Assembly (NCBI GenBank): GCA_027491155.1
Contig: JAIXWR010000021.1
Location: 124,001 to 188,000, forward strand
Source of the DNA: Verrucomicrobiaceae bacterium
GTDB lineage: Bacteria > Verrucomicrobiota > Verrucomicrobiia > Verrucomicrobiales > Akkermansiaceae
DNA: 64,000 bases
Reading direction: 5' to 3'
The translations under genes were made by a program, and so were the position numbers. Position 1 is the first letter of the stretch; each line of letters begins with the position of its first letter. The notes below the pieces were generated by a model, which made no database searches, had not been told where the DNA came from, and saw only the letters and a program-made list of their open reading frames with translations. Positions 1 through 64,000 of the stretch are shown here, in pieces.

Positions 1-652
1 GCTCCTGTTTGCGACCGGTGAGCAGTTCGTAAAGGATGACGCCCACCGCGTAGATATCGGAGCGGCGGTCGGCGTGTTCCGGGTGCTCCATGACTTCCGG
101 CGCGGTGTAGCCGGGGGTGCCCATGACGAGTCCCGGCCCTTCGGAGCCGGTGGGGCGGGCCAGGCCGAAGTCGCCGATCTTCGGCTCGCGCTTCGGGGTG
201 AGGAGGATGTTGGCCGGCTTGATGTCGCGGTGGATCACGCCGTTCTCGTGGGCATGGGCGAGGCCGTCGCAGATGCCCTTGACGATGGTCGCGGCCTGGG
301 CCGGATCGACGGCGAGGTTGTAGGCGGAGTAGTAGAGGGACTTGCCGTTCACGTACTCCATCGCGATGTAGAGCATCCCGTCCACGTCGCCCGAGTCGTA
401 GACCCCGATGAGGTTGGGGTGGTTCAGGCGGGCCATCGCGCGGGCCTCGGTCTCGAAGGATTTGCGGAAATCGGGATCTTCCCCGAGTTCGCGGGGCAGG
501 ACCTTGATGGCCACGTCGCGGTCGAGCGAGCGCTGGCGGGCCTTGTAAACCGCGCCCATGCCGCCTTGGGCGATGAACGCCTCGAACTCGTACGCGGGCA
601 GCATGCCGGCGAGCGCTTCAAGCGTGGGAGCGACGAAAGGAGTGGAGCTCAT
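1..652 (-). CDS. Serine/threonine protein kinase, C-terminal part cut by window edge
   Basis: Hanks-type protein kinase; the first 217 residues are visible and the reading frame runs off the left edge. Seen: a nucleotide-binding loop [11 protein letters not shown] near residue 29, in which the first glycine of the usual GxGxxG is replaced by alanine; the VAIK lysine K50; the catalytic loop HRDIKPAN at 141-148; the DFG motif at 161-163; and the APE motif near 184. Kinases of this family phosphorylate Ser/Thr on proteins, and in Planctomycetes and Verrucomicrobia are often followed by a membrane segment and a sensor domain, which cannot be checked here. The start is the ATG that gives a short, non-hydrophobic N-terminus of about 20 residues before the kinase fold. 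Its substrate is unknown. Confidence 0.93.
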
Positions 653-713
653 GGGCGGGGACCTTTGGAGTAGGAAATCGGAGGGCGCTTGGCGAGTGCA
701 ACCGTGGCACCAA

Positions 714-2078
714 TCAAAGCGGTGCGTGATAAACGGTCCATTCCGGAATTTTGATGGCGGAATTGTAGAGCGCGTGGAGGACGATGGCCGTGGTCAGCCC
801 GCCGGTGGCGGCATAACTCAGGGCACAGGCCGCACCGAGAAGTCCCACCGAGACGAGTCCGTAGGCGGTGTAGAAATGCACGATGGCAAACACCGCCGCC
901 GAGACCAAGGTTGCGGCGGGAACCCGGATGCCATTGGCCAGCGAGCGGAAGAGCACCCCGCGGTAGAGGATTTCCTCGGCCACCGGGGCGGCGATGCAGG
1001 CGGAACTGATCATCAGGATCAACCCCCAGGCCCCCTCTTCCACGGACGAGAGCCCGCCGGTCGGGTCGGGCGCGGCCGAGGCGCCCAGGGTGTGCTTCAG
1101 CACCTGGTCGAGCAAGGCGAGCAGCGCGAAGCTGCCCAGAATCAGCGGCAGGTCAGGGCGGTCCGCCAGGCCGAGGCGGCTGACGGCGTGGCGGCTCCGG
1201 CGGAAAAGGAAGCCGACCGCCACCAGCGGCGGCAGGAAGCGGGTGGCGGCATCGAGGACGGCGAACAACCACGAGGGAAGGACCACCGGCGCGGCGCCTT
1301 CGCCGGCGAGGTTCCCGGCGATCAGCATGTCGATCGTTCTCCCGAAACCGATCGACGCGAGGTAGGCCATCAGGAACACGCCGAGGCCCAGCGGCACCGG
1401 CCAGGCGTGGATGTAGCCCCGCTCCCGGCTTCGCAGGGCGCGGCCGAAGAGCACCACGACCCGCGGCAAGAAGCCGAGGCCCACGAAGACCAGCAGCCAA
1501 ACCGCCCCGCGGGCGACGATCGCACGCCGCGCGAGGTCCCGGTTCCGCGGATCTTCGCCGAAATCGGCGGGCACTCCCCCGCCCTGCCGGTCCAGCCGGC
1601 CGTGGAAGCGGAGATATTCCCGGTCCCACCAGGCATCCTTGCCTTCCGCGGTTTTCCGGATCAGCTCGCCCGCATCGGGTGGCCCCGGAAGTCCCGCAAA
1701 AACCGCTTCCGCCGGATTCCGGCCGCGCTGGATCGCGTCCAGGATCAGCATCGCGTAAAGCCCGTCGCCATCCAGCGCCCCTTCCACCGCCAGCGCATCC
1801 AGCGAATCGACGGCGCGCCGGAGAACCGCCTCGCGATCCTCGATCGCCAGCACCTGGCGCAACAAGGGCGGCAAATCCCCGGTCGCGTCCGCCAGACGCA
1901 GGTCGCGGTCGATCTTGATCAAAGCCATCCGCCCGCTCTCCCGGTGGTATGCGATCGACGCCCCGAAATGGTTGTTCCAGAGCCACACGCCCATCACGAA
2001 CAGCAGCAGCGCCAGCAGCGGTTCGGGCACATGCCGACGCAGGATCTGGCGGTACGGATTGGCAGCCTGCCTTGGCAC
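714..2078 (-). CDS. CPBP-family intramembrane metalloprotease (long N-terminal extension)
   Basis: A 454-residue membrane protein of the CPBP (CAAX protease/bacteriocin-processing, Abi) family. The C-terminal third holds the three family motifs: EEILYR at 368-373, a histidine in FAIVHF (H401), and LHALYN with H435 and N439. An N-terminal membrane helix (about 20-36) is followed by a roughly 150-residue soluble segment that looks helical, then several membrane spans from about 190 onwards. Known members cleave prenylated proteins, process bacteriocins or give bacteriocin immunity; the substrate here cannot be inferred. It is divergently transcribed from a second CPBP gene, with a short AT-richer gap between them, so the two may share a control region. 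Confidence 0.9.
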
Positions 2079-2217
2079 GTGGGAGTCGATGCGGGAAAGC
2101 TGCGAGATTTTTTAGAATTTCGCAAGCTTGTCGGATAATCATTTGAAGTTAAGTATTCTTGCCCTCCGATTTCCCGCTGGCACCGGGAGGTTCCCGCCGC
2201 CAAAGTCCCGCGCCCCG

Positions 2218-3243
2218 ATGCCTGCCGCCCTTGCTTCCGCCGATCTTCCGACCGGTTTCCTCTCCGGCTTCGATGCCGCCACGCTGGTGATCATCGCGAC
2301 CTTCGTCGGGGCGGGCCTGATTTTCCTGGGGTTCTGGCTGGCCCGGCTGGCGACCGGCAAGCAGTCCGAGCCCCTGCGCGGGCCCGACCAGCCGCCGCCG
2401 CTGCCGGACGCCTCCCGCTCCCTGCCCGTTCCGGAGGCCGGCGACCTTTCTCCCTACTCGCCGCCTGCCCGGATGGATTCCACCCCTCCCGCCGCGGTGC
2501 CGGCCGGCCGGCTGAAGGTGCGGGTGGACCATTACAAGCTCGTCGACCTGCCCCTCATCGGCCTGGTCTTCCTGCTCTACTTCGGCCTGACCGCCATGCC
2601 CGGCGGGTCCGACGACACGCCCGTGGAGCAAAAGATGACCGCCCCCGTGCTGATCGCCTCCATCTTTTTCCAACTGATGCTGATGGGCATGGTGATGGCC
2701 TTCGTCACCTGGCGGGTGAAGATTCCCGAATGGCTGGGCCTGCGCTGGAAACAGTGGCCGCTCGCCTTTGCCATCGCGCCGCTGGCGGTCTTCTTCATGT
2801 GGTGCTTCATGGGCACCCTCCACGTCTCCGGCTGGAACGGCTGGCTCGAGCGCAGCCTGGGCATCGAGTCGATGCAGGAGGCGGTGAAGCTGCTGCAGGA
2901 AGCGAAGGACCCGCTGGTCGTGGCCCTGATGGCCGTGGCCGCGGTGCTGGTCGCCCCGGTGGCGGAAGAGGTCGTCTTCCGCGGCTACCTCTACCCCGCC
3001 GCCAAGCGCTTCTGCGGACCGGCCGGGTCCATCCTTTTCTCGTCGCTCGTTTTCGCCGCGGCGCACGGCAACGTGGTCGCGCTGGTGCCCCTGTTCGCCC
3101 TCGCCGTGGTTCTTTGCCTGCTTTACGAGTTCACCGGCTCGATCTGGGCCTGCATCTCGGTCCATTTCCTGTTCAACGCCGCCACGGTGACCATCCAGCT
3201 CCTCGCGCGCTCCGGCATCGTCGACATCCCCGCCACGGAGTGA
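2218..3243 (+). CDS. CPBP-family intramembrane metalloprotease
   Basis: A 341-residue CPBP-family membrane protease. Motifs seen: EEVVFR at 250-255, H283 in AAHGN, and HFLFN at 316-320. There is an N-terminal membrane helix (about 21-41), then a proline-rich cytosolic linker (about 50-98), then the multi-span catalytic region. The frame extends upstream to an ATG at 2128, but those 30 residues are basic and proline-rich without a family match, so the ATG at 2218 is preferred. The stop is 1 bp before the thiL start, so the two are probably co-transcribed. This is the second CPBP gene of a divergent pair; the two share motifs but little else, so they are not a recent duplication. The substrate is unknown. 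Confidence 0.9.
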   Translation: MPAALASADLPTGFLSGFDAATLVIIATFVGAGLIFLGFWLARLATGKQSEPLRGPDQPPPLPDASRSLPVPEAGDLSPYSPPARMDSTPPAAVPAGRLKVRVDHYKLVDLPLIGLVFLLYFGLTAMPGGSDDTPVEQKMTAPVLIASIFFQLMLMGMVMAFVTWRVKIPEWLGLRWKQWPLAFAIAPLAVFFMWCFMGTLHVSGWNGWLERSLGIESMQEAVKLLQEAKDPLVVALMAVAAVLVAPVAEEVVFRGYLYPAAKRFCGPAGSILFSSLVFAAAHGNVVALVPLFALAVVLCLLYEFTGSIWACISVHFLFNAATVTIQLLARSGIVDIPATE

Positions 3244-3244
3244 C

Positions 3245-4132
3245 ATGAAGCGACTGCGCGACCTCGGCGAAGACGCCCTGATCAGCCGCATCCTGCGCGG
3301 CTTCCCCGGCGGGAAATCGCTTACGGTCGGCCCGGGCGACGACTGCGCGGTGGTCGACCCCGGCCGCGGGCCGCTCCGCCTCTTGAAAACCGACGCGCTG
3401 GTCGAAGGCGTGCATTTCCTGCCGGAGACCCCCGCGGCGAAGGTCGGCTGGAAAGCCGTCGCCCGCGTGCTGAGCGACTTCGCGGCGATGGGCGGAAGAC
3501 CGGAGCACCTGCTGGTCACGGTGGCGGTCGATGCCGCTCGCCCGGTCGCCTGGATGGACGGACTTTACCGCGGGATCCGGAAGTGCCTGGCCACCCACGG
3601 CGGCGTGCTGGCCGGTGGCGAGACCTGCCGCCTGCCCGCCGGCGCGGTGATTTCCGTCGCCGGCGAAGGCCTCGTCGAACGCCCGCACCTCACGCTCCGC
3701 TCAGGCGGAAAACCCGGCGACCTGGTGCTGGTCACCGGCCGGCTCGGCGGGTCGATCGCCGGCAAGCACCTCTCCTTCACCCCGCGCCTCGCCGAAGCCG
3801 CCTGGCTGGTCCGCCACCTGCGGCCGAGTGCGATGATGGACCTCTCCGACGGCCTCGCGAAGGACCTCCCGCGCCTCGCAGAAGCCAGCGGCTGCGGCTT
3901 CGAACTCGGCGAAGTGCCCGCCAACCGCGGCTGCACCCGGCAGCAGGCGCTGGGCGATGGCGAGGACTACGAACTCCTGCTCACCGCCAGCCCGCGCCGC
4001 TGGAAATCCGCCGCCGCCGCCTGGTCCGCCGCCTTTCCCGAACTCCCGCTCCGCGTGATCGGCCGCCTGACCGAACCCGGCAAAACCACCCGCCTCGCCG
4101 GCGGTTGGGACCACTTTTCCCCTACCTCATGA
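3245..4132 (+). CDS. thiL: Thiamine-monophosphate kinase
   Basis: ATP-dependent kinase that turns thiamine monophosphate into thiamine diphosphate, the last step of thiamine cofactor synthesis, in the cytoplasm. Seen: the N-terminal GPGDDCAV motif at 29-36, the KTDALVEGVHF segment near 48-58, DFAAMGG near 79, a VTGRLGGS loop, DLSDGL, and GDGEDYELLL near the C-terminus, all typical of the PurM-like ThiL fold. At 295 residues it is slightly shorter than many family members. It begins 1 bp after the upstream CPBP stop, and its stop overlaps the start of the next gene (ATGA), which implies translational coupling. No other thiamine gene is in the window. Confidence 0.95.
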   Translation: MKRLRDLGEDALISRILRGFPGGKSLTVGPGDDCAVVDPGRGPLRLLKTDALVEGVHFLPETPAAKVGWKAVARVLSDFAAMGGRPEHLLVTVAVDAARPVAWMDGLYRGIRKCLATHGGVLAGGETCRLPAGAVISVAGEGLVERPHLTLRSGGKPGDLVLVTGRLGGSIAGKHLSFTPRLAEAAWLVRHLRPSAMMDLSDGLAKDLPRLAEASGCGFELGEVPANRGCTRQQALGDGEDYELLLTASPRRWKSAAAAWSAAFPELPLRVIGRLTEPGKTTRLAGGWDHFSPTS

Positions 4133-4518
4133 AATCCCTGATCGAAACCTACTACGCCGCCTTCAACTCCGGCGACCGCGAAGCCCTGCTTGCCCTGCTG
4201 GCCGACGACGTCGCCCACGAGATCAACGAAGGCGGCGTCGAAACCGGCAAGGACGCCTTCCGCGCCTTCCTCGTCCGCATGGACCGCTGCTACCGCGAGA
4301 CCGTCGAAGACCTCGCCATCTTCACCGGCCCCGACAACCGCGCCGCCGCCGAGTTCTACATCCGCGGCGAATACCTCGCCACCGATCCCGGCCTGCCGGA
4401 AGCCCGCGGCCAGAAGTATCACCTCCGCGTCGGCGCTTTTTTCGAGGCCCGCGGCGGGAAAATCACCCGCGTCACGAACTACTACAATCTTCAGAACTGG
4501 CTCGGACAGGTCGCCTGA
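4129..4518 (+). CDS. NTF2-like / SnoaL-type protein
   Basis: A 129-residue protein with the opening typical of the SnoaL/ketosteroid-isomerase-like NTF2 fold: a helix (LIETYYAAFNSGDREALLALL), then DDVAHEINEG, and a closing beta-rich part ending in FFEARGGKITRVTNYYN. Members act as small hydrolases, isomerases or ligand-binding proteins, and sequence alone does not give the reaction. The ATG overlaps the thiL stop by 4 bases, so translation is probably coupled. No signal peptide is seen, so it is probably cytosolic. A role linked to thiamine is possible from position only. Confidence 0.85.
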   Translation: MKSLIETYYAAFNSGDREALLALLADDVAHEINEGGVETGKDAFRAFLVRMDRCYRETVEDLAIFTGPDNRAAAEFYIRGEYLATDPGLPEARGQKYHLRVGAFFEARGGKITRVTNYYNLQNWLGQVA

Positions 4519-4571
4519 CGCGAAAGACCGTCGACCGCCGCCCCGTCTCTACGTTTCCTCCATCCAGACCC

Positions 4572-5255
4572 ATGAAACTCACGCCTTTCCTTTTCCTCCT
4601 CGCCGCCTCCTCCCTGCACGCCGGGGAGAAGTCCCTCTTCAACGGCAAAGACCTCACCGGCTGGGAGGGCAATCCCAAGCTCTGGTCGGTCCAGGACGGG
4701 GCCATCACCGGCAAGACCGCCAACGAAGGCGACGCCAAGATCTCCCACAACACCTTCCTTGTCTGGAAAGACGGCACGGTCGGCGACTTCGAGCTGACCT
4801 TCAAATACCGCATCGAGAAGGGGAACAGCGGCGTCCAGTACCGCTCCAAGGCCCTCGCCCCCGGACCCTCCGGCCCGGTCATCAGCGGCTACCAGGCCGA
4901 CTTCGAAGCCGGCAAGACCTACAGCGGCATCCTTTACGAAGAGAAGGGCCGCGGCATCCTCGCCAAGCGCGGCGAAAAGACGACCATCGGCGACAACGGC
5001 AAGCCGAACGTCACCGGCCAGGTCGGCGACAGCAACGAGATCCAGGCCTCGATCAAGGACGAGCAGTGGAACGACTACAAGATCGTCGCCAAGGGCAACC
5101 ACGTGCAGCACTTCATCAACGGCAAGCAGACCGTCGACGTCACCGACAACGACCCGAAGAACGCGCCCAAGGAAGGCCTGCTCGCTCTCCAGATCCACGC
5201 CGGCCCGGCAATGGTCGTGCAGTTCAAGGACCTGGTGCTGAAGACGGCGGACTGA
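4572..5255 (+). CDS. Secreted DUF1080 (3-keto-disaccharide hydrolase-like) protein
   Basis: A 227-residue exported protein. It has a clear signal peptide (MKLTPFLFLLAASSLHAG) followed directly by the DUF1080 opening SLFNGKDLTGWEG, with WSVQDGAITG, the core YRIEKGNSGVQYRSKA and a concanavalin-like jelly-roll pattern ending in LALQIHAGPAMVVQFKDLVLK. Some DUF1080 proteins cleave 3-keto-glycosides, and the family is greatly expanded in Verrucomicrobia and Planctomycetes for polysaccharide use. The gene follows the NTF2-like gene by 53 bp and converges with the TPR gene, whose stop is only 17 bp away. The precise substrate is unknown. Confidence 0.92.
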   Translation: MKLTPFLFLLAASSLHAGEKSLFNGKDLTGWEGNPKLWSVQDGAITGKTANEGDAKISHNTFLVWKDGTVGDFELTFKYRIEKGNSGVQYRSKALAPGPSGPVISGYQADFEAGKTYSGILYEEKGRGILAKRGEKTTIGDNGKPNVTGQVGDSNEIQASIKDEQWNDYKIVAKGNHVQHFINGKQTVDVTDNDPKNAPKEGLLALQIHAGPAMVVQFKDLVLKTAD

Positions 5256-5271
5256 CCCGTCGCCGCGGATC

Positions 5272-6420
5272 TCAAGCAGGCGGCGCGGGCCGGTTCGCCC
5301 GCCCCGCCTGCCAGGCTTCGTATCTGGCGAGCCAGGCGGGCACCGCCACCCCGATGAAGTGGATGCCGAGGAAGATCCCGAGGTAGCGGAAGCCGCGGTT
5401 CAGCGGCATGCCGGCCAGCAGGAAGAGCAGGGCCCAGATCAGCGCGCTGAGCGCGAGGAAGGCGCCGAAGCGCAGCCATAGCGGGAAGCGGCGGATGCGG
5501 AGCCACAGCGCGAGCATCCGCACCGGCGTGCCCGATGCGCTCCGCAACTCGGACACCACGAACCACTCGTAGACCTTGCAGCCCGGCCACAGCAGGATGG
5601 TCGCCAGCGCCAGCCAGACGGCGAACGCGAACACCAGCTTGAACGCGAGCAGGAAGAGGATCACCAGCCACGGGTTCTTCCGAACCACGAGCCGATAGGT
5701 CCGCAGCCAGGCAAAGGTCTTCGAAGGCAGGCTGAGAACCCGGTAAATGATGCTGCGTCGGGCGACCGCGGAAAAGAGGTCCAACTGGCATCGCCGGTTG
5801 TGCGGCCTGGATTGGAGCGCGATCCGGTAGTGCTCTTCCGCCTTGGCCGGGTTTTCCAGCTCGTTGAGGTAAACATCGCCGATGCTGTGGTGGAGCGACG
5901 CGTTGCCGGGATCGAGCCGGAGCGCCGCTTCGTATTCCCGCAGCCGCTTCCACGCGTCCCTGGCGGTGAATTCCATCGCGGCGTGGAGCCGGATGTGGAG
6001 GTTCACGATCTCCGGGTCCTCCGGGGACAGCTTGCGGGCTTTCGAGATGTGCTTCCGCGCATCGAAGGGACGGAACAGGTTCGACGCGGCGATCGCGGCC
6101 GCGAGATGGAAATACGGCCAGTCGGGGTCGATCCGCATCCCTTCCTCCGCCAGGCCCTCCGCTTCCTTCCAGTTCCGCTTCACCAGATGAAACCGGACCG
6201 CCGCGACATGCGTGTTCACCGACTCCGGCTCCAGCCGCTGGAGCTCGCGGACATGACGTTCCGCTTCCGGAAACCGCTGCAGTTCGCAGAACGCCAGCAC
6301 CAGGTAGAAGTGGGCGTCGAGATCCTCGGAGTCCCGCGCCAGGAATCGCCGCGCCTCGGCCACCAGCCGCTCGGCATTTCCGGCGCTGCTCAGGATCGAA
6401 AGCACCCTCCCCGAATCCAT
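5272..6420 (-). CDS. TPR-repeat membrane protein
   Basis: A 382-residue protein. Residues 1 to about 235 are consecutive tetratricopeptide-type helix pairs (for example AHFYLVLAFCELQRFPEAERHVREL and NASLHHSIGDVYLNELENPAKAEEHYRIAL), which usually bind proteins. About three hydrophobic spans follow, near 258-285, 318-343 and 350-370, giving a cytoplasmic or periplasmic TPR domain tethered to the inner membrane. The frame is open upstream to about 6801, but the ATG at 6420 (MDSGRVLSIL) starts the conserved-looking part and avoids overlap with the divergent esterase gene. Similar repeats plus a membrane tail occur in proteins of unknown function. No partner is evident from the neighbours. Confidence 0.85.
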   Translation of the reverse strand: MDSGRVLSILSSAGNAERLVAEARRFLARDSEDLDAHFYLVLAFCELQRFPEAERHVRELQRLEPESVNTHVAAVRFHLVKRNWKEAEGLAEEGMRIDPDWPYFHLAAAIAASNLFRPFDARKHISKARKLSPEDPEIVNLHIRLHAAMEFTARDAWKRLREYEAALRLDPGNASLHHSIGDVYLNELENPAKAEEHYRIALQSRPHNRRCQLDLFSAVARRSIIYRVLSLPSKTFAWLRTYRLVVRKNPWLVILFLLAFKLVFAFAVWLALATILLWPGCKVYEWFVVSELRSASGTPVRMLALWLRIRRFPLWLRFGAFLALSALIWALLFLLAGMPLNRGFRYLGIFLGIHFIGVAVPAWLARYEAWQAGRANRPAPPA

Positions 6421-6629
6421 CGCGGGAAGGCCGTCCGGACCTTCGGAATGTGGATCGTTCGCGCGGCTCAACCCGGAAAGTGGATGGCAAAGCCCGGTTC
6501 CACGGAAGCCCGATTTGCCGGAGCCTCGGCGGGGGCATCCCGCTCGCAAATGGAGACTCGCCCGTTTCCCGCGGGGGACGCAGGATGGCGCGGACTTCCA
6601 CAACCCGCCGCTTCCGGCATGACCGCCCG

Positions 6630-7745
6630 ATGAAACTTCCCTTCCTGGCCCTCCTCCCGCTGCTGCTTTTCCCCGTCGGCTGCTCGGGACTCCAGTTGAC
6701 CTCGCCGATGGAGCACCAGGTGATCCAGCGCAGCGGGAAGAGCGGCGGAACCGTCGAAATCGAAGGCCGGGGGGTCGCGGCGACCGCGGGGATCGAGGCA
6801 AGGGTGGTGGGGGAAAACCAGGCCGGCGGCTGGCAGAAGCTGGCGCCGGTGTTCGAGGGCGACGCTTTCCGCGCCACGCTGGATGCCCCGGCCGGCGGAT
6901 GGTTCCGGCTCGAGGTGCGGGCGCTGGAACAAGGCAAGGTGGTCGCCGGGACGGCAGTGGACCGGGTCGGCGTGGGCGAGGTGTTCGTGGTCGCCGGCCA
7001 ATCGAACTCGGCGAACCACGGCGAGGAGAAACTGCGGACGGAGAGCGGCATGGTGGCGGCTTTCGACGGCAGCAAGTGGCAACCCTGCCAGGACCCGCAG
7101 CCGGGCGCGAGCGGGGGCGGCGGGAGTTTCATGCCGCCGCTGGGCGACGAGCTGGCCAGGCGGCTCGGCGTGCCGGTGGGATTCATCGCCTGCGGGATCG
7201 GGGCGACCAGCGTGCGCGAGTGGCTGCCGCAAGGTGCGGTCTTTCCGAATCCCCCGACGCTCGAAGCGCGGGTGCAGCGGCGGGCCGACGGGTCTTGGGA
7301 GAGCAAGGGCGATGCCTACCGGATGCTGGTGGAGCGCATGAAATCCGCAGGCCCCGGAGGCTTCCGCGCGGTGCTCTGGCACCAGGGCGAAAGCGATGCC
7401 AACCAGCGCGATGCGACGCGCACCTTGCCGGGCAAGCTTTACCGCGAGTATCTGGAACGCGTGATCCGCGAGTCGCGCAAGGCGATCGGCCGGGACGCAC
7501 CGTGGATGGTCGCGCAAGTCAGCTACCACGTGCCGGGCGACGAGGCATCGCCGGACATCCGCGCCGCACAGGCGTCGCTGTGGAAGGACGGCATCGCGCT
7601 CCAGGGCCCCGACTCCGACGCGCTCAAGGGCGAGCTGCGCGAGAACGGCGGCAAGGGCGTGCACTTCAGCGGCAAGGGCCAACGCGCGCTGGCCAAGGCG
7701 TGGGCGGACCGGCTCGTGCCCTGGCTGGAGGAGACGGTGAAGTGA
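6630..7745 (+). CDS. Secreted SGNH-type carbohydrate (sialate O-acetyl-like) esterase
   Basis: A 371-residue exported esterase of the SASA/CE6-like SGNH group. It has an N-terminal signal segment with a cysteine at residue 18 (FPVGC), so it may be a lipoprotein, although the residue three before the cysteine is not ideal. Then come a beta domain and VVAGQSNSANHG, the block carrying the nucleophilic serine, LWHQGESDAN (the oxyanion/block III region), and a late histidine in KGVHFSGKG. Family members remove acetyl groups from sialic acids or plant polysaccharides outside the cytoplasm. The ATG at 6630 gives the signal peptide; longer upstream frames do not. It converges with the EF-hand gene, with a strong terminator hairpin in between. 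Confidence 0.88.
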   Translation: MKLPFLALLPLLLFPVGCSGLQLTSPMEHQVIQRSGKSGGTVEIEGRGVAATAGIEARVVGENQAGGWQKLAPVFEGDAFRATLDAPAGGWFRLEVRALEQGKVVAGTAVDRVGVGEVFVVAGQSNSANHGEEKLRTESGMVAAFDGSKWQPCQDPQPGASGGGGSFMPPLGDELARRLGVPVGFIACGIGATSVREWLPQGAVFPNPPTLEARVQRRADGSWESKGDAYRMLVERMKSAGPGGFRAVLWHQGESDANQRDATRTLPGKLYREYLERVIRESRKAIGRDAPWMVAQVSYHVPGDEASPDIRAAQASLWKDGIALQGPDSDALKGELRENGGKGVHFSGKGQRALAKAWADRLVPWLEETVK

Positions 7746-7762
7746 GGCGCCGCGCCGCTACG

Positions 7763-7800
7763 AAAAAGCCGCGCCACCCGGCCGGAACCGGATGGCGCGG
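7763..7800 (-). terminator. Rho-independent terminator of the EF-hand gene
   Basis: Read leftward, an 8-bp perfect stem (CCGCGCCA paired with TGGCGCGG) with an inner CCGG/CCGG pairing is followed directly by CTTTTTC. It lies 21 bp past the stop of the EF-hand gene at 7822 and may also slow transcription of the rightward esterase gene. Confidence 0.8.
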
Positions 7801-7821
7801 ATGCGTCTTGCAGGAGGGGTC

Positions 7822-8541
7822 TCAGGAATTCCCTCGCTTGCCGGGATTCCACTCGTTGCGCGTCAGGACGCCGTCGTCGTTGCGGTCGTACTTGTCGAAC
7901 TTCTTCTGGATCGAGGACGGCTTGGTCTTCGGCTTGAAGAATCCGGCGAACTCGTCCGGCGTCAGGTCGCCGCTGGTATCGACGTCGGCGAGGTCGAAGG
8001 CGCGCGGGCGGTTGTTGGAGTCGTCGGGCAGGTTGTCGTTCTTGTAAACGTTCCACTCGGCGAGGGAGACGAGGTTGTCGTCGTCGGTGTCCGCCTTGAG
8101 GAAGCGGGCGCGGATCTCGACCTCGGACTTCTTGCCGGCCAGCGTGGTGGCGAATTCGTCGTAGGTCAGGAAGCCGCTGGAATCGTTGTCGGCGGCGTTG
8201 AACTTCGCGGTGTCGTCGTCCTCGTTCTCGGGGATCGAGTCGTCCTTGTAAACGAGCCACTCGGCGAGCGAGACGCTGTCGTCGTTGTTCGTGTCCGCCT
8301 TGTTGAACTTCTCGAGGATCTTGCTGGCGCGGGTGCCGCTCGAAAAAGTGTTGGTGAATTCCGCGAGGGTCAGGCTGCCGGAATCATCGGCATCCGCGGC
8401 CTCGAACTTCGCGGTGTCGGTGGTCGGATTGTCGTCGTCGCCATCGTCATCCCCGCCGCGGCGGGCGGAGGCGCTGGTGGTGAGAACGGCCACGAGGGCG
8501 AGCGTGGCGATGGCGGGAACGGAGAACGGATTGGCTTTCAT
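7822..8541 (-). CDS. Secreted protein with six EF-hand calcium-binding loops
   Basis: A 239-residue exported protein. Signal peptide (MKANPFSVPAIATLALVAVL) and an Asp-rich linker lead into six 12-residue EF-hand loops starting near residues 50, 83, 118, 151, 186 and 219, each ending in E-F or E-W (for example DADDSGSLTLAEF and DRNDDGVLTRNEW). EF-hand loops alternate between an F-type and a W-type ending, so the protein is three tandem copies of a two-loop unit. Ca2+ binding is expected; any enzymatic domain is absent. It lies downstream of, and parallel to, a close paralogue (8620-9303). A GTG 3 bases upstream is an alternative start. Role unknown; calsymin-like or matrix roles are possible. 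Confidence 0.9.
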   Translation of the reverse strand: MKANPFSVPAIATLALVAVLTTSASARRGGDDDGDDDNPTTDTAKFEAADADDSGSLTLAEFTNTFSSGTRASKILEKFNKADTNNDDSVSLAEWLVYKDDSIPENEDDDTAKFNAADNDSSGFLTYDEFATTLAGKKSEVEIRARFLKADTDDDNLVSLAEWNVYKNDNLPDDSNNRPRAFDLADVDTSGDLTPDEFAGFFKPKTKPSSIQKKFDKYDRNDDGVLTRNEWNPGKRGNS

Positions 8542-8619
8542 CACGACGTGAGGATCCGGGCAGGCCGCGGGCGTTTCAAACCGCGGAACGTAACCAAATG
8601 GATGGAAAAGGGGGGCGCA

Positions 8620-9303
8620 TCAATGGGCGCCGCGATGGCCCGGATTCCACTCGTCGCGGGTCAGCAGGCTGTCGTCGTTGTCGTCGAGGGCGGCGAACTT
8701 CTTGAGCACGACCGCCGGCTTCACCTTGGGCGGATAGACGCCGGCGAACTCGTCGGGGGTCAGTCCGTCGTTGCCGTCCAGATCGGCGAGGTCGAACTTG
8801 CCGAGTGAAACCCCGTGGCTGCCGTGGAAGCCCTTCTCGCGATGCTCCAGCCATTCCTCGAGCGAGATCAGGCTGTCGTCGTCGTGATCGGCACCGAGGA
8901 AGTCCGCGCGGGTCATGATGAAGGGCTTGTTGTCGGGGCGGGTGGGAGCGAACTCCGCGAGGGTGAGGAACCCGCTGTCATCGGCGTCGGCGGCCTCGAA
9001 CTTCAGGGTCTCCTGGTGTTCGAAGGTGGTTTCGCGGTAGGCGAGCCACTCGGCGAGGGTCAGGCCGCCGTCGCGGTTCCCGTCGGCCTTTTTGAAGGCG
9101 CTCTTGATCTGGCCGCGGGGGGTCAGGGTGGAGAAGGTGCTGGCGAACTCCGCCGGGCTGAGACTGCCGGAGACGTCGAGGTCGGCGGTGTTGAACTTCG
9201 CGGTGTCGTCGCCGCCGCCGTGTTCGCCGTCGTGGCCGGAAAGCGGAGCGGTGCAGGCGAAGGCGAGCAGGACGGGCAGGAAGGAAGCGGCGGGGGCTTT
9301 CAT
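8620..9303 (-). CDS. Secreted protein with six EF-hand calcium-binding loops (paralogue)
   Basis: A 227-residue paralogue of the neighbouring EF-hand protein. It has a signal peptide (MKAPAASFLPVLLAFACTA) and a His/Asp/Gly-rich linker (GHDGEHGGGDD), which might also bind metal. Six loops follow: DLDVSGSLSPAEF, DGNRDGGLTLAEW, DADDSGFLTLAEF, DHDDDSLISLEEW, DLDGNDGLTPDEF and DDNDDSLLTRDEW, again alternating F and W endings. Both proteins finish on an almost identical TRxEWNPGxRG tail. The two genes are 78 bp apart and arose by tandem duplication. The ATG at 9303 is chosen because it starts the signal peptide; the open frame continues upstream with no export signal. Confidence 0.9.
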   Translation of the reverse strand: MKAPAASFLPVLLAFACTAPLSGHDGEHGGGDDTAKFNTADLDVSGSLSPAEFASTFSTLTPRGQIKSAFKKADGNRDGGLTLAEWLAYRETTFEHQETLKFEAADADDSGFLTLAEFAPTRPDNKPFIMTRADFLGADHDDDSLISLEEWLEHREKGFHGSHGVSLGKFDLADLDGNDGLTPDEFAGVYPPKVKPAVVLKKFAALDDNDDSLLTRDEWNPGHRGAH

Positions 9304-9419
9304 GCCGCGAGGGCTAGCGGATTTCCCGCGGGCGATCAACCGCGCATTCCGCCGCGAAAGCCGCGGGGCGCGGGGTTCGGGGGTTGCCGCCGGGCGGGCC
9401 GGACGCATAGGCTCCGCGC

Positions 9420-9983
9420 GTGGCCGGGAAAAACATCGTGTACTTCGACCTCGAAACGCAGCGCAGCTTCGGCGACGTGGGCGGTGCCGCGCACAAGGAC
9501 AAGATGGGGGTTTCCGTGGCGGTGACCTACAGCACGGCCCGCGGCGGCTACCGGATCTACGGCGAGGGGGAGATCGACGCGTTGGTCGCCGAGCTGGTCC
9601 GCGCCGATCTGGTCGTCGGCTGGAACCATGTCGAATTCGACTACCCGGTGCTGCAGGGCTACACGGTTTACGACCTGCCGGCCCAGACGGTGAACCTGGA
9701 CATGATGCTCGACTTGCAGGACAAGCTCGGTTTCCGCCTCAAGCTCGATGCCGCGGCATCCGCGTCGCTGGGCACCGGCAAGTCGGCCGACGGCCTCGAC
9801 GCGCTGCGCTGGTGGCAGGAATACAAGAAGACCGGCGACAACGCGCCGCTGATGAAGATCGCCGAATACTGCGCCTTCGACGTCAAGGTGACCAAGTGCG
9901 TCCACGAATACGCCGTGGCCCACGGTCACATCAAGTATCACGACCGCGGCGGCAACCTGCAGGAAGTCGCGGTGGCGTGGTGA
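9420..9983 (+). CDS. Ribonuclease H-like (DnaQ-fold) 3'-5' exonuclease, predicted
   Basis: A 187-residue protein with the three exonuclease motifs of the DnaQ/DEDD superfamily, closest in layout to the YprB-type RNase H-like domain: motif I YFDLETQ (residues 7-13), motif II VVGWNHVEFDYP (about 61-72), and motif III YCAFDVKVTKCVHEY near 150-164. The acidic residues expected to hold two metal ions are present. The start is a GTG; no ATG fits. It diverges from the EF-hand gene with a gap of 116 bp. YprB-type proteins are often standalone or fused to helicases; here it is standalone. The nucleic-acid substrate is unknown. Confidence 0.85.
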   Translation: MAGKNIVYFDLETQRSFGDVGGAAHKDKMGVSVAVTYSTARGGYRIYGEGEIDALVAELVRADLVVGWNHVEFDYPVLQGYTVYDLPAQTVNLDMMLDLQDKLGFRLKLDAAASASLGTGKSADGLDALRWWQEYKKTGDNAPLMKIAEYCAFDVKVTKCVHEYAVAHGHIKYHDRGGNLQEVAVAW

Positions 9984-9991
9984 AAGTTCCG

Positions 9992-10100
9992 GTAGCGGGA
10001 CGACTGTGTCGTTCCGCCGGGTGCGACACCGAACGATGAACCGCTTCCTTGTTGCCGCAGCGTCACCCACCCCGCCGGAAGGTCGCAGACCTTCCGCTAC
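9992..10100. repeat. REPIN-like element, 109 bp, GTAGC...GCTAC ends
   Basis: Begins GTAGCGG and ends CCGCTAC. The right end holds the palindrome GGAAGGTCGCAGACCTTCC. It has the same length and arrangement as the two elements at 32865-32972 and 33003-33112, but inverted. The GTAG head followed by a hairpin, with a second copy facing it, is the layout of REPINs mobilised by RAYT proteins. Confidence 0.75.
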
Positions 10101-10111
10101 GAGGACTTTTT

Positions 10112-10225
10112 TCAGCCGACGATGCCGACCATGCCGAGGACGCCCCAGACCGCGCGGGCGAAGAACGCGATCAGCAGGACGATGAAGATGTAGACGCTGT
10201 TGTCGACGTGGCTGCGCTTGGTCAT
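10112..10225 (-). CDS. Small single-helix membrane protein (37 aa), hypothetical
   Basis: A 37-residue frame with a charged start (MTKRSHVDN) followed by one long hydrophobic stretch (SVYIFIVLLIAFFARAVWGVLGM), so a single inner-membrane helix is predicted. It lies downstream of the halogenase on the same strand, 61 bp after its stop, and is bounded by a REPIN-like repeat. The regular layout supports a real gene, but its size means it could also be chance. No function is assigned. Confidence 0.55.
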   Translation of the reverse strand: MTKRSHVDNSVYIFIVLLIAFFARAVWGVLGMVGIVG

Positions 10226-10286
10226 GGCGGCGCGGTTGTAGGTCCCGGCCGCCGGTTTTGCCAAGGACAAAGCCCGCGGGCCGGGC

Positions 10287-11783
10287 TCACCGGGCGACCT
10301 CGTCGTTCCAGCGCCAGCCGGGGTGGCGGATGTAGTAAAGGGCCTCCTTCACGTCGAGGCCGCGCTTGGCATTGGCCACGTTGGCGGCGCGGTGGGCCTG
10401 CCAGCGGGCGAGTTCGTCCGGTTCCGCCTTGTGCCGCTTGCGGTAGGGATGGCGGTTGCCGACGAGCATCACGAAGTAGCCCTCGATGCCGAAGTCGCTC
10501 TGGCTGCGGGGCATGCGGTAGCGGCAGAAACCGGTGGGGCCGTTCTCCTCGTAGAAATCGATCAGCGGCTGGATCCCGGCGAGGTCGGTGTCGGCCCGGC
10601 AATGGCGCCAGAACGGGGTGTCGAGGGCGGTGTTGAGCTTGTAGTGCAGGCCGAGGAAGTCGCGGATGTCGTGCCAGGTGGCGGCGATGAGCTCGTTGTA
10701 GAGCTCCCGCATCGAGGGAGTGGGCTCCAGTTCGCAGTGGAGGAGGAAGTCGACGAAGGTCTGGCAATGGGAGCAGACGATCATCAGGGCGGTGGCTTCC
10801 AGCGGTTCGACGAAGCCGCCGGCGTTGCCGATGGCGACGACGTTGTCGACCCACAGCCGCTTGTAGCAGCCGGAGCGGAACTTGACGATGCGCGGCGAGT
10901 CGGGGGTCTTCGGGTTCTTGCGCTTGAACTCCGCGGCGGCGTCCTCGTCGGAGATGAACTGCGAGGAATAGACGTAGCCGCGGTTGATGTGGTGTTCGTG
11001 CTCGATCTGCCAGCACCAGCCGGAGTCCATCTGTTCGGCGGTGGTGTAGGGCAGGATCGGCTCGTTGGTCCGGGACCATCCGCCGACCACCGCGCGGTCG
11101 CAGAACAGGGTGCTGCCGAAGCTTTCGAAGGGCTCATCGAGCGCCTTGCCTAACAACTCGCTGCGGAAGCCGCTGGCATCGACGAAGAAATCGGCCTCGA
11201 GGCGGCGGCCGTCTTCCAGATGCACGCCGGAGATCCCGCCGGGGCCGCGGTCGGATCCGGTGACCTTGCCGTCGATGATTTCCACGCCGGCCTCGCGGGC
11301 GACGGTTTCGAGCATGGCGACGAACTTCTCGTTCTCGATGTGGAAGGCGTGCCACGGCTGGACGTCGGGAGCGCCGTTGTCCTGGCGGTGGAAGACCTTG
11401 TTTTGCATCATCAGGGCCGAGGGGGCATCGACATTGGCGAAGTCGTCGTCGCAGTAGAAGCCGTTGGGCCGCGGGAGGTCGCCCCAGTGGCTGTCGAGCT
11501 GCGGGGCGAAGGTGTAGTCGAAGCGGCCGCGTTCGCCCCAGAGGAAGCGGATGCCGAGTTTCCAGGTCGGCTCGGCGAGTTCGTAGAAGCGCCGGCGCGG
11601 GATGCCGAGGTAGTCGAAGAGGTGGCGCGGGAAATTCGGCGTGGTGCCTTCGCCGACGCCGATGATGCCGATGTCCGGGCTGCGGACGATGCTGACCTTG
11701 AGGCGGGGGATCTTGCGCTTGATGGAAAGGGCGGCGACGAGACCGGCGCTGCCGGAGCCGAGCACGAGGATGGATTGGATCAT
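10287..11783 (-). CDS. Flavin-dependent (tryptophan-type) halogenase
   Basis: A 498-residue protein of the tryptophan 7-halogenase (PrnA/RebH) family. Seen: a Rossmann FAD loop GSGSAG at 9-14, the GVGEGTTP loop near 42, a lysine in PTWKLGIRF (K75) at the place of the catalytic lysine that carries the chloramine, and GNAGGFVEPLEAT in the FAD-binding part. The usual WxWxIP motif reads WCWQIE, so its proline is glutamate. Known members chlorinate or brominate tryptophan or other aromatics using reduced FAD and halide. No flavin reductase or biosynthetic gene cluster is nearby; the gene stands alone except for a possible 37-residue membrane protein downstream. Many environmental relatives have unknown substrates. 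Confidence 0.88.
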   Translation of the reverse strand: MIQSILVLGSGSAGLVAALSIKRKIPRLKVSIVRSPDIGIIGVGEGTTPNFPRHLFDYLGIPRRRFYELAEPTWKLGIRFLWGERGRFDYTFAPQLDSHWGDLPRPNGFYCDDDFANVDAPSALMMQNKVFHRQDNGAPDVQPWHAFHIENEKFVAMLETVAREAGVEIIDGKVTGSDRGPGGISGVHLEDGRRLEADFFVDASGFRSELLGKALDEPFESFGSTLFCDRAVVGGWSRTNEPILPYTTAEQMDSGWCWQIEHEHHINRGYVYSSQFISDEDAAAEFKRKNPKTPDSPRIVKFRSGCYKRLWVDNVVAIGNAGGFVEPLEATALMIVCSHCQTFVDFLLHCELEPTPSMRELYNELIAATWHDIRDFLGLHYKLNTALDTPFWRHCRADTDLAGIQPLIDFYEENGPTGFCRYRMPRSQSDFGIEGYFVMLVGNRHPYRKRHKAEPDELARWQAHRAANVANAKRGLDVKEALYYIRHPGWRWNDEVAR

Positions 11784-11850
11784 GGGTTTGGAAGCTCGCG
11801 GATTCGTGGGGAAAGTAGCCGCGCTTTGCAGCTTGGCCAGATCAAGGGAA

Positions 11851-11887
11851 AGGGAAAGGCCCCGGCCGCGTGGTGCGACCGGGGCCC
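11851..11887 (-). terminator. Terminator of the beta-strand-repeat gene
   Basis: Read leftward from the stop at 11910, GGCCCCGG pairs perfectly with CCGGGGCC around a 13-base loop. The stem is followed by CTTTCCCTTT, a broken T-run. Confidence 0.6.
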
Positions 11888-11909
11888 GGATTCTTCGACA
11901 GGAGCGGGA

Positions 11910-14900
11910 TCAGGGCGTGACGTTCACCCGCAGGAAGCCCTTCGACGGCAGGCCGTCGGAGCCCGTCAGGCTGAAGGTCCGGTACTCGTAGCCGGCGGGT
12001 GCCGCGGGCAGGCCGGTGGTGACCGGTGCGACCACGGAAACGGCGCTGGCGAAGGTGGCCAGGTCGGTGCTGCCTTGGACGGTGTAGGTCGCCCCGTCAT
12101 GGGTCGAGGTTGGCGAGGGAGAACCGGCGAAGGCCGGCGTCCCGTTGCGGACCGCGATGGTCAGCAGCAGCTCCCTGGCGGTCCCGGCATCGCCGCTGTC
12201 TTCCGCGAGGTGGTAGACCTTGGCGTTGTTGCTCCCGTTGTTGGGAACCCCTCCGAGCGCGAACTCGAGGTTGTTCGCCTGCCCGTCGCCGTCAGGATCC
12301 GCGGTCGCGCCGACGATCGCCGGATTGGTCTCGCCGGGGAAGAAGCCGTTGACCCAGCTCTGGTAGGGCGTGAGCGTCTGCACGAGCGCGATCTGGGTGC
12401 CGCCGTTGTAGGCGTAGTCCACCGAGTATCCCGAGGGCAGGCCGTTGACCGTGTTGAAGGTCCCGGTGAGCGAGGTGTAGCTGGCGATCACGTAGACCGG
12501 CAGCGTCGCGCCGGCTCCCGAGACCGCGATGTCGAGCGAATCCGTGGCGGAACTCAGGTCGAGCGCGCCGTTGACGGCCAGCTGGTCGTTGGCCGCACCG
12601 TCGATCTGGCAGGCGTAGCTGCCGGCGACCGATGCGCCGGCGGCGCCGAAGGTGCCGATGGCGTTGCCCGGAGCGATGACCGCACCGGCGGAGACCGCCA
12701 GCGAGCCGGCCACGGAGCCGTTGCCGGCCAGGGTTCCGGCGCTCACCGTGGTGGAGCCGGCGTAGGTGTTGGACCCGTTGAGCAGCAGGGTGCCGGCACC
12801 TTGTTTGGTCAAGGCTCCGGTGCCGGTGAGCTGCTGGGCGATCGCGATGTTTTCGCCGTTGGTGTCGATGATGGCGCCGCCCGTGCCGACCACCGCCGAG
12901 TCGAGGCCGCTCATGAAGTCGAGGTTGGCTCCCGTGCCCGCCTTCAAGGTGCCGCCATTGAAGTTGAAGGTGCTGTTCCCGAGGGCGTTGTCGCGTTCCG
13001 CCACCCGCCGGCAGGTGATGGTGCCGCCGTTGAGGTTGACCACGCCGTTGCCCAGTCCGGAGATCTGGGTGGTGATGAAGAGGCCGAGGCCGTTCACGTT
13101 GACTTGCGCGGTGCCGGAGACCGTCAGCGTGCCATCGCCTTCCTCGGCGACGAGGATGCCGAGGTTGACATCGTTCTGGTTGAGCACGCCGCCGGAGATG
13201 TTGTAGGTGCCGATGGCGTTGTCGTTGCGGGCGATCACCAGGTAGCCGCCGGTCTGGTTGAAGGTGCCGCCGGTCTGGGTGACGCCGCCTTCGGTCCCGG
13301 TGTTCTTGCCGACGAAGGTGTTGCCGCCGCTGGAAACAACGGCCGAGTCCTCGATGGTGAGGAAGCCCTTCGAAGTTCCGACGTCGCTGATGTTGAAGTC
13401 GCCGCCGACGCTCGAAACCGAGCCGCTGTCGCGGACCGTCATGTTGCCGACGCCGGTCCCGCTGTTGCCGATGGACATCCAGCTTCCGGTCGTCTTGTTC
13501 AGCGATCCGCTGTCCTCGATGACGACGTTGGCCACCGAACCCGTGCCGTGGGCCATCAGGAAGCGGTTCACCCGCAGTTCCGAGGTGCCGCTGATGGTCA
13601 GGGTGCCGTTGGTGTTGTTACCGATCGACATGTTGAAGACGCCGATGTTGCTGATCCAGGTCGAGTTGTTCAGGTTCAGCGTGCCGGTCGCGTCGAGGCT
13701 CTCGACGAAGTTGACCGTGCCGTTGTTCGTCCAGGTGCTGCCGGTGACGTTCACGAAAGTCTCGCTGGCGTTGTTCGGCAGGTTGTTGTTCCAGCCGGCG
13801 CTGAAGTTGCCGGTGGTGACGGTGGAGTTGGAGATGTTGAGGTTGCTCACCCCGAGGTCGCCGTTGCCGCGGGCCATCGCGAGCCAGCTTTCCACGTTCA
13901 GCGTGGTGTTGGTCACGGTCAGGTTGGCAGGAACGTCGGGAACCGAAGCGAGCTGGAGTTCGCCGGCCACGGTGTTGACCTGGCCTCCGGCGGTGCCGTC
14001 GAGCACGACCGTGCCCGCTTGGACGTTCAATCCGGAGAAGACGGCCAGGCCGAAGGTGTTGGTGCCGGAGTGCGTGAAGCTCAAAGTGCCGGCACCTTGC
14101 TTGACGAAGCCGGATCCCAGTCCGGAGCTGACGACCTGACCGCCGACGGTGAGGTCGCCGGTATTGCGGAGCGCGCTGCCCGCGGCACCGACGGTGAAGC
14201 CGCGGTCGATGCTCACGGCGCCGCCGGTGTATTCGAGCGTGCCGCCGGCCAGCACCAGGTTGGCCGGATCGCCGGTGGCCGCACCGAGCGGGCTGGCGAC
14301 GCCGCCGTTGGCAAGCGTGGCCACCGAGGTGACGCCGCCTTCGAGGCGGGTGACGCCGGTGTAGCTGTTGGCGTTGTTCACGGTCAGGGCGGCCGTGCCT
14401 TGCTTCAGCAGTCCGGTGGTGCCGGAGATCGAACCGGTGCCCGACAGGCTGTAAACCAGCGTGCTGTTGTTGAAGGTCACCTCGCTGGGGTTGACCGTGC
14501 TGTTGAGGACGACGGCGGTCGGGCCGGTGGCAAGGTCGCTGAACAGGACCGGGTTCGGATCCGAATACACCGAGCTGAGGGTTGTCACCTGGTCGATCCA
14601 GTTCTGGGTCGAGGTGTTCCAGAGCCCTTCGTTGGTGCCGGCGGTGACCACGAAGTCGAGGTCCACGAAGCTCGCGGTGGCCGTGGCAGGAAGGCTCAAG
14701 GTGATGACCAGGCCGTTGATCGCCGAAACCGTGGTTCCCGCGGGGATCCCGTCGCCGCGGACCGCCTGGCCGACCACGATGCCGGCCGCATTCAGCACGG
14801 TGACGTCGGCGGAGCCGAGGATGGTGTCGCCGGTCGCGGTGAGCAGCGTTTCGTTGGTGCCGTCCCACTCGGGCAGTGCCACGCTGGTGATGTCGAGGTA

Positions 14901-16955
14901 GACCGCGGCAAGGCCCGGGCCGAAGTAGTCCGGATCGGTCTCCAGGGTGGCGACCACGCCGGCGGGCAGGGTGCCGAGGACGAAGGAGCCGCTGCCGGCG
15001 AGCTGCGCGGCGTTGTAGGAAACCAGCGGGATCTCGCCGACGGCGAACTTCGCGCCGGCGACGTTCACGGTCACCGCGCCGTTCACGTTGAGCGCGCCGG
15101 TGACGTCGAGGATCGAGTTGGCGGGGTTCACTCCAGCGACATCGCCGAGGTTCAGGTTCAGCGTGGTGGCGCCGCTGGTGCCGAGGGTGACCGCGGAGGC
15201 CGTCAGCTGCTCGCCGGCGAAGGGCGCGGTGACCCCGAGTGTGGTGCCGTCGGCGGAGGAGATCGAACCGGTGCCGCTGCTCGCGGCGTTGAGGACCAGG
15301 GTTCCGGCGTTGAGGACGTTGTTGCCGGTGTAGGAACTGATGCCCGAAAGGACCAGCGCGCCCGCGCCCGACTTCACGACGCCCCCGGTTCCGTCGAAGC
15401 TCTGCGGGGCGGTCAGCGAGAAGCCGTTGCTGTCGACGAGGAGTCCGCCGGCATCGATCGTCGCGCCGCCGGCATCCATGCCGCCGATGAAATTCGGCTG
15501 GTCGACCCGCGCGACGATCTGGGTGCCGTTGAACGAGACGTTTTCGATCCCGCCGCCGCCGACGATCTGGTTGGCGCGCAGCGTGCCGCCGTTGAGGTTG
15601 ACGGTGCCTGTGGAAGAACCGTTGCGGGCGACTTGGAAGTAATTCGCGATAAACTCGCCGGTCCCGCTCAGAGTGTAGGTGCAGGTTCCGTTTTCACCCA
15701 TCCAGGTGTCGCCGGCCTGCACGTTCACGGTGCCGCCCGATTGGGCGAGGGTTCCCGGCCCGCTGGCGCCGATGATCAATGCGCCGTTGCCGGCCTTGGT
15801 CCAGGTGCCGCCGCTCATGTTGACGACGCCTGTTCCCCCATCGCGGCCGACCGCCACCCAGTTGTTGGTGGTGATGGTGCCGCCGCTCAGATTGTAGGTT
15901 CCCGAGGATCCCGCCGCCTGGCCCACCCAGAACTCGCCGGTTCCCGTCGCGATATCGCCGGCGGACTGGGTCAGGAGACCCACCGATCCGTTGCCCTCGG
16001 CAACGACAAACACGCCGCCGCCGTTCTTGGTCCAGCTGCCACCGGTCATGTTGACCGTGCCGTTGCCGCTAGCACGACCGATGATCGACCAACCGCCGTT
16101 GACGATCGTGCCGGCCGAAAGGTTAAGCGTGCCAACGGAGCCACCGTTGTTCGCGACCCAGATGTCGTTGTTGATGTTCACGCTGCCGCCGGTCTGGGTC
16201 ATCAGGCCGGTGGCGCCGTTGGCACCGACGATCATGTGGTTGCCGCCGGTCTTGGTCAGCGACCCGCCGGAGATGCGGAGGGTCCCGCTGGAGCCCGTGC
16301 CGTTGCCGATTTCGGTCCAATCGCCCGTCGTCACCGAGCCGGCGTCGAGATTCAGGACACCGGTGCTCTGGTTGGTGCCAAGCTGCAGCTGGGAGGGGAT
16401 CGCCAGGGTGCCGGTCGTGTTCACGTTGACCGTCCCGTTGCTACCTGTTCCCGCGAAGCCGCCGATGTAGAGGCGGCCGCCTACATTCATGTTGCCGGTG
16501 CCCTGGCCGAAACCGGTGAAGCTGCCGCCGGTCGCCGCGGTATCGGCGAGGTTGTAGGTGCCGGTGCCGCCGTTGTGCCCGACGAACATCCAGTTTCCGC
16601 CGCCGGTCGCGGCGGTGCCGGCGGTGTGATCAAGGCGTCCGTTGGTCGCCGCGCCGCTGCCGACGAAAATATCCACCACAGGCTGGGTGGCGTTGGCCGA
16701 AATGGTCGCGATGAAGGGCGGGTTCAACGCCGGGTTGGTGTTGACCGTCGCATTCCCGGCGTTCCCGGCGTTGCCGACCCAGTTGTTGTTATCGTTCCAG
16801 TCACCACTGACATCGCCTTCCCAAACGGTGGCGAAGGCGGAAGAGCTGAGCACCGCGGACCCGGCGATGAGGCGGGCAAACCAGCGGGTGTTGTAGGAAG
16901 CCGTGGCGATCAAGGATGCACGGGTGATGGTCGGGTTCAGTTTCGGGGTTTTCAT
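11910..16955 (-). CDS. Giant secreted autotransporter-type beta-strand-repeat protein
   Basis: A 1681-residue exported protein. An N-terminal signal (about residues 10-38, ending SSSAFA) precedes WEGDVSGDWNDNNNWV, the usual start of such verrucomicrobial repeat proteins. Most of the chain consists of dozens of roughly 30-50-residue Gly/Thr/Asn/Ser-rich units of the form GTYNLSGGT...NMSGGTWTKNG, predicted to form a right-handed beta-helix. At least one clear autotransporter-associated repeat (PATR) unit, LLNGSNTYAGSTTVSAGTL, lies near 1430. The C-terminal about 180 residues contain DPDGDGQANNLEFALGG and a beta-sandwich-like tail; there is no C-terminal 12-strand translocator barrel and no PEP-CTERM motif. 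It is probably a surface or matrix protein. Low-complexity repeats make alignment-based functional calls unreliable. Confidence 0.9.
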   Translation of the reverse strand: MKTPKLNPTITRASLIATASYNTRWFARLIAGSAVLSSSAFATVWEGDVSGDWNDNNNWVGNAGNAGNATVNTNPALNPPFIATISANATQPVVDIFVGSGAATNGRLDHTAGTAATGGGNWMFVGHNGGTGTYNLADTAATGGSFTGFGQGTGNMNVGGRLYIGGFAGTGSNGTVNVNTTGTLAIPSQLQLGTNQSTGVLNLDAGSVTTGDWTEIGNGTGSSGTLRISGGSLTKTGGNHMIVGANGATGLMTQTGGSVNINNDIWVANNGGSVGTLNLSAGTIVNGGWSIIGRASGNGTVNMTGGSWTKNGGGVFVVAEGNGSVGLLTQSAGDIATGTGEFWVGQAAGSSGTYNLSGGTITTNNWVAVGRDGGTGVVNMSGGTWTKAGNGALIIGASGPGTLAQSGGTVNVQAGDTWMGENGTCTYTLSGTGEFIANYFQVARNGSSTGTVNLNGGTLRANQIVGGGGIENVSFNGTQIVARVDQPNFIGGMDAGGATIDAGGLLVDSNGFSLTAPQSFDGTGGVVKSGAGALVLSGISSYTGNNVLNAGTLVLNAASSGTGSISSADGTTLGVTAPFAGEQLTASAVTLGTSGATTLNLNLGDVAGVNPANSILDVTGALNVNGAVTVNVAGAKFAVGEIPLVSYNAAQLAGSGSFVLGTLPAGVVATLETDPDYFGPGLAAVYLDITSVALPEWDGTNETLLTATGDTILGSADVTVLNAAGIVVGQAVRGDGIPAGTTVSAINGLVITLSLPATATASFVDLDFVVTAGTNEGLWNTSTQNWIDQVTTLSSVYSDPNPVLFSDLATGPTAVVLNSTVNPSEVTFNNSTLVYSLSGTGSISGTTGLLKQGTAALTVNNANSYTGVTRLEGGVTSVATLANGGVASPLGAATGDPANLVLAGGTLEYTGGAVSIDRGFTVGAAGSALRNTGDLTVGGQVVSSGLGSGFVKQGAGTLSFTHSGTNTFGLAVFSGLNVQAGTVVLDGTAGGQVNTVAGELQLASVPDVPANLTVTNTTLNVESWLAMARGNGDLGVSNLNISNSTVTTGNFSAGWNNNLPNNASETFVNVTGSTWTNNGTVNFVESLDATGTLNLNNSTWISNIGVFNMSIGNNTNGTLTISGTSELRVNRFLMAHGTGSVANVVIEDSGSLNKTTGSWMSIGNSGTGVGNMTVRDSGSVSSVGGDFNISDVGTSKGFLTIEDSAVVSSGGNTFVGKNTGTEGGVTQTGGTFNQTGGYLVIARNDNAIGTYNISGGVLNQNDVNLGILVAEEGDGTLTVSGTAQVNVNGLGLFITTQISGLGNGVVNLNGGTITCRRVAERDNALGNSTFNFNGGTLKAGTGANLDFMSGLDSAVVGTGGAIIDTNGENIAIAQQLTGTGALTKQGAGTLLLNGSNTYAGSTTVSAGTLAGNGSVAGSLAVSAGAVIAPGNAIGTFGAAGASVAGSYACQIDGAANDQLAVNGALDLSSATDSLDIAVSGAGATLPVYVIASYTSLTGTFNTVNGLPSGYSVDYAYNGGTQIALVQTLTPYQSWVNGFFPGETNPAIVGATADPDGDGQANNLEFALGGVPNNGSNNAKVYHLAEDSGDAGTARELLLTIAVRNGTPAFAGSPSPTSTHDGATYTVQGSTDLATFASAVSVVAPVTTGLPAAPAGYEYRTFSLTGSDGLPSKGFLRVNVTP

Positions 16956-17579
16956 GGACTTGAATCGATGGATGGCCAGAAGCCACGCGAACACGGCGGG
17001 GAAAACGCGGTTGCGGGTGCCTGGATCTTGGGATCGGCAGGACACCCGTTCGACGGGACTTCAGCTTGGGTTGAAGGAAGGATTCGGGTTCGAGGTGAAG
17101 GGCCGCCTCGGAGGGAAAACGTTTGGAATGGCAAATGGGTTTACAAAAAAAGCGATCGGGTTTGTCATGCAGACTCGGTTTGCCAGTTCTGCCGATGGTG
17201 GGCTTGGATTCTTCGGAGTGAGCCGCCGGGGAACGATCCGGATTGGGTTTGAATCGGATCGGAAGGAACCGCGGTGAGCCCGACTGATGGTCCCTGATTA
17301 CACCGGGAACCACTCCCGGTCTTGTATCGAGCCACGCGAGTTGTGCACGTTTCCGCCACGGAACTTCAGTGCCCGAAGCCAAATCCACTTCGGGTTGTCA
17401 TACAAAGAGACCTGAAATCTTTAAATCAAAGGGATTTCCCCCGCTTCTTGCGACCGGTCGGCAACGGACGAGAACGGGCATCTTTTTGCCAACGCCGGAT
17501 CCCCAGGACGGCGACCAGCGGGGGGGTGCCCTGATTCGTTCGCCGACAGCGGCGCCTGCCGATCCGCGGGCCGGGCTTT
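16956..17579. other. Intergenic region of 624 bp, no gene seen
   Basis: This gap between the repeat-protein start and the coaC-type stop is less GC-rich than its surroundings and carries the promoter region of the leftward repeat-protein gene, which cannot be pinned down. A 7-bp hairpin (ACCGGGA paired with TCCCGGT) lies at 17302-17320. Short rightward open frames here lack any recognisable protein and are probably chance. Confidence 0.6.
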
Positions 17580-18107
17580 TCAGCGGGCGACCGCGGCCAG
17601 GATTTCCTCGACTGCAGCCATCCGGCCGATGCCCTGGTAACCGCAGGCCAGGTCCCCTTCCGCCGGGCCGATGAAGCGGCAGCCGTCCTCGGTCAGGCGG
17701 GCGACATTCCGCCGGACCGCCGGGTGCTGCCACATTTTCCCGTTCATCGCCGGCGCGATCAGGACCGGCGTGGTCCGGGGCAGGGCGAGGTAAATCGAGG
17801 AAAGCGGGTCGGGGGCGAGGCCGTTGGCAAAGTTCCCGATGACATCGGCGCTGGCGGGCGCGACAAGGAAGAGATCCGCGCGGTCGGCCAGCTCGATGTG
17901 GCCGGGTTTCCAGCTCTGCTTCTCATCCTCCAGGGTGACCAGGACCGGGTTCCGGGTCAGCACCTGGAGGGTGAGCGGCGTGATGAACTCGGTCGCGGCG
18001 CGGGTCATCACCGCGTGGACCTCGTGGCCGGCCTTCACGAGCTGCGACGCGAGGTCGGCGGCCTTGTAGGCGGCGATGGAGCCGGTGATGCCGAGGACGA
18101 TGGTCAT
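17580..18107 (-). CDS. coaC: Phosphopantothenoylcysteine decarboxylase (CoaC-type flavoprotein)
   Basis: A 175-residue flavoprotein of the HFCD family. It matches the CoaC half of bifunctional CoaBC only, which decarboxylates 4'-phosphopantothenoylcysteine to phosphopantetheine in coenzyme A synthesis. Seen: the N-terminal GITGSIAAYK flavin loop, the active-site histidine H70 in GHIELAD, PAMN at 119-122, and the substrate-clamp cysteine C155 in LACGYQGIGRM. The CoaB synthetase half is missing, so a separate coaB gene should exist elsewhere. An upstream extension to 18164 lacks the conserved start; ATG 18107 (MTIVLGITGS) is chosen. It lies 58 bp downstream of gmk on the same strand, a pairing often seen in bacteria (gmk-rpoZ-coaBC), though rpoZ is not here. 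Confidence 0.9.
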   Translation of the reverse strand: MTIVLGITGSIAAYKAADLASQLVKAGHEVHAVMTRAATEFITPLTLQVLTRNPVLVTLEDEKQSWKPGHIELADRADLFLVAPASADVIGNFANGLAPDPLSSIYLALPRTTPVLIAPAMNGKMWQHPAVRRNVARLTEDGCRFIGPAEGDLACGYQGIGRMAAVEEILAAVAR

Positions 18108-18165
18108 GGCGGAGGATGAAGTGCCAAACGGTGAAGATCCAAGTAAGGAAGTGCCAAGTGCCAAG

Positions 18166-18765
18166 CTAGTCCGCGCGGAGGCGCGAAACGCGGAGGCGCT
18201 CGCCGACGAGGAGGGATTTGAAGCGCTCGAAGTCTTCTTCCGGGGTCGCGGAGAGGAGGCGGTAGCGGTATTCCGGCCAGTGGCTCATTTCGCCGATGGC
18301 ATTGTGCAGGCGCAGGGCGATCACCTCGTCGCTGTCGGTGCCGCGGCCGCGCAGGCGGCGGGCGAGCTCGGCCTCGTCGGGCGGCATCACGAAGAGATCG
18401 ACCAGCGCGAGGCGGATCGCCGGGTCCTGGCAGGCGCGTACCTGGGCCGCACCCTGGACATCGATGTCCATCACGACGTCGACTCCGGCAGCGAGCCGCC
18501 CGAGCACCTCGCTGCGCAAGGTGCCGTAGTGGTTGCCGTGGACCAGCGCGTGTTCGAGGAAATCCCCGGCGGCGACCTTGGCGGTGAACTCGTCCTTGGT
18601 GAGGAAGAAATACTCTTTCCCGTGGGTCTCGCCGAAGCGAGGCGCGCGGGTGGTGCAGGAGACCGAGAACTCCGCTTCCCCCTCCGCCGCGAGCCGGCGG
18701 CAAAGCGTGGACTTCCCGGAACCGGAAGGACCGGAGACGAGGTAGAGGATGCCGGAGCGGGCCAT
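18166..18765 (-). CDS. gmk: Guanylate kinase
   Basis: A 199-residue enzyme that transfers phosphate from ATP to GMP, giving GDP. Seen: the Walker A loop SGPSGSGKS at 11-19, the GMP-binding TTRAPRFGETHGKEYFF segment, and MDIDVQGAAQVR, all in the usual order; the length is normal. The long open frame upstream is ruled out because the ATG at 18765 (MARSGILYLVSG) starts directly at the family's first strand, and because the upstream frame translates repeat DNA. It lies in a leftward run with the M3 peptidase upstream and the CoaC-type gene downstream. A GATGG-type repeat separates it from the peptidase gene. Confidence 0.95.
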   Translation of the reverse strand: MARSGILYLVSGPSGSGKSTLCRRLAAEGEAEFSVSCTTRAPRFGETHGKEYFFLTKDEFTAKVAAGDFLEHALVHGNHYGTLRSEVLGRLAAGVDVVMDIDVQGAAQVRACQDPAIRLALVDLFVMPPDEAELARRLRGRGTDSDEVIALRLHNAIGEMSHWPEYRYRLLSATPEEDFERFKSLLVGERLRVSRLRAD

Positions 18766-18870
18766 GAAGATGGTAGATGGAAGATGGTAGATGATGGTAC
18801 CTTGCGGGCTGCTCAGACGCCGGCCTTTTGCCTTTCGTCTGCCATCTGCCATCCACCATCTGCCATCTCT
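18766..18870. repeat. GATGG/CCATC inverted repeat element, copy 1
   Basis: The left arm is built from GATGGTAGATGGAAGATGG-type units (18766-18797) and the right arm from CATCTGCCATCCACCATC-type units (about 18838-18868), with a spacer containing GACGCCGGCCTT. The same layout recurs at 34858-34970. The right arm and spacer encode the tail of the M3 peptidase, and the left arm abuts the gmk start codon. Confidence 0.75.
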
Positions 18871-20975
18871 GGCCCGCTGAGTCCCGAGCGGACCAGCAGC
18901 GGCTCGAGCTCGGGATCGCGGCCCATAAAGCGGCGGTAGAGTTCGTCGACAGGCGCGGAGTTGCCCTTGGAAAGGATGTGCTCGCGGAAGGCGGCGCCGG
19001 TTTCGGGGTCGATCACGCCGTTTTCCTGAAAACGGGTGAAGGCGTCGGCATCGAGCACCTCGGCCCATTTGTAGGAGTAATAGCCGGCGGCATAGCCGGT
19101 GGGCGAGCTGAAGAGGTGGTTGAAGCGGCGCGCCATGCTCGGCGAATCGGTCTTCATCGGCACGCGGTAGCTGGCGAGGATCTCGCGGTCGACCTCGTCG
19201 AGGTCGCGGCCCGCGTAGCGGTCGAGGTGGATGTGCAGTTCCAGGTCGAGTTTCCCGAAGGCGAGCTGGCGCATGAAAGTGGTGGCACCGAGGTAGTTTC
19301 TCGCAGCGATCATGCGGTCGAACAGCGCGTCGGGGATCGGCTCGCCGGTCTGGTGGTGGCGCGCGAACAGGTCGAGCGACTGGCGGTCCCAGCAGAAGTT
19401 TTCCATGATCTGCGAGGGCAGCTCGACGAAGTCCCAGGGGACGTTGGTGCCGGCCAGCGAGCGCACGCTGACCTCGCTGAGCAGGCCGTGGAGCAGGTGG
19501 CCGAACTCGTGGAAAATCGTCTCCACCTCGCTGTGGGTCAGCAGCGCCGGCTGGTCGCCGACCGGCGGGGTCATGTTGCCGATGATCAGCCCGAGGTGCG
19601 GCTCGCGGGCCGCGCCGTTGCCGCCGGGGTGGCCGGTGAAGAGGCAGTTCATCCAGGCACCGCCGCGCTTCGATTCGCGGGGATGCCAGTCGGCGTAGAA
19701 GGAGCCGAGGTGCTCGCCGCTTTTGCCGTCGAGGAGGTCGTAGAACTTCACCTCGGGATGCCAGGTTTCGATCACGTCCGCCAGCGCGTCCGCCGGCCGG
19801 CTACCACGATCGTAGTAGGTCGCGGCGCGTTCGTTGATGGTGATGCCGAAGAGCTTCGTGCAGAGGTCGAACATCCCGTTCATCACGCGGTCGACCGGGA
19901 AGTACGGGCGCAGCGCCTCGTCATCGAGGTCGTACTCCTCCTGCCGGCGTTTCTCCGACCAGTAGGCGAACTCCCAGGGCTGGAGGCCGTCGACGGCGGT
20001 CGCGGTCTTGCGCGACTTGTATTCGCAGAGGGCGCGGTATTCGGCGTGGAAGGCGGGCTGGATGCGGTCGTGCAGGTCCTCGGTGAATTTCAGCGCGGTC
20101 TCGCCGTTGCGGGCCATCCGGCGTTGCAGCGTGAGGTCCGCGAAGTGGTCGTGGCCGAGCAGTGCGGCCTTCTCGCGGCGCAGTTCGAGGATCTGCCAGA
20201 CCAGCGAGGTGTTGTCGTGCCCGCCTTCGGACGCGACTTTCACCGAGGCCTCCCAGACCTGGCGGCGGATGCCGTCGTCGTCGAGGTGCTGCATCAGCGG
20301 GAACATCGAGGGCATCTGCAGCGTAAAGCGCCAGGCCGGGGCTTCTTCGGTCGCCAGGCCCTTGGCCGTGGCGTTCGCCAACGCGGCGGCCTTGGCCGAG
20401 GCGGGCAGGCCGGCGAGCTTCGCTTCGTCGGTGATCACCAGGTCCCACGCGTTGGTCGCGTCGAGGACGTGCTCGGAATACTGCTTGGTGAGCTTCGAAA
20501 GCTCGGCCTCCACGGCGGCGACGCGGTCCTTTTGGTCCGGCGGCAGGTCGGCCCCGGACTGGGCGAAGTCGAGCATGGTCTCCTCGACGAAGCGCTTCTC
20601 GACCGGCGGCAGCGCGGCGGCGGTGGGCGATTCGCCGAAGGCCTTGAGCACGGCCCACAGGCGCGGGTTCAGCGGGATCGCGGCGTAGTGCTCGGAGACT
20701 TCCGGCAGCATCGCGTTGAGCGCGGCGCGCTGGGCGGGCTCGTCGCAGACCGAGTCAAGGTGCTGGAGCCGGCCCCAGCCGAGGTTGAGCGAGTCGTTGG
20801 CCTTTTCGAAGGCGCCGAAGGTGTTGGCATAGGTCGCCTCTTCCGGTTTCACCTGGCAGATCGCCTCCAGGTTGACCTTGGCGATTTCCAGCGCATGGCG
20901 GATGTCCGGCTCCACCGCCTCCGGCACGAGCGTGGACCAGCGGACGTGAAAGCCTTCATCGAGAAACGGATGCAT
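18813..20975 (-). CDS. M3-family oligopeptidase (oligopeptidase A / dipeptidyl carboxypeptidase type)
   Basis: A 720-residue zinc metallopeptidase. The zinc motif HEFGH is at 489-493, followed by LLHGLLSEVS. Downstream motifs such as PSQIMENFCWD and the SPTGYAAGYYSYKWAE region near the end match the M3A subfamily, which trims short peptides in the cytoplasm. No signal peptide is present (MHPFLDEGFHVRW). The last about 18 residues (EMADGGWQMADERQKAGV) have no counterpart in the family: they are the translation of a repeat element inserted at the 3' end, so the original stop has been replaced. It is first in the leftward run with gmk and the coaC-type gene. Peptidase identity is certain; substrate preference is not. 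Confidence 0.95.
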   Translation of the reverse strand: MHPFLDEGFHVRWSTLVPEAVEPDIRHALEIAKVNLEAICQVKPEEATYANTFGAFEKANDSLNLGWGRLQHLDSVCDEPAQRAALNAMLPEVSEHYAAIPLNPRLWAVLKAFGESPTAAALPPVEKRFVEETMLDFAQSGADLPPDQKDRVAAVEAELSKLTKQYSEHVLDATNAWDLVITDEAKLAGLPASAKAAALANATAKGLATEEAPAWRFTLQMPSMFPLMQHLDDDGIRRQVWEASVKVASEGGHDNTSLVWQILELRREKAALLGHDHFADLTLQRRMARNGETALKFTEDLHDRIQPAFHAEYRALCEYKSRKTATAVDGLQPWEFAYWSEKRRQEEYDLDDEALRPYFPVDRVMNGMFDLCTKLFGITINERAATYYDRGSRPADALADVIETWHPEVKFYDLLDGKSGEHLGSFYADWHPRESKRGGAWMNCLFTGHPGGNGAAREPHLGLIIGNMTPPVGDQPALLTHSEVETIFHEFGHLLHGLLSEVSVRSLAGTNVPWDFVELPSQIMENFCWDRQSLDLFARHHQTGEPIPDALFDRMIAARNYLGATTFMRQLAFGKLDLELHIHLDRYAGRDLDEVDREILASYRVPMKTDSPSMARRFNHLFSSPTGYAAGYYSYKWAEVLDADAFTRFQENGVIDPETGAAFREHILSKGNSAPVDELYRRFMGRDPELEPLLVRSGLSGPEMADGGWQMADERQKAGV

Positions 20976-21122
20976 GAGCCGTTTCCTAAGCCACGGCGGG
21001 ACGGGTGGGAATGTCGAATTTTGCGCCTGAATGGTGAGATCCTTGAGACCCGGGCTGCTGCTGATTCAAAGACCGTTAGAAACCCGACGACGGGGTGGAC
21101 CGCCTTCGTTTCGTGGCTCCCA

Positions 21123-24100
21123 TCACTTCAGCAGCGAAACATGGCCTTTGGGCACCCATGGTTTGGCCACGATCGGCGCTGTCTTCTTCTTCTTGGGCTT
21201 GGCTACCCAGGTTCCCAGATCCGGGCTGTAAACGCCGCCGCCACCGTGGAGCATGCCGGTCTGCGCAACCCAAAGGACTTCGGGAGCCATCCACTTGACG
21301 GGCCCCACATCGGTGGCTGGCAGGCCGGCGGCGTCGAGGAACACGGGCTTGCACGCATCGTCGCAATCGTAGCGGTGAGCCGGCGTGCCCGAAGAATCGG
21401 TGACCATGGCCAGCCGGAATCCGGTCGACGGCAAAACCCTTCCCCCGCCCGGGCAGCCACGATGAATCTGATAGCTGGCGGCGGCGGTTTCCAGCGCCAC
21501 CGGGTTTCCATCGGCGCAGACATAGGCGGACTCGACGGCACCGGTCTCCGAAAGCTCCTGGATGCAGACCGCCCCGTCATAGACGAACGAGGTCTGGACC
21601 GGTGGCAGCGAGGCCCCGCGATGGATCTTGTGGAGCATGACCCGGCCGAGGGCATCGTAGCCAAACTCCGCGAGCAGGTTCGTGGGAACACCGGAGGCAT
21701 CGGTTTCCCGAACCGCGAGCACCCGGCCCCGCGCATCGCATTCGAAATGCAGGCCCGGCATGGTTCCCCGCTGCATCTGGAGGAGATTTCCCGCATCGTC
21801 CCACGTGATCGGGCCGCCGGGCCAGATGCTGTACTGGCCCATCTGCCGGTCGGCGGGAGGAACAGCGGAAGCCTGCGTGTAAGCTCCGGCCACGCCGTTG
21901 CGAAGTTCGGAAACACGCAGGCCGTCGGCATTCAATTCGTAGCTCACCGAGTCCACGGGCAACAGCGGTCCGCCGGCGATCTCGCGGGCTTCGGTCAGGC
22001 AGGCGGTGAGCCTTCCGAGTCCGTCGCGGGTGAAGGTCTTGATCCTGCCTGCCGCGTCGGGCGCTTCGGAGTAGGAGTTCTCGGTGCGGCTGACCGACTG
22101 GTCCGGATCGCGGCGGGTGATGATGCGGGAGAGCGTGGTGCCGCCCTTGGTGACGGTGGTTTCCACGCAGCGGTCGAACGAGGAGTCCGGTGCTCCGGCA
22201 GGCGGTGCCTCGCCGTCGGCGCGGTAGTGGTGCACGGTGACGGTTCCATTGTCACAGGTCTCGCGCCAGACGCGGTAACCGACGTGCTCCCGGACGATCT
22301 TCGGCGACGGCTGACCCGTCTTGGTGATGCTGAGAAGCTCGCCGTGAGGTCCGCGCACCTCGTCGTAGGAATCTCCACCGGGATAGCTGACCTTGGTCCG
22401 CCCGCGGTGATTGAAGGTCGAGCTAACGGTTGCCGTGCCGGATGAGGTGCTCTGGCTCTGGCTGACCGGATTCGAGAGCGAATCGTAGGTGAACGCGACG
22501 ATGGAGCTTCCCTGTTCGGCGTGGACGCAGCGGCCCAGACCGTCGTGCTGATAGATCGTCGGCGGCGAGGGGGTCACGCCCACCGGAGGGGTCAAGGTTT
22601 CGGAAATCACGCGTCCCAGATCATCGTAGGAGACATCGACCCCCGTGCTGTCCGTTAGATAACCCGTCACAGGCAGTCCGCGCAGGTCGTAGGTCGTCGT
22701 CTCATGCGTGCCATCCGGGAAGTCGCAGGAAACCAGGCGTCCCGCGGCATCGTTCTGGAAGACCGTGGTGTCGCCGCTTGAATTCGACGTCGAACGTGTT
22801 TCGCCGCAGCGTGCGTAGGACTGCCCGAGAACGGTCGGAGACCCGGTCCCCGCGATGTCGCAGGATGCGCGGACGGTGAAGGGTCCGGCGGACGAGGTGC
22901 CATCGTAGTCGCAGGCGATGGCTTGCCTTCCCGGCGGCGAGATCAACAAGGGGCGGCCGAGGGAGTCGTAGGCATAGCTCCAGGTGTTTCCACCGCCGTC
23001 GCTGCGGGAGGAGACGCGTCCGAGAGCGTCGCGGGTGAAGGTATGGCTGAAGGTCTTGCCCGGCGTGCCGACCACGCGGAAATGATCGGTGGTTCCGCAA
23101 ACGAGCACGTCGCCCCGGTTGTCGCGGGTGAGCACCACCGAGCAGGCACCGTTCGAGCAGCGGTTCAAGCGACCGGCGCTGTCGTACTCGAAGGCTTGCA
23201 AGAGATCGCCGTTGAGGGTGATGGACTCGACGAGACCTGCGGGCGAGCGATGGATGGTGGTGAGTTCCGTTTCCGGCGGAGCACCGCTGCCAGGGGTGAA
23301 GCGTTGCGCGGAGATCGTGTCGTCCTCGGTCACGTAGCCGAAGAAGGCGGCGCGCACGGAAAACTGCTCCTGATTGGGCTTCTTACCGTTCAGGAAGTAT
23401 TCTTTCAGTTCGTTGCTGGAGGTCCCTTTCGCTTTCGGGTCCCCGGTCTTGTTCGACTTGAGGACCTCCACGCGTGTTCGTGTGGTGCGCTGTGAAAGAA
23501 GCTGGTTGCCGGCGGATCCGGGAACGTCGTTCAACTCGCCGAAGAACGAAGCGGTGACCGCGCCCGTGTTGTCGTATTCGAGCGTGCTCACATTCCCCAT
23601 CGGGTCCTGGACCGAACTCAGGCGGCCGAAGCCATCGTAGCCGAAGGTGTCCGCCGGATTCGTTGGGCTGCTGGTGAGCGTGGCCGTGCGAGTGACCCTG
23701 CCCTTGGCATCGTAGTCGCATTGCAGCCAGAGGGGCGTGGAGCCGGCGGTGTTTCCTTCGGCGCGGCGGAACAGCAAGCCGCGCTCGTCGTACTGATAGT
23801 CGATCATCCGGTCGGTCGCTTGCGCGCGGCAGGCGGCCGGGGTCGAGAGTTTGATGATCTGCCCGGCGGCGTCGCGGACGAGATCACAGACCGCGAAGTT
23901 CCCCAGGCCCAGGCTGTCCGGGGTGTCCGTCGGGCCCGGGTTGACGGGGCGTTCTTCGGTCGAGACGCGCGTCAACCGTCCGCGAGAGTCGCGCTGCCAG
24001 AAGGTCGAATAGGCGGGATTGGTTGCGTGGGGTGTTCCCGAGGAGTCCAGATGATCGGTGTCGCAGCGCACCAGCAGGCCAGCCGCGTCGTAGGTCAGTC

Positions 24101-27100
24101 GGCTGTTGATGCGCGCGGGGACCGGCGGGGATTGGATCCGCGTGCAGAGGTCCAGTCCGTTGTATTCGTAAGACCAGGTGGCTCCACCGGGATCGGTGAT
24201 GTCCGTGATGCGCCCGAGCGGGTCGCGGACAAAGGTGGTGGTGAGCTGGAGCCCGCCGCCGGAGGCCGACTTGTCGCGGATGACCTGGACCAGCTCTCCG
24301 GTGGCAGGGGAATGCAAGTATTCATCGCGGAAGGTTCGCGTGCCGTCCTGCGTTTCGACACTCACGCACTGGCCGAGGGTGTTGTATTGATAGGTCGTCC
24401 CCTGACCCGGAATCGGCGTGCTCACGGAGAGCGGGTTGCCGTGGGCGTCATAGGTCCACTGATAGACCTGGCCGTGTGCGGTGACCAGGCGTTTGAGCAT
24501 ACCCACGTTGTCGCCCGCTTCGCCGCGGTCGAGGATCTTGCGGAAGAGATCGATGTCGTCATCGGGCAGGTTGTCGCAATCCTGATCGTGATCGTCGTAG
24601 GCGGCCTGCGACAGGCGGTATTCCACATGGCTGGTGTTGATGGTGATGCCGCGCTCCTTTTCGGCGGAGGGCCGGTATTTGTTATGGAACGGCGTGTGAC
24701 GGCCGCCTTCTTCCTTGGACAGAATGCCGGTGCTTACCTTCACCTTGCCGTCCCATCCTCTGCCGCGGGCGGTGCTGAAGCCGTCGCAGTCCTCGTCATC
24801 GCTGGCGAAGTTGCTGCGCGGGCTCCAGACCAGCGCGGTGGGCTTGACATGGCCGAGCCAACCCTTGCCTCCGGAACGGGCGGCGCGGCGGTCGTACAGA
24901 TCGGTGTCGAAATGATTATCGCCCTCTTGATGAACGGGAGAAGTTGTTACACCACCGGATTTGCCCCCCTTGAGTGCCACGTCACCACCCGGATTGCGCC
25001 CGCATTTCACCTGAATGCCCTTGATCGGTCCGCCCGGCATCGCCGCTTCCGGGGTTCCGAATCCCGGTTCGTAGTCGCAGCTCACGGTGCGGGTCTCGCC
25101 GGACGGGCTGCGCAGGGTGAGCACGCGGGCGTTTCCACGCTCGCGCACCGGGGCGCTCCGGTGCAGATCGCGTTCGTAGGTGACGAGCGCCTGACTGCCA
25201 TCCGGCTGGGTGTAGCGGGTGCAGAGGTGGTCCGCATTGAAGTCGCACGAGTATTGATACCAATCCGGATCCGTGGCCCGCAGCTTGCCTGTTAGAGCGA
25301 GGGTGGTGGACGAAACCGGAGTTCCGGGACTCGTGAATCCCGTGTAGATCTTGCGGGATACCGTGCGGTGCATGGCGTCGCACACGAACTCGTTGACGCG
25401 GCCGATCTCATCCACTTCGAACACGCGGTATCCTCCATACGGCTGCTGGTCCGCCGAAAGCGGTTCCCGGGACATCACGCAGACCTGACCCGTGGTGCCG
25501 ACGCGGTGGCGATCGTGGGAAACGCAGACGTCGTAGTCGAGATGGAGCGGATCCGTCGCGCTGGAGTATCCGAAGGACTCGCTCAAGCGGCCCGCACCGT
25601 CGAAAACGGACAGGAGGTTGCCATCCCGCCGCACGTCGCCCGTGCCGGTGGTGTAGGTGAAACGAAGCGCTCCGCTGCCGGGAGGAAGGACGGTCTTCAA
25701 CATGCCTTCGCCACCGTCGCTCTCGCCGGCACCGTAGTAGGTGAAGTCGTAGCTTCTGCCGCCGGAGTCCGCGATGCGTTCGATGCGATCGCCCATGGCG
25801 CTCCAAGTAACGGAGATCGATCTGCCGAACGCGTTGGACACGCTATCCAGCAAGCCCGCCGGATGGTAGGCGCAGGTGAGGGACACCCCGTTGCGGTCGG
25901 TGATCTTCTCGATCTTGCCGGCTTCCGGCGATCCGTTCAACGGCTTGAAGACCCACTTGCCGGTATCCGCGAATTTCAGCGTGAAGACATCGCCGCTGAA
26001 GCTCCCCTCGCGGAAAAACCCGTCGCAGCGATAAGTGCCGTCGCTTTGCCGGTGGAATACATCCGCGCGTCCGCCGCCGTCGCGGATGACCACACGATCG
26101 GCCGCCGGACCGGCGGTGGCGGGAATGGCTTCGATGGAGATGTTGTAGGAGAAATCCCACTGCGCGCCGTGACCGGAACTGCAACTTTTCATCGAACGGT
26201 AGGTCCTCACCCAAGCGAGCGGCGGGCCAGCCGGGGAATGGAGCGAAAGGTCCGTTTGATGGAACGACACCTCGCCGGGAATGCCGGAGGGCGCGGGCGC
26301 GGTGCGCTGCGTCGTGAAGTCCGAGGGTTCGGGATTGCCGTCGTCGCAGTCGTCGTTGGGTGCGGCGGAGAAGTCGTAATCGGCATCGTCGTAGGGGACC
26401 AGCGAGCTCCCTCCGGCGGAGCTGGGCACCTCCATGGCCAACGCTTGGTAAGTACCGTATGATTTCGTGGTCAGGATCCTGATGGTCGCCATGCTTGATC
26501 CGGAGACGTCATCATGGTCATCGCAGTCGTTGTCCGACGGCGCGGCAATGCGCGCTTTCAGTCCCAGATTGAAGAGGCACTGCCGCTTGATCTGCGACTT
26601 CTCGATTCCCCGCATGGAGGGAGGCAGCGAGGGCGGGCCATCCTCCGCGCGGCCGGTTTCGGTGACGGTGATCTGCTGGTCGATATCAACGAGGATGCCC
26701 CCCAATGCATCGCGGATGCTCGCCGAGATCACCCGCACTCCGGGAGGCAGGGTTCCCGTGATCGAGGCCCGCCAGGTGGTGGTCGTGAGTTGTTCCAACG
26801 GAAACGAGAGCAGGCCCAGGCCCTCGACTTCCAACGCGAGCACCGCACCCGGTGGCAGGCACTGGCCGTGGATGAGGAGTTTGCCTCCCAGCGGCTGGAG
26901 CACCGTGGGCGAGAGGGAGAAAACCTCCGCGGTCGGCTTGCTCACCCGGTAGAAACAGCGCGTCGTCACCGCTTCGGGATCGCGCCACTCGGCGGAGACC
27001 GAGCCTGCTTCCACCAGCGCCACACGGGACCATCCGCCGCCACCGCCGCCACCCGAACCGGCACCGAGGTCCGTCGATTTCTCCACCTGGTATCGAACTC

Positions 27101-27275
27101 CGGGTTGGGCGGTCCAGGTGAGTTTAGCCTGCTTGCCCGGGAGACCGACGGCAAACTCCAGGAGCGGAGAGCTATCCGGGCCGTCCGCCAGGGCCGCCAG
27201 CGGGGAGCCGAGGAGGAGAACTGACGCCAGAAAAAAGCGGCCGCGGCCCCGAAGCGGGGCGGTGGATGGGATCAT
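21123..27275 (-). CDS. Giant secreted RHS/YD-repeat protein
   Basis: A 2050-residue exported protein. It has a signal peptide (about 14-30, ending ALADG), an N-terminal immunoglobulin-like part, then from about residue 300 a region containing PLAWVRTYRS and a long array of YD/RHS repeats (for example YDALGRVMLHKI, YDSLGRPLLIS and YNTLGQCVSVETQDG). Four Asp/Cys-rich insertions interrupt the N-terminal half, such as DNDCDDHDD and DDHDQDCDN, and may bind Ca2+. The RHS core end is degenerate (GGGGVYSPDLGTWVAKP) and is followed by only a 24-residue basic tail, not a polymorphic toxin domain, and no immunity gene follows. The start ATG at 27275 opens the signal peptide. Likely role: surface-exposed or released shell-forming protein; the cargo is unclear. 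Confidence 0.9.
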   Translation of the reverse strand: MIPSTAPLRGRGRFFLASVLLLGSPLAALADGPDSSPLLEFAVGLPGKQAKLTWTAQPGVRYQVEKSTDLGAGSGGGGGGGWSRVALVEAGSVSAEWRDPEAVTTRCFYRVSKPTAEVFSLSPTVLQPLGGKLLIHGQCLPPGAVLALEVEGLGLLSFPLEQLTTTTWRASITGTLPPGVRVISASIRDALGGILVDIDQQITVTETGRAEDGPPSLPPSMRGIEKSQIKRQCLFNLGLKARIAAPSDNDCDDHDDVSGSSMATIRILTTKSYGTYQALAMEVPSSAGGSSLVPYDDADYDFSAAPNDDCDDGNPEPSDFTTQRTAPAPSGIPGEVSFHQTDLSLHSPAGPPLAWVRTYRSMKSCSSGHGAQWDFSYNISIEAIPATAGPAADRVVIRDGGGRADVFHRQSDGTYRCDGFFREGSFSGDVFTLKFADTGKWVFKPLNGSPEAGKIEKITDRNGVSLTCAYHPAGLLDSVSNAFGRSISVTWSAMGDRIERIADSGGRSYDFTYYGAGESDGGEGMLKTVLPPGSGALRFTYTTGTGDVRRDGNLLSVFDGAGRLSESFGYSSATDPLHLDYDVCVSHDRHRVGTTGQVCVMSREPLSADQQPYGGYRVFEVDEIGRVNEFVCDAMHRTVSRKIYTGFTSPGTPVSSTTLALTGKLRATDPDWYQYSCDFNADHLCTRYTQPDGSQALVTYERDLHRSAPVRERGNARVLTLRSPSGETRTVSCDYEPGFGTPEAAMPGGPIKGIQVKCGRNPGGDVALKGGKSGGVTTSPVHQEGDNHFDTDLYDRRAARSGGKGWLGHVKPTALVWSPRSNFASDDEDCDGFSTARGRGWDGKVKVSTGILSKEEGGRHTPFHNKYRPSAEKERGITINTSHVEYRLSQAAYDDHDQDCDNLPDDDIDLFRKILDRGEAGDNVGMLKRLVTAHGQVYQWTYDAHGNPLSVSTPIPGQGTTYQYNTLGQCVSVETQDGTRTFRDEYLHSPATGELVQVIRDKSASGGGLQLTTTFVRDPLGRITDITDPGGATWSYEYNGLDLCTRIQSPPVPARINSRLTYDAAGLLVRCDTDHLDSSGTPHATNPAYSTFWQRDSRGRLTRVSTEERPVNPGPTDTPDSLGLGNFAVCDLVRDAAGQIIKLSTPAACRAQATDRMIDYQYDERGLLFRRAEGNTAGSTPLWLQCDYDAKGRVTRTATLTSSPTNPADTFGYDGFGRLSSVQDPMGNVSTLEYDNTGAVTASFFGELNDVPGSAGNQLLSQRTTRTRVEVLKSNKTGDPKAKGTSSNELKEYFLNGKKPNQEQFSVRAAFFGYVTEDDTISAQRFTPGSGAPPETELTTIHRSPAGLVESITLNGDLLQAFEYDSAGRLNRCSNGACSVVLTRDNRGDVLVCGTTDHFRVVGTPGKTFSHTFTRDALGRVSSRSDGGGNTWSYAYDSLGRPLLISPPGRQAIACDYDGTSSAGPFTVRASCDIAGTGSPTVLGQSYARCGETRSTSNSSGDTTVFQNDAAGRLVSCDFPDGTHETTTYDLRGLPVTGYLTDSTGVDVSYDDLGRVISETLTPPVGVTPSPPTIYQHDGLGRCVHAEQGSSIVAFTYDSLSNPVSQSQSTSSGTATVSSTFNHRGRTKVSYPGGDSYDEVRGPHGELLSITKTGQPSPKIVREHVGYRVWRETCDNGTVTVHHYRADGEAPPAGAPDSSFDRCVETTVTKGGTTLSRIITRRDPDQSVSRTENSYSEAPDAAGRIKTFTRDGLGRLTACLTEAREIAGGPLLPVDSVSYELNADGLRVSELRNGVAGAYTQASAVPPADRQMGQYSIWPGGPITWDDAGNLLQMQRGTMPGLHFECDARGRVLAVRETDASGVPTNLLAEFGYDALGRVMLHKIHRGASLPPVQTSFVYDGAVCIQELSETGAVESAYVCADGNPVALETAAASYQIHRGCPGGGRVLPSTGFRLAMVTDSSGTPAHRYDCDDACKPVFLDAAGLPATDVGPVKWMAPEVLWVAQTGMLHGGGGVYSPDLGTWVAKPKKKKTAPIVAKPWVPKGHVSLLK

Positions 27276-27451
27276 GGGGAGTGATTGGGTTGTTTGCCGT
27301 GAAATCTTCCCGGACCGGAAACATTCCAGCAGCTTGGATTTCTCATAGGAGGACCGGCATGGGCCGTCAATGTCCGAAGGCAAGGGCGGGACGGGGCTGG
27401 ATTGCTTCTTGTCCTCGCAACGCCGGCCATCGAACTTCAGGCACGACGCCC

Positions 27452-28828
27452 GTGCCGGTGGTAGAACCCCAACTCCATGAACAAGGCCCCTCGTGGCTCC
27501 GGCGTGCCGCGGAAAGACTTTCCGCGCCCGTCGACATCGCGTCGCTGGCTTGCTTCCGCATCGTCTTCGGCGGACTGATGCTGCTGGAAGTCGCCATCTA
27601 TCTCAAGAGAGGCTGGGTGCAGTCCTTGTTCATCGATCCCAAGTTCCATTTCACGTTTCCCGGCTTCGACGGGGTGAAGCCCTGGCCCGGCCATGGCATG
27701 GTGATCGAGTTCTGGATCATGGCCGTGGCATCCTTGTGCATGGCGCTCGGATGGTTCCATCGCCTCGCGGCGACCGTCTTCTTCCTCGGGGTCACCCACG
27801 TCTTCCTGTGCGAGTCGGCGGAATACCTGAACCACCTCTATCTGATCTGCGTGATCGCCTTTCTCATGATCTTCGTGCCGGCCCATCGCGCGTGGTCGGT
27901 GGATGCCTGGAGAAAGCCGTCGATCCGCTCGAACACGGTGCCGGCGTGCTGGCTGTGGCTGATGCGCGCCCAGATCGGCATCCCGTATTTCTTCGGCGGC
28001 ATCGCCAAGCTCAACGCCGACTGGCTGCGCGGCGAACCCCTGCGGATGTGGCTGGCGAAGCGCACGGACTTCCCGGTCATCGGCCGCTGGTTCACCGAAG
28101 ACTGGATGGTGTACGCCTTCAGCTATTCCGGCCTCCTTCTCGACCTCGCCATCGTTCCCCTCCTGCTGTGGAAACGCTCGCGCCTCGCCGCCTATATCCT
28201 CGTGCTTTGCTTCAACGGCATGAACGCGATGCTGTTCCAGATCGGGATCTTCCCGTGGATGATGATCGGGGCCTCGCTGCTGTTCTTTCCGCCCGAATGG
28301 CCGCGCTTCGGAAGGAAGCCGAAAGGCGGTCCCGGCCCGAGTCCCGCCGCGAGCCCGAAGCCCGCGCTCGCCTTTTGCACCGTGTTCCTCGCGATCCAGC
28401 TTCTGATGCCGCTGCGGCACTGGCTGTATCCGGGCGATGTCGCGTGGACCGAAGAAGGTCACTATTTCTCGTGGCGCATGAAACTCCGCGACAAGCAGGC
28501 GGAGACTTCCTTCGCCATCACCGATCCCGCCAGCGGCCACTCCTGGGAGATCGAGCCGGGCGAGTTCCTGACCGACCGGCAGAAATTCCGCATGAACGGC
28601 CACCCGGACCTGATCCACCAGTTCGCCCGTCACCTTGCGGAGGAATACCGTCGCGAATACGGGATGGAGGTGGAAGTCCGTGCGAAATCCGCCGCCAGCC
28701 TCAACGGCCGCGAGCCCGCCATTCTCATCGATCCGGCATGCGATCTCGCCAAGGAGCCGCGGGGCTTCCGGCCGAAGAAGTGGATCCTGCCCTTGCCCGG
28801 CGATGGAGCGGCGAAAGCCACGCGCTAG
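27452..28828 (+). CDS. HTTM-domain (vitamin K-dependent gamma-carboxylase-like) membrane protein
   Basis: A roughly 458-residue multi-span membrane protein. From residue about 25 it follows the HTTM pattern (horizontally transferred transmembrane domain, shared with vitamin K-dependent gamma-carboxylase): ASLACFRIVFGGLMLLE, YLNHLYLICVIAFLM, IGIPYFFGGIAKLNADWL (which carries the lysine region important in the animal enzyme), then further spans and a soluble C-terminal domain with WRMKLRDK. Bacterial HTTM proteins are poorly characterised; carboxylation of glutamate is possible. No good ATG fits; GTG 27452 or GTG 27458 would start it, while an ATG at 27359 would add 31 unmatched residues. It diverges from the RHS gene. 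Confidence 0.82.
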   Translation: MPVVEPQLHEQGPSWLRRAAERLSAPVDIASLACFRIVFGGLMLLEVAIYLKRGWVQSLFIDPKFHFTFPGFDGVKPWPGHGMVIEFWIMAVASLCMALGWFHRLAATVFFLGVTHVFLCESAEYLNHLYLICVIAFLMIFVPAHRAWSVDAWRKPSIRSNTVPACWLWLMRAQIGIPYFFGGIAKLNADWLRGEPLRMWLAKRTDFPVIGRWFTEDWMVYAFSYSGLLLDLAIVPLLLWKRSRLAAYILVLCFNGMNAMLFQIGIFPWMMIGASLLFFPPEWPRFGRKPKGGPGPSPAASPKPALAFCTVFLAIQLLMPLRHWLYPGDVAWTEEGHYFSWRMKLRDKQAETSFAITDPASGHSWEIEPGEFLTDRQKFRMNGHPDLIHQFARHLAEEYRREYGMEVEVRAKSAASLNGREPAILIDPACDLAKEPRGFRPKKWILPLPGDGAAKATR

Positions 28829-29045
28829 GGTCGGACGGCAAAGCGCCGGACACGGGACAATGACCCGGGCATTTGACGGGGCCCCGCGGGAGCGGTGGAT
28901 TTCGGAGGCGGGAGGAGACAACGAAAGGAGGAAATTTGAAGGCGCAGAATCAATCGCTCATGGCTCATCCGCTTCGTTCAGCAGGGAAATTTCCTGTCCT
29001 GAGCGGACGGGAATCCCTATTCACCGGCCATCGTCCACTGATGCC

Positions 29046-29870
29046 ATGATCCGCCGACTCACCTCCGCCTGTTTCCTGATCTTCGCCCTGCTGACGACCG
29101 GGACCGCCGCGGGATTCGACGTGCCGAACTTGGTCTTCAAAAGCGATCGCTTCGACGAGGCGCGGAAGCTGGCGGAGAAGGACAAGAAATGCCTGATCCT
29201 GGTGTTTTCCAACACGACGCTCAGCGATGCGGAAGACCTGACCAAGAAGTGCCTGACTCGCTTCAAATCGCTGGGAGTGGTCGTGTTCATCGACGGGCCC
29301 GAGGATCCGGTTTCCCACAGGATCTACCCCTATGCCTCGAACGCGCTTCACTCGGCGGAGATGACCGCATGGATTCCGCGGGTGCTGGCTGCCACGGCGG
29401 ACACCGGCGGCGTGGTGGCCACGCTCAGCAAGATGCAGATGGAGGAGCCCGGCGGATCGGCCGCGTTCACCAAGCAGGTCGAAGAGTTCCTTGCGGGAAA
29501 ACGGAACGCGGACTACGGCGACGGGGTCGAGCTGAGCTGGAAGAAGCCCGACTTCAGCTCCCTGCGGGGCTCCTTCGTCTCGGCGAAAGGGGGCCTGCTG
29601 ACTTTGCGCTTCAAGGGGAAGGAATCTCAGACGCCGCTGGCGGAGTTCGAGCCCCGCTATGCCGACTACGCGCGGTATCTGGAGATCCGGAACCGCAAGC
29701 CGGAGCCGTGGACCAGCCCGGAAGGGAAGAAGATCACCGGAGTGCTGCTCGCCCTGACGGAAAAGGAGGTCACGCTGCGCCTGGCCGACGGGAAAGAGCA
29801 GACCTTTTCCGTGACCCGCCTGTCCCCGGAGAGCCTGAAGCGGGCGAAGGAGGTTGAGGGGATCGAGTGA
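29046..29870 (+). CDS. Secreted SHD1-like domain protein
   Basis: A 274-residue exported protein. Signal peptide (MIRRLTSACFLIFALLTTGTAA) precedes a thioredoxin-like looking part (KDKKCLILVFSNTTLSDAEDLTKKCLTRF) without a CxxC pair. Then come two consecutive short beta modules: FSSLRGSFVSAKGGLLTLRFKGKE and WTSPEGKKITGVLLALTEKEVTLRLADGKE. The second matches the SHD1 (SLA1 homology domain 1-like) pattern that is widespread in secreted Planctomycetes/Verrucomicrobia proteins. The role is unknown; SHD1 is thought to bind proteins. The start ATG is chosen because it opens the signal peptide. It lies 15 bp upstream of a two-helix membrane protein gene on the same strand. Confidence 0.82.
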   Translation: MIRRLTSACFLIFALLTTGTAAGFDVPNLVFKSDRFDEARKLAEKDKKCLILVFSNTTLSDAEDLTKKCLTRFKSLGVVVFIDGPEDPVSHRIYPYASNALHSAEMTAWIPRVLAATADTGGVVATLSKMQMEEPGGSAAFTKQVEEFLAGKRNADYGDGVELSWKKPDFSSLRGSFVSAKGGLLTLRFKGKESQTPLAEFEPRYADYARYLEIRNRKPEPWTSPEGKKITGVLLALTEKEVTLRLADGKEQTFSVTRLSPESLKRAKEVEGIE

Positions 29871-29885
29871 GCGTCCGTGTGCAAG

Positions 29886-30311
29886 ATGTCCTCACACTCC
29901 CTCCACCGCTGGAAATCCTTCTGGCTCGGCTTGCTCGTGCTGTTCTTCCTCGGCTGGGCGTGGGTGCGGTCCATTCATCGCATCGACGATATTTCCTACA
30001 AAGCCTCGACCTCCTCGAGAAGCTGGGGGGCTTGCACAGGATTCGGTGCCGTGCTTTTGGGTTGGTCGGATGATCCGTTCGCACCGGATGGCCTGAGCTT
30101 CAGTTCCTATCGGGCCGGACCGGACTGGGTAACGACCTGGTTTCCGGAAGCCATCCTGCTCGAAGGGGGCACAGACGAGAGCTGGCAAAACTTCAGGATC
30201 GCCCACTGGTTCCTCATCCTCCTTTTCCTCGTCCCTTGGGCCGGTTTCCTCTTATGGCGGGTGCGGCGGGTGAAGCGCATTGCCGGCAAAATGCCTGAGC
30301 CGGGGAATTGA
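29886..30311 (+). CDS. Two-helix membrane protein, family copy 1
   Basis: A 141-residue protein with one helix near the N-terminus (KSFWLGLLVLFFLGWAWV), a central segment of about 70 residues, and a second helix (HWFLILLFLVPWAGFLLWRVRRVKR). The first helix and the basic end after the second helix are shared with the proteins at 30575-31042 and 61080-61457, so these form a local family. The middle segment is poorly conserved and probably lies outside the cytoplasm. It starts 15 bp after the SHD1-like gene, so they may be one operon. A GTG 9 bases upstream is an alternative start. No function can be given. Confidence 0.72.
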   Translation: MSSHSLHRWKSFWLGLLVLFFLGWAWVRSIHRIDDISYKASTSSRSWGACTGFGAVLLGWSDDPFAPDGLSFSSYRAGPDWVTTWFPEAILLEGGTDESWQNFRIAHWFLILLFLVPWAGFLLWRVRRVKRIAGKMPEPGN

Positions 30312-30374
30312 GCCGGATTCATTGCAACAGAGCTCCCGCCCTTCATTCTCAAGTTCAGAGTCCCGTCGCTTCTC

Positions 30375-30518
30375 CGCCCGCTTGCCATTCCAGGTGAGGA
30401 TCCTCGCCCGACCGCCGCGCGCCAGTTCTTCGGCGTGTTGCCGGGTGTTGCGGGCGAAGTCCGTCAGGCTCGCCACGTCTTCCTTGAGGTCGATCCGCAA
30501 GGTCGGAGGCTGGCACAT
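30375..30518 (-). pseudogene. Remnant of a Phd/YefM-type antitoxin
   Basis: From ATG 30518 the frame reads about 48 residues (KEDVASLTDFARNTRQHAEEL and ARILTWNGK) that match the N-terminal DNA-binding half of Phd/YefM antitoxins (typically ...SLTDFKRNT...LTVNGK). After NGKR the match ends and the frame continues as unrelated sequence, so the C-terminal toxin-binding half is lost. No toxin gene is next to it. It sits between the two-helix membrane protein genes. Confidence 0.55.
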
Positions 30519-30574
30519 GATTCCGTGTTGTCCCAAGCGGTTGATTGGGGCGATCAAGATTGGCCCCTGCCGGC

Positions 30575-31042
30575 TCAAGATCCCGGCAACTCCGCCGCCG
30601 CCCGCCGGTTGAGGCGGGCTTTGCGCCGCTGCCAGCAGGCCACTGCGCCGAGCCAGACTGCCGTGTAGGCGGAAATGACCACCCACCATGCCAGCCGGAT
30701 CTCGCGGTATTCACCATAGTAAGTTGTGGCGTGGATGATTCCAAAAGGACGAAGGGGAAAGTAGGTCACGGGCTTACCGGGATCGAAGCCCGCACCAGAT
30801 CCGTGGAACCCATGCCAGTGGAACCCAGGCGGCCAACCGGTGCCGGAGTTTTTGTAGGTAGTTTGGTGAATTGAACCATCGGACGTGCTGATCCAGCGTG
30901 AAGTCGATTCGGCGGTTCCGGTGATGGCGTTGTGGCCGAAGGTGAAGCTCTGGCGAGCCTTTGCCAGCCACAGCCAAAGTAGGAACACCAGCCCGGGCAA
31001 GCCGAGCCAGAACAGCCGGGAGCGATACCACGGGCGGACCAT
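30575..31042 (-). CDS. Two-helix membrane protein, family copy 2
   Basis: A 155-residue protein beginning MVRPWYRSRLFWLGLPGLVFLLWLWL and ending in a second helix (LAWWVVISAYTAVWLGAVACWQRRKAR). Between them lies a roughly 85-residue segment rich in aromatic and Gly residues (FHWHGFHGSGAGF), probably extracytoplasmic. The start MVRPWYRSRLFW closely matches MIRPWYLSRLFW of the 61080-61457 copy. It runs opposite to copy 1 and overlaps nothing. Function unknown. Tail-to-tail with copy 1, it may be the product of local duplication. Confidence 0.72.
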   Translation of the reverse strand: MVRPWYRSRLFWLGLPGLVFLLWLWLAKARQSFTFGHNAITGTAESTSRWISTSDGSIHQTTYKNSGTGWPPGFHWHGFHGSGAGFDPGKPVTYFPLRPFGIIHATTYYGEYREIRLAWWVVISAYTAVWLGAVACWQRRKARLNRRAAAELPGS

Positions 31043-31154
31043 CGTTTCCCTACGACTACAGGGGCCGCGCCATCACGCGTCGAGCGGGTTTTCCGGCTGA
31101 CGGACATGCGGGCTTGAGTGGCACGCGGGACGCTGACTAGGGTGCGCAACCAAG

Positions 31155-32852
31155 ATGCGAGCCCCACCTGCCGACTGGATCCTCCGCGGCGACCCTTTCC
31201 ATTCCAATGAAAAGGGCCGGGGCCATCCCTTTCCTGCCATCCTCGAACACCTGATCCACCAGCGCGGGCTGCCGGTCGGGGAAAACCTGGAGTCTTTCCT
31301 GCGTCCGAAACTCCGCGACCTGGGCGATCCCTTCGAAATCGGCGAGATGCGGGAGGGCGTGGAGCGCATCCTCCAGGCGATCGACCGCGGGGAGCAGATC
31401 TGCCTCTACGGCGACTACGACGTCGACGGCGTGACCTCGATCGCCGTGATGCGGCGGGTTCTACACGCCTACGGCATGGAGCCGCGGCACTTCATCCCGC
31501 TGCGCAGCAGCGAGGGCTACGGCCTGAGCAAGGCCGCCTTGGAACGCTGCATGCGCGAGGGGCCGAAGCCGGACCTCTTGATCGCGGTGGATTGCGGCAC
31601 GGTGTCGATCGATGAAATCGCCGGGCTGCGGGCGGACGGGATCGATGTGATCGTGGTCGACCACCACGAGCCGAGCCAGCGCGGGCGGCCGGACGTGGTC
31701 GCGCTGGTCAATCCGAAGTGCGGCGGCGGCCCGGCCTATCTGTGCGCCGCCGGGGTCTGCTTCAAGCTGGCCCACGCGATGATCAAGACGCGCCCGGTGC
31801 CGAATTTCGATCTCAAGGAGCTGCTGGAGCTGGTGGCGGTGGCGACGATCGCGGACATCGTGCCGATGATCGGCGAGAACCGCCTGCTGGTCCGCCACGG
31901 GCTGAAGCGGCTGCCGCAGACGCTCAACCCCGGCCTCCAGGCGCTGCAGGAAGTCTCCGGGATGAACGGCAAGGCGACCTCGATGGACGTCGGCTTCCGC
32001 ATCGGCCCGCGCCTCAACGCCGCCGGCCGGATGGACGTGCCGGAGGACGCGCTGGCGACCTTGCTCACCGATTGCAAACGGCTGGCCCGCGAGCTGGCGG
32101 AGAAGCTCGACGAGTACAACAAGCGCCGCCAGACCCACGAGAACCAGATCCGCCGGGAGGCGATGGAGATGCTCACCGCGACCTTCGATCCGGTGCGCGA
32201 TCCGGTCATCGTGCTCGGCTCGCGGACCTGGCATCCCGGCGTGGTGGGCATCGTCGCGTCGCGGCTGATGCGGCAGTTCCACAAGCCGACGTTCATCATC
32301 GCGATCGATGCCGAAGGCGTCGGCAAGGGCAGCGGACGCAGCATCGAGGGCGTCTCGCTGGTCCAGGCGATCAATGCCTGCCGCGACCACCTGATCGCCG
32401 GCGGCGGCCACGACATGGCGGCCGGGCTTTCGATCGCGGAGGACAAGATGGACGCCTTCCGCGCCGACTTCGCCGCCTACGTGCTGAACAACACCGTGGA
32501 AGAGCAGCGCCAGCCGAAGCTGAAGGTCGACGCCGAGATCACCTTCGACCAGCTTTCGCTGGAGTTCCTCACCGACTACGAGCTGCTGCAACCCTTCGGC
32601 AACGGCAACCCGCAGCCGATCTTCATGGCCCGCGGCGTCCACCTCAGCCGACCGCCGGTGCACATGAAGAACCAGCACCTGCGGCTGAACCTGCGGCAAG
32701 GCTACGCCGAGCAGGACGCGGTGTTCTTCGGCGGCGGCGAGGTCGCGTTGCCGGATCCGCCGTGGGACATCGCGTTCACGATCGACCGCAACACGTTTCG
32801 CGGGCGGACGACCTTGCAGATCATCATCCAGGACGTCCGGGCGGCGAGGTGA
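31155..32852 (+). CDS. recJ: Single-stranded-DNA-specific exonuclease RecJ
   Basis: A 565-residue DHH-family 5'-3' exonuclease that digests single-stranded DNA during recombination and mismatch repair. Seen: the first catalytic motif GDYDVDGVTS (86-95), the DHH motif (169-171), RIGPRLNAAGRM further on, the DHHA1-region GGGHDMAAG, and a C-terminal OB-type domain with a HLRLNLRQG segment. Length and order are normal. It starts with ATG, with a gap of 112 bp to the divergent membrane protein gene, and is followed by a long repeat-rich gap. Metal-dependent activity on ssDNA is well known for the family. Confidence 0.96.
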   Translation: MRAPPADWILRGDPFHSNEKGRGHPFPAILEHLIHQRGLPVGENLESFLRPKLRDLGDPFEIGEMREGVERILQAIDRGEQICLYGDYDVDGVTSIAVMRRVLHAYGMEPRHFIPLRSSEGYGLSKAALERCMREGPKPDLLIAVDCGTVSIDEIAGLRADGIDVIVVDHHEPSQRGRPDVVALVNPKCGGGPAYLCAAGVCFKLAHAMIKTRPVPNFDLKELLELVAVATIADIVPMIGENRLLVRHGLKRLPQTLNPGLQALQEVSGMNGKATSMDVGFRIGPRLNAAGRMDVPEDALATLLTDCKRLARELAEKLDEYNKRRQTHENQIRREAMEMLTATFDPVRDPVIVLGSRTWHPGVVGIVASRLMRQFHKPTFIIAIDAEGVGKGSGRSIEGVSLVQAINACRDHLIAGGGHDMAAGLSIAEDKMDAFRADFAAYVLNNTVEEQRQPKLKVDAEITFDQLSLEFLTDYELLQPFGNGNPQPIFMARGVHLSRPPVHMKNQHLRLNLRQGYAEQDAVFFGGGEVALPDPPWDIAFTIDRNTFRGRTTLQIIIQDVRAAR

Positions 32853-32864
32853 TCCGCATTCCCG

Positions 32865-32972
32865 TAGCCGAACGTCTGCGACGTTCGGGCGGTGGGCGGG
32901 ACGAAGGGAAATCCGCGCACCGTTTCCCGCTTCCGTCCGCCCCTAACGGAACGGCGCAGCCGATCCGCTACC
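32865..32972. repeat. REPIN-like element, 108 bp
   Basis: Starts GTAGCCGAACGTCTGCGACG, a GTAG head plus a palindrome, and ends CCGATCCGCTACC. It is nearly repeated at 33003-33112, and in inverted orientation at 9992-10100. Confidence 0.8.
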
Positions 32973-33002
32973 TTCCCCTTCGCCGAGCAAGCGCTTCTTT
33001 CC

Positions 33003-33112
33003 GTAGCCGAACGTCTGCGACGTTCGGGCGGTGGACGGGCCGAAGGGAAATCCCCGCACCGATTCCCGATTAACGTCCGCCCCCAGCGGAACGGCGCAGC
33101 CGATCCGCTACC
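33003..33112. repeat. REPIN-like element, 110 bp, direct copy
   Basis: Second copy of the preceding element, separated from it by 30 bp. Both share the GTAGCCGAACGTCTGCGACG start and the GGCGCAGCCGATCCGCTACC end; the middle is slightly diverged. Confidence 0.8.
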
Positions 33113-33194
33113 GGCCTTCGCCGAGGAAGCCATCCAGCCGAAGCGTCAGGTCCGGCAAACACGCCGGCAGAAATCTCCCAGCGCCAAAGGCGCG

Positions 33195-33365
33195 TTCCAT
33201 GCCAGCCTAGGCCGCAGGCCTGGGACTAGAACCGCAGCCATTCTCGAGGGCCAACGGTCCGTTCCATCTCGGGTTACGGTCCGTGGCGGCTGATAGAGCG
33301 GGCCGTTGGCCCTTCAAATCTCCGGACTGAACCGACCTAGGCCTGCGGCCTAGGCTGGTATGGAA
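33195..33365. repeat. Large inverted repeat with 30-bp arms
   Basis: Arm 33195-33224 pairs with arm 33336-33365 at 28 of 30 positions. Each arm contains AGGCCTGCGGCCTAGG or its complement. Between them lies another pairing of GGGCCAACGG with CCGTTGGCCC, so the element folds as a nested structure. It lies in the recJ-accC gap. Confidence 0.75.
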
Positions 33366-33498
33366 TGGGCCCTTTGCGCTGAAAACCTTTGCAAGGCCTG
33401 GCCGGATCCGGACTTGCCTAAAAGAACCGGCACTCCGTGCCGGACTCCTGTGAACCGTCCCGTTGGGACGGGATCATCCGCTCCTCAACAGAAAGTCC

Positions 33499-34851
<1,353 letters not shown>

Positions 34852-34857
34852 GGGTCA

Positions 34858-34970
34858 GATGGTGGATGGAAGATGGGAGATGGAAGATGTTCTTTCGGAA
34901 GGCAGCTCGGGAGACGAAGGCGACGCCGGCTTCAAAATCTGCCATCCGCCATCTACCATCTGCCATCCAC
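34858..34970. repeat. GATGG/CCATC inverted repeat element, copy 2
   Basis: The left arm GATGGTGGATGGAAGATGG-type (34858-34889) faces the right arm CTGCCATCCGCCATC-type (about 34939-34970), with GACGCCGGCTT in the spacer as in copy 1 at 18766-18870. It lies between accB and accC. Confidence 0.75.
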
Positions 34971-34983
34971 GACCGCGAAGCCG

Positions 34984-35451
34984 TCACTTGACGCGGAAAA
35001 GGGCGTCGCCGAACTGCACGGGCGTGCCGTCGTCGACCAGCACGGCGGTGACCGTGCCGGACTTCTCGGCCTTGATCTCGTTCATCACCTTCATGGCCTC
35101 GATGATGCAGAGCGTCTGGCCCTCGCTGATCGCGTCGCCGACGTTGACGAAGGGCGGCGAGTCCGGGCCGGGCTTGCGGTAGAAGGTGCCGACCATCGGC
35201 GAGGTGATGGCGCTGCCTTCTTCCTTCGGCGCGGCGGCCGGGGCGGGCGCGGCCCCTGCGGCGGGCGCGGCGGCCGGGGCCGGAGCGTAGGCGGGCGCGG
35301 CGGCCGGCATGCTGCCGAGGAGCCCGCGCAGGGCGTCGAGGTCCTGGCCCTTGCGGAGCTTGAGATGGAAGCCTTCCTTCGACATGTCGAAGAGGGTCAG
35401 CCCGTGCTCGTTCATGAGCTCGACGATCTTGCGGATTTCCTTGAGGTCCAC
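34984..35451 (-). CDS. accB: Biotin carboxyl carrier protein of acetyl-CoA carboxylase
   Basis: A 155-residue carrier. Its N-terminus DLKEIRKIVELMNEHGL matches AccB, the central Ala/Pro-rich linker (about 70-95) is typical, and the C-terminal biotinyl domain carries EAMKVMNEIK, with the biotinylated lysine at K121. The start is a GTG directly at this conserved N-terminus; the longer upstream frame has no family match. The biotin is charged by AccC and transfers CO2 to acetyl-CoA. It lies upstream of accC on the same strand. Confidence 0.95.
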   Translation of the reverse strand: MDLKEIRKIVELMNEHGLTLFDMSKEGFHLKLRKGQDLDALRGLLGSMPAAAPAYAPAPAAAPAAGAAPAPAAAPKEEGSAITSPMVGTFYRKPGPDSPPFVNVGDAISEGQTLCIIEAMKVMNEIKAEKSGTVTAVLVDDGTPVQFGDALFRVK

Positions 35452-35629
35452 GGTGGTGAGAAGGGGTTCGATTGCGAAAGTGAAGGCCGTCCCGGGTGCG
35501 GGTGCCACGATTGCGGAGGCTAGGGACCGGGGGGAAAGAGCGTCAAGTGGGGAAGTGCCACGGGAAGAAGTTCCGGATTCCAAGAAAGTCTTGTCAGGTT
35601 CGCTCCGGCAGGGCTGGAAAGCACCCGTG

Positions 35630-36244
35630 ATGGACAGTCAGCGACCCGCCCGGACCCCGGAAGCCCACGAATTCACGCCGGACGACTATTTCCGCCGCCT
35701 GGAAAAGGGCGAGCTGGTGCGGGACAGGCGTCCGCTGGAGATCGACCTCGGCTGCGGCGACGGGCGCTTCCTGTTGGAAATGGCGGCGCACCATCCGGAG
35801 CGCGATTTCCTGGGGGTCGAGCGGCTGCTCGGCCGGGTTCGCAAGGTCTGCAAGGGCATCGGCAAGCGCGGCCTGACCAACGCCCGCGTGCTGCGGCTGG
35901 AGAGCCGCTACACCGTCGAGTGGCTGCTGCCGCGCGAATCCGTCTCGCGGCTCCACCTGCTCTGCCCGGATCCGTGGCCGAAGCTCCGCCATCACCGGCG
36001 GCGGCTGATCCAACAGGAATTCCTGCAAGCCGTGTGGGACCTGCTGGAGCCCGGCGGCGAGTTCCTCTTCAAGACCGACCACCCGGAGTATTTCGAGTGG
36101 GCGGAGGAAAAGGTGAAGGCCTTCGGCAAGTTCGAGCGGCTGGATTGGCCGGAGGATGCGTTCTTCTATCCGAAGACCGATTTCCAACTGCTCTGGGAAA
36201 GCCAGGGGAAGGCGCTGCAGGGGTTGAGGCTGAGGAAACCCTAA
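35630..36244 (+). CDS. trmB: tRNA (guanine-N7-)-methyltransferase
   Basis: A 204-residue SAM-dependent methyltransferase that methylates G46 of tRNA. Seen: the SAM loop IDLGCGDGRF near residues 40-49, the family signature CPDPWPKLRHHRRRL, and FKTDHPEYFEW near 145. The start is taken at ATG 35630, directly after a possible GTG; upstream extension into the accB control region has no match. The stop faces comEC across a perfect 30-bp inverted repeat. Confidence 0.95.
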   Translation: MDSQRPARTPEAHEFTPDDYFRRLEKGELVRDRRPLEIDLGCGDGRFLLEMAAHHPERDFLGVERLLGRVRKVCKGIGKRGLTNARVLRLESRYTVEWLLPRESVSRLHLLCPDPWPKLRHHRRRLIQQEFLQAVWDLLEPGGEFLFKTDHPEYFEWAEEKVKAFGKFERLDWPEDAFFYPKTDFQLLWESQGKALQGLRLRKP

Positions 36245-36262
36245 ATCTCCGGAGCGGGCGGG

Positions 36263-36338
36263 CGATGTACTGGACCGCGGACTTTAGTCCGCTCAAAATC
36301 AGAGACTCGCGGACTAAAGTCCGCGGTCCAGTACATCG
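36263..36338. repeat. Perfect 30-bp inverted repeat between convergent genes
   Basis: Arms 36263-36292 and 36309-36338 are exact reverse complements (CGATGTACTGGACCGC at the outside, GCGGACTTTAGTCCGC inside), with a 16-base loop. Each arm also holds its own palindrome. It lies between the trmB and comEC stops, so it may end transcription in both directions, and it looks like a mobile palindromic element. Confidence 0.85.
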
Positions 36339-36350
36339 AAGGTCCTTCGA

Positions 36351-38597
36351 TCACTTCCCGAGAACCAGCTCCTCCCCATCGACAAACCCGCGGATCACCA
36401 GCGTTCCGTCTTCCCCCGGAACCAGCGTGACGCCGCCCGTGCGGCCTTGGTGGAAGACGCGGATCCCCGCGTTCTCGCAGGCGGCTTGCCAGGCGGCGGG
36501 GACGCGTTCCTCCGGCGGGAAATCGGCGTGACCGGCGACGATCGCCCGGGGCTTCACCGCTCTCAGGAAGGCATCGCCCATCGTGGCGTCGTTGCGGTGC
36601 CGCCCGGCCACGATGACGTCCGCGGCGAGGTCGCGTCCGCTTTCCAGCATCGCCCGCTCCGTCCGCAGGCCGGCGTCACTGAGGAAGAGGATTCGCCAGC
36701 CTTTCCAGTGGAGGCGCAGGACCATCACGCGCTCGTCGGCGACCGCCTGCCAATCGAAGGGGTCCGGTTCGTGGAGCACCTCGAAGCGGGCCCCCGGCGA
36801 GATCCCGTAGCTCCGGCCCGCTTCGCCCCGAGTGGCGGCCAGGCCCCGCGAGCCGGCAGCGTCCTGGAGCGCGCGGAACGACAGGCTGCGCGCTCGTTCC
36901 ACCGGCAGCAGCACCTGACGGACCGGCAGGGCATCGAGCGCTTCCACCCCACCGCCGAGGTGACCGCCGTCGGGGTGGCTGAGCACCAGGCTTTCCGGCC
37001 GCAGCGCCATGTGGCGGAGCGATGGCAGCACGATCCGCCGGAAGCCGGGGCGGTGGCCGGTGTCGAAGAGCACCGACGATCCGCCATCGTGCAGGCACGC
37101 CGCGCCGCCCCCGTGGCCGGTGTCGTACACGATCAGGAAGTCTTTTCCCGGCCGGTCGCGCGGGAAATTGAAGCTGCCCCCGGGAACCGCCGCGGAGGTG
37201 GTGGCGATGCCGGTGCAAAAACTCGCCACCTTGGCGTTCAGCCGGTTGATCCGCTCGCCGACGCCCGGTAGCGGCGACAGCGCGGCGGATAAGAGAGCGA
37301 GCGCCATCAGCAGGAAGACCGGCACGCCGATCAGCGGGCTGGCGAGGATCGAGACCGGCGACACGAAGCCGAAATGCCATAGCGTCAGCGGGACCGAACC
37401 GATGCTCGCGGCGGTCGAGGCCCCCAGCGCCGTGGCCACGCCCTGGCGGAATTTCAGCCAGCGCATCCGCCACCAGCCGTAGAGCGGGAGCGGCAGGTAT
37501 TCCTCCTTTTGCTCGATCCTTGCGAAGAGCCTCGTCGCCAAGGCGGTGCCGAGCCCGATCGCCATCACCACGCCGAAGGAAAGCTGCACGCCGGCTTGGA
37601 AGATCAGGTGCCCGTCGGCCAGCAAGGCCAGCATCAGCGCGAGGCCCAGCGCGTTGAGCAAGTCCGGCCGGCGGCGGAACAGGAAGCCGCCCAGCAGCAC
37701 CGCCGCCATGGTGACCGAGCGGGCGGCCGGCGGCTTCATCCCGGTGATCCAGGCATAGGCGAACATCCCCACGAGAATGAGGAACACCGCCGGCCGGCGC
37801 GGCACGCCCAGGAATTTCAGCAGCAGCCAGAGGATCGCCCCGACCATCGCGACGTGCATGCCGCTGACCGAAAAGACATGCAGGGTGCCGCTCGCCCGGT
37901 AGGACTCGATCAGCGCGTCGTCGTCCGGGTTCTCGCCCAGCACCATCGCACGGATCACCGCGGCATCGCGTCCCGCCGGGTCCAGGCCGGCCGTGACCGC
38001 CTCGCGGAACCAGGTCCGCGCCCGCTGGCCGATGCGCGACCACCCGGGCGGCGGCGCGACCTGCCGGGCCAGGCCCTGCGCCTCGAAAATGCCCCACGCG
38101 CCCTGCCGGTGCAGCCACTTGGCGACTTCGAACTCGCCGGGATTCCGCGGCTCGGGGAAAGGCCGGAACAGCCCGTCCGCCGCGATCACCTCGCCCTGCG
38201 CCGCGGCCGGCCCCGCACCCCGCCACCAGACTTTCCCGGGAGAACCGCCATCCCGGATTTCCACCAGCGCCGACCACCCGCCGCCGGTCGCCTGAGGGAT
38301 GGAAATCACCCGCGCCGTGACCCGGTCCGAGCTGGCCCCGGCGCCTTCGATCCAGCGCTGCGCGGCGACCTGCGGCCGCGTCCGCTCGGCGTGCAGCACC
38401 GCGGCCGCCAGCGCGACGAGCAAGGCCACCGGGGTCAGGGAGCGCCGCCCGACGAATCCCGGAATCCCGGCCGCCAGCAAGACCACCCCCCAGCCGGCCA
38501 GCGAAGCGCGGTCCACCGTCACCACTGCCGCCGTCGCCGCGACGGCCACCCACAGCAGGGGGTGGCGCTCCACCAGGCGGCGGAGCCGGGCGCGCAT
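36351..38597 (-). CDS. comEC: ComEC/Rec2 family DNA-uptake channel
   Basis: A 748-residue multi-span membrane protein. The N-terminal half has an OB-type extracytoplasmic part and the competence transmembrane domain (for example FSVSGMHVAMVGAILWLLL and GMKPPAARSVTMAAVLLGGFLF). The C-terminal part (DFLIVYDTGHGGGAA, VLSHPDGGHLGG) is metallo-beta-lactamase-like, but a full HxHxDH zinc set is not evident (SHPDGGH). It would carry single-stranded DNA across the inner membrane during natural transformation. ATG 38597 is chosen, 4 bases after the stop of the upstream TPR gene; a TTG slightly upstream is less likely. No other competence gene is in the window. Confidence 0.92.
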   Translation of the reverse strand: MRARLRRLVERHPLLWVAVAATAAVVTVDRASLAGWGVVLLAAGIPGFVGRRSLTPVALLVALAAAVLHAERTRPQVAAQRWIEGAGASSDRVTARVISIPQATGGGWSALVEIRDGGSPGKVWWRGAGPAAAQGEVIAADGLFRPFPEPRNPGEFEVAKWLHRQGAWGIFEAQGLARQVAPPPGWSRIGQRARTWFREAVTAGLDPAGRDAAVIRAMVLGENPDDDALIESYRASGTLHVFSVSGMHVAMVGAILWLLLKFLGVPRRPAVFLILVGMFAYAWITGMKPPAARSVTMAAVLLGGFLFRRRPDLLNALGLALMLALLADGHLIFQAGVQLSFGVVMAIGLGTALATRLFARIEQKEEYLPLPLYGWWRMRWLKFRQGVATALGASTAASIGSVPLTLWHFGFVSPVSILASPLIGVPVFLLMALALLSAALSPLPGVGERINRLNAKVASFCTGIATTSAAVPGGSFNFPRDRPGKDFLIVYDTGHGGGAACLHDGGSSVLFDTGHRPGFRRIVLPSLRHMALRPESLVLSHPDGGHLGGGVEALDALPVRQVLLPVERARSLSFRALQDAAGSRGLAATRGEAGRSYGISPGARFEVLHEPDPFDWQAVADERVMVLRLHWKGWRILFLSDAGLRTERAMLESGRDLAADVIVAGRHRNDATMGDAFLRAVKPRAIVAGHADFPPEERVPAAWQAACENAGIRVFHQGRTGGVTLVPGEDGTLVIRGFVDGEELVLGK

Positions 38598-38601
38598 GGC
38601 T

Positions 38602-39285
38602 TCAGGCAAGGCCCCACTCGCGGAGCTTGTGGCGGGCGTTGGCGGAGTGGCGGGTTTCGGGGAACTGATCGATGACCTGGTTCATGATCGTCGCCGCCGA
38701 GTTGTGGTCGCCCAGACTGGTTTCGTAGATCTCCGCGAGGCGGAACATCAGGTAAGCGGCATCGTTTTCCTGCCACTCCTGGCCCTCGATCGCGTGGCGC
38801 AGCGTGTCCACCGCGGCCGCCGGATCCTCGAGCTGGTCGATCTGGATCTTGGCGATTTCGACATAGGGCAGGCGGTTGAGCGGATCGGCCGCGGCCGCGG
38901 CGCGGAAGGCTTCGATCGCCCCCGGCCAGTCGCCTTGCGCCACTTTCGCGCGGGCATCGTGCATCGGGTCCTTCTCGACCATCTCGGCGCTGTCGTAAAC
39001 GGCGTGGGTGAAGCGGTGCGCGATCGCCGGCAGCACGTGGATGACAAACACGATGCCGACCAGGCCGGCGGTCAGGAAGGCGAGCAGGATGCCGGTGAAG
39101 GTCTTCTCGTCCTCACGCGACTTGATGTCGTTGGCCAGCTTGGCGGCGGCCTCGTCGTCCTCGCCGCTGTTGCGCAGTTCGATCTGCGCTTTCTTGTCCT
39201 CCTCCAGCTTCTTTTCCGCGGCGGCGAACTTGAACCATGCAAAAGCCACGGCGATCGCCATCACGACATACAAACCCCACTTCAT
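38602..39285 (-). CDS. Membrane-anchored TPR protein
   Basis: A 227-residue protein with an N-terminal helix (WGLYVVMAIAVAFAWFKF), a charged coiled-coil-like stretch (AAEKKLEEDKKAQIELRN), a second helix (TGILLAFLTAGLVGIVFVIHVL) and then two to three TPR-type units (AKVAQGDWPGAIEAFRAAAAADPLNRLPY and YLMFRLAEIYETSLGDHNSAATIMNQVI). It lies directly upstream of comEC (4-base gap), so the two are probably co-transcribed; TPR proteins next to competence or pilus genes often help assemble complexes. Function not established. Confidence 0.82.
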   Translation of the reverse strand: MKWGLYVVMAIAVAFAWFKFAAAEKKLEEDKKAQIELRNSGEDDEAAAKLANDIKSREDEKTFTGILLAFLTAGLVGIVFVIHVLPAIAHRFTHAVYDSAEMVEKDPMHDARAKVAQGDWPGAIEAFRAAAAADPLNRLPYVEIAKIQIDQLEDPAAAVDTLRHAIEGQEWQENDAAYLMFRLAEIYETSLGDHNSAATIMNQVIDQFPETRHSANARHKLREWGLA

Positions 39286-39362
39286 GGGGCGGAGACTAAC
39301 CCCGGCGCAGCGCCGCCCGGGAAGCATAAAATCCGCGGCCGGCGGGCGAAATCCTCATTTCT

Positions 39363-39725
39363 TCAAAGCCTCCGCGCGGCCCGGCCTTCGTCGATGAGCT
39401 TCCAGAAGTGCTTCGACTTCGCCAGCTCCTCGTCCTCCGCCATCGGGATCTTCGAGCGGAAGGCGAAGTCCGAGAAAGTCCCCTTGTGCAGCACCCGGTG
39501 CACGATCACGAGGCCGTCCTTCACCTCGAAGTAAAAGCGCCAGTCCTTGGCCCGGAAACGGTGCAAGGTCCGGCCGTCGCGCTCGATCCTGCCGAAGCGC
39601 TCCCCGTCGAGGTGTTCCAGGTCCTTTTCGGTCACCTTGAACTCGTCGAGCAGCTCGAGCTGTTCGAGCGTGTCGAGCTTGGAGATCTCGGCCGCGCTGA
39701 TTTCGTTGAAGACGATCTGGAACAC
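39363..39725 (-). CDS. RelE/ParE-like toxin-family protein, orphan
   Basis: A 120-residue protein whose second half (RTLHRFRAKDWRFYFEVKDGLVIVHRVLHKGTFSDFAFRSKI) has the beta-hairpin and RFY/HRVLHKG pattern of RelE/ParE superfamily proteins. The N-terminal part (NEISAAEISKLDTLEQLELLDEF) is longer and helical, unlike short RelE toxins. The start is a GTG (VFQIVFNEIS). No antitoxin gene precedes or follows it. Many verrucomicrobial orphans of this shape exist with unknown function; toxicity is not proved. It lies between the comEC-linked TPR gene and the rhamnose operon. Confidence 0.65.
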   Translation of the reverse strand: MFQIVFNEISAAEISKLDTLEQLELLDEFKVTEKDLEHLDGERFGRIERDGRTLHRFRAKDWRFYFEVKDGLVIVHRVLHKGTFSDFAFRSKIPMAEDEELAKSKHFWKLIDEGRAARRL

Positions 39726-39810
39726 GCGGCGAAGGTGGAACCGCAGCCGCCAAATTCCAAATCGAAATTCCGCGCGTCGGCCTCGGCCGGCCCCGGAAGT
39801 GCCGCGGACG

Positions 39811-39842
39811 AAAAAAGCCGGCACCTCCTGCGAAGTGCCGGC
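39811..39842 (-). terminator. Rho-independent terminator of the rhamnose operon
   Basis: Read leftward from the binding-protein stop at 39869, GCCGGCAC pairs with GTGCCGGC over 8 bp with a 10-base loop, followed directly by six T residues. Confidence 0.88.
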
Positions 39843-39868
39843 CCCGGGAAAAGGTTGCGGACGTCCTG

Positions 39869-40864
39869 TTAGAAATCGAACTGGTCGATGTTCTCCTTGG
39901 TGAAGGCGAAGGGCGTGCCGAGCAGGATGTTGTCGCCTTCGATCTTCATCGTGCCGAGCTTGCCGGCCTTGAACTCGGTCGCGCCGGGCTTCAGCTCGCC
40001 CTTGGCCAGCGCGGCGGCGGCCTGGATGGTCAGGTAACCGAGATCCTCGACTTTCCACAGGATGACCGCCTGGGTGACGCCTTCCTTGACGTAGGCCTTG
40101 TTCTCGCTGGGCAGGCCGAGGCCGACGACCTTGACCACGCCGGTCTTGCCGGCCTGCTTGACGGCTTCGGCCGCGCCGGGAACGCCGGGCGAGCAGACGG
40201 AAATGACGGCCTTGAGGTTCGGGTGGGCGCTGAGCAGGTTGGTGGTTTCCTGCTGGGCCTTGTCCTTGAGGTCGTCGCAGGGCTTGATGTCGACGAGCTT
40301 CATGTTCGGGTAGAGTTCCGCCTGGCGCGCCTTGATCGCGGCGATCCAGGCATTCTGGTTCGAGGCGGTGAGGTTGGCGGTGATGATGGCGAACTCGCCT
40401 TCCTTTCCGACCAGCGCCGCGGCGTTGTCGAGCAACGCGTCGCCGATGCCCTTCTCGGTGGCCTGGTTGACGAAGAACGTGCGGGCGTCGGGTTGGGCGT
40501 CGGCATCGTAGGTGATCACCTTGATGCCTTCCGCCTGGGCCTTGCGCAGCGCGGTGGAAAGGCCGTCCTTGTTTTCGGCGGCGGCGGCGATGACGTCCAC
40601 GCCGAGCGAGATCCAGTTCTCGACGATCTCGTTCTGCTTCGCCGGATCCGAAGTGGTCGGGCCGTCGAAGAGGAGTTCGGCGCCGAGTTCGGTCGCCGCG
40701 GCGCGGGCGCCTTTCTCGCAAGTGACGAAGTACTGGTTGCCCTTGCTTTTCGGCAGGAAGGCGATGGTGAGCTGGTCGTCGCCGCCGGCCGCTTCGCCGG
40801 ATTTCTTGCAGGCGGAAAGGAAGGGGACGGTGCAGAGCGCGAGAGTGCAGAGGATGCGTTTCAT
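39869..40864 (-). CDS. rhaS: Rhamnose-type sugar ABC transporter, substrate-binding lipoprotein
   Basis: A 331-residue lipoprotein (signal MKRILCTLALCTVPFLSAC, lipobox LSAC with C19) of the periplasmic-binding-protein type 1 family (RbsB/RhaS-like): IAFLPKSKGNQYFVTCEKGARAAATELGAELLFDGP, then VDVIAAAAENKDGL, and so on. It would capture the sugar in the periplasm and deliver it to the two permeases upstream. The gene is last in a leftward operon. The name follows the Rhizobium rhamnose transporter, not the E. coli regulator RhaS. The sugar is inferred from the isomerase in the same operon. Confidence 0.9.
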   Translation of the reverse strand: MKRILCTLALCTVPFLSACKKSGEAAGGDDQLTIAFLPKSKGNQYFVTCEKGARAAATELGAELLFDGPTTSDPAKQNEIVENWISLGVDVIAAAAENKDGLSTALRKAQAEGIKVITYDADAQPDARTFFVNQATEKGIGDALLDNAAALVGKEGEFAIITANLTASNQNAWIAAIKARQAELYPNMKLVDIKPCDDLKDKAQQETTNLLSAHPNLKAVISVCSPGVPGAAEAVKQAGKTGVVKVVGLGLPSENKAYVKEGVTQAVILWKVEDLGYLTIQAAAALAKGELKPGATEFKAGKLGTMKIEGDNILLGTPFAFTKENIDQFDF

Positions 40865-40935
40865 GGGTTGGAAGAGGATGGGAAGAAGTGAACCACGGTA
40901 GGCGGGGAATACACGGAAGAATTTTGACCGGGTGC

Positions 40936-41943
40936 TCAGGACTTCGCGCGGCGCGCGGTGATGGCTTTCACGACCGGCACGGCGGCGAGGGCGACGAGCA
41001 GGAGAAGGCCGGTGAGCATGCCGGACATCTCGTTGGAGACGCTGGCGATGGTCTTGTCGAAGATCTCGTAGTCCTGCATCCGCTTCAGGCCGTTGTTGAG
41101 GATGGCGACGGCGAGGAAGCCGAGCAGGGTGCCGGCGATGGTGCCGGAACCGCCGAAGATGCTGGTGCCGCCGAGCACCACGGCGGTGATGGCGAGCAGC
41201 TCGTAGCCGATGCCGGCGTTCGCGCGGGCTTCGCCGAGACGGGCGACCAGGATGACGGCGGCAAGTCCCGCCACCGCGCCGGTGAGGATGTAGGCGAGGC
41301 TGAGGTTCCGCTCCACCGGGATGCCGGCGTAGCGCGAGCCCTCCGGCGAGTAGCCGATCGCGCGGAACGAGCGGCCGAGCGTGGTGCGATGGACCAGCAG
41401 CCAGATGCCGATGGCGACGAGGAAGAAAATCCACAACTGCGCGGGCAAGCCGGCAACGGTGGAATTCCCGAGCGCGAGGAAGGAATCGGGGAAGGCGGAG
41501 TAGGACTTCGAGCCTTTGGTGAGGGCCTCGGCCAGGCCGCGGAAGAGCGAGAAGGTGCCGAGCGTGACGATCAGCGGCGGCAATTTCATCCGCGCGATCA
41601 GGAAGGCGTTCAGTCCGCCGCCCACGGTGCCGATGCCGATGGAAAGCACGGCCGCGACCCACGGCGAGAGCGAGGCGTCCTTCACCAGCATGCCGAAGCA
41701 CACCGCGCAAAGGCCCATCATGGAGCCGACGGAAAGGTCGATGCCGCCGGTGAGGATGACCGGGGTCATCGCCAGCGCGAGCAGGCCGACCTCCACGGAG
41801 AAGCGGAAGATGTTGGAGACGTTCGAGCCGTCGAGGAAGCGCCGGCCGAGCGCCTGGAAGAGGATCACCTCCAGCACGATGACGGCGACCAGCACGAACT
41901 CGTGGCGGAAGAACGGGGCTTTCGTGGATTTCGCGGCGGTCAT
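40936..41943 (-). CDS. rhaQ: Sugar ABC transporter permease (rhamnose type)
   Basis: A 335-residue inner-membrane permease of the ribose/rhamnose family with about 8-10 spans. Seen: LTGGIDLSVGS near 85, the family's hallmark, and the coupling-loop style GGTSIFGGSGTIAGTLLG near 275. It pairs with the second permease upstream to form the channel. ATG 41943 is used; the preceding open frame translates the repeat element. A three-hairpin repeat sits in the 75-bp gap to the upstream permease gene. Confidence 0.92.
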   Translation of the reverse strand: MTAAKSTKAPFFRHEFVLVAVIVLEVILFQALGRRFLDGSNVSNIFRFSVEVGLLALAMTPVILTGGIDLSVGSMMGLCAVCFGMLVKDASLSPWVAAVLSIGIGTVGGGLNAFLIARMKLPPLIVTLGTFSLFRGLAEALTKGSKSYSAFPDSFLALGNSTVAGLPAQLWIFFLVAIGIWLLVHRTTLGRSFRAIGYSPEGSRYAGIPVERNLSLAYILTGAVAGLAAVILVARLGEARANAGIGYELLAITAVVLGGTSIFGGSGTIAGTLLGFLAVAILNNGLKRMQDYEIFDKTIASVSNEMSGMLTGLLLLVALAAVPVVKAITARRAKS

Positions 41944-41951
41944 GGCGGGAT

Positions 41952-42006
41952 TAAGGAGTGTGGACGTTCCGTCCACACGGTGTCGACAGCATGTCGACAC
42001 TCCTTA
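41952..42006. repeat. Three-way-junction palindromic element in the rhamnose operon
   Basis: An outer pairing of TAAGGAGTGT with ACACTCCTTA encloses two hairpins with 8-bp perfect arms, TGTGGACG/CGTCCACA and GTGTCGAC/GTCGACAC. The GGAG...CTCC borders match REPIN heads. Lying inside an operon between two permease genes, it could affect mRNA stability or the relative level of the downstream genes. Confidence 0.78.
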
Positions 42007-42018
42007 GGGACTTGAGGT

Positions 42019-42951
42019 TCATGCGGCTTTCTTCGTTCGCTTCATCCCGTCCGCGATCACCGCGAGCAGGATCACCAGGCCCTGGATGGCGCGCTCCCAG
42101 TAGGGCTCCATTTTGAAGTGCGTGAGCGCGGGGTTCACGTTGGCCAGCAGCAGCAGGCCGAGCAGGACGCCCCACAGGTTGCCGCGGCCGCCGTTGATGG
42201 CGACACCGCCGACCACCGCGGCGGCGATGACTTTCAGCTCGAGGCCGTCGCCGGCGTTCGGCTGGACCTGCGGCGACTGGACGAGGTTCAGCGTGGCGGC
42301 GATGCCGGCCAGCGCGCCCATCAGCACGAAGACGCCGAAGGTGGTCCACTTCGGGTCGATGCCGGCGAGCCGGGCCGCTTCGGCATCGGTGCCGGTGGCG
42401 TACACCCGGCGGCCGGCGGCGAGGTTCTTCATCGACCACGCGGCGGCGAGCAGCAGGGCGACCGCGACGCCGATGACCACGCCCTGGCCGGCGGCTTGCG
42501 AAAGGCCGAACCACTGGAAGCCGGCCGGCAGGTTCATGAAGCGGCCCTGTTGCCACAGGCGCAGCAGCTCGTTCCAGGTCACCATGGTGGCGAGCGTGAC
42601 GACGATACTCGGCAGCCCGAGCCACGCGACCAGCAGGCCGTTGAAGGCACCGAGGAAGGCACCGGCGCCGACCGCGGCGAGGACCGCCACGCCGAGCGGC
42701 ATGCCAGCCGCGGCGACGAGGCCGGCGACCACGCCGCACAGGCTGAACTGCGCGCCGATGGAAATGTCGATCTGCCGCGTGATGATCACCAGCGTGATCC
42801 CGATCGCCGCGACCAGCGCGGGCATCTGCGAGGTGGTGCGGGAAAGCAGCGGCTGCAGCTCGTAGAAATTCGGCGCGAACAGGGCGAGCGCCACCAGCAG
42901 CAGGCCGAGCGCGGCGGCCACGGAGATCTCGCGGGAGTATTTGCCGTTCAT
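42019..42951 (-). CDS. rhaP: Sugar ABC transporter permease (rhamnose type)
   Basis: A 310-residue multi-span permease with the same family pattern as its partner (TRQIDISIGAQFSLCGVVAG, replacing the LTGGIDLSVGS hallmark in variant form, and VVGGVAINGGRGNLWGVLLG). Its start overlaps the ATPase stop by 4 bases, so translation is coupled. Together with the second permease it would form the membrane channel for the sugar. Confidence 0.92.
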   Translation of the reverse strand: MNGKYSREISVAAALGLLLVALALFAPNFYELQPLLSRTTSQMPALVAAIGITLVIITRQIDISIGAQFSLCGVVAGLVAAAGMPLGVAVLAAVGAGAFLGAFNGLLVAWLGLPSIVVTLATMVTWNELLRLWQQGRFMNLPAGFQWFGLSQAAGQGVVIGVAVALLLAAAWSMKNLAAGRRVYATGTDAEAARLAGIDPKWTTFGVFVLMGALAGIAATLNLVQSPQVQPNAGDGLELKVIAAAVVGGVAINGGRGNLWGVLLGLLLLANVNPALTHFKMEPYWERAIQGLVILLAVIADGMKRTKKAA

Positions 42952-44450
42952 GCGACCTCCTTTCCGCCGTGGCCGAGCGCGGCCGCCATCACCTCGTGGG
43001 CATCGCTGCCGCCGGGAAGTACGGCGGTCACCGTACCACCGCGCATCACCGCGATGCGGTCGCTCATCCCGAGCACTTCGGGCAGGTCGCTGGAAATCAT
43101 GAGAACGGCCAGGCCATCCTTCGCGAGGCCGCGGATGATCTTGTGGATCTCGCTCTTCGCACCGACGTCCACGCCCTGGGTCGGCTCGTCGAGGATCAGC
43201 AGCTTCGGCTTGGTCGCCAGCCAGCGGGAAACGCTGACCTTCTGCTGGTTGCCGCCGGACAGGCTGCCGCCGGGCGCGTCGGGGCCGTAGGCCTTGATGC
43301 CGAGGTCGCGGATGAAGTCCTTCGCGAGTTCCGTCTCCGCCTTGAAGCGCAGCCAGGTGCCGGGGAAGAGCACCGGGTGAACGGCCATCGTGATGTTGTG
43401 GGCGATCGGCATTTCAAGGATCACCCCGTGGCGGCGGCGGTCCTCGGGGACGTAGGCGATGCCGTGGGAGATCGCCTCGCGCGGCGAGGAAAGGGTCAGC
43501 GGCTTGCCGTTCAGCCGGATCTCGCCGGAGTCGGCGGGCGTGATGCCGAAGAGCACCCGCGCCAGCTCCGTGCGGCCCGCGCCGACCAGCCCGGCCATGC
43601 CGACGATCTCGCCGGCGCGGACTTCCAGATCCACGCCCTTCACGCCGCCGGCGGCGCAGCAGAGGTTCTTGAGCGAGAGCACGACGTCTCCGGCTTCCCC
43701 TTCGGCCGGCGGGTAAAGCTGGGCGACCTCGCGGCCGACCATCAGCTTGATCATCGCGGCCTCGTCGAGGTCGTCGACGCGGTTGGTGCCGACGCTTTCA
43801 CCGTCGCGCAGGACGGTCACGCGGTCGGCGAGGGCGAAGATTTCCTCAAGGCGGTGGGAGATGTAGACGACGCCCACGCCGCTCTTCCGCAAGTCGCGCA
43901 CCACGGCGAAAAGCAGGTGCTGCTCCTTCTGGGTTAGCGAAGCGGTGGGCTCGTCCATGATCACGACCTTCGCCCCGGAGCCGAGGGCGCAGGCGATCTC
44001 GACGAGCTGTTGCTCCGGCATCGAAAGCGAGCGGACCTCGGCATCGGGCGAAAGATCGGCGCCGATCCGTTTCAGCAGCTCTTCCGCCTGCTTGCGGCGC
44101 GCGGCGTGGTTCACCCGGGCGAAGGCCCCGGTCTTCTTCAGCCGCAGGCCGATGTTTTCCGCCACCGTGAGGTCCGGGAAAAGCGCGGGCTGCTGGTAGA
44201 TGCAGGCGATCCCCAGCTCGCGGGCCTTCGACGGCGTGAGCGAGCGCAGCGTTTCCTCGCCGACGACCAGCGTGCCCTCATCCGGCGAGTGGGCGCCGGT
44301 GATGACCTTGATCAGCGTCGACTTGCCCGCGCCGTTCTCGCCGAGCAGCGCGTGGACCTCGCCCGGCTGGAGGTCGAACGACACGCCCTTCAAGGCGCGG
44401 ACGGCACCGAAGGATTTGCGGATGTCGGAGAGTTGGAGGAGGGGTTTCAA
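42948..44450 (-). CDS. rhaT: Sugar ABC transporter ATP-binding protein (two-domain, rhamnose type)
   Basis: A 500-residue ATPase with two tandem nucleotide-binding halves, as in ribose- and rhamnose-type transporters. The first half has Walker A GENGAGKST near 37-45 and a signature region (SLSMPEQQLVEIA) before VVIMDEPTAS. The second half has GLVGAGRTE in place of a canonical Walker A, the signature LSGGNQQKVSVSRW, and ILDEPTQGVD. It powers import of the sugar. It lies 137 bp downstream of the isomerase gene, in the same leftward operon; the gap holds a CGAAA-type repeat. Confidence 0.94.
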   Translation of the reverse strand: MKPLLQLSDIRKSFGAVRALKGVSFDLQPGEVHALLGENGAGKSTLIKVITGAHSPDEGTLVVGEETLRSLTPSKARELGIACIYQQPALFPDLTVAENIGLRLKKTGAFARVNHAARRKQAEELLKRIGADLSPDAEVRSLSMPEQQLVEIACALGSGAKVVIMDEPTASLTQKEQHLLFAVVRDLRKSGVGVVYISHRLEEIFALADRVTVLRDGESVGTNRVDDLDEAAMIKLMVGREVAQLYPPAEGEAGDVVLSLKNLCCAAGGVKGVDLEVRAGEIVGMAGLVGAGRTELARVLFGITPADSGEIRLNGKPLTLSSPREAISHGIAYVPEDRRRHGVILEMPIAHNITMAVHPVLFPGTWLRFKAETELAKDFIRDLGIKAYGPDAPGGSLSGGNQQKVSVSRWLATKPKLLILDEPTQGVDVGAKSEIHKIIRGLAKDGLAVLMISSDLPEVLGMSDRIAVMRGGTVTAVLPGGSDAHEVMAAALGHGGKEVA

Positions 44451-44481
44451 AGCTTCGAGTCAACAGCCGGGATTCCTAACA

Positions 44482-44577
44482 GCGAAACGAGCGAAACGAA
44501 CGAAAAATGAAGAGCTTGATTCGAAGCTTTCGCGGAGATCTGCCTTTTAGCTTTCGTCAATTTCGTCCCTTTCGTTG
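44482..44577. repeat. CGAAA-periodic inverted repeat
   Basis: The left arm has three CGAAA motifs spaced 9 bases apart (44482-44509) and the right arm three TTTCG motifs with the same 9-base spacing (44551-44577). The two arms pair imperfectly. It lies between the isomerase and ATPase genes of the rhamnose operon. Confidence 0.6.
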
Positions 44578-44587
44578 TTCCCCAAAA

Positions 44588-45784
44588 TCACGCGTAGCTG
44601 TGCTCCGTCGCGATGCCCAGATCCTGTCTCCGCTTCGCGCGCTCCGCGGCGGCCTTGTCGGCGTAGCCGCTGGCGCGGTGGGCGAGCAGCGGGTCGGCGT
44701 CGAGGCCTTTCGAGGCACGCCAGGCGGCGATGGCGCCGGTGACGTCGGTGTTGAAGGCCTTCTTGAGGCAGAGTTCGGCGTCGACGATGTTGCCCTTCTT
44801 CTGCGCGGCGAGCAGCGCGTCGTGATCGACGAGCGCGGCCTTGGCGTAGAGTTCCTGGGCAGTGCACACGGTCTGGATCATCGCCTCGATCTTCGGCTTC
44901 AGGTTGTGCGACTGGTCGATCATGTACTCGATCTCCGGATACACGCCGCCGCGCTCCCAGGCGAAGAGGTGGATCTCGTGGAAGATGCGGAAAATCTGGT
45001 AGGGATCGATGGAGCCGAGCGTGAGGTCGTCGTCGGCGTAGCGGCGGTCGTTGAAGTGGAAGCCGCCGAGCATGTCCTCATCCAGCAGCCACGCGACGAT
45101 CTGCTCGATGTTCTGGGAAAGGTAGTGGTGGCCGGTGTCGACCAGCACCTTGGCCTGCGGGCCGGCTTTCTTCGCGGTGAGGAAGGACATGCCCCAGTCG
45201 GCGAGGTCGGTCTGGTAGAAGGCGGGCTCGAAGGGCTTGTATTCGACCAGCATCACCTGCTCCGGCGAAAGGTGGCCGTGGGCTTCCTTGAGCGCGGCCT
45301 CGAAGCGGTGCTTGCGGGCGCGGATGCTGTCCTGGCCGGGGTAGTTGGTGCCGTCGGCAAACCACAGCGAGACTGCCTTGCTGCCGGTCTGCTGGCCGAG
45401 CTTGATGCAGTCGATGATGTGGGCGAGCGCCTGGTCGCGGGCGGTTTCGAAGGGGCTGCCGACCGAGCCGAGCTTGTAGAGCTGGTCCTGGAAGACGTTC
45501 GGATTGATCGAGCCCATGCGGATGCCGAGCGCGCCGGCCTTGCGGGCGATGGCGGCGGGATCGCTGCCGGGGGCGAAGTCCCACAACACGTGCGTCGCGA
45601 CGGTGGGGCAGCAGCCGGTCAGGCGGTGAACGTGGGCGGCATCGGCGAGCTTGTCGTCGAGGTCAATGGCGGACGCCGGCTGGTGGAACTTGCCGAAACG
45701 GGTGCCCGTGTCCGCGTAGCCCCAGGAGGGAGTTTCGATGCGGAAGGAGTCGAGGGCGCGGTGGATGGTTTCCGGAGAGGGCAT
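44588..45784 (-). CDS. rhaI: L-rhamnose isomerase (RhaI type)
   Basis: A 398-residue TIM-barrel isomerase that interconverts L-rhamnose and L-rhamnulose. It resembles the Pseudomonas-type RhaI more than E. coli RhaA. Metal-binding residues appear in LVEYKPFEP (Glu), LVDTGHHYLS (Asp and His) and GGFHFNDRRYADDDL (His and Asp). The ATG at 45784 (MPSPETIHRALDSF) is chosen over an upstream frame. It is first in the leftward sugar operon. Rhamnulokinase, aldolase and regulator genes are not in the window, so the rest of the pathway must lie elsewhere. Confidence 0.88.
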   Translation of the reverse strand: MPSPETIHRALDSFRIETPSWGYADTGTRFGKFHQPASAIDLDDKLADAAHVHRLTGCCPTVATHVLWDFAPGSDPAAIARKAGALGIRMGSINPNVFQDQLYKLGSVGSPFETARDQALAHIIDCIKLGQQTGSKAVSLWFADGTNYPGQDSIRARKHRFEAALKEAHGHLSPEQVMLVEYKPFEPAFYQTDLADWGMSFLTAKKAGPQAKVLVDTGHHYLSQNIEQIVAWLLDEDMLGGFHFNDRRYADDDLTLGSIDPYQIFRIFHEIHLFAWERGGVYPEIEYMIDQSHNLKPKIEAMIQTVCTAQELYAKAALVDHDALLAAQKKGNIVDAELCLKKAFNTDVTGAIAAWRASKGLDADPLLAHRASGYADKAAAERAKRRQDLGIATEHSYA

Positions 45785-45885
45785 GGCAGGGAGCGGCGAG
45801 GAGGCCGCGGTGGGGGCGATTAAGAGAACGATTCTTATGAACACGCAAGCCTAGAGTGCGCCGGTGGCCTCCCCTGATCGGGTCA

Positions 45886-46779
45886 TCAAGGCTTTTCCGG
45901 TGCCTCCGGGCTTGCGGCTTGTTTTCTCAAAGCTTGGAAGCGGGACCGCATTTCGTCCGCGGTGCCGATGGTCAGGTGGATGGTGTAGTCGTGGACGAAG
46001 CCGGGCTTGATCTGCATGGTCTTGACCGGCGCGAAGTACGAGCAGCCGCCGCCTTTCGGGCCGGGCTGGCCTTTGTAGCGGTAGGTCGTGAGGTGCGTGG
46101 ACCCGGGGAAATGGACCCCCAGGCCGCGGCCGTCGGGACCGACGTAGCCGGCCCATTCCTCGGTGGCATTGCGCCCTTCGTTCGGCCAGCCGGGCTTTTC
46201 CTTCGCGAGCGGGGCCCCGGTCCACGGTTTGTCGCCTTTGTAGAAAACCATGTCTTCCAAGGCATAGTCGACGAAGACCGCGGGCAGTTCCTGATGGGCC
46301 GGCGGGTGTTCCTCGGTCCCGGAGTAGGTGAAGCGGAAGCGGATCTTCGCCACCTTGCCGTGGAGCGAAATCCACTCCTCCATGCGGCACTCCTCGATGT
46401 CCTGGCCGCCGGCCCAGTTCACCGGCACGCTTTTCACGTAGAGGCCGTTCTTCACCTCGCGGGTCTCCAACACGCGGGCCGGCTTGCCCTTGTAATCGCC
46501 GCCCTGCACCGGATTCCAGCGCCAGGGCTTTTTCACCCACAACGAGCCGTCGGGCTTGCCGTAGTAGGATTGCTGGATGAAGCGGCCGCGGTCGAAGTGG
46601 TTGAGCAGGTTGCGGTCGGCGGGGAGCTCGGAGAACCAGAAGATCGAGCCGCCGGAGCTGAGATCGACCCCGATCTTCACCTCGCCGTTGCTGACGAACT
46701 TCTCTTTTTCCTTCGCAGCGGGAGCAGGTTCGGCCGCGGCGAGGGGCAGGAGGGAAAGGGCGAACAGCAAGGATTTCAT
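45886..46779 (-). CDS. Secreted protein of unknown function, beta-rich
   Basis: A 297-residue exported protein with signal peptide MKSLLFALSLLPLAAA. The mature chain opens GEVKIGVDLSSGGSIFWFSELPADRNLLNHFDRGRFIQQSYYG, then WRWNPVQGGDYKGKPARV, and later GVHFPGSTHLTTYRYKG. This is a beta-sandwich-like pattern; a galactose-mutarotase-like or lyase-related fold is possible from the GGxI and HFDRGR segments, but I do not recognise the family. It sits 101 bp upstream of rhaI on the same strand, so a link to sugar use is plausible. ATG 46779 opens the signal peptide. Confidence 0.75.
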   Translation of the reverse strand: MKSLLFALSLLPLAAAEPAPAAKEKEKFVSNGEVKIGVDLSSGGSIFWFSELPADRNLLNHFDRGRFIQQSYYGKPDGSLWVKKPWRWNPVQGGDYKGKPARVLETREVKNGLYVKSVPVNWAGGQDIEECRMEEWISLHGKVAKIRFRFTYSGTEEHPPAHQELPAVFVDYALEDMVFYKGDKPWTGAPLAKEKPGWPNEGRNATEEWAGYVGPDGRGLGVHFPGSTHLTTYRYKGQPGPKGGGCSYFAPVKTMQIKPGFVHDYTIHLTIGTADEMRSRFQALRKQAASPEAPEKP

Positions 46780-46909
46780 CGGTGCCCGGGAACGGGCGGA
46801 AGCGGGGAGTCCTATCGTTCCGGCGACCGATCCCGTGAATCCGGGAGGGCTGTGGCCGTCCATGAAGCGCCAACTTGCCGTGGGGAAAGGGCTTTGCTAG
46901 CATCCGCCC

Positions 46910-47131
46910 GTGAGTCAGCCCGTCAAAGACCGTTCGAATTGGACGATCCGCAAATTCCAATCGCATGAAGAGCTGCGCTGCCAGCAGGTCAAGAACTGGC
47001 AAGCTCTCAGCGGTGCGAAGCGGCGCGAAGCGGCATGGGAGCTTGTCGTGGATTACTGGGTTGGAATGAAAGGCATGCACCCCGATGAACTCCGACTTCA
47101 GAGATCTGTTACGAAGCTTACACGAGTGTGA
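46910..47131 (+). CDS. Small partner gene of a nucleotidyltransferase-type pair (73 aa)
   Basis: A 73-residue protein with GTG start (SQPVKDRSNWTIRKFQSHEELRCQQVKNWQAL ... YWVGMKGMHPDELRLQRSVTKL). It has the layout of short proteins that lie directly upstream of, and overlap, a nucleotidyltransferase gene in many genomes (WTIRKF...EE...W..L...R......Y..KG......LQR). The downstream gene here is decayed to fragments, so this partner is probably left without function. The role of such pairs, toxin-antitoxin-like or otherwise, is not known from sequence. Confidence 0.65.
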   Translation: MSQPVKDRSNWTIRKFQSHEELRCQQVKNWQALSGAKRREAAWELVVDYWVGMKGMHPDELRLQRSVTKLTRV

Positions 47132-47221
47132 AGTGCGGTCGATCTGATCAAGGCGAAGAAGAAGGCCGGTAGGCCACAAGATCTCGCAGATCTTGACGAA
47201 CTCCGGCGGGCGGGTTCGTGA
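47085..47221 (+). pseudogene. Decayed nucleotidyltransferase gene with a large internal deletion
   Basis: ATG 47085 opens MNSDFRDLLRSLHECEVRS, the typical first residues of a nucleotidyltransferase of the DUF6036-like type. It overlaps the previous gene's stop, as in intact pairs, and then hits TGA at 47145. From 47138, in another frame, VDLIKAKKKAGRPQDLADLD (ending TGA 47221) matches the usual C-terminal end of that family. Everything between, probably more than 100 residues including the catalytic GGxAV...DxD region, is gone, so the gene cannot be functional. Confidence 0.7.
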
Positions 47222-47323
47222 GGGTCACGCAAGCCGCTTCAGGATCCGGCCTCGGGCGCCATTCCCATCCGCACTTTCAACACGTGCTGGTTCATCGGCC
47301 CGCCGCCCTTGCAGACCCAACGA

Positions 47324-48295
47324 TCACGGGACGAAGAGAATCTTGCCGTTCCGCGAACTGCCCGCCACCTGCTCCAGCGCCGCCTTGAAATCCTGCAGCG
47401 GATAAGTGGCGGCCACCGGTACCGAAAGCTCTCCGGATAGCATCAGCCCGGCGAGCCTGCCGTAAACCGCGTCGAGTTCCTCGCGCGGCGCGCTTTCGAT
47501 CCAGCGGGTGACCCACAGCCCCCGGATCTGGAGGTCCTTGAAGATGAGCTGGCCGTTCGGGACGGTCAGCGGCCGCCGGGACATCGCGCCGTAGGTGACG
47601 TGGATGCCGCCGGGGGCCAGCAGGTTCATCAGCCGCAGCGCGCTTTCGCCGCCGACGCCGTTGAAAGCGAGGTGAGGACGGTCCTTGCCAAGCAGGGTCT
47701 TCGCGCTCTCGACCGCACTGTCGTCGTCGGTCACCACCTCGTCCGCGCCGAGCGCGAGGAGTTCGTCGCGCAATTCCGCCCGACGTACGAGGTTCATCGT
47801 ACGAATTCCCAGCGTCCTCGCCACAACGATCACGCCGCGGCCGACCCCGGAGTTCGCCGCGTTCTGGACGATCCACGAGCCGGCCGGCGGCGTGCCGAAG
47901 GCGGTCAGCAGCCGCCACGCGGTCGCCGGGTTCACTTTCAGCATCGCGGCCTGCAGCGGATCGATCCCCGCCGGCAGCTTGAACAAGTGTTCCCCGGGCA
48001 AGCTCGCCTCGTCCGCCCAGGTTCCGGCGCGGCGCAGCAGGATGGCTCGCTCGCCGGGCTGGAAGTCCGGCGAGCGGCTTTCGACGACCTCGCCGCAGCC
48101 TTCGATGCCCGGCACGGCGGGCAGCTCCGGCTTCACGCCGTAGTTGCCCTCGATGAAATTCAGGTCGGCGGGATTCACCGGCGCGGCCAGGATCCGCAAG
48201 CGGACTTCACCGTCTAACAGATCGGCCGGCGGCAGTTCTTCCAGACGCAGGACCTCGGCCGGCTTGCCGCATTCGTGAAAGCGGAGCGCGTGCAT
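47324..48295 (-). CDS. Medium-chain reductase, trans-2-enoyl reductase (MECR/Etr1)-like
   Basis: A 323-residue zinc-free member of the medium-chain dehydrogenase/reductase family. The N-terminal part has APVNPADLNFIEGNYGVKPELPAVPG, the pattern of 2-enoyl thioester reductases (MECR/Etr1), and the NADPH fold has the loop NAANSGVGRGVIV with LVRRAELRDELLALGADEV. Enoyl thioester reduction is likely; quinone reduction is the alternative. It lies 4 bases after the glutamate dehydrogenase stop on the same strand, so the two are one operon. Confidence 0.85.
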   Translation of the reverse strand: MHALRFHECGKPAEVLRLEELPPADLLDGEVRLRILAAPVNPADLNFIEGNYGVKPELPAVPGIEGCGEVVESRSPDFQPGERAILLRRAGTWADEASLPGEHLFKLPAGIDPLQAAMLKVNPATAWRLLTAFGTPPAGSWIVQNAANSGVGRGVIVVARTLGIRTMNLVRRAELRDELLALGADEVVTDDDSAVESAKTLLGKDRPHLAFNGVGGESALRLMNLLAPGGIHVTYGAMSRRPLTVPNGQLIFKDLQIRGLWVTRWIESAPREELDAVYGRLAGLMLSGELSVPVAATYPLQDFKAALEQVAGSSRNGKILFVP

Positions 48296-48299
48296 GGCT

Positions 48300-49562
48300 T
48301 CAGGGGAACATCCCGCGCTGCGCCTTGGCATCGGCCACGGTCTTGATGGCGAGGGCCTGGGCGGCCATGCGGTGCGGGAGCTTGTGGCGCTCGGCAAAGG
48401 CCAGCACGCGGGCGAAGGCGCCTTCGAGCATGGTGTCGAGCTTTGTCAGCACCTCGCGCTCGGTCCACTGGAAGCGCTGGAGATTCTGCACCCACTCGAA
48501 GTAGGAAACCGTCACGCCGCCGGCGTTGCAGAGGATGTCGGGGATGACGAAGATGTCGCCGCGGGCGTTGAGGATGGCGTCAGCCTCGGGCGTGGTCGGG
48601 CCGTTGGCGCCTTCGGCGAGGACCTTGCATTTCAAATGCGGCGCGTTGTCGGCGGTGATCACCATGTCGGTGGCGGCGGGGACGAGGATGTCGCAGGGCT
48701 GGCACAGCAGGGCCGCGGGATCGATCGGCTCCGCTTCCGGGAAGCCCTGGATGCCGCCGTGGGCCGCGACGTGGTCGCGCAGCTTGCGGGTGTCGATCCC
48801 GCCGGCATTCCAGATCGCGCCGCCGACGTCGGAGACGCCGGTGATCTTCACGCCGGAATTCGAGAGGCCGTAGGCGGCGTGCGCGCCGACATTGCCGAAG
48901 CCCTGGATCACCGCGGTGGCGGAGGTGAGGGTGATGCCGAGCTTGTTGAGGGCGCGGCAGGCGAGGAATGCCACGCCGTGGCCGGTGGCCTGGGTGCGGC
49001 CGGCGGAGCCTTGGAGACCGATCGGCTTGCCGGTAACGATGCCAGGCACCAGCCGGCCGGCGTGGCTTGAGTAGGTGTCGACCATCCATGCCATCGTCTG
49101 CTCGTTGGTTCCCATGTCGGGCGCCATCACGTCGATGTCGGGGCCGATGAAAGGGATCATTTCCATCGTGTAGCGGCGGGTCATCCTCTCCAGTTCGCCA
49201 GGGCTCATGGTCCGCGGATCGCAGGCGATGCCGCCCTTGCCGCCGCCGTAGGGGAGGTCCATCAGCGCGCACTTCCAGTTCATCCACATCGCCAGCGCGG
49301 CGACCTCGCCGAGATCGACGCGCGGGTGGTAGCGCAGGCCGCCCTTGACCGGCCCGCGGGTCAGGTGGTGCTGCACGCGGTGGCCGAAATAGACTTTCGT
49401 GGAGCCGTCGTCGTGGCGGATCGGCACGGTGACGGTGATCAGGCGCTTCGGCCACTTGCAGCGCTCGCGCAGGGCAAGGTCGAGGCCGAGGAAATCCGCC
49501 ACGCCGTCGAACTGGGTGGCCGCCATGGCGAACACGGGATTTCGCAGGAGTTCATCGCGCAT
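48300..49562 (-). CDS. gdhA: Glu/Leu/Phe/Val-type dehydrogenase (glutamate dehydrogenase)
   Basis: A 420-residue amino-acid dehydrogenase. Seen: GGGKGGIACDPRTMS with the catalytic lysine region, NWKCALMDLPYGG, the Rossmann GFGNVGAHAA loop and LAEGANGPTTPEAD. Length and order match hexameric glutamate dehydrogenases, which reversibly convert glutamate to 2-oxoglutarate and ammonia. NAD versus NADP cannot be told safely. It is followed after 4 bases by the reductase gene on the same strand. Confidence 0.94.
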   Translation of the reverse strand: MRDELLRNPVFAMAATQFDGVADFLGLDLALRERCKWPKRLITVTVPIRHDDGSTKVYFGHRVQHHLTRGPVKGGLRYHPRVDLGEVAALAMWMNWKCALMDLPYGGGKGGIACDPRTMSPGELERMTRRYTMEMIPFIGPDIDVMAPDMGTNEQTMAWMVDTYSSHAGRLVPGIVTGKPIGLQGSAGRTQATGHGVAFLACRALNKLGITLTSATAVIQGFGNVGAHAAYGLSNSGVKITGVSDVGGAIWNAGGIDTRKLRDHVAAHGGIQGFPEAEPIDPAALLCQPCDILVPAATDMVITADNAPHLKCKVLAEGANGPTTPEADAILNARGDIFVIPDILCNAGGVTVSYFEWVQNLQRFQWTEREVLTKLDTMLEGAFARVLAFAERHKLPHRMAAQALAIKTVADAKAQRGMFP

Positions 49563-49646
49563 GGTTCCCTTCTAACTGGAGATCGCGGGATGCCAATCCT
49601 TCTCCGCGGAGCACGGAGCGAATCATAGGACCGTCTGAATGAGGGC

Positions 49647-49722
49647 AACCGCCAAGACGCCAAGTTCGCCAAGTTTGAAAGAATCCCATGCCTTTCTTGG
49701 AGAACTTGACGTCTTGGCGGTT
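49647..49722. repeat. AACCGCCAAGACG inverted repeat
   Basis: Arms 49647-49667 and 49702-49722 pair at 20 of 21 positions around a 34-base loop; the outer end reads AACCGCCAAGACG(C/T)CAAGTTC. It lies in the 215-bp gap between the glutamate dehydrogenase and the fused glycosyltransferase gene, which diverge. Confidence 0.8.
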
Positions 49723-49777
49723 CCCATTTTCCGCTTGAGGCTTGGAAGTTCGGGCAGGGCGCCTAGCCTTTGCCTCG

Positions 49778-51841
49778 ATGGAGCCGCTGAGCGTCGATGG
49801 GAAATTCTTCCGGTCCGGGGGAAGCCGCGTCGATCTGCGGGCGGTTACCTACGGCCCTTTTCCGAGCGGCTGGCCGGCGGATTTCACGGCGGACTTCCAA
49901 AGAATTGCCGCGGCCGGGTTCAACGCGCTGCGGCTTTATGAAATGCCTCCGCGCCGCTTGCTCGATGCCGCCCTCGTCCGCGGTTTGCATGTCTTCGGCG
50001 GCCTTCGTTGGCCGCAAGCGGTCGATTTCCTGAAGGACGACCGCATTCTTTCCGCCGCGGGAGTCACGCTTGCCGAGGCCATTCGCGAAGTGGAAGGCCA
50101 TCCGGCGCTGGCCGGGGTCTTCGTCGCGAACGAGGTGCCCGCCGACCTGGTCCGCTGGATGGGGCCGGTGCGGGTTCGGCACGCGATCGAGGGACTGATC
50201 TCGCTCGGCAAGGAGCTGTGCCCCGGCCTTTTGTGGTGCTACGCCAATTACCCGAGCACCGAGTACCTGGAGCCCGAGAACGCCGACTTCACCGCTTTCA
50301 ACGTGTATCTGGAAGAAGAGTCGTCCTTCCGCAAATACCTGCGGCGGCTTCATCACATCGCCGGCGACCGGCCGCTGATGGTCTCGGAGTTGGGTCTCGA
50401 TTCCCGGCGCAACGGCACCGCGAAGCAGTCGGAAGTCCTGGCCTGGGCGATCCGCGCCGCCCGCGACGAAGGCGCGGCCGGGATGACGGTTTATGCCTGG
50501 AGCGACCGCTGGTGGAACGCCGGGATGGAAGTGCCCGACTGGGACTTCGGCCTGACGGATCGCGACGGCCGCGACAAGCCGGCGCTGGCCGCGGTGAAGG
50601 AGGCCCTCTCGTTGATCCCGGCACCGCGTTCCGATCTCCGGATCTCGGTGATCGTCTGCACCCGGAACGGCGCGGCGCGGATCGGGGCCTGCCTGCGGGC
50701 ACTGGCGGGGCAAAGCCTGCCGCCCCGCGAAGTCATCGTGGTCGACGACGGCTCGACCGATGGAACCGGAGATCTGGTGGCGGCGCGCTTTCCCGATGTC
50801 CGGCTGCTGCGGGTGGAAGCGGGCGGCCTGAGCGCGGCGCGCAATGCCGGGGCGGAGCTGGCGACCGGCGAATTCCTCGCTTTCACCGACGACGACTGCG
50901 AACCCGACCGCGACTGGCTGGCCGGGCTGGCGCTGGCCTTTGAAAAGGGCTGCGACGCGGCAGGCGGGCCGAACCTGCCGCCGCCGGCCCGGGATGCCGC
51001 GGAGGCGATCGTCGCCGCCGCACCGGGCGCGCCGAGCCACGTGATGCTGGACGACACGGAGGCCGAGCACTTGCCCGGCTGCAACCTGGCAGTACGACGC
51101 ACGTCGTACTTCGCGGCCGGCGGCTTCGATCCGGTCTTCACCATGGCGGGGGACGACGTCGATTTCTGCTGGCGGCTGCGGGACCGCGGATTCCGCATGG
51201 GCTTCGCGCCGACCGCCTTCGTCTGGCATCACCGGCGGCCGTCCTTGCGCGGCTACCTGAGGCAACAGATCGGCTACGGCAAGGCGGAGGCGCTCTTGAT
51301 CGCCAAGCACCCGCAGCGCTTCACCGCGGCGGGCGACGCGCGGTGGGATGGCGTCGTCTATTCCGGCGGACCGGTCCGGGCGGTGGAAGGATCGATCCTC
51401 TACCACGGCGCGATGGGACAAGCCGGCTACCAGAGCGTGACCGACCGGATGCAGCCGCTGCGGCCGCTCGATCCGCGCTTCGACACGCCGGCTTCCCGCT
51501 GCCGGCTCGCGCTCCTCCGCTGGCTGCAACCGCGGATCAGATCGTGGCATCGCTGCGGGAAATGGCGTGCACCGGCCAAGCCGCGGCGGGGCACGGACAT
51601 GGCGGCGGCGGATGCAGAGTTCCGCCTTTGGTCGGAGGAAGGAAAGACCCGCCTCGATTATCTCCGGGAGTTGCTTGCGGCGGGCTGGACACCGGGCGGC
51701 CCCAGCGATCCGTGGGATGTCGAGAAGGACGGCACGCGCTTGCTGCTGGCAACCGAGCGGGGCGACGGGACCGGCGCGATGACGCTGGTGCGAGCGTGGG
51801 GCGAAGCGCGGGCCGCGGAGGAACTCTTGCGGCCGGGCTGA
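49778..51841 (+). CDS. Fusion of a glycosidase-like TIM-barrel domain and a family 2 glycosyltransferase
   Basis: A 687-residue protein. Residues 1 to about 285 look like a GH2/GH5-type TIM barrel: GFNALRLYEMPP, NE at 118-119 in FVANEVPAD (acid/base), and E204 in LMVSELGLD (possible nucleophile). From about 287 a GT-A domain follows: RISVIVCTRNGAARIGACL, DDGSTDGT (323-330), and the DxD-like TDDDCEPD (370-377) for metal and sugar-nucleotide binding, with an EDD/W-type acceptor loop later. No signal peptide or membrane helices are evident. It would act on a glycan in one chain of make-and-trim steps, but donor and acceptor are unknown. It is followed after 19 bp by queA. Confidence 0.85.
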   Translation: MEPLSVDGKFFRSGGSRVDLRAVTYGPFPSGWPADFTADFQRIAAAGFNALRLYEMPPRRLLDAALVRGLHVFGGLRWPQAVDFLKDDRILSAAGVTLAEAIREVEGHPALAGVFVANEVPADLVRWMGPVRVRHAIEGLISLGKELCPGLLWCYANYPSTEYLEPENADFTAFNVYLEEESSFRKYLRRLHHIAGDRPLMVSELGLDSRRNGTAKQSEVLAWAIRAARDEGAAGMTVYAWSDRWWNAGMEVPDWDFGLTDRDGRDKPALAAVKEALSLIPAPRSDLRISVIVCTRNGAARIGACLRALAGQSLPPREVIVVDDGSTDGTGDLVAARFPDVRLLRVEAGGLSAARNAGAELATGEFLAFTDDDCEPDRDWLAGLALAFEKGCDAAGGPNLPPPARDAAEAIVAAAPGAPSHVMLDDTEAEHLPGCNLAVRRTSYFAAGGFDPVFTMAGDDVDFCWRLRDRGFRMGFAPTAFVWHHRRPSLRGYLRQQIGYGKAEALLIAKHPQRFTAAGDARWDGVVYSGGPVRAVEGSILYHGAMGQAGYQSVTDRMQPLRPLDPRFDTPASRCRLALLRWLQPRIRSWHRCGKWRAPAKPRRGTDMAAADAEFRLWSEEGKTRLDYLRELLAAGWTPGGPSDPWDVEKDGTRLLLATERGDGTGAMTLVRAWGEARAAEELLRPG

Positions 51842-51860
51842 GCCGCGGTTACAGCCGGGC

Positions 51861-52853
51861 ATGGGTTTGCGGACGAGCGATTTCCACTACGAGCTGCCGG
51901 AGGAACTGATCGCCTCGCGGCCGCTTCCGGAACGCGCGGCGTCGCGGATGCTGGTGGTGCACCGGGACACGGGCAAGATCGAGCACCGGATGTTCCGCGA
52001 TTTCCCGGAATACGTCCGGCCGGACGACCTGCTGGTGCTCAACGACACCAAGGTCATCCCGGCGCGGGTGTTTTCGGACGACGGCAAGATCGAGTTGCTC
52101 TGCCTGGACCGGCTTTCGCCCCTCGAATGGCGCTGCCTCGTCAAGCCGGGGCGCAAGATGCGCGAGGGCAAGAGCGTGACGGTCGGCGGAACCACCGGAA
52201 CGGTCGTGGAAGTCTTCAACAACGGCGACCGCTTGATCCGCTGGGAAGCTCCGGTCGACTTGGACACGCACGGCCACCTGGCGCTGCCGCATTACATGGG
52301 CCGCGGCGACGAGCTGGCCGACAAGGATCGATACCAGACGGTCTATGCCCGCGAGGAAGGGGCGATCGCCGCGCCGACGGCCGGGCTGCATTTCACGCCG
52401 GAGATGTTGGAGAAACTGCCGCACGATTTCCTGACCCTGCACGTCGGCGTCGGGACCTTCCGGCCGGTGCAGGTGGACACGCCGGAGGAGCACGTGATGC
52501 ACTCCGAGCGCTACCGGCTGACGGAAGCGACGGCGAAGCGGGTCAATGCCGCGGGCCGGACGATCGCGGTGGGGACGACGGTGACGCGCGTGCTGGAGCA
52601 CCTCGGAAAGCAAGGCGGCGGCAAGCGGCTGTTAGAAGAGGATCAACAGGGTGAAACCGACATCTTCATCTATCCGCCGCACGAGTTCCGCGTGATCGGC
52701 GGGCTGCTGACAAATTTCCACCTGCCGGAAAGCACGCTGATCATGCTCGTCAGCGCCTTCGCCGGGCGGGAGCTGGTGTTGGAGGCCTACCGCGAGGCGG
52801 TGCGGGAGCGCTACCGCTTCTACAGCTACGGCGACTGCATGCTGCTGGTTTAA
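51861..52853 (+). CDS. queA: tRNA preQ1(34) S-adenosylmethionine ribosyltransferase-isomerase
   Basis: A 330-residue enzyme that transfers and rearranges the ribosyl part of SAM onto preQ1 at tRNA position 34 in queuosine synthesis. Seen: FHYELPEELIASRPL, the MLVVHRDTG and DDLLVLNDTKVIPARV segments, and later AAPTAGLHFTPEM and GGLLTNFHLPESTLIMLVSA. Length and order are normal. It lies after the fused glycosyltransferase gene on the same strand, with 19 bp between. Confidence 0.97.
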   Translation: MGLRTSDFHYELPEELIASRPLPERAASRMLVVHRDTGKIEHRMFRDFPEYVRPDDLLVLNDTKVIPARVFSDDGKIELLCLDRLSPLEWRCLVKPGRKMREGKSVTVGGTTGTVVEVFNNGDRLIRWEAPVDLDTHGHLALPHYMGRGDELADKDRYQTVYAREEGAIAAPTAGLHFTPEMLEKLPHDFLTLHVGVGTFRPVQVDTPEEHVMHSERYRLTEATAKRVNAAGRTIAVGTTVTRVLEHLGKQGGGKRLLEEDQQGETDIFIYPPHEFRVIGGLLTNFHLPESTLIMLVSAFAGRELVLEAYREAVRERYRFYSYGDCMLLV

Positions 52854-53004
52854 TGCGCTTGCCATGGCGCGACCATGCCTGTTTCCTCCGCCTGCTGTCA
52901 GGGGCCGTGGAGGTTCGGCAAGCGAACCCCGCCAGGACGTAACTGTAGCAACGGCAGTTTGTCCGGATTTGCCGCGGATTCCCTGGCAGCACTTCTTTCC
53001 CCGC

Positions 53005-53817
53005 CTATTTGCCGAGGATCTCGCCGAGCTTGTCGGCGCCTTCGATCTCGAGACCGGTCCACGGTTCGTCCTTCGGGAGGACGGCGATCGAAAGGGGCGG
53101 CGGCGAAAGGTCGTCGGGCGCGGCACCGGCCAGCTCGGCCACGGTCTTGCCGGGATCGAGCCGGTTGAGCGGCAGCATCCCGTAGCCGCCTCCGATGTCG
53201 ACACCGTCGCCGTGGCGCATTTCGAAATGAAGGTGGGCCGGGTAGTAGCCGTTCGCGGTGCCCACGGTGCCAAGCCGTCGGCCGCGGGAAACCAGGGTGC
53301 CGACCGCGACGTCGATGCGGTCGAGGTGGGCATACATCGACTGCAGCAGCCGGCCGGCGGGATCGCGGTGGACGACGACCACCACCTTGCCCCAGCCCGG
53401 CGACGGCTCGCCGGCGAAAGCAACGAGCCCGTCGGCCGTGGCGTGGACGGGATCGCCGAGGTCGGTGTTCATGCCGCCGATGCCGTTGAGATCATCGCCG
53501 GTGTGATGACCGCCGCGGCTGTCGTTCATTTCCCAGAACTTCTGCGCGTTGTAAGTCAGCGCGCCGTGTTGCGAGCCCATCGGCGCGTCGAAGCGGGTCG
53601 CGGCGGGGATTTCCCCGAGCTGCCAGCCGGAGAACAGGTGCAGCCGGTGGCGCGGTTCGCCGTCGGCCGGCAAAAGCAGGGGCGCATCGGCGTCCTGGAA
53701 ACTGGTGAGCGCCTCGATCGGCGGGAGTTCCGGCGGGCGATCCCGCCACAGCGCGAAGCCGAGCAGGCCGGCGGTGGCGAGCAGGATGGCGAGGGAGGCG
53801 GGATGGATCCAGCGCAT
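53005..53817 (-). CDS. M23 (LytM-type) metallopeptidase, membrane-anchored
   Basis: A 270-residue protein. An N-terminal membrane anchor (about 9-24) precedes a C-terminal LytM domain with zinc ligands H105 and D109 (HHTGDD) and H197 in HLHFE (195-199); H195 and H164 (YAHLD) fit the catalytic pair. Such domains cut peptide cross-links in peptidoglycan or, when inactive, regulate amidases; here all metal residues appear present. It is last in the leftward envelope cluster, 23 bp after the OmpA-type gene. Confidence 0.92.
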   Translation of the reverse strand: MRWIHPASLAILLATAGLLGFALWRDRPPELPPIEALTSFQDADAPLLLPADGEPRHRLHLFSGWQLGEIPAATRFDAPMGSQHGALTYNAQKFWEMNDSRGGHHTGDDLNGIGGMNTDLGDPVHATADGLVAFAGEPSPGWGKVVVVVHRDPAGRLLQSMYAHLDRIDVAVGTLVSRGRRLGTVGTANGYYPAHLHFEMRHGDGVDIGGGYGMLPLNRLDPGKTVAELAGAAPDDLSPPPLSIAVLPKDEPWTGLEIEGADKLGEILGK

Positions 53818-53840
53818 GGGGCAAGCTCGGGAGAGTGGTC

Positions 53841-55175
53841 TCAGTCGAAATCGAGATAGATCTCGGCGCGGCGGTTGGCGCGGCGGCCGGCGGGATCGTC
53901 GGCACCGGTCTCGGTGAAATTCGGCCGGCGCGGCTGCGTCTGGCCCTTGGCCAGGGTGATGATCTGGTTCTCCGCGACGCCCGATTGGACGAGGTAGTCT
54001 TTCACCGCGGCGGCCCGCCGGGCGGAGAGCTTTTCATTGTAGGGTACGGTGCCGAGGGCGTCGGTGTGGCCGGAAAGGGTGAGCTGCTTCTCGGGGTCGG
54101 TCTTGAGAATCTGGGAGACGATCGCGAGCTGGCGCTGCGTCCGCGGTGCCAGGCTGTCCTCGTCGAAGTCGAAATAGAGCACCAGCGTGTCGCCGCCTTT
54201 CGGGTTCTTCAGCAGCGGCGTGTAATAGACATCGCCCCCGGCCACCCGGCGGGCGTAGTCGGCCAGAAGTTCGTCGAGGTTGATGTCCGAAACCCGCCAG
54301 TGCCCGGCTTGCGCGGGCTGGCGGAGGACCAGCGAGAACTCCGCCGCTTCGGCGCCTTCGGATGTCACCACCCGGGCCAGATAGCCGGCGGTGTCGGGCT
54401 GTTGGAACATCGCGCGCAGCGGTTTCTCGGGACGGAGCTGGTAGTTGCCGTCCTCGAACAGGATGCAAAGCCCGGCGATCTTGGCGTCGGACACGGTGGT
54501 GGAATCGACGAACTCCTTCGCGAGCTCGAACTGCTGGTGAAGCGTCGCTTGCAGGAAGGCGTCGGCGATCCCGAGGGCATCGACCAGCACCGCCTTGGGC
54601 ACCGGCTCGCCCGGACCGGGTGGCAGGGTCAGCGACTGGACCGACCATTTGCCGCCGTCGCGTTTCAGATCGAAGAAGATCCGGTTGCGTCCGGCCTCGA
54701 GCCCTTCGAGCCACAGGGCCCAGCGCGCCCGGCTGTTGAGTTCCAGTTCGCCCACCTCCTGCACCGCGTTCGGGCGGCGGAGCTTCGGTGCCTGCAAGGC
54801 GAGCTGGGCGAGCCGCTTGCGGGTCGTTTCGTCCAGCGCCTCGCGGCCGATCAGTTCGCCGAGCTTCTGGAAATCGCCGGCTTCCAGGGCCTGGCCGATC
54901 TTTTCCAGAAGTTCCGCCGGATCCACCGCGGCGAGGCCGACGCCCGCGTTGGCCAGGGCCGCTTCCGGATCCTGCGGCTCATCCACCTCCGACTCCTGCT
55001 GGGTCGCCGGGATCGCCGCGGGCTCGGGCGATTCCTTCGGCACCTCCGCCACCGGCGGGCGGGGCGGAACCACCGGTGCCGGCTCCTTCCCGCGCTTCAG
55101 GTAGAGCGTCCCGACGACGGCGGCGAGCCCGACGGCACCGGCTACAAAGACGATCGGAAGACGGGAGTCGTTCAT
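53841..55175 (-). CDS. OmpA-family peptidoglycan-binding protein
   Basis: A 444-residue protein with an N-terminal membrane helix (IVFVAGAVGLAAVVGTLYL), a Pro/Glu-rich linker, a middle domain of no recognised family (about 100-330) and a C-terminal OmpA domain: LVLYFDFDEDSLAP, LSGHTDALGTVPYNEKLSARRAAAVKDYL and GRRANRRAEIYLD. The OmpA domain would hold the protein to diaminopimelate of peptidoglycan. It lies between HtrA and the M23 peptidase in a leftward cluster, so it may act with them at the cell wall. Confidence 0.9.
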   Translation of the reverse strand: MNDSRLPIVFVAGAVGLAAVVGTLYLKRGKEPAPVVPPRPPVAEVPKESPEPAAIPATQQESEVDEPQDPEAALANAGVGLAAVDPAELLEKIGQALEAGDFQKLGELIGREALDETTRKRLAQLALQAPKLRRPNAVQEVGELELNSRARWALWLEGLEAGRNRIFFDLKRDGGKWSVQSLTLPPGPGEPVPKAVLVDALGIADAFLQATLHQQFELAKEFVDSTTVSDAKIAGLCILFEDGNYQLRPEKPLRAMFQQPDTAGYLARVVTSEGAEAAEFSLVLRQPAQAGHWRVSDINLDELLADYARRVAGGDVYYTPLLKNPKGGDTLVLYFDFDEDSLAPRTQRQLAIVSQILKTDPEKQLTLSGHTDALGTVPYNEKLSARRAAAVKDYLVQSGVAENQIITLAKGQTQPRRPNFTETGADDPAGRRANRRAEIYLDFD

Positions 55176-55284
55176 GGCGGCGGATGGGAAAGGAAAGGTG
55201 CGGGCACTCGGACCCGCGGATCTTCAATGAACCTTCAACGTCCGTGAAGCAACCGGTTTATCCCCGGATCGTGCCCGGCGGGCT

Positions 55285-56784
55285 TCAATCCTTGGGCGCT
55301 TCCGCCGCTTCCTCCTCCTTGCGCGGCAGGCCCGGCAGGTCGACTTTCAATTCCCTGCCCTGGCGAAGGAGATAAAGGCTGGTCGTCTGCACCGCCGCGG
55401 AAGCGGCGAGGTACTGGTAGAACTCGGTCACGTTGGAAACCCGGCTTTCGTTGACCCCGACGATCAGGTCGCCCGGCAGGATGCGGTTCGCGGCGAGACC
55501 TCCCGGGCTGATCTCCACCGCCAGGACGCCGCTGAATCCATTCTGGCGGTCCACCGCCGAAAGCTCCGCGACTTGCAGGCCGATGGCTTCGAGCGTCTCC
55601 TCCATGTCGCGGACCTTCGGCTGGAGCGTCTGCGGCACCTCGGCGGCTTCGGCCCGGCTCTCGGTGATGGTGGCTTCCATGGCGAGTTCCTGGCCGGCGC
55701 GCCACACGCGCAGCGGCACCTTGCGGCCGACTTTCGTCCGCTGGACCAGATTGATCAGTTGGGTCGTGTCGCGGATTTCCTGCCCGTCGTAGGAGAGGAT
55801 CACGTCGTTGACCTGAAGCCCCGCGAGTTCCGCGGGAGAACCGGCGCCGACGCCCACCACCACACCGCCTTCGAACATCCGGACGCCCAGATAACCGCGG
55901 ATCGGGCGGCCGCGCTGGAGGATCGAAAAGAGCGTGTCCTTGACGTCGTTCGACGGGATCGAGAAACCCACTCCCTGGAATCCGGGATTGTTGCGGTCCG
56001 GGGTGTAGATCGCGGAGTTGATGCCGATGATTTCGCCCTGCAGGTTGACGAGCGGGCCGCCGGAGTTGCCGGGATTGATCGCGGCGTCGGTCTGGAACAA
56101 GTCGCGCTGGGTGTCGGACAGCGAACGCTCGACCGCGGAGATGATGCCTTGGGTGATGGTCTCGCCGAGGCCGAAGGGATTGCCGATGGCGAACACCAGC
56201 TGGCCGCGGCGGACCTGGGTGGAATCGCCGAACTTCAGGGGCTGGAACTTGGTGCCGTCGCCCTCGATCTTCAGCACGGCGATGTCGAGCAGCCGGTCTT
56301 CGCCGATCAACGTGGCCGGTAGCGTCTTGCCGGACTTGCCGTTTCCTTCCGGCAAGGTGACCTCGATCTTCTGTTGGCCGGCGACCACGTGATAGTTGGT
56401 CACCACGTGTCCTTCATGGGTCACGATCACGCCCGATCCTTGGCCCTGCGTGGGGACCATGCGCAGGCGCTGCCGCCCGATCCCGTCGATGCGGCGTTCG
56501 CGGCGCACGCCGGCGGTGTCGATGCTGACCACCGACGGGACCACGGCTTCGGTCAACCTCGCATACTCGGCATCGAGCCGGGCCAGCAGCTCCACGTCGC
56601 CGAGTTCGAGCGGCGGCTTGTTCGGCAGCGTGAAATTCTCCGGACGGAAATCCTGTTCGTTTCCGCCGGAGCCGTTCCACAGGCGGCTGAATCCCGCGGT
56701 TCCGTTGCGGATAAAATACACGGCGGCGAAGGCGACCGCGAAGACGGTCGCCAAGGCCACCAGGCGGCGAATGCCTTGTTGCAT
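55285..56784 (-). CDS. htrA: HtrA/DegP-family serine protease with two PDZ domains
   Basis: A 499-residue exported protease. A membrane or signal helix (about 6-24) leads to a trypsin-like domain with catalytic H132 (TNYHVV), D167 (LLDIAV) and S241 (GNSGGP). Two PDZ domains follow: GYLGVRMFEGGVVVGV and a second after about 385 (VLAVEISPGGLAANRILPGDLIVG). It degrades or holds misfolded envelope proteins. It is in the leftward cluster 79 bp after the Lon-like gene, so both would serve envelope proteolysis. Confidence 0.95.
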   Translation of the reverse strand: MQQGIRRLVALATVFAVAFAAVYFIRNGTAGFSRLWNGSGGNEQDFRPENFTLPNKPPLELGDVELLARLDAEYARLTEAVVPSVVSIDTAGVRRERRIDGIGRQRLRMVPTQGQGSGVIVTHEGHVVTNYHVVAGQQKIEVTLPEGNGKSGKTLPATLIGEDRLLDIAVLKIEGDGTKFQPLKFGDSTQVRRGQLVFAIGNPFGLGETITQGIISAVERSLSDTQRDLFQTDAAINPGNSGGPLVNLQGEIIGINSAIYTPDRNNPGFQGVGFSIPSNDVKDTLFSILQRGRPIRGYLGVRMFEGGVVVGVGAGSPAELAGLQVNDVILSYDGQEIRDTTQLINLVQRTKVGRKVPLRVWRAGQELAMEATITESRAEAAEVPQTLQPKVRDMEETLEAIGLQVAELSAVDRQNGFSGVLAVEISPGGLAANRILPGDLIVGVNESRVSNVTEFYQYLAASAAVQTTSLYLLRQGRELKVDLPGLPRKEEEAAEAPKD

Positions 56785-56863
56785 GGGTGTAAGGGGTGGG
56801 CTACCGCGGAAACAGGAGGCCGGTTTGCGGGAAAGGCAAGGATATCCTCAACCCCTCCATTCG

Positions 56864-58633
56864 TCACTCCTCTTCCATGATCTCCGGATCCTCGGCCATT
56901 TTCCGGTAGGCGCCTTGCATGTCGTTGAGCGCTTCCTTGACCTTTTTGGCGTAGTCACCGGCTTCCTCGTCTTCATCCGGACCGTCGGCCACCAGCTTGC
57001 AGACCTTGATCATGGACTTGTGGTAGTCCTTGAGCCGCGGGTCGATCTGCTTGCTGAGTTCCTCAAGCGATTCGAGGGCCTCCTTGGCTTCCTTCTGGTC
57101 GTCCTTGTCGACCTCGGCCTCGTCGTCGTCATCCTCGTCGACAAACATCAGGCGGCCGATCTTCCGGAGGACGCCGGAGGAAGCGATCTCGATCTGGCTC
57201 AAGGTGCCCTGGACGCTCAGGGTTTTCGGCGACTCACCCTTGCCGTGCTGGAGCAGGAGCTTGGCCGAAAGGTGGTTCGGCATGCGGTCGATGACGCCCT
57301 GGAGCCGCTTCTGGACCTCGGCGTTCTTGAGCAGGGCTTCCCCTTCCGATCCCTTTTCCTTGATGACCTTCACCACATCGGCGAAGGCCTCGAGCGTGGC
57401 CTTGACGTCGGAGGACTTCTCGGCCCGGGAGATGGCGTAGGCCTCGTCGAAGTCCTTCATCGTGAAAATCTGGATGTCGAGGAGCTGCTGGATGCCGTCG
57501 AGCAGCAACACGTCGGCTACCTCCTTACCGTTGTCGACCGGGATGCCCACGATCTTGCAGCCGCGCTTGGTGGCCCCGCGGATCTTCGCGGCGGTGCCGC
57601 CGATCTTCTGGACCTGGCCGTCGGCGGTGATGTCCCCGGTGCAGGCGAACTCCTCGTCGAGCTCCTCACCGGAGAACAGCGAGTCGAGGACGAGGGTGAA
57701 AAGCGTGGCGGCGGAAGGGCCGTCTTTCGGGACATACTTGTCCTGGAAGCCCAGCTCGATCTTGTAGCCGTCCGGGATCTTGTCTTCCTTTTCGGAATAG
57801 CGGATCCGCAGGAACTTGATCACTTCCTCGAGGCTGCCGCCCATCATGGGACCGACGTCCTGGTTGAAGGTGAAGAGCAGGTCCTTCTGCCCGGGCTCCT
57901 TGAGGGCGGTCGCGTTCACCGTGGAGGCGGAACCCGCCATGTTGCCGCTGGGCAGCTGGCGCACCACGAGGCCGTTGATGCGGCCCTGCGCGCGGGCGAA
58001 CTTTTCGGCCTTGCCGCCGGGCATGGTGACTTCCTTCTTTTCAAAGACCTCTTCCTCTTCATCCCACGGATTGCGGGAATGCCGGATCGACTTGCCCAGC
58101 ATGTCGGTCCAATCCGCCTTGAATCCGTCGTCGGCGAGGGACTTCTGCTGTTCCTCGAGTTTCTTGGCGGACTCCCCCTCGGGATCGAAGCGCAGGGCGA
58201 TGTCCACGATGTAGGCGGCACATTTCCGGTTGTCGTCGTTGTCCTTCGCCTTGTCCAAGGCCTTGAGCCCGCGGATCAGGCGGCCGACCACGCGGTCCTT
58301 CTTCGCCGGCTCGTCGATGGTTTCACCCTTGTCCTTCAGCTGCTCGAGCACTTCCTTCACCCGCGGGTTGTCGTCGTCCAGACGGTGGGCGATCGCCAGC
58401 GCGTGGGCGCGGAGTTCGTAGTCCACCTTGTCTTCCTTCTCGTCGAAATCGCGGGCGATCGAAACCAGGCTCCCGATGGCATCGGTCCGGTCGAACTTGT
58501 CGAGCTTGAGCTTCTTGGTATCGAAGATCTCCTTTTCAAGATTCGGCGGCCGGTAGGGAGTCGCGGCTTGGACGAGCCCGCCGGTGAAAAGGAACACTAC
58601 CGACAGGAGCAGGGGAAGAAACCGCGTGGACAT
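56864..58633 (-). CDS. Exported Lon-like (S16) protease without an ATPase domain
   Basis: A 589-residue exported protein (signal LPLLLSVVFLFTGGLVQA). Residues about 215-410 match the Lon proteolytic domain: KDGPSAATLFTLVLDSLFSG with Ser S307, ACTGDITADGQVQKIGGTAAKIRGA with Lys K350, and CKIVGIPVDN. The distance S307 to K350 is 43 residues, exactly as in E. coli Lon (679 to 722). There is no AAA+ or N-terminal Lon domain; the flanks are charged helical segments with no family match. It would act in the periplasm or on the cell surface without ATP. It lies 55 bp downstream of a degenerate paralogue and upstream of htrA. Confidence 0.85.
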   Translation of the reverse strand: MSTRFLPLLLSVVFLFTGGLVQAATPYRPPNLEKEIFDTKKLKLDKFDRTDAIGSLVSIARDFDEKEDKVDYELRAHALAIAHRLDDDNPRVKEVLEQLKDKGETIDEPAKKDRVVGRLIRGLKALDKAKDNDDNRKCAAYIVDIALRFDPEGESAKKLEEQQKSLADDGFKADWTDMLGKSIRHSRNPWDEEEEVFEKKEVTMPGGKAEKFARAQGRINGLVVRQLPSGNMAGSASTVNATALKEPGQKDLLFTFNQDVGPMMGGSLEEVIKFLRIRYSEKEDKIPDGYKIELGFQDKYVPKDGPSAATLFTLVLDSLFSGEELDEEFACTGDITADGQVQKIGGTAAKIRGATKRGCKIVGIPVDNGKEVADVLLLDGIQQLLDIQIFTMKDFDEAYAISRAEKSSDVKATLEAFADVVKVIKEKGSEGEALLKNAEVQKRLQGVIDRMPNHLSAKLLLQHGKGESPKTLSVQGTLSQIEIASSGVLRKIGRLMFVDEDDDDEAEVDKDDQKEAKEALESLEELSKQIDPRLKDYHKSMIKVCKLVADGPDEDEEAGDYAKKVKEALNDMQGAYRKMAEDPEIMEEE

Positions 58634-58688
58634 GATCGGCAGATACCTTGTCGCGCGGTCCTTGGAAAGGGGAAAGCCGGGATGGGGA

Positions 58689-60500
58689 TCAATCCTTCTT
58701 GGGCAATTCCGGAAGCGGATACTCTTCGGTATCCCCGGCAGTGATCCCCAGTTCCCTCAGGACCCGGAGATACTCCAGCCTTGTCGCATGGCAGGCCTGG
58801 CTCTTCTTCTCGTCCAACTCGTCGTCATCGTTGAACCCTTTCTTTTCCATGATCCGGGCCAGGGGCCGCAGGCTGTCGGCCACATCGGTCGCCGCCTTGT
58901 GCAAGTCCCGGTCCCGAAGCTCGATGTAACTGGCTAGGGCGTCGAGCCGCTCGCGGCTGGCTTTGTGCGCGGCCTCGAGATCTTCGACTTCGACGTCGTC
59001 GGGATAGGTATAGGCAAGGTAATCCAGCGGTTCCAGGGCCGAGCGGATTTCCCTCGCCAGAATCGGCCGCTGCAGGAAGCGCGGCCGGCTCCCGGAGCCC
59101 TGGAGCGCAAGCATCCTCGCCGAGGCGTGCTCCGGCATCACTCCCGCCACCTCCCGCAAGCGCTGCTGCGTCGCCGGATGGGCGACGAAGGTTCCCAAGG
59201 CCTTGCCCTGGCCGACCTTGCGGACTTCTTCGAAGCGCTTCAGTCCGTCGGCAATCTCCGCTTCCGGGGTCGGGGACGCCAGTTCACAAAGCTCGTCCAC
59301 GTCGCCGGCGAGCAGCACCTCGTTCTTCATGAAGAAGGCGGCATCGTCCATGACCACCAGCGACGTCAGGAAGTCCGCCGCCTCCTCCGGCAGCACCAGC
59401 CGGGTTCCCGGCGAGAGGGACGACATGGCCCGCAGGGTCTGCCAGAAGCGGGGCGGCAAGGTGAGCTTGCCGTTCTCGTCCACCACCGCGAGCACCGCCG
59501 CGGCGGGCACTTTTCCGGTGTAAGCGCCTTCGAGCAGCAAGGCGGTCGTGCCGGTCAGCGCGCGGCCGTTCCGGCTCATCGAGTAATCGATCCGCCCGAG
59601 ATCGAGCTTCACTTCGTTTCCCGCCGGGAAAGAACCGTGGCGGGCGGCCATGGCCACTTCGACCGGCTTCATCGCTTTCCCGAAGCGCTCGGTCATCCCC
59701 TCGCCCGACACCTCGAACACCAGTCCCGGGTTCTCCGGGGTGCTTTCCTTATCATCGCCATCGTCGTCATCATCCTCGTCGGGATCCGGGGTCCGCACCC
59801 GCAGCTTGACCGGCACCATGTCCAGCTTCATCCGCTTGCTTTCGCGGTCGAAATACCAAACCGGCATCGGTGAGGACAACTCTTTGAGCAAAAGTTCTTT
59901 ATGCGTTTCCTGAGGATCGGAATCGGAATCCTCTTCACCGTCTTCCTCCGTCATCTCCGGCTCGCTTTCGGATTCCTTCGGCCGGAAGGCCGACTCGTCG
60001 GCCACCCACGATTTCCACTGCCCCTGCTCCCCCGCGGACTCCCGGTCGCGGGCCTTCGGGTGCTTCGGATCGGAAATCACCAGGACATCGCCCAGACAGG
60101 CCGCCAGCGCTTGTCCGTCGGCGCCGGCTTCCGGCATCTCCAGCCAAGCCAGCGCCTGCCAACTGCGGTTCCGGGCCCGTTCCGAATCCTCGGGGCTGCC
60201 AGCCTCGGGCCGCTTGTCCTGTTTCAATGCATCGACCAGTTCCCGGGCCTCCCGGTTCCCCGGATCCAGCGCCAGGGCCAGCGCCGTCATCTGCGCCACC
60301 CCGCGCAACGAATGCCCTTCTCCCGCCGACGTCCGCGCCAGCACCGTCAACTGCCGAGACAGTGCCGTCATCGTGTCCACATCCACCGGCAGCTTGTCCC
60401 GACGGAAAGGCACCGGCCCCTCCGCCGGCGGAACGAACTCCGCCACCGCCGGCAGCACCAGCGCGCCCATCATCAAAAAACCGCGGGTGAACGATCGCAT
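58689..60500 (-). CDS. Catalytically degenerate paralogue of the exported Lon-like protease
   Basis: A 603-residue exported protein (signal about 1-20, ending AVA). The arrangement follows the neighbouring Lon-like protein: helical N-terminal part, a segment rich in Asp/Glu (187-250), the Lon-like region (about 260-410, YSMSRNGRALTGTTALLLEGAYTGK), and a helical C-terminus that resembles the neighbour's (LASYIELRDRDLHKAATDVADSLRPLARIM). The place of the catalytic serine is taken by A314 and that of the lysine by T355 or R357, so the peptidase is predicted to be dead. ATG 60500 is used; ATG 60509 is an alternative. It is first in the leftward cluster. Confidence 0.8.
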   Translation of the reverse strand: MRSFTRGFLMMGALVLPAVAEFVPPAEGPVPFRRDKLPVDVDTMTALSRQLTVLARTSAGEGHSLRGVAQMTALALALDPGNREARELVDALKQDKRPEAGSPEDSERARNRSWQALAWLEMPEAGADGQALAACLGDVLVISDPKHPKARDRESAGEQGQWKSWVADESAFRPKESESEPEMTEEDGEEDSDSDPQETHKELLLKELSSPMPVWYFDRESKRMKLDMVPVKLRVRTPDPDEDDDDDGDDKESTPENPGLVFEVSGEGMTERFGKAMKPVEVAMAARHGSFPAGNEVKLDLGRIDYSMSRNGRALTGTTALLLEGAYTGKVPAAAVLAVVDENGKLTLPPRFWQTLRAMSSLSPGTRLVLPEEAADFLTSLVVMDDAAFFMKNEVLLAGDVDELCELASPTPEAEIADGLKRFEEVRKVGQGKALGTFVAHPATQQRLREVAGVMPEHASARMLALQGSGSRPRFLQRPILAREIRSALEPLDYLAYTYPDDVEVEDLEAAHKASRERLDALASYIELRDRDLHKAATDVADSLRPLARIMEKKGFNDDDELDEKKSQACHATRLEYLRVLRELGITAGDTEEYPLPELPKKD

Positions 60501-60634
60501 GGCAGTCATCCTAGCCGACCCATACGCCCGGTCGCGAGACGGAATTGCGCGCCGGGAAAGATGCCATCTCTCGGGTTTCTCCTGCCGCCGCGATTGAGGA
60601 TTGGAAGATGGATGATTGGTGATTTCCATTCCGC

Positions 60635-61036
60635 ATGCCCCTGCCTGCCGAGCTCCGCCACAGCACCCGAGAGGAAGTCATGTTCTTCGACACCGACATC
60701 GGCGGCGTGGTCCACAACCTCGCCTACCTCCGGATGATCGAGACCTGCCGCACCAAGCTGGCCGGCCTGATGGGCATGGACCTCCGCGGCATGGCGGAAA
60801 GCAAGCTCTACCCGGTGGTCGTCCGCACCGAGATCGACTACAAGCGCCCCGCCACCCTCGGCGACGCCCTGCTCATCCACGGCCACCTTGACGAAATCCA
60901 GCGCGCCCGCTTCTGGTGCGCCTTCGAGATCCGCCGGGAAAGCGACGACGCCCTGCTCATCACCGCCCGCCAGTGCCTCGCGCTGGTGCAAATGCCTGAG
61001 GGTAAGCCGGTTCGGCTGCCTGGGGAGTGGCTCTGA
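60635..61036 (+). CDS. Acyl-CoA thioesterase, YbgC/4HBT-type hotdog fold
   Basis: A 133-residue hotdog protein. The N-terminal motif FFDTDIGGVVHNLAYLRMIE (about 17-36) matches the 4-hydroxybenzoyl-CoA/YbgC thioesterase signature (DTDxxGVVxxxxY). The later YPVVVRTEIDYKRPATLGDALLIHGHL is the usual second half. It would hydrolyse short acyl-CoA thioesters; in other bacteria YbgC belongs to the tol-pal region, but no tol gene is seen here. It diverges from the pseudo-Lon gene. Confidence 0.88.
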   Translation: MPLPAELRHSTREEVMFFDTDIGGVVHNLAYLRMIETCRTKLAGLMGMDLRGMAESKLYPVVVRTEIDYKRPATLGDALLIHGHLDEIQRARFWCAFEIRRESDDALLITARQCLALVQMPEGKPVRLPGEWL

Positions 61037-61079
61037 AAAGTGGCTGTGGTATCCTGCCGCAAGCGGCCGACCGGTCAAA

Positions 61080-61457
61080 TCATCGAAGGGGCTCGGCTTG
61101 GAGTTTCAGCAGCCGGGTTTTGCGGCGCTGCCACCAGAACATCAGGCCCGCCCAGAGGATCAGGTAAGACACCATCACAAAAGGAAACGGAAGCCTTAGG
61201 AAACATCCGTCCTCGTCGTTCCTCAGCATTACCGCTGCGGGCCTTTCCGACCGCTGCAATTGGACCCAGCGCAATTTCTCACCTCGTTTTCCATACCGTA
61301 CTCCGACACCCACGGAGTGCCCGCGCAGATCAAGACCTATCCCCGACCGGGTGATCCAAGTGGTTCTGGTCGCCGAATCGTTCCACGCCCAAATCAGAAA
61401 AAAGAAGGCGAAAAGGCCGAACCAGAACAGACGCGAGAGATACCAAGGGCGGATCAT
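61080..61457 (-). CDS. Two-helix membrane protein, family copy 3
   Basis: A 125-residue protein starting MIRPWYLSRLFWFGLFAFFFLIWAW, very close to copy 2 at 30575-31042, and ending with a second helix (VMVSYLILWAGLMFWWQRRKTRLL). A roughly 55-residue middle segment is not conserved between copies. It lies between the convergent thioesterase gene and mnmG, 29 bp downstream of the mnmG stop on the same strand. Function unknown. Confidence 0.75.
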   Translation of the reverse strand: MIRPWYLSRLFWFGLFAFFFLIWAWNDSATRTTWITRSGIGLDLRGHSVGVGVRYGKRGEKLRWVQLQRSERPAAVMLRNDEDGCFLRLPFPFVMVSYLILWAGLMFWWQRRKTRLLKLQAEPLR

Positions 61458-61474
61458 GGAAGGAGTTTCAAGGA

Positions 61475-61543
61475 GGAGCGCCGGCTTTAGCCGGCATCTT
61501 CGTGGGCATCAGGGGAGGCGGTGCCGGCTGAAGCCGGCGCTCC
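61475..61543. repeat. GGAG...CTCC palindromic element overlapping the mnmG 3' end
   Basis: Arms 61475-61496 and 61522-61543 match at 21 of 22 positions in inverted orientation, with a 25-base loop. Each arm holds its own palindrome (GCCGGCTxxAGCCGGC) after a GGAG head. The mnmG stop codon TAA (61487-61489) lies inside the left arm. Confidence 0.85.
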
Positions 61544-63406
61544 CCTTGAGGAAGAGCCCTTCTCCATCCACACCGCCAGAATCGCCACGTCCGCCGGGGT
61601 GATGCCGGAAATCCGTGCCGCCTGGCCGAGGGTGGCGGGACGGATGCGGGTGAAATTCACCTGCGCCTCCTTCTTCAGGCCGCGGATGCTGCTGTAATCG
61701 AGGTCGGCCGGGATGCGCTTGTCCTCGTGGCGGGCCATGCGCTCGACCTGCACCTGCTGGCGCTGGAGGTGGCCTTCATATTTTAGCTCCGTCTCGATCA
61801 GCGGCCAAAGTTCCACGTGGAACTCTTTCTTCAGCTCATCGGGGAGCATCTCCCAGGTGTTCTCGACCCGGCGGAACCAGTGGTCGATCTTGACCCCCTG
61901 ATGCACCGCTCCCCTGCCCCACTGCAGCGCCCGGGCAAGTTCGGAGGCCTTTTCCCGCACCCGCCGGACCCGCTCGCCGTCAGCCAGACCGAGCTCGGCG
62001 GCCAGCGGGGTGAGGCGGAGGTCGCAATTGTCCTGCCGAAGCAGCAGGCGGAACTCGGCGCGGGAGGTGAACATCCGGTAGGGCTCGGTGCAGCCTTTCG
62101 TCACCAGGTCGTCGACCATCACCCCGAGGTAGGCCTGGTCGCGGCGGAGGATCAGGTCGGGCTTCCCCGCGACCTTGAGCGCGGCATTCGCCCCGGCGAG
62201 CAATCCCTGCCCCGCCGCCTCCTCGTAGCCGGAGGTGCCGTTGATCTGGCCGGCAAAGTAGAGGCCCTCGACGAGCTTTGTCTCGAGCGTCGGATGCAAC
62301 TGGGTCGGCGGGCAGTAGTCGTATTCCACCGCGTAGCCCGGGCGGAGGATCTCGCACTTCTCCAATCCGGGGATCGTGCGTAGGAAGGCAAGCTGCACCT
62401 CGTAGGGCAGCGAGGTCGAGACGCCGTTGACGTAATACTCGTGGGTGTGCCGGCCCTCCGGCTCCAGGAAAACCTGGTGGCGCTCCTTGTCGGCGAAGCG
62501 GACCACCTTGTCCTCGATCGACGGGCAGTAGCGCGGACCGACGCCCTCGATCACGCCGCAATACATCGGGGATTGGTCCAGGTTCCCCCGGATGATCTCG
62601 TGCGTCGCAGGATTCGTGTAGGTCACCCAGCAGGGCAACTGTTCCACGTGGAACGCGGGATCGCCCCAGGGGTTCAGGGTGAAGAGATCGTCGGGCTGCT
62701 TTTGCAGGGTGTCGGCCAGGTAGGAAAACAGCGGTGCCGGGCGATCCCCGTCCTGACGCTCGCAGCGGGAAAGATCGAGCGAACGGCCGTTCAGCCGGCA
62801 GGGCGTGCCGGTCTTGAAACGTTCCACGTGGAACCCGAGCCGCTTGAGGGAGTCGGAAACGGTGGAAATGGCATCCCCCATCCGCCCTCCCTTCTCGTTC
62901 TTCAAGCCGACGTGCATCAAGCCCCGCATGAAAGTCCCGGCCGAAAGAACCACCGCCGCGGCCTGGATTTCCATGCCGAGCGAGGTGGTGATGCCGGTGA
63001 CCCGGTCGCCCTCGACCCCGATTTCCGCCACGTTCCCCTGATGCAACTCGATCCCCGGCGTGGACTCGAGCAGCCACTTGATGCGGAACTGGTAGGCCTT
63101 CTTGTCGCACTGGGCGCGCGGCGCACGGACCGAGGGACCCTTGGAAGCGTTGAGCATCCGGAACTGGATCCCGGTGGCGTCGGTGTTCAGCCCCATCGCA
63201 CCCCCGAGGGCATCGATCTCCCGCACCATGTGCCCCTTCGCCAGGCCGCCGATGGCCGGGTTGCAGGACATCTGGCCGATCGTGTCCAGGTTCTGGGTCA
63301 GCACGGCCACCTCCGCCCCCAGCCGGGCGGCGGCAAGGGCGGCTTCCACACCGGCGTGGCCGGCTCCGATGACAAGGACGTCGTAGCGCTTGGGATAGCG
63401 GAACAT
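61487..63406 (-). CDS. mnmG: tRNA uridine 5-carboxymethylaminomethyl modification enzyme MnmG (GidA)
   Basis: A 639-residue FAD protein that, with MnmE, modifies U34 of certain tRNAs. Seen: the FAD loop [12 protein letters not shown] (12-23), the first-third motifs [31 protein letters not shown] and the region before [14 protein letters not shown], and the C-terminal [22 protein letters not shown]. The last about 20 residues ([20 protein letters not shown]) have no family match and come from the GGAG repeat. Three GTTCCACGTGGAAC sites lie inside the gene, each read as FHVE in frame. ATG 63406 opens the conserved N-terminus; the upstream frame has no match. Confidence 0.95.
61810..61823. promoter_or_regulatory. 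parS-like site 1
   Basis: Perfect GTTCCACGTGGAAC, extended to a 16-bp palindrome by A and T outside. It lies inside mnmG and is read as FHVE in its frame. Confidence 0.7.
62641..62654. promoter_or_regulatory. parS-like site 2
   Basis: Perfect GTTCCACGTGGAAC inside mnmG, read as FHVE. Confidence 0.7.
62821..62834. promoter_or_regulatory. parS-like site 3
   Basis: Perfect GTTCCACGTGGAAC inside mnmG, read as FHVE just before the conserved KTGTP segment. Confidence 0.7.
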
Positions 63407-63459
63407 GAGCTGGAAAGAGGCTACCGGGGGTCCGGCAGTCCGGCAAGGCTGGGGCGGAT

Positions 63460-63473
63460 GTTCCACGTGGAAC
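63460..63473. promoter_or_regulatory. parS-like site 4
   Basis: Perfect GTTCCACGTGGAAC in the gap between the mnmG start and the cdd stop. Confidence 0.7.
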
Positions 63474-63485
63474 GCGAAACAAGTC

Positions 63486-63869
63486 CTATCGATCCAAGAT
63501 TCCGGCCAAAGCCCTCGGCAACAGCTCCGACAGCCGGAACACCAGCCGCTCCGTCCGGTTCGCCAGACAGACGAGCGGATCGCCGAATTCCGCCAAGACC
63601 TGCCGGCAGGCCCCGCAGGGAGAAATCGGCACCGTGGTGTCCGCCACCACCGCCACCGCCTCGATGGTCCGGCAGCCGGCGGCAACGGCCGTCCCCACCG
63701 CCACCCGCTCGGCGCAGTTGGTCAGGCCGTAGGAAAGGTTCTCGACATTGCAGCCGGTGAAGAGCTTCCCGTCGGCCAGCAGCGCCGCTCCCACGTGGAA
63801 CTTCGAGTAGGGGGCATGAGCCCGGTCCCGGACCTCCCAGGCGGCGGCAATCAGAGGTTCCCAGTCCAT
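63486..63869 (-). CDS. cdd: Cytidine deaminase
   Basis: A 127-residue zinc enzyme that deaminates cytidine and deoxycytidine in nucleotide salvage. Seen: [16 protein letters not shown] near 19-34, and the zinc set C52 and E54 (NCAERVA), C85 and C88 (PCGACRQ), as in the tetrameric short form. ATG 63869 ([13 protein letters not shown]) is chosen over an upstream frame with no match. The imperfect parS-like sequence CTCCCACGTGGAAC at 63788-63801 lies in it. Confidence 0.95.
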
Positions 63870-63959
63870 TTCCCCGCCAGCACAACAGCCTCGTCTGCCA
63901 AAGGCAAGCTTCCGCATTTTCGGCTCGCCCGGCCCGGCCGGATCGGGCAGGGAGAGGGC

Positions 63960-64000
63960 ATGCAACGCCCTTGGATGCCCGCCCTTCTGCTCCTCGTCCT
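63960..64000 (+). CDS. Start of a rightward gene, probably exported, cut by window edge
   Basis: From ATG 63960 the frame reads MQRPWMPALLLLVL, which looks like the beginning of a signal peptide or membrane helix. A GGGAGAGGG stretch sits just upstream as a plausible ribosome-binding site. Only 13 codons are visible, so no family can be given. Confidence 0.45.
   Translation, partial: MQRPWMPALLLLV

Follow-up and report, generated by a model that had tools for sequence, protein, structure and literature searches.

The window, the whole 64,000-nucleotide stretch of DNA analyzed here, comes from a bacterium of the Verrucomicrobia group and carries two adjacent genes that we read as a putative ATP-independent envelope peptidase (P1) and a scaffold-type pseudoprotease (P2), which are probably co-produced and most likely enter a mixed assembly. 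We hold this reading with moderate confidence. The evidence that bears on it directly is the predicted fold, the presence or absence of the catalytic dyad, the gene order, the distribution across genomes and a shift in constraint within the genus. The two genes and their catalytic positions are as follows.

58689..60500, minus strand: P2, predicted inactive Lon-fold paralogue, 603 amino acids from the ATG at 60500 (open reading frame, blastp, alignment, model)
59559..59561, minus strand: P2 alanine codon at the S307 column (sequence and alignment)
59436..59438, minus strand: P2 threonine codon at the K350 column (sequence and alignment)
56864..58633, minus strand: P1, intact Lon-domain peptidase with an export-like start, 589 amino acids (open reading frame, Pfam, alignment, model)
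57713..57715, minus strand: P1 S307 codon, predicted nucleophile (sequence and alignments)
57584..57586, minus strand: P1 K350 codon, predicted general base (sequence and alignments)

For P2, an in-frame ATG at 60509, three codons upstream, is an alternative start. The substituted residues are A314 and T355 when counted from the ATG, equivalent to A315 and T356 in the reference 58692-60503, which starts one codon before it.

A first-pass annotation of this DNA had described two adjacent frames sharing a Lon-like region; both were found on the minus strand, and blastp aligned P2 with P1 at an E value of 1e-14 (23% identity, 559 columns). Pfam Lon_C matched P1 with an E value of 5.3e-16 (59.2 bits, cut-off 21.1). 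Alignment to solved Lon domains placed S307 and K350 on the Lon Ser and Lys columns, confirming the 43-residue spacing that had been reported. S307 lies within a PKDGPSA motif, both residues are kept in all six copies of P1 in the genus, and Ser and Lys are both present in 31/31 intact genes of the window's family. The predicted structure (pLDDT 88.4) matched the E. coli Lon domain with a Z-score of 20.9 over 177 residues (2.1 Å). By its Lon_C domain and predicted Ser-Lys dyad, P1 classes as a putative S16 Lon peptidase. Searches of Pfam and NCBIfam with P1 returned no AAA+ or ATPase module, and Pfam returned neither a LON substrate-binding N-domain nor a PDZ domain at E up to 1. The NCBIfam Lon models touched only the proteolytic end, far under their cut-offs, and the SepM model NF041438 scored 27.7 bits against a cut-off of 200. 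These results support P1 as a predicted Lon-type catalytic domain without an ATPase, flanked by a helical C-domain and by an N-part of 214 residues that includes the export-like start and a helical domain. As it has no ATPase, P1 was rejected as the LonA of the genome. The genome has two further Lon_C matches, which on reading of their translations look like BrxL and ComM.

P2 had no match in Pfam or NCBIfam at E up to 1, including Lon_C, ATPase and the LON N-domain, and none in PADLOC. The earlier statement that neither chain has an ATPase or Lon N-domain agrees with these searches. A profile of intact relatives gave P2 59.0 bits, the best of 2000 P2 shuffles reaching 4.4 bits. The model built from six P2 rows only (pLDDT 79.3) matched Lon with a Z-score of 15.5 (173 residues, 2.6 Å, 12% identity) and ComM with 14.8, and all 50 of the fold matches listed were Lon, ComM or BrxL. 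Foldseek with the P2 model had a best E value of 1.9e-5 (probability 1.00), its 50 matches listed all being Lon-type folds. A Lon fold is therefore seen in both predicted structures, and P2 repeats the three-part build of P1: helical N-domain, Lon core and helical C-domain. The Lon domain filled the fold-search lists, so no separate match was listed for the N- or C-domains. The contrary outcome that the annotation had named, no Lon fold or a P2 belonging elsewhere, did not arise, since the P2-only model is Lon-folded; the view that P2 is a member of some other family and has an active site of its own was rejected on the empty Pfam, NCBIfam and PADLOC searches and the exclusively Lon-type fold matches listed.

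At the two catalytic columns P2 had been described as having alanine and Thr/Arg. The alanine is correct and the alignment places threonine opposite K350; the arginine lies two residues further on. Readable P2 cores were obtained from 88 of the 90 family genomes with P2, the core of the other two being missing at a contig edge. Ser and Lys occur together in 0/88, with Ser alone in 15 and Lys alone in 7, the latter carrying A, T, D or Q at the Ser column. With Lys retained in 7/88 cores, it would be false to say that it is always lost. Together these comparisons support P2 as a predicted full-length paralogue of P1 lacking the catalytic dyad. P2 also has polar residues that are near-invariant (at least 0.9 of 36 rows): R35, D36, D41, D139, N312, R368, E395, H459 and S461. 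Such conservation might point to an enzyme whose active site lies elsewhere, either within the Lon fold or within the helical domains. By inspection, however, these near-invariant residues supply neither a Ser-Lys nor a Ser-His-Asp set at the active site of the Lon fold. H459 and S461 belong to a motif of the C-domain; as its Ser is retained in intact forms too (P1 S456), they look structural. We regard this alternative as very improbable.

P1 and P2 stand in one gene run with an HtrA-type protease and an OmpA-type protein.

55285..56784, minus strand: serine protease of the HtrA/DegP type containing PDZ domains, directly following P1 (Pfam, NCBIfam)
53841..55175, minus strand: protein with a C-terminal OmpA domain, after HtrA
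53005..53817, minus strand: M23-type peptidase, after the OmpA-type gene

Not counting the window, HtrA adjoins P2 or P1 in 14 of the 15 genus loci that cover this flank, and the OmpA-type gene is present in the same 14; in G254 (L149) the flank is covered, and neither an HtrA nor an OmpA match adjoins P2. The M23-type gene occurs in part of the genus loci. A scan for promoters and terminators gave results at chance level. Both P1 and P2 start with a signal-peptide-like stretch, judged by eye and with a hydropathy window. Across 22 N-terminal rows (6 of P1 and 16 of P2, two of these from other genera), inspection by eye showed that each has, immediately ahead of the conserved mature start, a basic residue and a hydrophobic run, in most cases with an end resembling A-x-A. 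The hydropathy window picked the N-terminus in 6/6 P1 rows but only 8/16 P2 rows, another stretch being more hydrophobic in the remaining eight. This last result, and the finding of Lon above the curated cut-off in 0/18 genomes of the genus, would suit P1 and P2 that are not exported at all; their hydrophobic N-termini would then be either anchors in the membrane or wrongly called starts, and the pair would be a cytoplasmic stand-in for the missing Lon. Set against the signal-like pattern in 22/22 rows and neighbors of envelope type (HtrA, OmpA-type and M23), a cytoplasmic location appears improbable, and we consider export of P1 and P2 likely from their N-termini and their HtrA and OmpA neighbors.

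Conservation within the genus differs between the two genes. Over six genus pairs, the identities of the N-domain, Lon core and C-domain are 68, 85 and 57% for the intact gene and 60, 38 and 43% for the dead gene; the Lon core is the best-kept part of P1 but the worst-kept part of P2. The dead gene of g134 and g137 conserves its Lon core to the same degree as its N-domain (58 vs 57% and 68 vs 67%). W354 of P2, which is near-invariant, adjoins the former lysine position. The low Lon-core identity of P2, together with one stop flagged in each of four P2 matches (G471, G478, G491 and G511), could be taken as a pseudogene in slow decay. We find this scarcely credible: the frames of G478, G491 and G511 are uninterrupted at 586 to 613 amino acids, so that the stop flagged there is probably just the termination codon of the gene, and G471 is a fragment. 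Moreover, ten genera have full-length P2 frames, about 565-785 codons long, shorter ones lying mostly at contig edges, and R35, P39, D41, W163 and W354 are invariant across the 36 aligned P2 rows.

Within the window's genus, P2 was found in 17 of 18 genomes and P1 in 6. We surveyed 288 genomes of the order, calling the intact gene at at least 300 bits, and found it in 31 genomes of the window's family; P2 is present in 90. The intact gene adjoins the dead one in 20 of the 31, with the dead copy upstream in 20/20, and is placed elsewhere in the other 11. Both genes are present in the cultivated relative Haloferula rosea (L108). Co-occurrence, which the annotation had proposed surveying, held in one direction, all 31 genomes with the intact gene also having P2, and failed in the other, as 59 of the 90 P2 genomes have no intact partner at at least 300 bits. 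P2 is so common in the family that the 31/31 co-occurrence may be expected anyway; it is weak evidence of partnership, and we rejected it as proof. A single-sequence P2 search of the phylum detected it in only 6/240 genomes, and a profile is needed for wider detection.

The dead-then-intact pair is an old two-gene arrangement. Five classified pairs in family f57 have the same order as those in the window's family; by mechanical starts, four overlap by 4 bases and one is 1 base apart. The upstream partner at L255, cut at a contig edge, was left out of the classification. Against the N-domain profile, the intact partners in f57 give a weak match or none. Tandem copies that are all intact occur in some genomes of f2 and f57, and L254 (f57) has two dead copies side by side. 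The middle copy of a tandem at L258 has S but R for K, and the downstream copy at L246 (f1) has S but Q; loss of the dyad has therefore happened on more than one occasion. On the Lon-gene tree (101 of 132 rows, after near-copies, fragments and five divergent rows were dropped, the last being the L246 second copy, the L254 first copy, L266, L267 and L268), the dead or intact state changes twice, once at L258, although long fast branches could group the dead rows. P1 presence on the HtrA+OmpA tree requires three changes, at least two of them forced by starred branches.

The dead-first adjacency in 20/31 family genomes and the overlapping f57 pairs are compatible with P2 being a subunit or regulator of P1 only, with the P2-alone genomes decaying or holding a distant intact relative under the threshold. 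So is the N-domain shared with P2, which the intact family genes carry in 20/20 cases beside a dead gene vs 1/11 placed elsewhere. That correlation, however, reflects a small number of events and not 31; those unlinked intact genes that entered the tree group in a clade of their own, and G242 has a second intact copy that is unlinked and also carries the N-domain. Given P2 in 17/18 but P1 in 6/18 genus genomes, and the 59 family genomes with P2 alone, a role solely as P1 regulator is unsupported as the whole story, and we judge it rather unlikely. Of the original proposal, a catalytic Lon domain without an ATPase and a dyad-less paralogue stand; the confinement of P2 to regulating P1 or joining it in a hetero-oligomer does not.

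In the reading that we favor, of a peptidase with a scaffold-type partner, P1 would be an exported ATP-independent Ser-Lys peptidase of Lon fold which, having no unfolding motor, could act only on substrates that are loose, unfolded or specific. P2 would be an ancient pseudoprotease with the same fold and three-part build, whose Lon core, freed from catalysis while the N-domain was retained, fits a part in scaffolding, oligomerization or the holding of substrates. In genomes with both genes, the two proteins would probably be made together, the dead gene first, and most likely assemble with each other; where P1 was lost, P2 would keep working, in the genus mostly beside HtrA and the OmpA-type envelope protein. 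Export, peptidase activity, co-expression, assembly and a role in envelope protein quality control are the parts of this reading that we infer. Since P2 is kept in many relatives in which no live enzyme was found, it probably serves a function of its own. More tentatively, P2 may represent a class of pseudoproteases, exported and so far unrecognized. It would then form, in the Verrucomicrobiales envelope, an inactive ring or platform built on the Lon fold, whose helical N-domain would bind substrates or partners and feed P1 or, in most of the genus, HtrA, the live enzyme being optional and the dead one core. Genomes with both forms, with the dead form alone, or with intact forms of other build constitute a natural experiment on a pseudoprotease without its enzyme, and the same set bears on how Lon-type cutting works without an unfolding motor.

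SepM is a Lon peptidase with a Ser-Lys dyad, no AAA+ module and a likely location outside the cytoplasm, and we know of no dead twin of SepM or YlbL. These Firmicutes PDZ-Lon proteins and P1 are alike in having a Lon peptidase domain with a Ser-Lys dyad and no AAA+ module. The cited part of PMC6051672 describes YlbL as a Lon domain with a Ser-Lys dyad, no AAA+ module and a likely location outside the cytoplasm, combined with a transmembrane segment and a PDZ domain, whereas P1 has helical N- and C-domains and no PDZ match. LonC (MtaLonC), according to PMC3391209, is a hexameric Lon-like protease whose degradation of unfolded substrates is independent of ATP; its N-terminal fragment is large and may include an AAA-like domain that is not functional, whereas the N-part of P1 comprises 214 residues and combines a helical domain with an export-like start. 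P1 shares with canonical LonA the proteolytic fold and PKDGPSA, given as a LonA motif in the portion cited of PMC2605481, but lacks the AAA+ module and LON N-domain. In RadA and ComM the Lon-like domain is a hexamerization module, as stated in the section cited of PMC11612176. The Lon fold is common to these proteins and P2; theirs is joined to a DNA motor, whereas P2 has no ATPase match (Pfam, E up to 1) and an export-like start. Our literature searches found nothing on Lon in Haloferula and nothing linking Lon protease, SepM and an extracytoplasmic location, and none of the matches listed describes an engine-less extracytoplasmic Lon peptidase with an ancient inactive twin outliving the enzyme. 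Exported Lon peptidases are already known in YlbL and SepM; the new part is a pseudoprotease that outlives its enzyme.

P1, the intact Lon-domain protein, matched the Lon proteolytic domain model with an E-value of 5.3e-16, and alignment with solved Lon domains placed S307 and K350 at the positions of the Lon catalytic dyad, at a spacing of 43, bearing out the Lon-like region and dyad that the first-pass annotation had read there. In a structure model predicted from 27 alignment rows (pLDDT 88.4), residues 215-405 superposed on the E. coli Lon proteolytic domain with a Z-score of 20.9 (177 aligned residues, 2.1 Å). P1 belongs to the Lon-fold peptidases and is not one of the ATP-dependent Lon enzymes. 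Its gene lies in the following run:

58689-60500, minus strand: P2, the paralogue of P1, first gene of the run
56864-58633, minus strand: P1, second gene, behind P2
minus strand: HtrA/DegP-type protease, next gene after P1
minus strand: protein with an OmpA domain, after HtrA
minus strand: M23 peptidase, after the OmpA-type gene

The gaps between P2 and P1 and between P1 and HtrA are 55 and 79 bases, respectively, and a site scan of the region counted terminator-like sites at no more than the chance level.

No match to P2 was found among the library models. P2 is nevertheless a homologue of P1 along the greater part of its sequence (E 1e-14, 23% identity over 559 columns), with A and T in the dyad columns, in agreement with its earlier reading as a paralogue lacking the dyad, and the intact-family profile scored it at 59.0 bits versus 4.4 bits for the best of 2000 P2 shuffles. 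The P2 structure model was built from six P2 rows and zero P1 rows, so that the fold test stays independent; its pLDDT is 79.3, falling below 50 at residues 1-32, 165-200, and 242-258. This model superposed on Lon with a Z-score of 15.5 (173 aligned residues, 2.6 Å, 12% identity), all 50 matches listed in that search being Lon, ComM, or BrxL, and Foldseek returned an E-value of 1.9e-5 with a probability of 1.00. The predicted fold is thus Lon-type even from P2 rows alone, and neither a non-Lon fold nor assignment to another family emerged. P2 lacks the dyad and is a pseudoprotease of the Lon fold.

The pairing of intact and dead forms first noticed in the window recurs among its relatives. In a P2-profile search of 288 genomes of the order, 90 genomes from the window's family carried P2; those without a match comprise 20 listed ones, all of a genus (g2) that we take to be Akkermansia, and 134 further ones. 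Intact genes (at least 300 bits) occur in 31 family genomes, every one of which also carries P2, and 59 have P2 without an intact gene at that threshold. Both S and K are kept in all 31 intact rows versus none of the 88 P2 rows (of 90) that span the core, where S alone survives in 15 and K alone in 7. Of the 31 genomes with an intact gene, 20 carry it immediately downstream of the dead gene. The same order is seen in five classified pairs of another family, f57 (L117, L251, L252, L253, and L264), four overlapping by 4 bases and one spaced by 1 base when start codons are assigned mechanically.

On a tree of 101 of the 132 rows, the dead/intact division required two changes, one of them a lone tandem copy. 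The topology fits a single old split, a reading made uncertain by the long dead branches. In a tandem array of three intact-type genes, the central one (L258:7854-10100) retains S but has Arg in place of the catalytic Lys, and is a separate, younger inactivation. At L246 in G512, neither gene of the pair (5210-6937 and 6987-8660) keeps the dyad (S/Q and N/H), and it looks as though the live partner has been inactivated too.

Within the window's genus, P2 is present in 17 of 18 genomes, the exception being 61% complete, and P1 proper in six, adjoining P2 in each; G242 has a second intact copy sited away from P2. P2 followed by HtrA and the OmpA-type gene, directly or with P1 between, was found in 14 of the 15 genus loci with the flank covered, plus the window. 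At L149 (G254) P2 has other genes behind it, and the next 8 kb contain no match to HtrA or OmpA. The same gene run appears in a metagenome assembly titled Akkermansia muciniphila (CAMCYK010000185.1), a title that looks wrong. P1 presence required three changes on the HtrA+OmpA tree (15 rows), at least two forced by starred branches; P1 was therefore gained or lost more than once while P2 persisted, although this tree does not separate gain from loss. Lon above the TIGR00763 curated cut-off was found in 0 of 18 genus genomes versus 8 of 14 control genomes; the genus seems to be without the usual cytoplasmic Lon. The two other Lon_C matches in the window's genome, on contigs C36 (L002) and C40 (L003), look in translation like BrxL (BREX) and ComM/YifB.

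A helical N-domain is common to P1 and P2. Using an iterated profile (E < 1e-3), we detected it in all 20 family intact genes beside a dead gene versus 1 of 11 sited elsewhere, and also in the additional unlinked copy of G242; the f57 intact partners scored weakly or not at all. Because the unlinked short forms included in the tree make a separate clade, this correlation represents few events, not 31. In the neighboring family f2 (L090, L093, L094, and other loci) the intact Lon core and C-domain follow a different, longer N-terminal part, without a Pfam match in the two proteins scanned; here the N-domain has been exchanged for another. Across the six genus genomes with both genes, conservation peaks at the Lon core in P1 (85% identity versus 68 and 57% for the other parts) and is lowest there in P2 (38% versus 60 and 43%). 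In genera g134 and g137 the core and the N-domain of the dead form are conserved to about the same degree, and P2 has near-invariant residues of its own, including W354 adjoining the former lysine.

With regard to export, a basic residue and hydrophobic run precede the conserved mature start in all 22 rows inspected, usually with an A-x-A-like end. The hydropathy maximum is N-terminal in 6 of 6 P1 rows but in only 8 of 16 P2 rows.

We propose that P1 most likely acts as an ATP-independent peptidase in the envelope and that P2 is probably a scaffold. Since P2 survives without P1, it would serve something else as well, for which HtrA, its usual neighbor in the genus, would be the first candidate. 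In the literature searched, which left subscription journals mostly outside, no report of such a live/dead Lon arrangement was found. A 2008 survey gives two inactive forms in 117 Lon homologues, and the term Verrucomicrobi- is absent from its main text (PMC2605481). Precedents for P1 are described in YlbL, a Lon-type protein without an AAA+ domain that is likely located outside the cytoplasm (PMC6051672), and in MtaLonC, for which cleavage of unfolded substrates without ATP is reported (PMC3391209).
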